From positions 1 through 22,383 of IMG/VR virus record IMGVR_UViG_3300025151_000336: DNA of 22,383 bases. The stretch is one strand, 5' to 3'. The notes beneath the pieces are model-generated. The model made no database searches and was not told the DNA's origin. It saw nothing but the letters and a program-made list of their open reading frames with translations. This document shows, in pieces, positions 1 through 22,383 of the stretch; the first letter of the stretch is position 1; each line of letters starts with the position of its first letter. Made by a program: the position numbers and the translations under genes. The DNA is from a virus.

Positions 1-1
1 T

Positions 2-415
2 GAAGAACATTATGTATCAATCCCTGAAGAGAAATATGATGTACTTGAGAGCATGGTAAATAAACTTGATGAAATGGAAGGAAAACTCAATGAGCAGATT
101 GACAGAAATGTCGCTCTGAATAAGAGATTAGCAGAATCCGTTACCGATGGAATCTTAGGTGAAGTTTCTGAAGGACTTGCAGTCACTCAGAAAGAAAAAC
201 TCGCTACTCTTGCCGAAAGTGTTGAGTTTGAAAGTGAAACCGAATACCGTGAGAAACTGGTTACTTTGAGAGAAGCATACTTCCCCTCAAAGCCCGCTAG
301 TGCTCAACAAAGAGATTCTTCTGATTACATTGCAGAAGAAGCAACCATAAACCAGGAAGTTTCTGGATCAATGGCTGGATATCTTACTGCTCTGGGAAGA
401 GTCACTAAAAAGTAA
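2..415 (+). CDS. gp22: Prohead core scaffold protein gp22, C-terminal part (5' end outside window)
   Basis: The frame is open from the left window edge to the TAA at 413-415, so this is the C-terminal 137 residues of a gene that starts upstream. It is charged and Glu/Lys-rich with predicted coiled-coil helix, ending in a small, polar tail. The Leu-Ala-Glu-Ser-Val segment repeated near the middle and its position directly before the major capsid gene fit T4-family gp22. This scaffold forms the prohead core and is chopped by protease gp21 during maturation. Several [L/I]-x-E tripeptides, the T4 protease consensus, are visible, as expected for a protein degraded to peptides. An internal ATG at 53 should not be taken as the start, because the reading frame continues upstream with similar composition. 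Confidence 0.85.
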   Translation, partial: EEHYVSIPEEKYDVLESMVNKLDEMEGKLNEQIDRNVALNKRLAESVTDGILGEVSEGLAVTQKEKLATLAESVEFESETEYREKLVTLREAYFPSKPASAQQRDSSDYIAEEATINQEVSGSMAGYLTALGRVTKK

Positions 416-467
416 GTTTCTACATTATAACATAAACCCAAACACTTTTTAAAAGAGGTAAATTCAA

Positions 468-1892
468 ATGCAAATGTTCAATGCTGAACAACTGCAGGAG
501 AAGTGGGCACCATTACTCGATTATGAAGGCGCAGAGAAAATCTCTGATTCCCATCGTAGAATGGTTACCGCAGTTCTCCTGGAGAACCAAGAAAAATTCA
601 TGACCGAGGAGCGTGCGTTCCTCTCCGAAGCACCAACTAACGCTGCTAACGCTGCTGGTGCATCAGGTGGATTCGGTGGTAGTGCATCTGGCGTTTCCAA
701 TGGTGGAACTCCTAATGCTGGTTTCGACCCCGTACTGATCTCCCTGATCCGTCGCTCAATGCCTAACCTGGTCGCTTATGACCTTGCTGGCGTACAACCA
801 ATGAACGGTCCTACTGGACTGATCTTTGCAATGCGTTCCCGCTACAACGACCAGAGTGGAAGTGAGACCTTCTTCGATGAAGTCGATTCCGCATTCTCCG
901 GTCAGGATGGCAACAATGACCTGACCCAAGGTGGATACACTGGAGAGTCCTCTGACGGCATTTCCGTTGGTTTCGGTACAACCGGAAACCCAACTGGAAG
1001 CAACCCTGGACTGCTCAACGGTGGCAACCAAGTTGACTACGCAGTTGGTCAAGGTATGCACACTGGTGATGCTGAAGCACTTGATGGCACTGGTAACAAT
1101 GCCTTCAACGAGATGGCATTCTCAATCGAGAAAGTCACCGTAACCGCCAAGTCAAGAGCCCTGAAGGCTGAGTACTCACTGGAACTCGCCCAGGACCTCA
1201 AGGCAATCCACGGTCTGAACGCTGAAGCAGAACTCGCTAACATTCTCTCCACTGAGATCCTTGCTGAAATCAACAGAGAAGTTATCCGTACAATCTATAA
1301 GGCTGCTAAGCCTGGTGCTCAGGCAAACGTTGCCACCGCTGGTAGATTCGACCTCGACGTTGACTCCAACGGTCGCTGGTCTGTTGAGAAGTTCAAGGGA
1401 CTGCTTTTCCAAATCGAGCGCGAAGCGAACGCAATCGCCCAGCAAACTCGTAGAGGAAAGGGCAACATGATCCTCTGCTCCGCAGACGTTGCCTCCGCTC
1501 TGACCATGGCTGGTGTACTTGATTACACCCCTGCCCTGAACGCCAACCTCCAGGTAGACGACACCGGTAACACCTTCGCTGGTGTTCTCCAAGGTAAGTA
1601 TCGCGTATACATCGATCCTTATTCTGCTAACGTTGGTGCTGCTTCACAGTACTTCGTTGCTGGTTATAAGGGTTCTTCACCTTATGACGCTGGTCTGTTC
1701 TATTGCCCATATGTTCCTCTCCAAATGGTTCGTGCCGTTGGTGAGAACTCCTTCCAGCCAAAAATCGGATTTAAGACTCGCTACGGCATGGTCTCCAATC
1801 CATTCGCAGAAGGAACAACATTCGGTGGTGGTCGCATCAAGGCGAACGAGAACCGCTACTATCGTCGCGTTCGCGTTGACAACCTCATGTGA
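468..1892 (+). CDS. gp23: Major capsid protein gp23 (precursor)
   Basis: This 474-aa protein forms the hexamers of the T4-type head. The start ATG at 468 follows a purine-rich AGAGGTAA Shine-Dalgarno stretch. The N-terminal propeptide (residues 1-54) ends in Leu52-Ser53-Glu54, followed by Ala55. This matches the gp21 prohead protease consensus [L/I]-x-E and the T4 gp23 cleavage position near residue 65, so a 420-residue mature form is predicted. Residues 58-86 are a Gly/Ala/Ser/Asn-rich flexible stretch that becomes the new N-terminus. The C-terminal region (KIGFKTRYGMVSNPF) is typical of cyanophage gp23. Codons are richer in C-ending forms (GAC, AAC, TCC, CTC) than the neighbouring genes, as often seen for the most abundant virion protein. 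A strong terminator follows at 1914. Confidence 0.97.
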   Translation: MQMFNAEQLQEKWAPLLDYEGAEKISDSHRRMVTAVLLENQEKFMTEERAFLSEAPTNAANAAGASGGFGGSASGVSNGGTPNAGFDPVLISLIRRSMPNLVAYDLAGVQPMNGPTGLIFAMRSRYNDQSGSETFFDEVDSAFSGQDGNNDLTQGGYTGESSDGISVGFGTTGNPTGSNPGLLNGGNQVDYAVGQGMHTGDAEALDGTGNNAFNEMAFSIEKVTVTAKSRALKAEYSLELAQDLKAIHGLNAEAELANILSTEILAEINREVIRTIYKAAKPGAQANVATAGRFDLDVDSNGRWSVEKFKGLLFQIEREANAIAQQTRRGKGNMILCSADVASALTMAGVLDYTPALNANLQVDDTGNTFAGVLQGKYRVYIDPYSANVGAASQYFVAGYKGSSPYDAGLFYCPYVPLQMVRAVGENSFQPKIGFKTRYGMVSNPFAEGTTFGGGRIKANENRYYRRVRVDNLM

Positions 1893-1913
1893 TTCAAGTT
1901 CACATATCTTCAG

Positions 1914-1936
1914 GGACCCTTCGGGGTCCTTTTTTT
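1914..1936 (+). terminator. Rho-independent terminator after gp23
   Basis: A GGACCC/GGGTCC stem (1914-1919 and 1924-1929) is closed by a TTCG loop, giving the very stable C(UUCG)G tetraloop, and is followed by seven T (1930-1936). It separates the abundant capsid transcript from the tail and recombination genes downstream. Confidence 0.93.
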
Positions 1937-1941
1937 ATGTG

Positions 1942-1949
1942 TCTAAATA
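1942..1949 (+). promoter_or_regulatory. Candidate late promoter (TCTAAATA)
   Basis: TCTAAATA resembles the T4 late promoter element TATAAATA recognised by gp55. It lies six bases after the gp23 terminator and 35 bases before the ATG at 1985. This is a plausible site to restart late transcription for the small virion-type genes that follow. It is inferred from motif and position only. Confidence 0.5.
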
Positions 1950-1984
1950 CAACAAATGTATCAACACTATACTTTTCCCCAACC

Positions 1985-2185
1985 ATGGAAGCTCCAGAAG
2001 AAGAGTGGATGTTAACTATGAATATGGGTATTGATGAAGTACGTATGCTCTACGACCACATTTGTTACTCCATTAAAATGTGGCCAGGTGCTCCAGCAAG
2101 ACCGGCAGAAGAACAAGAGTATCTTCAGATACTTAAGAACAGACTATTCGCAATGATAATGGAACACACTCTAGATACTAAATAA
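1985..2185 (+). CDS. Conserved small phage protein, unknown function
   Basis: This is a 66-aa acidic protein beginning MEAPEEEW, with a helical, Met-rich body (DEVRMLYDHICYSIKMWPG, then PARPAEEQEYLQILKNRLFAM). The frame can be extended upstream to 1889, but that would translate through the gp23 terminator, so the ATG at 1985 after the candidate late promoter is preferred. ATGs at 2009 and 2018 are weaker alternatives. I recognise the pattern as a short conserved protein found after gp23 in related cyanophages, but I know no function. The absence of a signal peptide or membrane segment suggests a soluble protein. Its stop codon overlaps the next candidate late promoter. Confidence 0.7.
   Translation: MEAPEEEWMLTMNMGIDEVRMLYDHICYSIKMWPGAPARPAEEQEYLQILKNRLFAMIMEHTLDTK
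2177..2184 (+). promoter_or_regulatory. Candidate late promoter (ACTAAATA) fused to a stop codon
   Basis: ACTAAATA overlaps the TAA stop (2183-2185) of the upstream gene and sits just before the ATG at 2196. It resembles the T4 late element TATAAATA. The predicted leader would be only a few bases, which weakens the case for this particular start. Three other late-like motifs in the window also overlap a stop codon. Confidence 0.4.
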
Positions 2186-2195
2186 AGATAAAACA

Positions 2196-2453
2196 ATGAA
2201 AGCGTTTTATCAGTTCATTGAAGAAGCAGCAGCAAAAAGGTGTAAGATTGGATATTATTATTGCTTCACCGATAAAAAATGTAAGAAGATCCCTGGTGGT
2301 TATCATATAGGTAGGGGTGGTTATCTTGAAAAAGATGATAACGAAAACACCAAAACGGGAGATTCAAATGGATCTGGACAAAATGGTGGTAGCAATGGTA
2401 GCAATGGTCATAGTGGCAATGGGAATGGTGGAAATGGAGGTGGAGGAGAATGA
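2196..2453 (+). CDS. Putative internal head protein with capsid-targeting N-terminus and Gly/Asn-rich tail
   Basis: This 85-aa protein has three parts. Residues 1-11 (MKAFYQFIEEA) resemble the capsid-targeting sequence of T4 internal proteins (MKTYQEFIAEA). Ile8-Glu9-Glu10, followed by Ala11, fits the [L/I]-x-E rule of the gp21 prohead protease. Residues 14-46 hold three cysteines (16, 23, 29) in an aromatic and Lys-rich segment, CKIGYYYCFTDKKCKK followed by GYHIGRGGYLEK. Residues 47-85 are a low-complexity Gly/Asn/Ser tail. Family knowledge supports the targeting peptide; packaging and injection are inferred. The final Gly and Glu codons (GGTGGAGGAGAA) also supply the Shine-Dalgarno sequence for the next gene, whose ATG overlaps the stop. 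It could instead be a minor head-decoration or structural protein. Confidence 0.7.
   Translation: MKAFYQFIEEAAAKRCKIGYYYCFTDKKCKKIPGGYHIGRGGYLEKDDNENTKTGDSNGSGQNGGSNGSNGHSGNGNGGNGGGGE
2367..2452 (+). repeat. Low-complexity Gly/Asn-coding repeat
   Basis: This stretch is built from GGT/GGA/AAT/AGC codons, including two exact tandem copies of GGTAGCAAT at 2388-2396 and 2397-2405 and degenerate copies after them. It encodes the flexible tail of the preceding protein. Such tracts can change length by slippage, so copy number may vary among relatives. Confidence 0.8.
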
Positions 2454-2995
2454 CAGAACCTTGGATGAATCAAGTTGACAATAGGAATTATCTTTCTCCT
2501 ATTGGATTTAAATTTTCAATTACTAAAGTACCCAAAGCAGATTTCTTTTCAAACTCTGCATCAATTCCTGGTATCAATCTAGGATTTGCATTACAACCAA
2601 CCTACTTAAAAGATATCCCTGTTCCAGGTGATAAATTGACATTTTCAGATTTTACTCTGAAATTTTTTGTTGATGAAGACATGACTAATTACCTTGAAGT
2701 ACACAATTGGTTAAGGGGATTAGGTTTTCCAGAATCTGTTCAGGAACATTTGGATTTAAAGAAAGGAGATGTATATAATCCAAGCACATCATTCAAAGAT
2801 CAAATGAATGAATATTCAGATGCAAGTTTGTTTATCTACAATAGTAATTTCAATGAAGTTGCCAGAATTGATTTTAGGGACGTATTTCCTGTCAGTCTTT
2901 CCACAATCAATTTCGATGCAACTGCTACGGATGTTAACTACGTCACCGCAGAAGCGACCTTTAAATATTCGATATATAATATAGAAGTTTTATGA
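2450..2995 (+). CDS. Tail-tube-fold virion protein (gp19/gp54 family; position of gp3 in related phages)
   Basis: This 181-aa protein aligns by eye with T4 tail tube protein gp19 and the tube-like part of gp54. It has a SIPGINLG loop near residue 40, a PVPGDKLTFSDFTLKFFVDED strand pair (cf. INVAGDRTFDDWTVTVMNDE in gp19), an amphipathic helix with NYLEVHNWLRG, and a C-terminal half with RDVFPVSLSTINFD leading to a FKYSIYNIEVL end strand. Virion tail function is therefore likely. Related cyanophages often label the gene at this place gp3, the tail completion and sheath stabiliser protein; I recall that label but cannot verify it. Length (181 aa) is close to T4 gp3 (176) and gp19 (163). The start ATG at 2450 overlaps the previous stop and has a strong GGAGGAG SD. 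Confidence 0.75.
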   Translation: MTEPWMNQVDNRNYLSPIGFKFSITKVPKADFFSNSASIPGINLGFALQPTYLKDIPVPGDKLTFSDFTLKFFVDEDMTNYLEVHNWLRGLGFPESVQEHLDLKKGDVYNPSTSFKDQMNEYSDASLFIYNSNFNEVARIDFRDVFPVSLSTINFDATATDVNYVTAEATFKYSIYNIEVL

Positions 2996-3002
2996 TGTGA
3001 CT

Positions 3003-3431
3003 ATGAATCTTGATGAAATTCAATCATTATGGGAAGAAGATTCAAAAATAGACGAAGACGAACTACATACGGAATCAACTAAGATTCCATCTCTTCATGC
3101 AAAATACTATAGAATATTAAATAACATTCTCTTGTTGAAAAAAATAGAGGAGAATAAATTTAAACAACTTAAAAAAGAAAAATGGCAATACTACACGGGT
3201 AAGGCAGACCCAGAGGTGTATATTGATAAACCATTTGATCACAAAGTTTTGCGACAAGATGTAGATAAGTACATGGACGCAGATGAAGATCTGATCAAGA
3301 TACTCAGTAAAATAGATTACTTCCAGGTAATGTTGAATTATCTGGATAGTATTCTCAAAACAATTAACAATCGAACATACCAAATTAAAAACTCGATTGA
3401 GTGGCAGCAGTTTATTAGAGGATATAGTTGA
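3003..3431 (+). CDS. uvsY: UvsY recombination mediator
   Basis: This 142-aa protein is close to T4 UvsY (137 aa) in length and layout. A short acidic N-terminus is followed by a helical, Lys-rich core (LLLKKIEENKFKQLKKEKW) and the YYTGKADPEVY motif, cf. DYYSGRGDGDEF in T4. The C-terminal helices include KTINNRTYQIKNSIEW, cf. DAIKSRGFAIKHI. UvsY loads the UvsX recombinase on gp32-coated single-stranded DNA. A GTG at 2997 is in frame, but the ATG at 3003 gives the MNLDEIQ start I expect in cyanophage homologs. The stop overlaps the uvsW start (TTGATG). Confidence 0.93.
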   Translation: MNLDEIQSLWEEDSKIDEDELHTESTKIPSLHAKYYRILNNILLLKKIEENKFKQLKKEKWQYYTGKADPEVYIDKPFDHKVLRQDVDKYMDADEDLIKILSKIDYFQVMLNYLDSILKTINNRTYQIKNSIEWQQFIRGYS

Positions 3432-4897
3432 TGTCTGACCTGGTTATTCGCAAGAAGAATGAAGTTTATGTCACAGTCAAAGCAGAACCGCATGTCCATC
3501 AAGAATTATCAGATCATTTCACATTTGATGTTCCTGGTGCAAAGTTCATGCCTCAATATCGTAGCAAGTATTGGGATGGAAAGATAAGACTGTATAGTTC
3601 ACATACAGGAGAAATCTATGTTGGATTACTTGACAAAGTAGTTGCATGGGCAAAGAATTATGGATATTCAGTAGAATTTGAAAATAATAAGTTTTACGGA
3701 ACTCCATTTGAAGAAAACAAGATGATCTCTTATCAAGGGGTCAAGGAATACATGACTCGTATTGCTCGATTCAAACCAAGAGACTATCAAGTTGATGCAG
3801 TCTTTGATGCTCTAAAATATAACCGCAAACTTCTAATCTCTCCTACTGCCTCTGGTAAGTCACTGATGATTTACTCTGTGGTGAGATACTTTGCAGAGAA
3901 AGGAAAGAAGATTCTTCTCGTTGTTCCCACCACATCTCTTGTAGAGCAGATGTTTAAAGACTTTGAAGACTATGGTTGGAATGCAGATGAATATTGCCAT
4001 AAGATCTATTCTGGTAGAGAAAAGACAAATGAATATCCTGTAACGATTACTACTTGGCAATCTATCTACAAGTTACCAAGACCATTCTTCAAAGATTTTG
4101 AAGTAGTGATTGGTGATGAGGCACACTTGTTTAAGTCTAAGTCTCTGGTCAGTATCATGACCAAGATGGATAGTGCCAAGTATAGATTTGGTTTTACTGG
4201 CACCTTAGACGGCACACAGACGCATAAATGGGTGTTAGAAGGATTGTTTGGTCCATCATACAAAGTTACACAAACAAAAGAATTGATTGATAAGGGACAT
4301 CTGTCACAATTACAGATTCACGTTCTTCTTCTCAAGCATGATTCATATCAGTTTGAAACTTATGAAGATGAAGTTCAATATATTATTGGACATGAGAAGA
4401 GAAACAATTTTATCAAAAACTTGGTATTAGATCTGAAAGGAAATACTCTTGTTCTCTTTAGTAGGGTTTCTACCCATGGTGAACCACTTTACGAATTAAT
4501 AAATAATTCTGTGAAGGGTGACCGAAAAGTATTTTATGTTCATGGTGGCATTGATGCTCAAGAAAGAGAAAGAGTAAGAGAAATCACAGAACAAGAACAA
4601 GATGCAGTTATTGTTGCTTCATATGGAACTTTCTCAACAGGCATCAATATTAAAAATCTTCATAACGTAATCTTTGCATCACCATCCAAATCAAGAATTA
4701 GAAACTTACAATCTATTGGTCGAGTTCTCAGGAAAGGAGACAAAAAGAATCAAGCAGTGTTATATGATATTGCTGACGATACCACTTATAAATCAAAAAA
4801 GAATTACACATTAAATCATCTAGTCGAAAGAATTAAAATTTACAACCAGGAGAAATTTAATTATGAAATCGTACCAGTTAATCTTAAATCAAAATGA
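3431..4897 (+). CDS. uvsW: UvsW DNA/RNA helicase (superfamily 2)
   Basis: This 488-aa protein is close to T4 UvsW (503 aa). An N-terminal substrate-binding domain (about 1-90, with SKYWDGKIRLY) precedes a two-domain SF2 motor. Motif I is SPTASGKS near 137-144, motif Ia is VVPTTSLVEQM, motif II is DEAH at 229-232, motif III is FTGTL, and motif VI is QSIGRVLRKGD. UvsW unwinds R-loops and branched DNA, and in T4 it shuts down origin-dependent replication in favour of recombination-dependent replication. The ATG at 3431 overlaps the uvsY stop and is preferred to the TTG at 3428. It lies between uvsY and an Sm-like gene with no gaps, implying co-translation. Confidence 0.97.
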   Translation: MSDLVIRKKNEVYVTVKAEPHVHQELSDHFTFDVPGAKFMPQYRSKYWDGKIRLYSSHTGEIYVGLLDKVVAWAKNYGYSVEFENNKFYGTPFEENKMISYQGVKEYMTRIARFKPRDYQVDAVFDALKYNRKLLISPTASGKSLMIYSVVRYFAEKGKKILLVVPTTSLVEQMFKDFEDYGWNADEYCHKIYSGREKTNEYPVTITTWQSIYKLPRPFFKDFEVVIGDEAHLFKSKSLVSIMTKMDSAKYRFGFTGTLDGTQTHKWVLEGLFGPSYKVTQTKELIDKGHLSQLQIHVLLLKHDSYQFETYEDEVQYIIGHEKRNNFIKNLVLDLKGNTLVLFSRVSTHGEPLYELINNSVKGDRKVFYVHGGIDAQERERVREITEQEQDAVIVASYGTFSTGINIKNLHNVIFASPSKSRIRNLQSIGRVLRKGDKKNQAVLYDIADDTTYKSKKNYTLNHLVERIKIYNQEKFNYEIVPVNLKSK

Positions 4898-5283
4898 ATG
4901 AAGAATTCTACGCAATAATAAAATTAATGTCTAGTGAAGAAATCTTTGCTAAGGTTACTCCTTGTGAAGAAGAGAGTAGAACTTTATTATTGCTAGATAA
5001 CCCAGTTACTTTTGAAAATATAGTCATCAGACAGTTGGGAGCAGTTGCTATCAAGGTAGAACCGTGGTTGACTACAGGTAATGATTCAATTATTGTAATT
5101 GATATGGATAAAGTAATTACAATATCAGAAGTCTACGATGAACAGTACATTTCTGTATATAAGAAATACTTAAGAGATAAAGACAGAGACTCTAATCAAA
5201 CAGAAGTTAATGAAGAGATGGGATTTTTATCATCAATATCTGATGCAAGAGTATTCTTAGAGAAACTATATAAAGGTAGCTAA
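4894..5283 (+). CDS. Sm-like small protein (paralog A), unknown function
   Basis: This 129-aa acidic protein starts inside the uvsW stop (ATGA). Residues 8-20 (IIKLMSSEEIFAKV) are followed by a DNPVTF turn, an EPWL segment and IIVIDMDKVITI. This order is shared with three other genes in the window, at 15901, 18746 and 19038. The pattern of five short strands, a Gly/Ser-Glu-Glu turn and an Asn-Pro turn resembles the LSm/Sm beta-barrel. No paralog has a readable catalytic motif. The C-terminal 40 residues (YKKYLRDKDRDSN onward) are helical and specific to this copy. RNA binding is conceivable but unproven. This is the last gene before a short non-coding gap and promoter. Confidence 0.7.
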   Translation: MNEEFYAIIKLMSSEEIFAKVTPCEEESRTLLLLDNPVTFENIVIRQLGAVAIKVEPWLTTGNDSIIVIDMDKVITISEVYDEQYISVYKKYLRDKDRDSNQTEVNEEMGFLSSISDARVFLEKLYKGS

Positions 5284-5332
5284 GCCATCTCTATGAACCC
5301 TGACAGAGTTATTCTACAGATGGAATCTACTC

Positions 5333-5362
5333 TTGTCAAGCCCTTTGATGATATGCTATAAT
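5333..5362 (+). promoter_or_regulatory. Sigma-70-type promoter for the gp55-gp47-gp46 operon
   Basis: TTGTCA (5333-5338) and TATAAT (5357-5362) are 18 bases apart. A TG at 5354-5355 one base before the -10 makes an extended -10 element. It lies in the only gap over 100 bases in this part of the window and 28 bases before the gp55 start. Use by host RNA polymerase early or mid infection is inferred. Confidence 0.78.
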
Positions 5363-5390
5363 GTAAACACAATTATAGGAGAATCATGAA

Positions 5391-5861
5391 ATGTCCAGAA
5401 AGAAGTCAGAACATTATGTAAACAACAAAGAATTTTTAGAAGCACTGATCGTTTACAGAGCAGAAGTAAAAAAAGCACAAGAAGCAGGAGAACCACTCCC
5501 ACGCATTACTAACTATCTTGGTGAGTGCTTCTTAAAGATTGCCACTCACTTGTCTTACAAACCAAATTTTGTTAATTACATGTTCCGTGAGGACATGATC
5601 TGTGACGGTATTGAAAACTGCGTCCAGTACATTAAGAATTTCGATCCAGCAAAGTCTAGCAATCCATTTGCATATTTTACTCAAATCATTCACTACGCCT
5701 TCCTGAGGAGGATTCAGAAGGAGAAACGTCAGATGGATATCAGAACCAAGATTATTGAGAGATCTGGATTTGATGAAGTCTTCTCAAGTGATGGTGACAT
5801 CTACAATACTTCTGACTATAATACCATTAAGGAAAACATTCAGTCTAAACTTTATTCATGA
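5391..5861 (+). CDS. gp55: Late-promoter sigma factor gp55
   Basis: This 156-aa protein (T4 gp55 is 185) directs host RNA polymerase to late promoters together with the sliding clamp. Residues 64-112 carry the recognisable sigma region-2-like segment, with an acidic DMICDGIENCVQYI helix, NFDPAKSSNPFAYF, then the basic helix RRIQKEKRQ. As in T4, no region 4 is present. The start ATG at 5391 has a GGAGA SD at 5378-5382. The ATG at 5386 is out of frame and quickly terminated. The gene lies directly behind the sigma-70-type promoter, which fits the need to make this factor before late transcription, and its stop overlaps the gp47 start. Confidence 0.95.
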   Translation: MSRKKSEHYVNNKEFLEALIVYRAEVKKAQEAGEPLPRITNYLGECFLKIATHLSYKPNFVNYMFREDMICDGIENCVQYIKNFDPAKSSNPFAYFTQIIHYAFLRRIQKEKRQMDIRTKIIERSGFDEVFSSDGDIYNTSDYNTIKENIQSKLYS

Positions 5862-6901
5862 AAATTGCCCTGATAACTGATACACATTATGGTGCTCGTA
5901 AGGGCAGTAAAATATTTCATGAGTTCTTCCAAAAATTCTATGATGATATTTTCTTTCCAACTCTCAAGGAGAGAGATATCAAAGTAGCAGTCCATTTAGG
6001 TGATGCCTTTGATAGTCGTAAGTCTATCGACTTCTGGGCATTAGACTGGGCAAAAACAAATGTGTATGATAAGTTTCAGGAACTAGGAATCAAGTTATAT
6101 AACATCGTTGGTAATCATGATGCCTACTACAAGAATACCAACGATGTTAATTCGGTAGATTGTTTGTTGAGTCAATACAAGAATGTAATTCCAGTTTCTC
6201 AACCAAAAGAGTATAAGGTTGGTGGTGAGAACATGCTTCTCGTTCCTTGGATATGTCAAGATAATCAAGAAGAAACTTTTGAAGTTCTTAAAAAATCTAA
6301 AGCAAAAGTTGTCATGGGACATCTGGAGTTGAATGGATTTGAGGCATACAAAGGTCAGGTGATGGATCATGGTCATGACCCATCTATTTTTAGAAAGTTT
6401 GATCTTGTGTATTCCGGACATTATCACACACGGTCTAATGATGGAAAGATTTTTTATCTGGGTAATCCTTACCAGATGTTTTGGAATGACGTAGACGATA
6501 AGAGAGGATTCCACATCTTTGATACTGAAACTCATGAACTTGAGTTCATCGAAAATCCATATACTATATTTGAAAAGATTTATTATGAAGATAATAATTA
6601 CAAAACTTTTAATCCATTACCATACGCTGGAAAGATTGTTAAAGTAATTGTTCGTAAGAAATCTAGTCAGGCGGACTTTGAAAAGTTTATTGATAAGATT
6701 GACAAAGCAGGATGTGTTGATTTAAAGGTTATTGAAAACTTTGCAATCCATGATGAAGAGGTTTCATTGACTGGTGAAGAGTGCGAAGACACTTTGACAT
6801 ATTTAAATAAATACATTGACGACTCAGATTTTGATCTTGACAAGGACATTGTTAAAAACTTAATGAGGGAAGTGTATCGAGAAGCTTGCGAGATGGAATA
6901 A
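5858..6901 (+). CDS. gp47: Recombination nuclease subunit gp47 (Mre11/SbcD family)
   Basis: This 347-aa protein (T4 gp47 is 339) has the complete calcineurin-like phosphoesterase set. Asp8-x-His10 is in ITDTHYG, Asp49 in HLGDAFDSRK, Asn86-His87-Asp88 in VGNHDAYY, His155 in MGHLELNGF, and His188-x-His190 in SGHYHTR. With gp46 it resects DNA ends to give 3' tails for UvsX and also takes part in host DNA breakdown in T4. The C-terminal third is the expected capping and partner-binding region. The start is coupled to gp55 (ATGA overlap), and a TAATG junction follows. All metal ligands look intact. Confidence 0.97.
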   Translation: MKIALITDTHYGARKGSKIFHEFFQKFYDDIFFPTLKERDIKVAVHLGDAFDSRKSIDFWALDWAKTNVYDKFQELGIKLYNIVGNHDAYYKNTNDVNSVDCLLSQYKNVIPVSQPKEYKVGGENMLLVPWICQDNQEETFEVLKKSKAKVVMGHLELNGFEAYKGQVMDHGHDPSIFRKFDLVYSGHYHTRSNDGKIFYLGNPYQMFWNDVDDKRGFHIFDTETHELEFIENPYTIFEKIYYEDNNYKTFNPLPYAGKIVKVIVRKKSSQADFEKFIDKIDKAGCVDLKVIENFAIHDEEVSLTGEECEDTLTYLNKYIDDSDFDLDKDIVKNLMREVYREACEME

Positions 6902-7188
6902 TGTTTTTAATCACTATTTCTGGAAAAGAAGAAGAAGGTGCCTATTCAGTCCTAGATGGGGATGGTGAGAAGGCACTCTACCTCTTTGAGGAAGAGGATG
7001 ATGCTGAGCGTTATGCCGGTCTTCTAGAGGCAGAGGACTATCCAGAAATGGCTGTTGTAGAAGTTGAAGATGAGGTTGCAATAAACACCTGTAACGTGTA
7101 TAATTACCGATATGTGATCATCACACCGGACCAATTTGTGATTCCCCCAAGAGAGCATGATTTTATTTCAAAAGATAAGATGGCGTAA
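6901..7188 (+). CDS. DUF3110-like small protein between gp47 and gp46
   Basis: This 95-aa acidic protein starts at the ATG overlapping the gp47 stop (TAATG). It resembles cyanobacterial DUF3110 proteins as I remember them. An N-terminal strand (MFLITISGKEEEGAYSV) leads to YLFEEEDDAERYAGLLEAED (cf. FEDEDDATRYALLLEAQD in hosts), ending with a PPREHDF segment. DUF3110 is largely confined to cyanobacteria and has no established function. The gene is likely host-derived and sits inside the two-subunit nuclease operon, overlapping gp46 by 32 bases. A link to gp46/47 activity is only suggested by this placement. Confidence 0.75.
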   Translation: MFLITISGKEEEGAYSVLDGDGEKALYLFEEEDDAERYAGLLEAEDYPEMAVVEVEDEVAINTCNVYNYRYVIITPDQFVIPPREHDFISKDKMA

Positions 7189-8875
7189 TTTCCTGTCAAC
7201 GGGGAATCAGTTTACAGAGATTGACTTTACTGACGCACAAACGAATCTTATCATCGGAACAAATGGAGCAGGCAAGAGCACTGTTCTTGATGCTTTGACG
7301 TTTGTTCTTTTCAATAAACCATTCCGTAAAATCAATAAGTCTCAGTTGATTAATAGTGTCAATGAGAAAGATTGTACCGTAGAGATTGAGTTCACTACAA
7401 ACTCAATTGATTGGAAAGTTATTCGTGGTATCAAACCAAATGTGTTTGAGATTTACAAGAATAATGAACTTCTTGATCGTAACGCAGCAGCAGCGGATCA
7501 GCAGAAGTGGTTGGAAGAGAATGTTCTGAAACTGAACTACAAGTCTTTCACTCAGATTGTGATTCTGGGCAGTGCATCATTTGTTCCTTTCATGCAACTT
7601 CCGGCAGGAAGTCGTCGTGAGATTATTGAAGATTTGTTAGATATCAAGATTTTTTCTTACATGAGTAATATCTTGCGTGAGAAGATTCGTAGCACCAATG
7701 ATGAAATTCGTGAACTCACTATTCGCAGAGATCTTGTGGAAGAAAAGATCGACATGCAGAATAATTTTATTGAGGAACTTGAGAACAGAGGAAAGGAGAA
7801 TATTAAAAATAAGAATGAGAAGATTAGGCAAAATTTAAAAGAGCAGAATGATCTTCTTGGCGTGAATGAATTCAAAAATAGAGAACTTGAATCACTTCAA
7901 ACTCGAATTGAATCGTTTACAAGTCCTGACAAAAAACTTAAGAAACTTGGCACTCTTCGTGGAAAACTGCAACAAAAAGTTGCAACGATTACCAAAGAGC
8001 ATAAGTTTTTTAACGAGAATACGGTATGCCCCACCTGTGACCAGCACATTGAGGAATCTTTTCGCTTAAATAGAATTAATGATGCCGAGTCGAAAGCAAA
8101 AGAACTCCAAAAAGGGTTTGAAGAAATCGAAGAGGCCATCAGACTTGAAGAGGATAAACAAACCCAATTCAAGGTTCTTTCTAGAGAGGCAACAAACTTA
8201 ACGCATGACATTTCTAAAAACAATACTAGGATATCCGGTATCCAGTCCCGAACCCGAGATTTGGAGCAGGAAATTCAAACTATTACCGAGCAACTTGAGA
8301 ATAGAAATACTGAACGCCATGCACTAGAAAAACTAACCGAAGAACTGGAGGGTCTTCAGTTCAAACAGTCTAATCAAAAAGAGAATAATGTCTACAACGA
8401 ATTTGCACATTCCTTAATGAAGGATGGAGGAGTAAAATCCAAAATTATTAAGAGATATCTGCCTCTTATGAATCAGCAGATAAACAAATATCTTCAGTTG
8501 ATGGACTTTTATATTAACTTCTCTCTGGATGAAGAATTCAAAGAGACGGTGAAGTCTCCCATCCACGAAGATTTTAGTTATGAATCATTCAGTGAGGGGG
8601 AGAAGATGAGGATCGACTTGTCTCTCCTCTTTACCTGGCGAGAGATTGCGAAGATGAAAAACTCTGCAAGCACCAATCTCTTGATTCTGGATGAAATCTT
8701 TGATAGTTCACTAGATGGATTTGGTACAGAGTATTTCACAAAGATTATCAAGTATGTTGTGAGTGATGCAAACGTATTTGTGATTTCACATAAGACTGAT
8801 GAACTCATCGATAAGTTTGATAATCTTATCAAGTTTGATAAAGTAAAGGGTTTTAGTAAGAGGGTAGATAAATAA
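7157..8875 (+). CDS. gp46: Recombination nuclease subunit gp46 (Rad50/SbcC family ATPase)
   Basis: This 572-aa protein (T4 gp46 is 560) has Rad50 architecture. The Walker A is GTNGAGKST at 34-42. Long coiled coils (about 170-460) are broken by the zinc hook Cys291-Pro-Thr-Cys294. The ABC signature FSEGEKMR is near 478-485, and the Walker B LLILDEIFDSS has Asp512-Glu513. It pairs with gp47 to resect DNA ends. The start ATG at 7157 lies within the upstream gene, which ends at 7188, so translation is probably coupled. The stop codon TAA (8873-8875) is part of a late-promoter-like GATAAATA, marking the end of the early/middle unit. Confidence 0.97.
   Translation: MILFQKIRWRNFLSTGNQFTEIDFTDAQTNLIIGTNGAGKSTVLDALTFVLFNKPFRKINKSQLINSVNEKDCTVEIEFTTNSIDWKVIRGIKPNVFEIYKNNELLDRNAAAADQQKWLEENVLKLNYKSFTQIVILGSASFVPFMQLPAGSRREIIEDLLDIKIFSYMSNILREKIRSTNDEIRELTIRRDLVEEKIDMQNNFIEELENRGKENIKNKNEKIRQNLKEQNDLLGVNEFKNRELESLQTRIESFTSPDKKLKKLGTLRGKLQQKVATITKEHKFFNENTVCPTCDQHIEESFRLNRINDAESKAKELQKGFEEIEEAIRLEEDKQTQFKVLSREATNLTHDISKNNTRISGIQSRTRDLEQEIQTITEQLENRNTERHALEKLTEELEGLQFKQSNQKENNVYNEFAHSLMKDGGVKSKIIKRYLPLMNQQINKYLQLMDFYINFSLDEEFKETVKSPIHEDFSYESFSEGEKMRIDLSLLFTWREIAKMKNSASTNLLILDEIFDSSLDGFGTEYFTKIIKYVVSDANVFVISHKTDELIDKFDNLIKFDKVKGFSKRVDK
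8867..8874 (+). promoter_or_regulatory. Candidate late promoter (GATAAATA) fused to the gp46 stop
   Basis: GATAAATA at 8867-8874 is one base from the T4 late consensus TATAAATA and includes part of the gp46 stop codon. It is 17 bases before the ATG of the capsid-targeted protein at 8892. Late expression of a head protein right after a recombination gene would explain why it carries its own promoter. Confidence 0.6.
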
Positions 8876-8891
8876 AAGAAAAAAAAGTCTA

Positions 8892-9116
8892 ATGAAATCT
8901 TTCAAGGAATTTATTGAAGAAGCGTCTGACGAAACTGATATCGGTGAAAAGACTGGGCAAGCAGTTCCTAGAAAGAAAATGTCTCCTGCTAAGAGACATG
9001 AGATGGAAAAAAGAAGAAGAGAAAATCTCAAGAAAAAACCAGGTGAAACTGGAGATGGAAAATTAATTCAGGCGCTTAGAGACAAAGCAAAACGTGAGGG
9101 AAACTTTGCGGATTAA
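8892..9116 (+). CDS. Putative internal head protein with capsid-targeting N-terminus, basic
   Basis: This 74-aa protein begins MKSFKEFIEEA, nearly identical in pattern to the gene at 2196 (MKAFYQFIEEA) and to T4 internal-protein targeting peptides (MKTYQEFIAEA). A gp21-type cleavage site is predicted after Glu10 (Ile8-Glu9-Glu10, then Ala11). The mature remainder shares nothing with the 2196 protein. It has an acidic stretch, then a strongly basic helical region (KRHEMEKRRRENLKKK, later ALRDKAKREG), suited to binding packaged DNA. Family knowledge supports targeting to the prohead core; co-injection with DNA is inference. A late-type promoter precedes it. No homolog function is known to me. 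Confidence 0.72.
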   Translation: MKSFKEFIEEASDETDIGEKTGQAVPRKKMSPAKRHEMEKRRRENLKKKPGETGDGKLIQALRDKAKREGNFAD

Positions 9117-9161
9117 GACAAGAGTCTGCTAAAATAAAAAGGATTGTAAATCTCAAAGGTC

Positions 9162-9311
9162 GTGAAAATCCCTAACTGGCAACACCACTCTAAGAAGGAG
9201 CAAAAACGAAAACTTAAACCACAGGCAATGCGTGCTAGGCGTGCTGCCTTGAACCACTTTAAAAAGTGTCACATGACCCCGCCCAAAAAGCGGGGTTCTT
9301 TTGTATACTAG
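9162..9311 (+). CDS. Small basic protein (49 aa), GTG start, unknown function
   Basis: The frame runs from a GTG at 9162 to the TAG at 9309 and encodes KIPNWQHH, then a dense Lys/Arg region (KKEQKRKLKPQAMRARRAA), then LNHFKKC. An in-frame TAA at 9147 rules out a much longer N-terminus. The last ten codons run through the terminator hairpin at 9276, which is unusual. The Shine-Dalgarno sequence is poor (AAAGG only two bases before GTG). Composition and the clean frame suggest a real nucleic-acid-binding peptide, possibly expressed with the basic protein upstream, but a non-coding leader is possible. Confidence 0.5.
   Translation: MKIPNWQHHSKKEQKRKLKPQAMRARRAALNHFKKCHMTPPKKRGSFVY
9276..9302 (+). 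terminator. Rho-independent terminator
   Basis: ACCCCGC (9276-9282) and GCGGGGT (9290-9296) form a 7-bp GC-rich stem with loop CCAAAAA, followed by TTCTTT. It overlaps the 3' end of the 49-aa ORF and lies 30 bases before the CobT-like gene. A TATACT at 9304-9309 directly after it could be a -10 box, but no -35 is visible. Confidence 0.85.
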
Positions 9312-9332
9312 GTTCATCGAAACAAAACCCTC

Positions 9333-11438
9333 ATGGCAGTCAACCACGAAATCAAGTCTCAACTTGCCAAACTGCTTGCTACTGAAGACCTGGTGGTCGA
9401 GCACAAGCAAGTTGAAACTGCTTGCTTCAATGTCCAAACCAGAGTCTTGACACTCCCATTGTGGGAACACGCAAGCGGTGTTGTCTATGACATGTTGGTT
9501 GGTCATGAGGTTGGTCATGCTCTCTACACTCCAGATGAGGACTGGTATCTAGAGAATAAAATTCCTCCTCAACTTGTCAATGTTGTAGAGGATGCTCGTA
9601 TTGAAAAACTGATGAAGCGTCGGTATCCTGGTCTGGCAAAGACTTTCTATAATGGATACGGTCAACTTTCTGAGCAAGATTTTTTCCAACTTGAGAATGA
9701 AGATATCTCCAAGATGAATCTTGCTGATAGAATTAATCTTTATTTTAAGATTGGCAATTTTATTGATATCATTTTTAGTCTTGATGAAAGCATCCTTGTT
9801 AGAAAGGTAGCAGATGCAGAAACTTTTCAAGATGTTCTTGAAGTTGCATCAGAGATTTATGCGTACTGTAAGCAGGAGAGTGAAAGACAGCAGAAAATTC
9901 AACTCGATAAATTAGAACATCAGCAGTCTGGAACTGATGGAGAAAAAGAATCTAACAAATCTAATCAAGATTCTGAAGAAAGTGATGCAGATTTGGAAAC
10001 TCCTTCTTATAATGGGGAATCAGATGAGAGTGATGTAGAACCAGATCCTCAACATGGAATGGGAGGTGGTCAGAATTTTGATCCTGATGTCATCAAAACC
10101 ATGCAATCTTTTGAAGATGGCATGAAAGAATTGGCAAATATGAATGGATTCGAGAATGTCTATGCTGAATTACCTAGTGTAAATTTAGATCAGATTATTG
10201 TCAGCAATGAAGAAGTGCATGGTCGCTGTTCATTTGAGTGGGACGATGCTCACCCAGAAACATTTGAAGAAGTTGATGATCTGTTTGCTAAGTTCAAAAA
10301 ATCTGCACAGAAAGAAGTTAACTATTTGGTAAAGGAGTTTGAATGTAAGAAGTCTGCCAGCGCATATGCTCGTGCGACAACTTCTCGCACAGGAGTTCTT
10401 GATTGTACCAAACTTCATACTTACAAGTACAATGAGGATTTGTTTAGGAAAGTTACTGTGATCCCTGATGGAAAGAATCATGGTCTGATCTTTATTCTTG
10501 ATTGGTCTGGTTCGATGGGAGATGTAATGCTAGATACTTGCAAGCAACTTTTCAATCTCATTTGGTTCTGTAAGAAAGTCAATATTCCTTTTGATGTCTA
10601 TGCATTCACAAATGAGTATCCTCGTGAGAATATGGCGTATTCTTATGAGAAAAAAGATGGTGTGGTAGTTGTTCCTGAATACTTCTCTCTTCTGAACCTG
10701 TTTACTCACAAGACAAAGGGGAGAGATATTGAGAAACAGATGAAGAATGTCTTCCGAATGGCGTATTCCTTCAGGCACTCCTGGGGAGTTGCTTATCGCA
10801 TTCCAATTGGTATGAGTCTCTCTGGAACTCCTCTCAATGAGGCGTTAATAACTCTTCATAAGTTGATTCCTACATTCAAGAGTACAAATAATGTAGAAAA
10901 AGTTCAGTGTGTAATTCTGACCGATGGAGAAGCACCTCCACTTCGCTATCATAAACTTTTTGTTGGAGGTAGATTTGCAAATGGTACAGAGGATTATATT
11001 GGTGTCAATTCTCTTGGACACAATTCATTCATTCGTAATCGCAAAACTGGTCATTGCTATACTCTTGATGTTCCCTGGTATGATTTCAGTAACGTGTTGC
11101 TGAGGGATCTACGTAATTCCTTTCCAAATACTAATTTTATTGGTATTCGTGTTCTTGCACCTCGTGATGCCGCTCCCTTCATACGTCAATATTCTTGCAG
11201 TGCTAAGAATTATGATGTCATGCACAGGAATTGGAAAAAGAACAAGTCATTTGCTATTACATCTTCTGGGTATCACAAATACTTTGGACTATCCTCTAAA
11301 GTTGTGAGTCAGGAGAGTGACTTTGAAGTCCAGGAAGATGCAACTAAAGGACAGATCAAAAGTGCATTTGTGAAAAGTCTTCGGACTAAGAAGATGAATA
11401 AAAAAGTGCTAAGTGAGTTCATTGAACTTATTGCATGA
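9333..11438 (+). CDS. CobT-like protein: HExxH metallopeptidase domain plus VWA domain
   Basis: This 701-aa protein has an N-terminal domain with His58-Glu59-x-Gly-His62 in VGHEVGHALYTP, a zinc metallopeptidase HExxH motif. It is followed by VVEDARIEKLMKRR, whose acidic residues could be the third ligand. Residues about 185-245 are an acidic, disordered linker. A von Willebrand A domain follows with a complete MIDAS: Asp390-x-Ser392-x-Ser394 (DWSGSM), Thr499 in SGTPLNEA and Asp531 in LTDGE. The layout resembles CobT and DUF2201-type VWA proteins, which work with MoxR/CobS AAA+ ATPases; such an ATPase is encoded at 11858. Literal cobalamin synthesis is doubtful, since no CobN is seen here. A substrate-remodelling or proteolytic complex is the better guess. 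No signal peptide is visible, so it is probably cytoplasmic. Confidence 0.85.
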   Translation: MAVNHEIKSQLAKLLATEDLVVEHKQVETACFNVQTRVLTLPLWEHASGVVYDMLVGHEVGHALYTPDEDWYLENKIPPQLVNVVEDARIEKLMKRRYPGLAKTFYNGYGQLSEQDFFQLENEDISKMNLADRINLYFKIGNFIDIIFSLDESILVRKVADAETFQDVLEVASEIYAYCKQESERQQKIQLDKLEHQQSGTDGEKESNKSNQDSEESDADLETPSYNGESDESDVEPDPQHGMGGGQNFDPDVIKTMQSFEDGMKELANMNGFENVYAELPSVNLDQIIVSNEEVHGRCSFEWDDAHPETFEEVDDLFAKFKKSAQKEVNYLVKEFECKKSASAYARATTSRTGVLDCTKLHTYKYNEDLFRKVTVIPDGKNHGLIFILDWSGSMGDVMLDTCKQLFNLIWFCKKVNIPFDVYAFTNEYPRENMAYSYEKKDGVVVVPEYFSLLNLFTHKTKGRDIEKQMKNVFRMAYSFRHSWGVAYRIPIGMSLSGTPLNEALITLHKLIPTFKSTNNVEKVQCVILTDGEAPPLRYHKLFVGGRFANGTEDYIGVNSLGHNSFIRNRKTGHCYTLDVPWYDFSNVLLRDLRNSFPNTNFIGIRVLAPRDAAPFIRQYSCSAKNYDVMHRNWKKNKSFAITSSGYHKYFGLSSKVVSQESDFEVQEDATKGQIKSAFVKSLRTKKMNKKVLSEFIELIA

Positions 11439-11444
11439 TAAATA
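11437..11444 (+). promoter_or_regulatory. Candidate late promoter (GATAAATA)
   Basis: GATAAATA overlaps the TGA stop (11436-11438) of the CobT-like gene and lies 24 bases before the ATG at 11469. It is flanked by a direct repeat TTGCAT (11431-11436 and 11446-11451). Its match to the T4 late element and its spacing make it the best late-promoter candidate in the window. Confidence 0.65.
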
Positions 11445-11468
11445 TTTGCATAGTAATAGGTATCAAAA

Positions 11469-11786
11469 ATGTCTAGATTTGGAGATCTAGTGGGTGGAAA
11501 ACAGTCTGCACCTGCTCCTGCTGCACCATCTGCACCAGCACCAGTAGCAGTACCAACTCCTCCTGCTGAAGCAGCAGCACCTGATCTTGGTGAGGACACA
11601 ACCAAGTATGAGGAAGTAATCGAAGAAGAACTTGCTGAATCATACGAAAGTGATGTATCACTTCAAGATATGTCAAAGAAAGAACTTGAGGAGTATGGTC
11701 GAACTGTCGGTATTGAACTTGACAGAAGACACTCCCATAGCAGGTTGGTCAAAGAATTGAAAGCGTACCTAGAAGACAATTCCTAA
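11469..11786 (+). CDS. Ala/Pro-linker protein with C-terminal SAP/HeH-like domain
   Basis: This 105-aa protein has a short N-terminus (MSRFGDLVGGK), an Ala/Pro-rich flexible stretch (about 13-41), an acidic segment, and a C-terminal helix-extension-helix unit (about 66-102). That unit reads DMSKKELEEYGRTVGIELDRR, then SRLVKELKAYL, in two parts. It resembles HeH/SAP or Rho-N folds that bind nucleic acid, often found in phage head and terminase-associated proteins. A late-type promoter and a private terminator make it a single-gene late unit, suggesting a virion or assembly role. Whether it interacts with the flanking CobT/CobS-like pair is unknown. Confidence 0.75.
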   Translation: MSRFGDLVGGKQSAPAPAAPSAPAPVAVPTPPAEAAAPDLGEDTTKYEEVIEEELAESYESDVSLQDMSKKELEEYGRTVGIELDRRHSHSRLVKELKAYLEDNS

Positions 11787-11797
11787 ACTGTCACAGG

Positions 11798-11820
11798 GGG
11801 CACCACACGGTGCCCTTTCT
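11798..11820 (+). terminator. Rho-independent terminator
   Basis: GGGCACC (11798-11804) and GGTGCCC (11809-11815) form a perfect 7-bp stem with a four-base ACAC loop and a TTTCT tail. The T run is short, so termination may be partial. It closes the one-gene late unit. Confidence 0.85.
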
Positions 11821-11824
11821 GCTG

Positions 11825-11830
11825 TATAAT
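11825..11830 (+). promoter_or_regulatory. Possible -10 box (TATAAT) before the CobS-like gene
   Basis: A perfect TATAAT follows the terminator by five bases and precedes the ATG at 11858 by 27. No TTGACA-like -35 is found 16-19 bases upstream, where the terminator stem lies. It could be an activator-dependent or phage-modified promoter for the long replication operon. It is reported because the whole unit from 11858 to 18102 otherwise lacks a visible promoter. Confidence 0.45.
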
Positions 11831-11857
11831 AACTTCAGTTGAAACAAACACCTGATC

Positions 11858-12934
11858 ATGTCTCTTTCCATTGACTACATCCGCACTTCACTTCAAGAAG
11901 TTTACGGTGAGTCTGTCACGAGTGCTGAGATCCGTGCATGGTGTGCCATGAATGGCACTAATTATCAGTCTGTCACTAAAAAACTTGATGACTACAAAGT
12001 TGGTCGTGGTCGTTGGAATTTGAGCGTGACTGAACAACTTGAGCAGACCTATCAGGCACCTGCTGCCATGCCAGCAATCGAACAAAACCTTATCCCTGAA
12101 AAAGATGATTCCTTCGTCAAGTTTGGCAATTTCGCTGATGTTAAAAAAATTATTCAGTCCCGTGTATTCTACCCTACGTTTATCACGGGTCTCTCGGGTA
12201 ATGGTAAAACATTTTCTGTCGAACAAGCGTGCGCCCAACTCGGACGCGAACTCATCCGTGTAAACATTACTATTGAAACTGATGAGGATGATCTTATTGG
12301 TGGTTTCCGTCTTGTCGATGGGGCAACTGTTTGGCATAACGGACCTGTCGTGGAAGCACTCCAGAGAGGAGCAGTCCTGCTACTCGATGAAATTGACCTT
12401 GCTTCCAACAAGATTCTCTGCCTCCAGTCCATCCTTGAAGGTAAGGGTGTGTTCTTGAAGAAGATTGGTAAGGTCATTACGCCTACGCCTGGTTTCCAAA
12501 TTCTCGCCACTGCTAATACCAAGGGTAAGGGTTCTGACGATGGTCGTTTCATCGGCACCAATGTGCTCAACGAAGCATTTCTGGAGCGATTCCCAGTAAC
12601 CTTTGAGCAAGAATATCCTACTGTTGCAACTGAAATTAAGATTCTTAGTAAACTGTGTTCTGATGCTGATTTCTGCAAGCGACTTGCTGACTGGGCAGAC
12701 ATCATCCGCAAGACTTTCTACGATGGTGGTATTGAAGAAATCATCTCCACTCGTCGTCTAGTTCACATTGTCAAGGCATACAATATCTTTGGCGACAAAG
12801 CAAAAGCGATTGAAGTTTGTGTCAATCGATTTGATGATGAGACCAAGCAGGCATTTATGGAACTGTATGACAAAGTGGATGTTGACTTCAAGATGCCATC
12901 TGAAGATACCATTGACACATTGACTGCTGAGTGA
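11858..12934 (+). CDS. cobS: CobS/MoxR-like AAA+ ATPase
   Basis: This 358-aa protein has an N-terminal helical domain (about 1-60) that looks like a small winged-helix/DNA-binding fold, then an AAA+ core. Walker A is GLSGNGKT at 111-118. IETDEDDLIGGFRLVDG resembles the MoxR/CobS insertion before the helix. Walker B is LLLDEIDLAS with Asp177-Glu178. Sensor-1 is ATANTKG, and FLERFPV carries a probable arginine finger. Cyanophage homologs are usually labelled cobS after the cobaltochelatase subunit; the sequence supports the ATPase family but not the substrate. Its natural partner is the VWA/metallopeptidase at 9333. It heads the replication operon, separated from it by the SAP-like gene and a terminator. 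Confidence 0.9.
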   Translation: MSLSIDYIRTSLQEVYGESVTSAEIRAWCAMNGTNYQSVTKKLDDYKVGRGRWNLSVTEQLEQTYQAPAAMPAIEQNLIPEKDDSFVKFGNFADVKKIIQSRVFYPTFITGLSGNGKTFSVEQACAQLGRELIRVNITIETDEDDLIGGFRLVDGATVWHNGPVVEALQRGAVLLLDEIDLASNKILCLQSILEGKGVFLKKIGKVITPTPGFQILATANTKGKGSDDGRFIGTNVLNEAFLERFPVTFEQEYPTVATEIKILSKLCSDADFCKRLADWADIIRKTFYDGGIEEIISTRRLVHIVKAYNIFGDKAKAIEVCVNRFDDETKQAFMELYDKVDVDFKMPSEDTIDTLTAE

Positions 12935-12938
12935 TACA

Positions 12939-13415
12939 ATGACTAATGCATGGTCCCTACTTTATGATGAACTTACTATGAAGAAACTTGGATTGACCCA
13001 TGAATCACCGGATGGTGGCAAAACAGTTACAAGTCGGAAACCTATCTCACCCCATTCTATGGACAGAATTGACTTAAATATTCCTGAGTATGAATTTAAA
13101 TTTGATGACATGACCAATAACAATCCTAATCGATTTAAGTATAGTGAGGAAGAACTCCTCAAAGAACTCAAAGATTATATTTCTGCAACTTACAATGCAC
13201 ACTATTCTGCTGGCAATGATGCCATCCAAACGTTAGACTTAATTGAAGCATGTGGTGACGCTGAAGCATTCTGCCGAAGCAATATCCTTAAGTATGCTTC
13301 TCGCTACGATAAGAAGGGCACTGCTCGACGTGATATTATCAAGATCCTGCACTACGGACTTCTTCTCCTACATTTCTCTGATAAATCCTCACAGCGTGAA
13401 ACCTACAACCAATGA
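12939..13415 (+). CDS. DUF3310-like protein upstream of the clamp gene
   Basis: In this 158-aa protein, residues 1-75 are a polar region with no recognised domain. Residues about 80-150 match the DUF3310 pattern common in phages: HYSAGNDAIQTLDLIEACG, then AFCRSNILKYASRYDKKG, then DIIKILHYGLLLL. DUF3310 proteins are sometimes annotated as nucleotide kinases, but no P-loop is present here and the role is unknown. The gene begins four bases after the CobS-like stop and its own stop overlaps the next ATG. It is expressed with the replication genes. Confidence 0.7.
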   Translation: MTNAWSLLYDELTMKKLGLTHESPDGGKTVTSRKPISPHSMDRIDLNIPEYEFKFDDMTNNNPNRFKYSEEELLKELKDYISATYNAHYSAGNDAIQTLDLIEACGDAEAFCRSNILKYASRYDKKGTARRDIIKILHYGLLLLHFSDKSSQRETYNQ

Positions 13416-13432
13416 TGAAACTTCGTAATCCT

Positions 13433-14101
13433 ATGAAACTCTCTGAAAAGACAGTCAACCTGCTCAAGAACTTTGCTTCTATCAACCAGTCCATTGCATT
13501 CAAGAAGGGTAACACTCTTCGCACCATGTCTGTGATGAAGAATATTCTGGCAGAAGCAGAGATTGAAGAAGAGATCCCCCGTGACTTTGCAATCTATGAC
13601 CTGGTGCAATTCTTGAACGGTGTTACCTTGCATGACAATCCTTCTATTGAATTTCCTAACGAGTCAAATCTGACTATTCGTGAAGGCAAAGACCGTAAAA
13701 CCAAATACTTCTTTGCCGACCCCAGTGTGATTGTCTCTCCCCCAGAGAAGTCTATTCAACTTCCTACTGAGGATGTGTGCTTTAATCTTGACAGCACCCA
13801 GTTGCAGTCGCTCTTGAAGGCATCTGCTGTTTATCAACTCCCTGATCTGGTGGCAGTTGGTGAAGCAGGTGTGGTCAAATTGGTGGTTCGTGATAAGAAG
13901 AACGATACCTCCAACGAATACTCAATCAATGTTGGTGAGACTGACCAAGAGTTCAATTTCAACTTCAAAGTTGAGAATATCAAGATTCTTCCTGGAACTT
14001 ATGAGGTTGTCATTTCTCAAAAACTGCTAGCACGATTTGTTAACAACAATTTCAACCTGACATACTACATTGCACTTGAACCTGATTCTACCTTTGGTTG
14101 A
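13433..14101 (+). CDS. gp45: Sliding clamp gp45
   Basis: This is a 222-aa protein from the ATG at 13433, where MKLSEKTVNLLKNFASIN aligns with the very start of T4 gp45 (MKLSKDTTALLKNFATIN, 228 aa). ATGs at 13412 and 13415, overlapping the previous stop, would add seven or six residues and may be used through coupling. Other matches are DFAIYDLVQFLNGV, FADPSVIVSPPEK and the C-terminal YIALEPDSTFG (cf. YVVALEADSTHDF). The trimeric ring tethers gp43 and also activates gp55-dependent late transcription. The stop overlaps the speD start. Confidence 0.95.
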   Translation: MKLSEKTVNLLKNFASINQSIAFKKGNTLRTMSVMKNILAEAEIEEEIPRDFAIYDLVQFLNGVTLHDNPSIEFPNESNLTIREGKDRKTKYFFADPSVIVSPPEKSIQLPTEDVCFNLDSTQLQSLLKASAVYQLPDLVAVGEAGVVKLVVRDKKNDTSNEYSINVGETDQEFNFNFKVENIKILPGTYEVVISQKLLARFVNNNFNLTYYIALEPDSTFG

Positions 14102-14436
14102 TGAAGCACATTCTTTTTACCCTTAAGGGTTGTTTGTTTGAACCACTTGATGATGAACAAAACATCAAGATGCTTCTTTACAACGCGGCAAAAGAAGCAA
14201 AGTCAACTCTTCTTAATTTGGCAACACATAAGTTTCAACCTCAGGGTGTAACTGGTGTTGCCATGCTTGCAGAGAGTCATATTAGCATTCACACTTGGCC
14301 TGAAATGGGTATGGCAGTTTGTGATGTTTTTACATGTGGGGATAGCGCAGAACCAGAAAAAGCAGTAGAATATATGAAAGAACAATTGAAGGCAACTGAT
14401 ATTGTTTCCAACCAATTTGAACGTCCTTTAGAATGA
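14101..14436 (+). CDS. speD: S-adenosylmethionine decarboxylase proenzyme SpeD
   Basis: This 111-aa protein has the prokaryotic class 1B signature. Glu58-Ser59 in LAESHISIHTWPE is the self-cleavage site that makes the pyruvoyl cofactor. His64 and Cys79 (DVFTCG) sit at +5 and +20 from that serine, the same spacing as Ser63/His68/Cys83 in the Thermotoga enzyme. It makes decarboxylated SAM for spermidine synthesis, and polyamines neutralise packaged DNA. It is a known cyanophage auxiliary gene. Here it sits between clamp and clamp loader with ATGA overlaps on both sides, so it is made with the replisome. The TTG at 14098 is in frame, but the ATG at 14101 is preferred. Confidence 0.93.
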   Translation: MKHILFTLKGCLFEPLDDEQNIKMLLYNAAKEAKSTLLNLATHKFQPQGVTGVAMLAESHISIHTWPEMGMAVCDVFTCGDSAEPEKAVEYMKEQLKATDIVSNQFERPLE

Positions 14437-14960
14437 ACATTTTTGCAACCCATCAGGACCCTCTGCTTTCTGCAAGAGTTCTTCCTGACAAGCATATAGT
14501 CAAGATGCCACTAGAATCTTGTCAGATGCTTGCAATCATATATTCCAAGTGGTACTATGATTGGGGCACTCTTCCCAAAGCAAACGGCACTCCCTATGCT
14601 ACAGAGAAGGGTGCGTTCCGCAACCATCCATCAACCAAATGGGCAGCACAAAATATTTACAATACTGCCTGGTTGATTCAGCATGGATGTGGTTTAGCAG
14701 ATGAGTACCATAGAAGGTACGGTAAGATTCATACCTGTGCCAAAACTTTGTTTGAAGCAAAGAAAATCTTCCATCGTAAAGCAGATAAAGCAATCACATG
14801 CTGTAGCATGGCAGATAACTTCTCCCGTGCAATGCCTGATGAATGGAAAAAAGATGATACAATAGATACGTTTACTGCATACAAGCGGTATATTGCATCT
14901 AAACCTTGGGTGAAGGATAACTACCTTCGTATTCCTGAGCGTAAACCTGATTGGATTTGA
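14433..14960 (+). CDS. Conserved phage protein with DKH-xx-KM and RYGK-x-H motifs, unknown function
   Basis: This 175-aa soluble protein begins MNIFATHQDP. Conserved-looking blocks are LPDKHIVKMPLESCQMLAII (18-37), FRNHPSTKWAAQN (about 62-74), EYHRRYGKIHTCAKT (about 90-104), and ADNFSRAMPDEWK. The many His, Lys, Glu and Asn residues in short blocks look enzymatic, perhaps nucleic-acid or nucleotide modifying. I recognise it as a family seen in many T4-like cyanophages and other phages but know no function. It has ATGA coupling to speD, and its stop lies just before the gp44 start, so it is part of the replication operon. Confidence 0.75.
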   Translation: MNIFATHQDPLLSARVLPDKHIVKMPLESCQMLAIIYSKWYYDWGTLPKANGTPYATEKGAFRNHPSTKWAAQNIYNTAWLIQHGCGLADEYHRRYGKIHTCAKTLFEAKKIFHRKADKAITCCSMADNFSRAMPDEWKKDDTIDTFTAYKRYIASKPWVKDNYLRIPERKPDWI

Positions 14961-14962
14961 TT

Positions 14963-15904
14963 ATGAGTGATTTTATTTGGGTTGAGAAATATCGACCTAA
15001 GACTATTGAAGAGTGTATCTTGCCTGATGATACCAAAAAAATGTTTCAGGACTTTCTAAATAAGGGTGAGATCCCAAACATGCTACTTGCGGGACCTCCT
15101 GGTATTGGTAAAACAACAGTAGCGAAAGCACTATGTAATCAGTTGGGGGTAGATTATTATGTCATCAATGGATCCGATGAGGGACGTTTTCTCGATACGG
15201 TCAGAAACAATGCGAAGAATTTCGCTTCGACCGTCTCGCTTCAAGCAACTTCAAGACACAAAGTCATCATCATTGATGAAGCTGATAACACATCCAACGA
15301 TGTACAACTCTGCTTACGGGCGTTTATTGAGGAGTTTGCTAGTAACTGCAGATTCATCTTCACCTGCAACTATAAAAACAAAATCCTCGAACCACTTCAT
15401 TCCCGTTGCACAGTGGTTGAATTCGGAATCAAAGGAAAGGAAAGAGCAAGAATTGCCAACGGTTTCTTCTCTCGACTTCGAGAAATCCTCGACGGAGAAG
15501 GAGTTCAATACGAACCAAAAGTACTCATTGAACTCATCAGCAAGCATTTCCCAGACTGGCGAAGAGTCCTCAACGAGTGTCAACGATATTCCGTGGGTGG
15601 AAAGATTGATTCGGGCATTCTTGCGTCGTTCGGGGATATCGCAGTAAATGATCTTGTTAAGAACCTTAAGGAAAAGAACTTTCCTGAGGTACGTAAATGG
15701 ATCGTTTCTAATCTGGACAATGATCCTAACGTACTTCTGCGTCGTGCTTACGATGCTCTTTATGAAGTTCTGGATGGTCCTTCTATTGCTGCTGCTGTGC
15801 TCATTGTTGCTAAGTATCAGTATCAATCAGCATTTGTAGCAGACCAGGAAATTAATCTTTTAGCAGCAATGACCGAAATCATGGTGGAGTGTAATTTCAA
15901 ATGA
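14963..15904 (+). CDS. gp44: Clamp loader large subunit gp44 (AAA+)
   Basis: This 313-aa protein (T4 gp44 is 319) opens with DFIWVEKYRPKTIEEC, the standard clamp-loader start. Walker A is GPPGIGKTT at 44-52, Walker B is IIIDEAD with Asp105-Glu106, sensor 1 is IFTCNYKN, and the arginine-finger motif is LHSRC. Four copies act with one gp62 to load gp45. The ATG at 14963 is preferred to the upstream TTG at 14951, which lies inside the previous gene. The middle of the gene (about 15190-15640) uses many TTC, CTC, TCG and CGA codons, unlike its flanks. The stop overlaps the next ATG. Confidence 0.96.
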   Translation: MSDFIWVEKYRPKTIEECILPDDTKKMFQDFLNKGEIPNMLLAGPPGIGKTTVAKALCNQLGVDYYVINGSDEGRFLDTVRNNAKNFASTVSLQATSRHKVIIIDEADNTSNDVQLCLRAFIEEFASNCRFIFTCNYKNKILEPLHSRCTVVEFGIKGKERARIANGFFSRLREILDGEGVQYEPKVLIELISKHFPDWRRVLNECQRYSVGGKIDSGILASFGDIAVNDLVKNLKEKNFPEVRKWIVSNLDNDPNVLLRRAYDALYEVLDGPSIAAAVLIVAKYQYQSAFVADQEINLLAAMTEIMVECNFK

Positions 15905-16185
15905 ATGTAAAACTTATTCGTATTATTACTGGTGAAGAAGTAGTAGCAGAACTCGTAGAAGAGACTGATGAATCTATTACTGTCAGAAATGGACTTGTGG
16001 TTCTTCCTCAAGCACAAAGTGTTGGGTTTATGCCTTGGGCAACAGTAATTGATAAGACTGAACCTGAGATCACAGTATCAAAACAATTTGTTGTTTATAT
16101 CGCAGCAGTTGACTCTGGAGTTAAAAACAAGTATTGTGAAATGTTTGGTGGTATCACCGCTCCTGAGAAGAAATTGATTCTATGA
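15901..16185 (+). CDS. Sm-like small protein (paralog B), unknown function
   Basis: This 94-aa protein starts MNVKLIRIITGEEVVAELVE, the clearest example of the shared N-terminal hairpin with a Gly-Glu-Glu turn. It goes on with SITVRNGLVVLPQ, a FMPWATV segment and an ITVSKQFVVYI strand. It parallels the genes at 4894, 18746 and 19038. Strand order and size suit an LSm/Sm-like barrel, inferred from the hydrophobic pattern only. It sits between gp44 and the DruA-like gene with ATGA overlaps on both sides. The C-terminus (NKYCEMFGG) may be helical. Confidence 0.72.
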   Translation: MNVKLIRIITGEEVVAELVEETDESITVRNGLVVLPQAQSVGFMPWATVIDKTEPEITVSKQFVVYIAAVDSGVKNKYCEMFGGITAPEKKLIL

Positions 16186-17297
16186 TTGTATCTGAAGAAG
16201 TTGCACAGTGGGCAGCGGATGAGTTCATCAACTACTTCTCCCACTTTACTAATATTGAAGACTACCTAAGATTTGTGAAGAAAGAGGTTATCTCGTCTTC
16301 ATCATCTTTGGTGTCTCTTGAAGATGAGTTCTTTAATGAAGATATTCATCCTCAGGACATGGAATTTGACATCAAGTTCGTAGGCAACCGCTTTCAAGGC
16401 GGAGTCCCTCAGGAACATTATGTCAATCTTTTGAGAGCAGTTTCTTCTCATAATAATGAATCCAATATACCTGGAAGGGAATTGCGTTGGATGATCTTTG
16501 AGAAAAATACAAAGAAGGTATTGGGATTCATTCGTTTTGGATCTCCCACTATTAATTCTAAACCAAGGAATCTTTGGTTGGGACATCAACCTAATCTGTC
16601 TATCTTCAATAGGCACGCTGCCATGGGATTTGTCATTGTCCCGTCTCAACCCTTTGGGTACAACTATCTCGGTGGCAAACTACTGGCACTCCTGTGCTGC
16701 TCTCACTTCGCTCGTGAGACCTTGAACAGAGTGTTTGAGAAGGAGATTGCTCTGTTTGAAACAACGTCTCTCTACGGGTCTGCTACCAGTGCCTCACAGT
16801 ATGATGGACTGAAACCATTCATGAGATACAAGGGACTGACTGAAAGCAAGTTCCTGCCACTGATGCATGATAAGCAGTTTCATAAACTTCATAATGAGTT
16901 CACGAGACTGAATGATAATACACCTTTGACTGATAACAAAGCATCATCTAAAAAGATGAAGCGACAAACTAAGATGATTTCTATCATCAAGAACTCTCTT
17001 CATGATCAAGATAAGTTGACTCACTTCAATGATGTCATTAAGACTGCCTTTGGTCTGACACAAAAGAAACGTTTCTACATCTCAGACTATGGGTATGAGA
17101 ATGTGCGTGAAGTTATTCTTGGAGAGCAGGACACTCTTCGTCCTGGTCAGAACTTTGATAAGTTCTACCTTGAGAACATCATCAAGTGGTGGAAGAAGAA
17201 AGCAACTAAGAGATATGAAAAATTAAAAGAAGAAGGAAGATTCCGCAACAAAGTAGAACTCTGGACTGAAGACGATCACATTCAAATTATACGATGA
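16182..17297 (+). CDS. DUF4338/DruA-like protein inside the clamp-loader operon
   Basis: This 371-aa protein has a core at about 100-220 that resembles DUF4338, the DruA family named from Druantia defence systems: ELRWMIFEKNTKKVLGFIRF, LWLGHQPNL, NRHAAMGFVIVPSQPFGYN, a Leu-rich GGKLLALLCC helix, and LFETTSLYGSATSASQYDGL ending in RYKGLT. DruA proteins share the re-use of an 'lRw...lGfi' start, 'rFlIlP' centre and 'leTt..yGt.Y' end. The C-terminal 150 residues are basic and helical (KKMKRQTKM, KWWKKKATKRYEKLK), suggesting nucleic-acid contact. Biochemical activity is unknown. It separates the two clamp-loader subunits and is ATGA-coupled on both sides. No other Druantia component is visible nearby. 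Confidence 0.7.
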   Translation: MIVSEEVAQWAADEFINYFSHFTNIEDYLRFVKKEVISSSSSLVSLEDEFFNEDIHPQDMEFDIKFVGNRFQGGVPQEHYVNLLRAVSSHNNESNIPGRELRWMIFEKNTKKVLGFIRFGSPTINSKPRNLWLGHQPNLSIFNRHAAMGFVIVPSQPFGYNYLGGKLLALLCCSHFARETLNRVFEKEIALFETTSLYGSATSASQYDGLKPFMRYKGLTESKFLPLMHDKQFHKLHNEFTRLNDNTPLTDNKASSKKMKRQTKMISIIKNSLHDQDKLTHFNDVIKTAFGLTQKKRFYISDYGYENVREVILGEQDTLRPGQNFDKFYLENIIKWWKKKATKRYEKLKEEGRFRNKVELWTEDDHIQIIR

Positions 17298-17674
17298 CAT
17301 ACGAATTGAAAGACTGGTTGAACTCAATCAACATGACTAAAAAGAATCTTTATAATGAAGATCCTTCTGCAAAATATCCTGCATACATTGTCAATCGATG
17401 TATGTCTGGTCATCTTGATACAGTTCTGTTCGCTAATGAGATGAATATGAAACCAAATCTAGATTCAAAATTGCAATATTCATTTTTGCTAAATAGTGTG
17501 AGGAAAAGGAAGAGATTTTCTCCCTGGCTCCGCAAAGATGAAATCAGAGATTTGGATTTAGTGAAACGTTATTATGGTTATAGTAACGAAAAAGCAAAAC
17601 AGGCTCTGAGCATCTTAACCAAAGAACAATTGTCATTTATTAAATCTAAATTTGAGACCGGAGGAAAAAGATGA
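17294..17674 (+). CDS. gp62: Clamp loader small subunit gp62
   Basis: This 126-aa protein is shorter than T4 gp62 (187 aa), as expected for cyanophages. It carries INMTKKNLYNEDPSAKYPAY, NRCMSGHLDTVLFANEMN, then VRKRKRFSPWLRKDEIRDLD and VKRYYGYSNEKAKQALSIL. The last blocks align with T4 gp62 (VPRGKRYGKWAK and LAKRYQVNTNDAINYKSIL). It is the non-ATPase subunit that completes the gp44/62 loader. ATGA overlaps join it to the DruA-like gene and to regA, so stoichiometry may be set by coupling. Confidence 0.92.
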   Translation: MTYELKDWLNSINMTKKNLYNEDPSAKYPAYIVNRCMSGHLDTVLFANEMNMKPNLDSKLQYSFLLNSVRKRKRFSPWLRKDEIRDLDLVKRYYGYSNEKAKQALSILTKEQLSFIKSKFETGGKR

Positions 17675-18102
17675 TTAGTGAACCTGAGGTCAAGTGGTCA
17701 GCTGACCAAATGATCGAAGTTACCTTGAATGAACCTGATGACTTTCTTAAGGTTCGTGAAACTCTGACTAGAATTGGAGTCGCATCCCGCAAGGAGAAAA
17801 AGATCTATCAGTCCTGTCATATTCTGCACAAGCAGGGACGGTACTATATTGTACACTTTAAGGAGTTGTTTGCCCTAGATGGTAAACATGCTAACCTAAC
17901 AGTGAATGATGTTCAGAGACGTAACAGAATTATTCAACTACTTTGTGACTGGGGTTTGGTAACAGTTATCAATCCTGAAAATGTTACTGATATTGCACCA
18001 CTCAATCAAATTAAAGTTCTTGCGTATAAAGAAAAGAACGAATGGATTCTTGAGACCAAGTATAATATTGGTAAGAAGAAAAAAGTAGAAGTAACCGAAT
18101 GA
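17671..18102 (+). CDS. regA: RegA translational repressor
   Basis: In this 143-aa protein, residues 14-55 match T4 RegA (122 aa) closely: MIEVTLNEPDDFLKVRETL, TRIGVASRKEKKIYQSCHIL, then GRYYIVHFKE. A 13-residue N-terminal extension (MISEPEVKWSADQ) precedes the T4-equivalent start at 17710; the upstream ATG at 17671, coupled to gp62, is preferred. The C-terminus also matches (KEKNEWILETKYNIG; T4 KHEWKLVPKYTIG), followed by a Lys-rich tail. RegA binds mRNA at the start codons of early replication genes and represses them. A terminator follows, ending the long replication operon. Confidence 0.95.
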   Translation: MISEPEVKWSADQMIEVTLNEPDDFLKVRETLTRIGVASRKEKKIYQSCHILHKQGRYYIVHFKELFALDGKHANLTVNDVQRRNRIIQLLCDWGLVTVINPENVTDIAPLNQIKVLAYKEKNEWILETKYNIGKKKKVEVTE

Positions 18103-18108
18103 AAAAGT

Positions 18109-18133
18109 AGGGGATACAACATCCCCTTTTTTT
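18109..18133 (+). terminator. Rho-independent terminator after regA
   Basis: GGGGAT (18110-18115) and ATCCCC (18121-18126), extended by an A-T pair, form a stem with loop ACAAC and seven T (18127-18133). It ends the unit that runs from the CobS-like gene to regA. Confidence 0.93.
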
Positions 18134-18143
18134 GTGTTTCATG

Positions 18144-18201
18144 GTTAAATAGTAGTGTACGCCGTAAGGGTACACAAAACACAAACTCGCTTTTAAAGGA
18201 G
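18144..18201 (+). promoter_or_regulatory. hsp20 leader: late-like element, hairpin and strong SD
   Basis: GTTAAATA (18144-18151) is a weak late-promoter match. GTGTAC (18155-18160) and GTACAC (18170-18175) form a 6-bp hairpin with a nine-base loop. AAAGGAG (18195-18201) is a strong SD nine bases before ATG 18211. The SD can pair with the preceding CTCGCTT (18186-18192; three plus three pairs with one bulged G, TTA loop). Structure-controlled translation is speculative. Confidence 0.5.
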
Positions 18202-18210
18202 CTAAGAACC

Positions 18211-18645
18211 ATGGGTGACATCACCGCATATCGTGCTGCAGACTTGCCATCTTTGCTAGATCGTATAAATAGGCATAGCATTGGTATGGATGAATACTTT
18301 TCTCGTCTGTTTAATCAGCACGAAACAACGACAAACTATCCTCCATACAACCTAGTTCAGGTCAGCAACGTAGAATCACGACTTGAACTCGCACTTGCAG
18401 GTTTTAAGAAGGAAGAAGTAAATGTCTACACCGAATACGGAAAACTTTTTGTCGAAGGACAAAAAGAAGATAATCAATCAGAAGAAACATACGTCCATCG
18501 AGGAATGGCTCAGCGATCTTTCACTAGATCATGGACCCTCAGTGACGAGACGGAAGTTAGATCAGTTAGCTTTGAGGATGGGTTGCTGATAGTCACACTT
18601 GGTAAAGTTGTTCCTGACCATCACGCTAGAAAAGATTATCTCTAA
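18211..18645 (+). CDS. hsp20: Small heat shock protein Hsp20 (alpha-crystallin family)
   Basis: This 144-aa protein has a short N-terminal region (DLPSLLDRINRHSIGMDEYF) and an alpha-crystallin domain from about residue 46. The domain includes RLELALAGFKKEEVNVYTEY, GKLFVEGQKE, then RSFTRSWTLSDETEV and SFEDGLLIVTLGKVVP, the Gly-x-Leu strand near the end. It is an ATP-independent holdase, and Hsp20 is a core gene of cyanomyoviruses; a head-assembly or tail-assembly role has been suggested but is not evident from sequence. It stands alone between two terminators. The TAA stop is part of a late-promoter-like TCTAAATA. Confidence 0.95.
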   Translation: MGDITAYRAADLPSLLDRINRHSIGMDEYFSRLFNQHETTTNYPPYNLVQVSNVESRLELALAGFKKEEVNVYTEYGKLFVEGQKEDNQSEETYVHRGMAQRSFTRSWTLSDETEVRSVSFEDGLLIVTLGKVVPDHHARKDYL

Positions 18646-18648
18646 ATA
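18641..18648 (+). promoter_or_regulatory. Late-promoter-like TCTAAATA at the hsp20 stop
   Basis: TCTAAATA includes the hsp20 stop codon (18643-18645). The next coding start is about 100 bases away, beyond a terminator. If active, it would produce only a transcript of about 60 bases. It may also be chance, given how often stop codons create TAAATA. Confidence 0.3.
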
Positions 18649-18672
18649 AAACTGAATATCGTCGCCGCATCC

Positions 18673-18713
18673 GGGAGGCAACTGGCAAAAACCAGTTGAC
18701 GCCTCCCTTTTTT
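18673..18713 (+). terminator. Rho-independent terminator after hsp20, long two-part stem
   Basis: The outer stem GGGAGGC (18673-18679) pairs with GCCTCCC (18701-18707). The inner stem AACTGG (18680-18685) pairs with CCAGTT (18692-18697). The loop is CAAAAA, a three-base bulge GAC lies at 18698-18700, and six T follow. The downstream promoter's -35 box lies within the 3' arm and bulge. Confidence 0.93.
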
Positions 18714-18724
18714 CTTGGTATAAT
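18696..18724 (+). promoter_or_regulatory. Sigma-70-type promoter for the gp43 region, overlapping the terminator
   Basis: TTGACG (18696-18701) and TATAAT (18719-18724) are separated by the ideal 17 bases. The ATG of the next gene is at 18746, preceded by a TTGGAGGT SD. This is the best sigma-70 match in the window and would start the polymerase and uvsX transcript independently of the regA operon. Confidence 0.85.
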
Positions 18725-18745
18725 ACTTGGAGGTAAAAACTGATT

Positions 18746-19156
18746 ATGAGCATTCAACTGGCACTACTAAAGTCTGGGGAGGAAGTCATCGCAGACATTA
18801 AAGAATTTAGAGATTCTGATGAAAAGTTAATTTCTTACTTGTTTTCTAACCCATATGCATTAAAGATTAAACCATCTCAAGTTTTGATGGAGGATACTCA
18901 GAAACCAAAACCTGAAATTGTCTATCATAGGTGGATGCCTTTATCAAAAGATACTGATATTATTGTAGACAAGGATTGGATTGTTTGTATCACTGATCCA
19001 CTGAACGAACTTATGGAAACTTTTACGGAGAGAATTAATGGAGGAAACTACACTGTCAACGGATCAGATGATGTTGCCACCGGATCCACCACAGGAACAG
19101 ATAGTTCCAATAGTGCAAGTACTGTACTTAGTGAACAAGCTACTTTTAGTGAGTGA
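18746..19156 (+). CDS. Sm-like small protein (paralog C), unknown function
   Basis: This 136-aa protein has an N-terminal SIQLALLKSGEEVIADIKE hairpin, then FSNPYALKI with the Asn-Pro turn, HRWMPLSKDTDIIV and DWIVCITDPLNELMETF. This is the fullest version of the pattern shared with 4894, 15901 and 19038. Residues 98-136 are a Gly/Ser/Thr/Asn-rich disordered tail. The tail overlaps the N-terminal part of the next gene by 119 bases in another frame. An LSm/Sm-like barrel is inferred. It is the first gene after the sigma-70-type promoter, with a strong GGAGG SD. Homologs sit at this position before gp43 in related cyanophages, as far as I recall. Confidence 0.75.
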   Translation: MSIQLALLKSGEEVIADIKEFRDSDEKLISYLFSNPYALKIKPSQVLMEDTQKPKPEIVYHRWMPLSKDTDIIVDKDWIVCITDPLNELMETFTERINGGNYTVNGSDDVATGSTTGTDSSNSASTVLSEQATFSE

Positions 19157-19355
19157 GATTGAGGAAGTTGGTGCGGACATCGGTATGCCCGATTGTAAAC
19201 TGACTAATCCCTATCTTCTTACTGAAGGAAAAATGGTCCCGTGGTTAACTGATGTGACAGACGATGAGTTTGTCATGATGAGTTCTGATAAAATACTCAC
19301 CATGGTTGACCCCAACAAAGAACTACTTGATGAATACGAGTCATTGACTAAATGA
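19038..19355 (+). CDS. Sm-like small protein (paralog D), overlapping paralog C
   Basis: This 105-aa protein has a recognisable domain starting near residue 33 (NKLLLVSEIEEVGADIG). It has CKLTNPYLLTEGK with the Asn-Pro turn, MVPWLTDVTDDEF, then VMMSSDKILTMVDPNKELLDEY, matching paralog C block for block. The ATG at 19038 has a GGAGAG SD (19026-19031), supporting this start despite the 119-base overlap. In-frame GTGs at 19131 and 19149 are alternatives with no clear SD. The Gly expected in the S-G-E-E turn is Ile here. The stop overlaps the gp43 ATG. Function is unknown. Confidence 0.65.
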   Translation: MEETTLSTDQMMLPPDPPQEQIVPIVQVLYLVNKLLLVSEIEEVGADIGMPDCKLTNPYLLTEGKMVPWLTDVTDDEFVMMSSDKILTMVDPNKELLDEYESLTK

Positions 19356-21847
19356 GATTCTACACAAATGTCTATCAACGTTTTAATGAAATCCTGGTGC
19401 GAGGATATGAAGATGGTAAGCACTTTTCATACAAAGAAACATTTCACCCAACTTTCTTTGTCCCATCAAAAAAGGAAACAAAATATAAAACACTTGATGG
19501 CAAGTGTGTAGAACCAGTAAAACCTGGTACAATTAAGGATTGTAAAGACTTCACAGAGAAGTATAAAGACGTAGAAGGATTTGCCATCTATGGTAATGAT
19601 CGATATGTTGCACAATACATTTCTGAAAAGTATCCTGAAGATGAGATCAAGTTTGATCTGACCAAAATTAAACTGTTCACGATTGACATTGAGGTTGCTG
19701 CTGAAAGTGGTTTCCCCGATGTCTTTAATGTTGCAGAGGAACTGCTTGCAATCACATTGCAGGACTATGCAACCAAACAGATCATCTGTTTTGCATCTCG
19801 CCCATTCAACAACACCCGTAAGGATGTCCAGTATGTGCAGTGCTACGATGAGTATGACCTTATCAACCGTTTCCTAGACTGGTGGCAAACAGAGCAACCT
19901 GAGGTCATCACAGGGTGGAACTGCGAACTGTATGATATTCCTTATATCGTAAGACGCATTGAGCGTTTGATGGGTGAGAAGGTGATGAGGAAGTTGTCCC
20001 CCTGGAACAATGTTCGCACTCGTGAGATTCAGATGCATGGTCGTACACAGTTGAGTTGCGAACTTGCAGGTATCACAATTATTGATTACCTTGACTTGTA
20101 TAAGAAGTTTACCTATACTAATCAAGAGTCTTATCGTCTAGATCACATTGCGTTTGTAGAACTAGGCGAGCGTAAGTTGGATCACTCGGAGTTTGATACC
20201 TTCAAGGATTTCTACACAGGTAACTGGCAGAAGTTTATTGAATACAATATCCGAGACGTGGAACTTGTTGACCGTATGGAAGACAAGATGAAATTAATTG
20301 AACTTGCGTTGACGATGGCGTTTGACGCCAAGGTAAACTTTGCAGATGTTTTCTTTCAAGTACGCACTTGGGATGCTATCATTTATAACTACTTAAAGAA
20401 GAAGAATATAGTTATCCCTCCGAAAGAGAGATCTGAAAAAGATTCACAGTACGCGGGGGCGTATGTCAAGGAACCGATTCCTGGAAAGTATGATTGGGTG
20501 GTTAGTTTTGACCTTAATAGTCTGTATCCTCACCTTATCATGCAGTATAATATTTCCCCGGAAACCCTACTCCCCGAGAGACATCCATCGACTACGGTTG
20601 ATCGAATCCTTAATCAGGAAATAACATTTGAGATGTATAAAGACCATGCGGTATGCGCCAATGGCGCAATGTATCGTAAGGATGTCAAGGGTTTCTTGCC
20701 CGAGTTGATGGAGAAGATGTATGGAGACCGTGTTATCTTCAAAAAGAAGATGCTCGCTGCCAAGCAGCAGTACGAGAAGACGCCTACTAAAGCACTTGAG
20801 AAAGAAATCGCTAGATGCAACAACATTCAAATGGCGAAGAAGATTTCTCTTAACTCTGCTTATGGTGCTATTGGTAATCAATACTTCAGGTATTTCAAAC
20901 TAGCAAATGCAGAAGCGATTACTCTGTCTGGTCAGGTATCGATCCGTTGGATTGAGAATCGCATGAATAAACGTCTGAACAAAATTTTGAAAACTGAGAA
21001 TACTGATTATGTTATTGCTTCTGATACTGATTCTATCTACCTCAATCTGGGTCCTTTTGTTGACTGGGTATTCAAAGGCAGAGAGAAAACTTCTGAAGTC
21101 ATTGTTGATTTCCTTAACAAGGTCTGTGAAGTGGAATTTGAACCTTATATTGAAAGTTCTTACCAAGCGTTGGCGGACTATGTGAATGCTTATGACCAGA
21201 AGATGCAGATGAAGCGAGAGAACATCGCTGACCGTGGCATTTGGACTGCTAAGAAACGATATATCCTGAACGTCTGGGACAGTGAAGGTGTGCGATATGC
21301 AGAACCCAAATTGAAGATCATGGGCATCGAAGCAGTGAAGTCGTCTACACCTGCTCCCTGTCGTCAGATGATTAAGGATGGTCTGAAACTGGTCATGAGC
21401 GGCACAGAGGATGAAGTAATTGAATTTATTGAGAACTCTCGTAAGGAGTTCAGGGCGTTGCCACCTGAGGAGATATCTTTTCCTAGATCGGTCTCTAATG
21501 TAGTCAAGTATAAAGGTGCAAATACAATTTATGCAAAGGGAACGCCGATGCACGTCAGAGGTGCTCTGCTGTTTAACTTCTATATAAAAGAGCGTGGTTT
21601 GGATAAGAAGTACGCCTACATTCAAAATGGCGAGAAGATTAAATTCTGTTACCTCAAAAATCCAAATCCGACTAGAGAGAATGTAATATCATTTATTCAA
21701 GATTTTCCTAAGGAACTTGATCTTGAAAGATTCATCGACTATGAAATGCAGTTTAACAAGGCCTTCTTGGAACCGGTTAAAACAATTCTTGATGCGATTG
21801 GATGGTCAGTAGAAAAGAAAGTTAGTCTGGAGAGTTTCTTCTCATGA
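19352..21847 (+). CDS. gp43: DNA polymerase gp43 (family B, with 3'-5' exonuclease)
   Basis: This 831-aa protein is shorter than T4 gp43 (898). The exonuclease domain has Exo I FTIDIEV (Asp112, Glu114), Exo II TGWNCELYDIPYI, and Exo III YNIRDVELVDRM. The polymerase domain has motif A SFDLNSLYPHLI (Asp387), motif B KISLNSAYGAIGNQYFRY, and motif C ASDTDSIY (Asp558, Asp560). All catalytic acids are present. The last residues (SLESFFS) end in a short hydrophobic peptide suited to binding the gp45 clamp. It is intact, with no intein or split site. It starts by ATGA overlap with the Sm-like gene and ends overlapping the next small ORF. Confidence 0.98.
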   Translation: MRFYTNVYQRFNEILVRGYEDGKHFSYKETFHPTFFVPSKKETKYKTLDGKCVEPVKPGTIKDCKDFTEKYKDVEGFAIYGNDRYVAQYISEKYPEDEIKFDLTKIKLFTIDIEVAAESGFPDVFNVAEELLAITLQDYATKQIICFASRPFNNTRKDVQYVQCYDEYDLINRFLDWWQTEQPEVITGWNCELYDIPYIVRRIERLMGEKVMRKLSPWNNVRTREIQMHGRTQLSCELAGITIIDYLDLYKKFTYTNQESYRLDHIAFVELGERKLDHSEFDTFKDFYTGNWQKFIEYNIRDVELVDRMEDKMKLIELALTMAFDAKVNFADVFFQVRTWDAIIYNYLKKKNIVIPPKERSEKDSQYAGAYVKEPIPGKYDWVVSFDLNSLYPHLIMQYNISPETLLPERHPSTTVDRILNQEITFEMYKDHAVCANGAMYRKDVKGFLPELMEKMYGDRVIFKKKMLAAKQQYEKTPTKALEKEIARCNNIQMAKKISLNSAYGAIGNQYFRYFKLANAEAITLSGQVSIRWIENRMNKRLNKILKTENTDYVIASDTDSIYLNLGPFVDWVFKGREKTSEVIVDFLNKVCEVEFEPYIESSYQALADYVNAYDQKMQMKRENIADRGIWTAKKRYILNVWDSEGVRYAEPKLKIMGIEAVKSSTPAPCRQMIKDGLKLVMSGTEDEVIEFIENSRKEFRALPPEEISFPRSVSNVVKYKGANTIYAKGTPMHVRGALLFNFYIKERGLDKKYAYIQNGEKIKFCYLKNPNPTRENVISFIQDFPKELDLERFIDYEMQFNKAFLEPVKTILDAIGWSVEKKVSLESFFS

Positions 21848-22011
21848 GTTATACTGTTCTATGGTCAAAGCAAGGTCCGGGAGATCTTTCTCCTAGGCAG
21901 CAAAGAAAAGAGTTTGAAAGTGAATACCAAGCAAATTGGTTTGCAAATTATTTGAGAAAGAGTTATAATTGGGTTATCTGTGTCGAATCTAAAAATCTCA
22001 AGGAGTATTAA
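21844..22011 (+). CDS. Small protein (55 aa) after gp43, unknown function
   Basis: The ATG at 21844 overlaps the gp43 stop (ATGA), and the frame runs to the TAA at 22009. The protein starts MSYTVLWSKQGPGDLSPRQQ, has a charged middle (RKEFESEYQANWF) and ends with YNWVICVESKNLKEY. It is soluble and has two Trp-containing segments. Tight coupling at both ends and coding-like composition support a real gene. I do not recognise a family. Confidence 0.65.
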   Translation: MSYTVLWSKQGPGDLSPRQQRKEFESEYQANWFANYLRKSYNWVICVESKNLKEY

Positions 22012-22012
22012 A

Positions 22013-22183
22013 TTGGAACTACCAATCAACGACAAAGAACTTGCTACTATTATCAGCGCAATGCGCCTAGGTGGTGATGGAGCACTTTATCAAAAATTGA
22101 AGAACATTCAGGAAGTCAGGAAAGAAAATCCTGATGGAGCTTACAAAAAAATCTTACGTGAACAATACGGGATGGTTGCCTAA
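22013..22183 (+). CDS. Small conserved protein before uvsX, TTG start
   Basis: This 56-aa protein starts from the TTG at 22013, chosen because AGGAG (22001-22005) lies seven bases upstream. The frame is also open from a GTG at 21980 inside the previous gene. Sequence blocks are ELPINDKELATIISAMRLGG, ALYQKLKNIQEV and AYKKILREQYG, two helices with an LRLGGD-type turn. I recognise this as a short protein preceding uvsX in related phages, with unknown function. The stop overlaps the uvsX ATG (TAATG). Confidence 0.7.
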   Translation: MELPINDKELATIISAMRLGGDGALYQKLKNIQEVRKENPDGAYKKILREQYGMVA

Positions 22184-22383
22184 TGGATTTATTGAAAGAA
22201 ATTGTCAAGGAGATTGGAGATGACTTCACAAAACTCGCTTCTGACATTGAAGAAACTGAAACATACGTTGACACAGGTTCGTATATTTTTAACGGACTTG
22301 TTTCAGGGTCTATATTTGGTGGTGTATCTGGGAATAAGATTACTGCCATTGCTGGCGAGTCTAGTACTGGAAAAACTTTTTTC
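22183..22383 (+). CDS. uvsX: UvsX RecA-like recombinase, N-terminal 67 residues (3' end outside window)
   Basis: The frame starts at the ATG overlapping the upstream stop and runs off the right edge. After an acidic N-terminal helix (LLKEIVKEIGDDFTKLASDI), YVDTGSYIFNGLVSGSIFGG matches the RecA/UvsX strand leading to the core. AIAGESSTGKTFF contains the Walker A P-loop (58-65). UvsX forms the filament for strand invasion and repair and is loaded by UvsY (3003). Placement after gp43 matches cyanomyovirus order. Confidence 0.93.
   Translation, partial: MDLLKEIVKEIGDDFTKLASDIEETETYVDTGSYIFNGLVSGSIFGGVSGNKITAIAGESSTGKTFF

Follow-up and report, generated by a model that had tools for sequence, protein, structure and literature searches.

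The window analysed here, a 22,383-nt stretch of viral DNA, is a 22 kb fragment of a T4-like cyanophage, and all features described below lie on its plus strand. An open reading frame at 9333..11438 encodes a 701-aa zincin-VWA protein resembling CobT, NorD and CbbO, which matches PHROG_459 with an E-value of 1e-262 and is annotated 'peptidase' in cyanophages. A second reading frame at 11858..12934 encodes a 358-aa AAA+ ATPase of the MoxR/CobS/CbbQ class (PHROG 249), annotated cobS. An earlier note, made from the sequence alone, had described both reading frames together with an HEVGH motif at residues 58-62, an acidic linker, a VWA domain with a complete MIDAS and an AAA+ core, and each of these was confirmed. 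Between the two genes lies a small ORF (11469..11786; 105 aa) with a Pro/Ala-rich N-terminus and an HeH/SAP-like C-terminus. It was considered as a conserved component of the machine and rejected, since only 16 of 80 IMG/VR loci, plus nine phage records, carry it, making it optional.

Relatives of the VWA protein were collected with search patterns free of the HExxH motif, and among the resulting 87 proteins identity falls to roughly 35% or below. H58, E59, H62, N83, E86, D87, R89, D390, S392, S394, T499 and D531 are invariant in 87 of 87. An AAA+ gene follows downstream on the same strand in 80 of these loci; the remaining seven stop 3-1730 nt past the VWA gene, where the contig or locus ends. 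The co-occurrence across cyanophages expected by the earlier note was thus found, and named records holding both genes came to 365 for Synechococcus, 61 for 'Cyanophage' and 24 for Prochlorococcus, figures that are totals and not matched per record. At six cellular loci, too, an AAA+ gene lies next door. Patterns used for a separate scan of genome contigs included HExxH and EDxRI, and its hits were left out of the conservation evidence. Beyond the close relatives, HExxH is retained in the CobT-like proteins of phages from many other families, including 27 full-length SSU5-type phage homologues and those of RHEph10, CRP-810, T5S1, Cyrano, B1VFA, OC, Mosig, JPW and Phendrix. It is gone from two phage homologues, nickie and BUCTxx99, in which the pair is still present. 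Scans of IMG/VR with the CRP-810 and JPW CobT queries returned no relatives.

The N-terminal domain (residues ~1-184; 9333..9884) was characterized by AF2, Foldseek and hhalign and appears gluzincin-like. HEVGH (9504..9518) would provide two zinc ligands, H58 and H62, and the general base E59, and the sequence NVVEDARIE (residues 83-91; 9579..9605), on the predicted glutamate helix, would provide E86 as the third ligand. In the AF2 models, of which that of residues 1-198 has a pLDDT of 90.4, HExxH falls within helix 49-65 and E86 within helix 79-97, so that HEVGH is predicted to sit on an active-site helix with the glutamate helix after it, the arrangement known from gluzincins. The top PDB folds for the 1-198 model were gluzincins, and 17 of the 18 top folds were HExxH-type proteins with probabilities up to 1.00, although with Foldseek E-values of 0.1-1 none is significant individually. 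Jannalysin, selecase, abylysin, ArdC, IrrE/PprI, M61 and M32 are among these folds. The gluzincin signature in sequence, H58, E59 and H62 with E86 downstream, is present throughout the 87 relatives. Taken together, the invariant catalytic residues and the predicted fold bear out the metallopeptidase motif of the earlier note, and give moderate support to a real zincin-like domain rather than a chance HExxH; such a domain would be expected to bind zinc and cut proteins. A link to DUF2201_N, also raised in the earlier note, was rejected because profile similarity was absent: there was no Pfam match, and the hhalign match (E-value 0.04) spanned 16 residues that do not include the motif. Searches of PDB sequences with the phage VWA protein and profiles derived from it gave no match.

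Downstream of this domain, residues 185-272 (9885..10148) form an acidic, partly disordered linker whose 88 residues include 22 Asp/Glu and 7 Lys/Arg; in the full-length AF2 model (pLDDT 80) the pLDDT falls below 50 at residues 198-248. The best PDB match of the full-length model was NorD of NorQD (9qhd_G), covering the VWA/finger region (Foldseek, E 1.4e-5). Residues ~337-376 (10341..10460), directly before the MIDAS strand, were assigned by position as a putative pore finger, in which T353, G354, L361, Y364, D369, F371 and K373 are invariant in all 87 proteins. The MIDAS itself consists of the invariant DWSGS (residues 390-394; 10500..10514), in which D390, S392 and S394 follow the D-x-S-G-S pattern, together with T499 (10827..10829) and D531 (10923..10925).

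The partner ATPase carries Walker A (GLSGNGKT, residues 111-118; 12188..12211) and Walker B (LLLDE, residues 174-178; 12377..12391), both conserved in 81 relatives, as well as sensor 1, FLERF and ISTRR. It matched Pfam AAA_5 (E 1.1e-17), CbbQ_C (E 2.6e-4; 21.6 bits against a cut-off of 20.6), PHROG_249 (1e-137) and the CobS sequence in the PDB (1.7e-21). An AAA_5 core with Walker A and B, sensors, an Arg finger, CbbQ_C and an adjoining MIDAS VWA gene places it in the MoxR class. These motifs, the MIDAS and the pairing throughout the relatives support the proposal, already in the earlier note, of an AAA+/VWA remodelling pair.

Profile comparisons were used to relate the N-terminal domain to those of known adaptors. 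Against the CbbO-like N-domain, hhalign gave an E-value of 1.7e-9 and a score of 64 (shuffle maximum 24); CbbO is encoded in a RuBisCO-CbbQ-CbbO operon. The catalytic Glu is absent from 28 of 28 CbbO-like sequences, which have H-x-x-x-H instead and keep both His residues and the Glu ligand position. Against other phage CobTs the E-value was 1.6e-16, and the bridge from these to true CobT gave 7.8e-9 with a score of 61 against a shuffle value of 22; Pfam CobT matches the N-terminal region of the SSU5 protein, HEVAH included, at 2e-37. True CobTs lack HExxH and have an HHDxxxH pattern in its place. Compared directly with true CobT, the cyanophage domain reached a profile score of 23, near the shuffle maximum of 22-24, so the CobT link rests on the bridging phage and planctomycete sequences; the kinship with CobT anticipated in the earlier note therefore holds through these sequences and not in direct comparison. 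Sequence comparison did not find homology with the NorD N-domain, and a PDB sequence search with the CbbO N-domain profile had no match. These comparisons lend moderate support to homology of the N-domain with those of true CobT and CbbO, and equally moderate support to loss of the catalytic residues in the latter two. Since the nickie and BUCTxx99 pairs, CbbO and CobT all lack HExxH, the N-domain can evidently serve without catalysis.

Gene neighbourhoods were inspected as a set of cases. The pair lies near gp45/gp44 in cyanophages, near the clamp gene in phage OC, and near a DNA polymerase gene in nickie, RHEph10, BUCTxx99, SSU5, T5S1, Cyrano and B1VFA. Replisome neighbours in several unrelated phages favour a role in the replication phase over virion assembly or B12 synthesis, and suggest that the target acts in the DNA-replication phase of infection. 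One paper examined for expression timing mentions neither gene.

Taken together, we consider it probable that the two proteins form a remodelling machine of the MoxR-type AAA+/VWA class, in which the VWA adaptor bears a gluzincin metallopeptidase domain competent for catalysis. It is more likely to remodel and cut proteins than to make vitamin B12, because the zinc-protease site is intact here and lost in the relatives that serve B12 synthesis and rubisco activation. A mechanism modelled on that of NorQD would have the AAA+ protein form a hexamer, with the VWA finger in its pore and the C-terminus against the hexamer face; the MIDAS metal would bind an acidic residue of the target, and ATP cycles would rotate the VWA domain and thereby extend the acidic linker. 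The loosened target might then be cleaved by the N-domain, with zinc held by H58, H62 and E86 and E59 acting as the base.

A cobaltochelatase role, proposed by Liu et al. in 2021 (PMC8651126) and likewise in the older cobS literature, would have the phage pair dock on host CobN and boost cobalamin, for example for a B12-dependent ribonucleotide reductase. The earlier note had set such a role aside for want of CobN. There is indeed none in the 22 kb window, but the argument is weak, as Prochlorococcus and Synechococcus genomes with related loci encode CobN (G010 and G011; 1651 and 1740 bits). Pfam CobT is absent from those genomes, and the phage protein is remotely homologous to CobT in its N-domain and its VWA domain, both of which suit this role. 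Against it, the AAA+ protein scored 72.8 bits with the CobS model (TIGR01650), far below the cut-off of 558.55, the VWA protein matched neither CobT model (TIGR01651, Pfam) above cut-off, and the motif missing from true CobTs is invariant in the phages. Phages infecting Vibrio cholerae, Salmonella and E. coli, hosts not known to encode CobN, carry CobT-like/CobS pairs as well. The invariant catalytic residues and these apparently CobN-free hosts make us doubt a cobalamin role more strongly, and we regard it as unlikely.

Another role, as a chaperone-protease for structural proteins in virion assembly or maturation, was proposed for group 2.2 jumbo phages (Iyer et al. 2021) and has an analogy in the MoxR/VWA pair of Acidianus two-tailed virus. 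A peptidase domain joined to a remodeller would suit structural-protein processing, and several T4-like head proteins are cut, albeit by gp21. In cyanophages and unrelated phages alike, however, the pair is located in replication/recombination modules and not in those for head or tail, and its wide occurrence in phages with differing virions speaks against a single structural substrate, which leaves this role quite unlikely. Metal delivery, in which the motor would insert the metal of H58, H62 and E86 into an apo-enzyme such as a phage ribonucleotide reductase without cleaving peptides, is suggested by relatives that insert metals (NorQD iron, CobST cobalt; PMC13036017) and by the ligand positions kept in CbbO. 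We judge it very improbable, given that E59, needed for peptide hydrolysis and not for metal binding, is invariant, and that CbbO with its ligands kept activates rubisco and inserts no metal.

The preferred reading, a protease-remodeller, is less novel than the earlier note supposed, a phage MoxR-vWA pair with an N-terminal metallopeptidase (Iyer et al., PMC7824862) and phage cobST clusters (Liu et al., PMC8651126) having both been published in 2021. The former shares the architecture of a MoxR gene beside a metallopeptidase-vWA gene, matched here by description and not against the ASV44728/ASV44729 sequences; it comes from group 2.2, whereas cyanophages are group 2.1 of Iyer et al. The latter, together with the work on the cyanophage core gene cobS (PMC3037559), concerns the identical gene pair in cyanophages, read there as a cobaltochelatase with the 'peptidase' label called a mistake; the invariant zincin motif points the opposite way. 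Marine cyanophages have cobS in their core gene set, and it is routinely tallied among the auxiliary metabolic genes for vitamin B12. Should the pair be a protease-remodeller, both these tallies and the idea of a B12 supply would be mistaken for the phages concerned.

What is new here is a zincin domain common to CobT, CbbO and the phage proteins, mostly decayed. The published view holds the N-domains of the NorD and CbbO adaptors to be unrelated (PMC9976466); a homologous N-domain would correct it with regard to CbbO, CobT and the phage proteins at least, and offers a testable origin for AAA+/VWA activators. Tentatively, MoxR/VWA machines with this N-domain may have originated as an AAA+-driven metalloprotease, with phages keeping a protease active during DNA replication, and CobST and CbbQO descending from it through separate losses of the protease, the domain now serving in target binding or as a lever. 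Minigluzincins (jannalysin, abylysin, selecase) have a similar predicted fold of a small sheet, HExxH helix and glutamate helix, a similarity that is statistically weak, but are small stand-alone peptidases with neither VWA nor AAA+ partner. NorQ/NorD, for which the finger-in-pore arrangement has been demonstrated (PMC13036017), shares the VWA and finger fold, the MIDAS and the AAA+ class, and differs in inserting iron into nitric oxide reductase. CobS/CobT shares the AAA+/VWA pairing and, via phage CobTs, a homologous N-domain, but CobT has HHDxxxH and the window proteins fall far under both cut-offs. The rubisco activase CbbQ/CbbO shares the MoxR ATPase, the homologous adaptor N-domain and the C-terminal MIDAS VWA, and differs in the missing catalytic Glu.

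The window is a T4-like cyanophage fragment in which genes for the gp23 major capsid protein and UvsW helicase precede the pair, as do, just before it, a Metallophos ORF and an SMC-type ORF at the gp47/gp46 positions; the gp45 sliding clamp, speD and the gp44 clamp loader follow in that order. In agreement with the earlier note, the ORF at 9333-11438 encodes a 701-residue protein with HEVGH (58-62), an acidic linker and a complete MIDAS VWA domain, and the ORF at 11858-12934 a 358-residue MoxR-class AAA+ ATPase. A 105-residue ORF between them (11469-11786), with a Pro/Ala-rich N-terminus and a HeH/SAP-like C-terminus, is optional, being found in a minority of relatives; among PHROG families it weakly matched prohead protease inhibitors (E 0.01-0.02). 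In the Prochlorococcus phage P-SSM4, pcyA (3677-4366 of that locus) is inserted between both pair genes.

Homologues of the VWA protein (87) were collected from an IMG/VR scan, using patterns without the HExxH motif, and from named phages. H58, E59, H62, N83, E86, D87 and R89 were identical in all 87, as were MIDAS residues D390, S392, S394, T499 and D531 and, directly ahead of the MIDAS strand, G354, L361, Y364, D369 and F371. Motifs of the AAA+ protein were also conserved among relatives. The expected co-occurrence across cyanophages was borne out: the AAA+ gene lies downstream on the same strand at 80/87 loci, and at the other seven the sequence ends 3 to 1730 nt past the VWA gene. Totals for both genes matched in named records (Synechococcus 365, 'Cyanophage' 61, Prochlorococcus 24). 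The cyanophage-type gene is also found on contigs attributed to genomes of Bacteriovorax, Euryarchaeota, Rhodopirellula, Chloroflexi and Latescibacterota; these are probably phage contigs binned into MAGs.

AlphaFold2 modelled the full-length VWA protein with pLDDT 80 (56-sequence alignment), and its top PDB match was NorD of the NorQD complex (1.4e-5), via the VWA part. Residues 1-198 alone (pLDDT 90.4) were predicted to form a small sheet, with HEVGH in helix 49-65 and E86 in helix 79-97. HExxH-type proteins, among which we count jannalysin, abylysin, selecase, ArdC, IrrE/PprI, M61 and M32, made up 17 of the 18 top Foldseek matches which, despite weak E (0.1-1), lends moderate support to a predicted gluzincin domain.

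In an hhalign comparison, this N-domain matched that of CbbO-like proteins with a probability of 96.3, an E-value of 1.7e-9 and a score of 64, against a maximum of 24 in 40 column shuffles; one of these proteins is encoded in a RuBisCO-CbbQ-CbbO operon. Their H-x-A-x-H-type sequences align to HEVGH, with the Glu missing in 28/28, and the EDxRxE helix is retained. True CobT from 21 alphaproteobacterial genomes has HHDxxxH-type sequences and mostly retains ExxRxE. The suspected link to CobT was not significant when the cyanophage and true CobT profiles were compared directly, but held through phage CobTs with intact HExxH (RHEph10, SSU5, CRP-810, T5S1, Cyrano, B1VFA) and a few cellular proteins, which matched the cyanophage domain at E 1.6e-16 and true CobT at E 7.8e-9, with shuffle controls passed. 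The Pfam CobT model matched the SSU5 N-region (2e-37) and a planctomycete HECAH protein (1e-13; PDB CobT, 8e-25) whose gene adjoins an AAA+ gene. Together, the CbbO and bridged CobT matches indicate that CobT and CbbO carry a decayed form of the N-domain that phages and some bacteria have kept intact. Since the decay patterns of the two differ, we infer that the predicted protease site was lost independently from an intact ancestor. In nickie (Pseudomonas phage) and BUCTxx99 (Stenotrophomonas phage) the pair is kept and HExxH lost, as in cellular CobT. The N-domains of NorD and CbbO have been termed unrelated (PMC9976466), and the papers we consulted contained no statement of an N-domain common to the phage proteins, CobT and CbbO.

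A published model, in which the phage pair uses host CobN for cobaltochelatase, is possible for cyanophages because host-type genomes have CobN and lack CobT. However, the window proteins fall below the CobS and CobT equivalog cut-offs, and phages of Vibrio cholerae, Salmonella and E. coli, hosts that are not known to have CobN, carry comparable pairs as well. Related pairs are ATP-driven remodellers, with a finger-in-pore twisting mechanism described for NorQD (PMC13036017). The retained catalytic Glu, invariant in the cyanophage proteins but missing from CbbO and CobT, speaks for a cutting function in the cyanophage version. Gene neighbourhood, from individually inspected cases, points to a role in DNA replication: clamp and clamp loader lie near the pair in cyanophages and Ochrobactrum phage OC; in nickie, RHEph10, B1VFA, BUCTxx99, SSU5, Cyrano and T5S1 a DNA polymerase gene is no more than a few genes away; and a primase is nearby in JPW. 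Among such inspected cases are nine loci from unrelated phage families at which CobT-like/CobS-like pairs lie close to a DNA polymerase, clamp or primase gene. A phage or host protein acting in the replication phase is a tentative candidate for the target. A peptide deformylase gene lies just upstream of the pair in OC and Pelagibacter phage Mosig.

CobS-like AAA+ genes are also present in 236 Staphylococcus phage records; in phiSA012 (gene at 4737-5855 of the locus), the one record inspected, neither of two neighbours checked had a VWA motif of the DxSGS MIDAS kind. In Salmonella, such a gene with a non-VWA neighbour (4052-5939 of that locus) lies beside ssb and bet in a genomic island of the conjugative-element type.

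Pairing of MoxR with a vWA protein that has an N-terminal metallopeptidase was proposed earlier for jumbo phages other than these (PMC7824862), and a published catalogue lists the cyanophage genes as cobST (PMC8651126); the pair therefore belongs to an already known kind, to which this study adds the shared N-domain and its decay in well-known machines.
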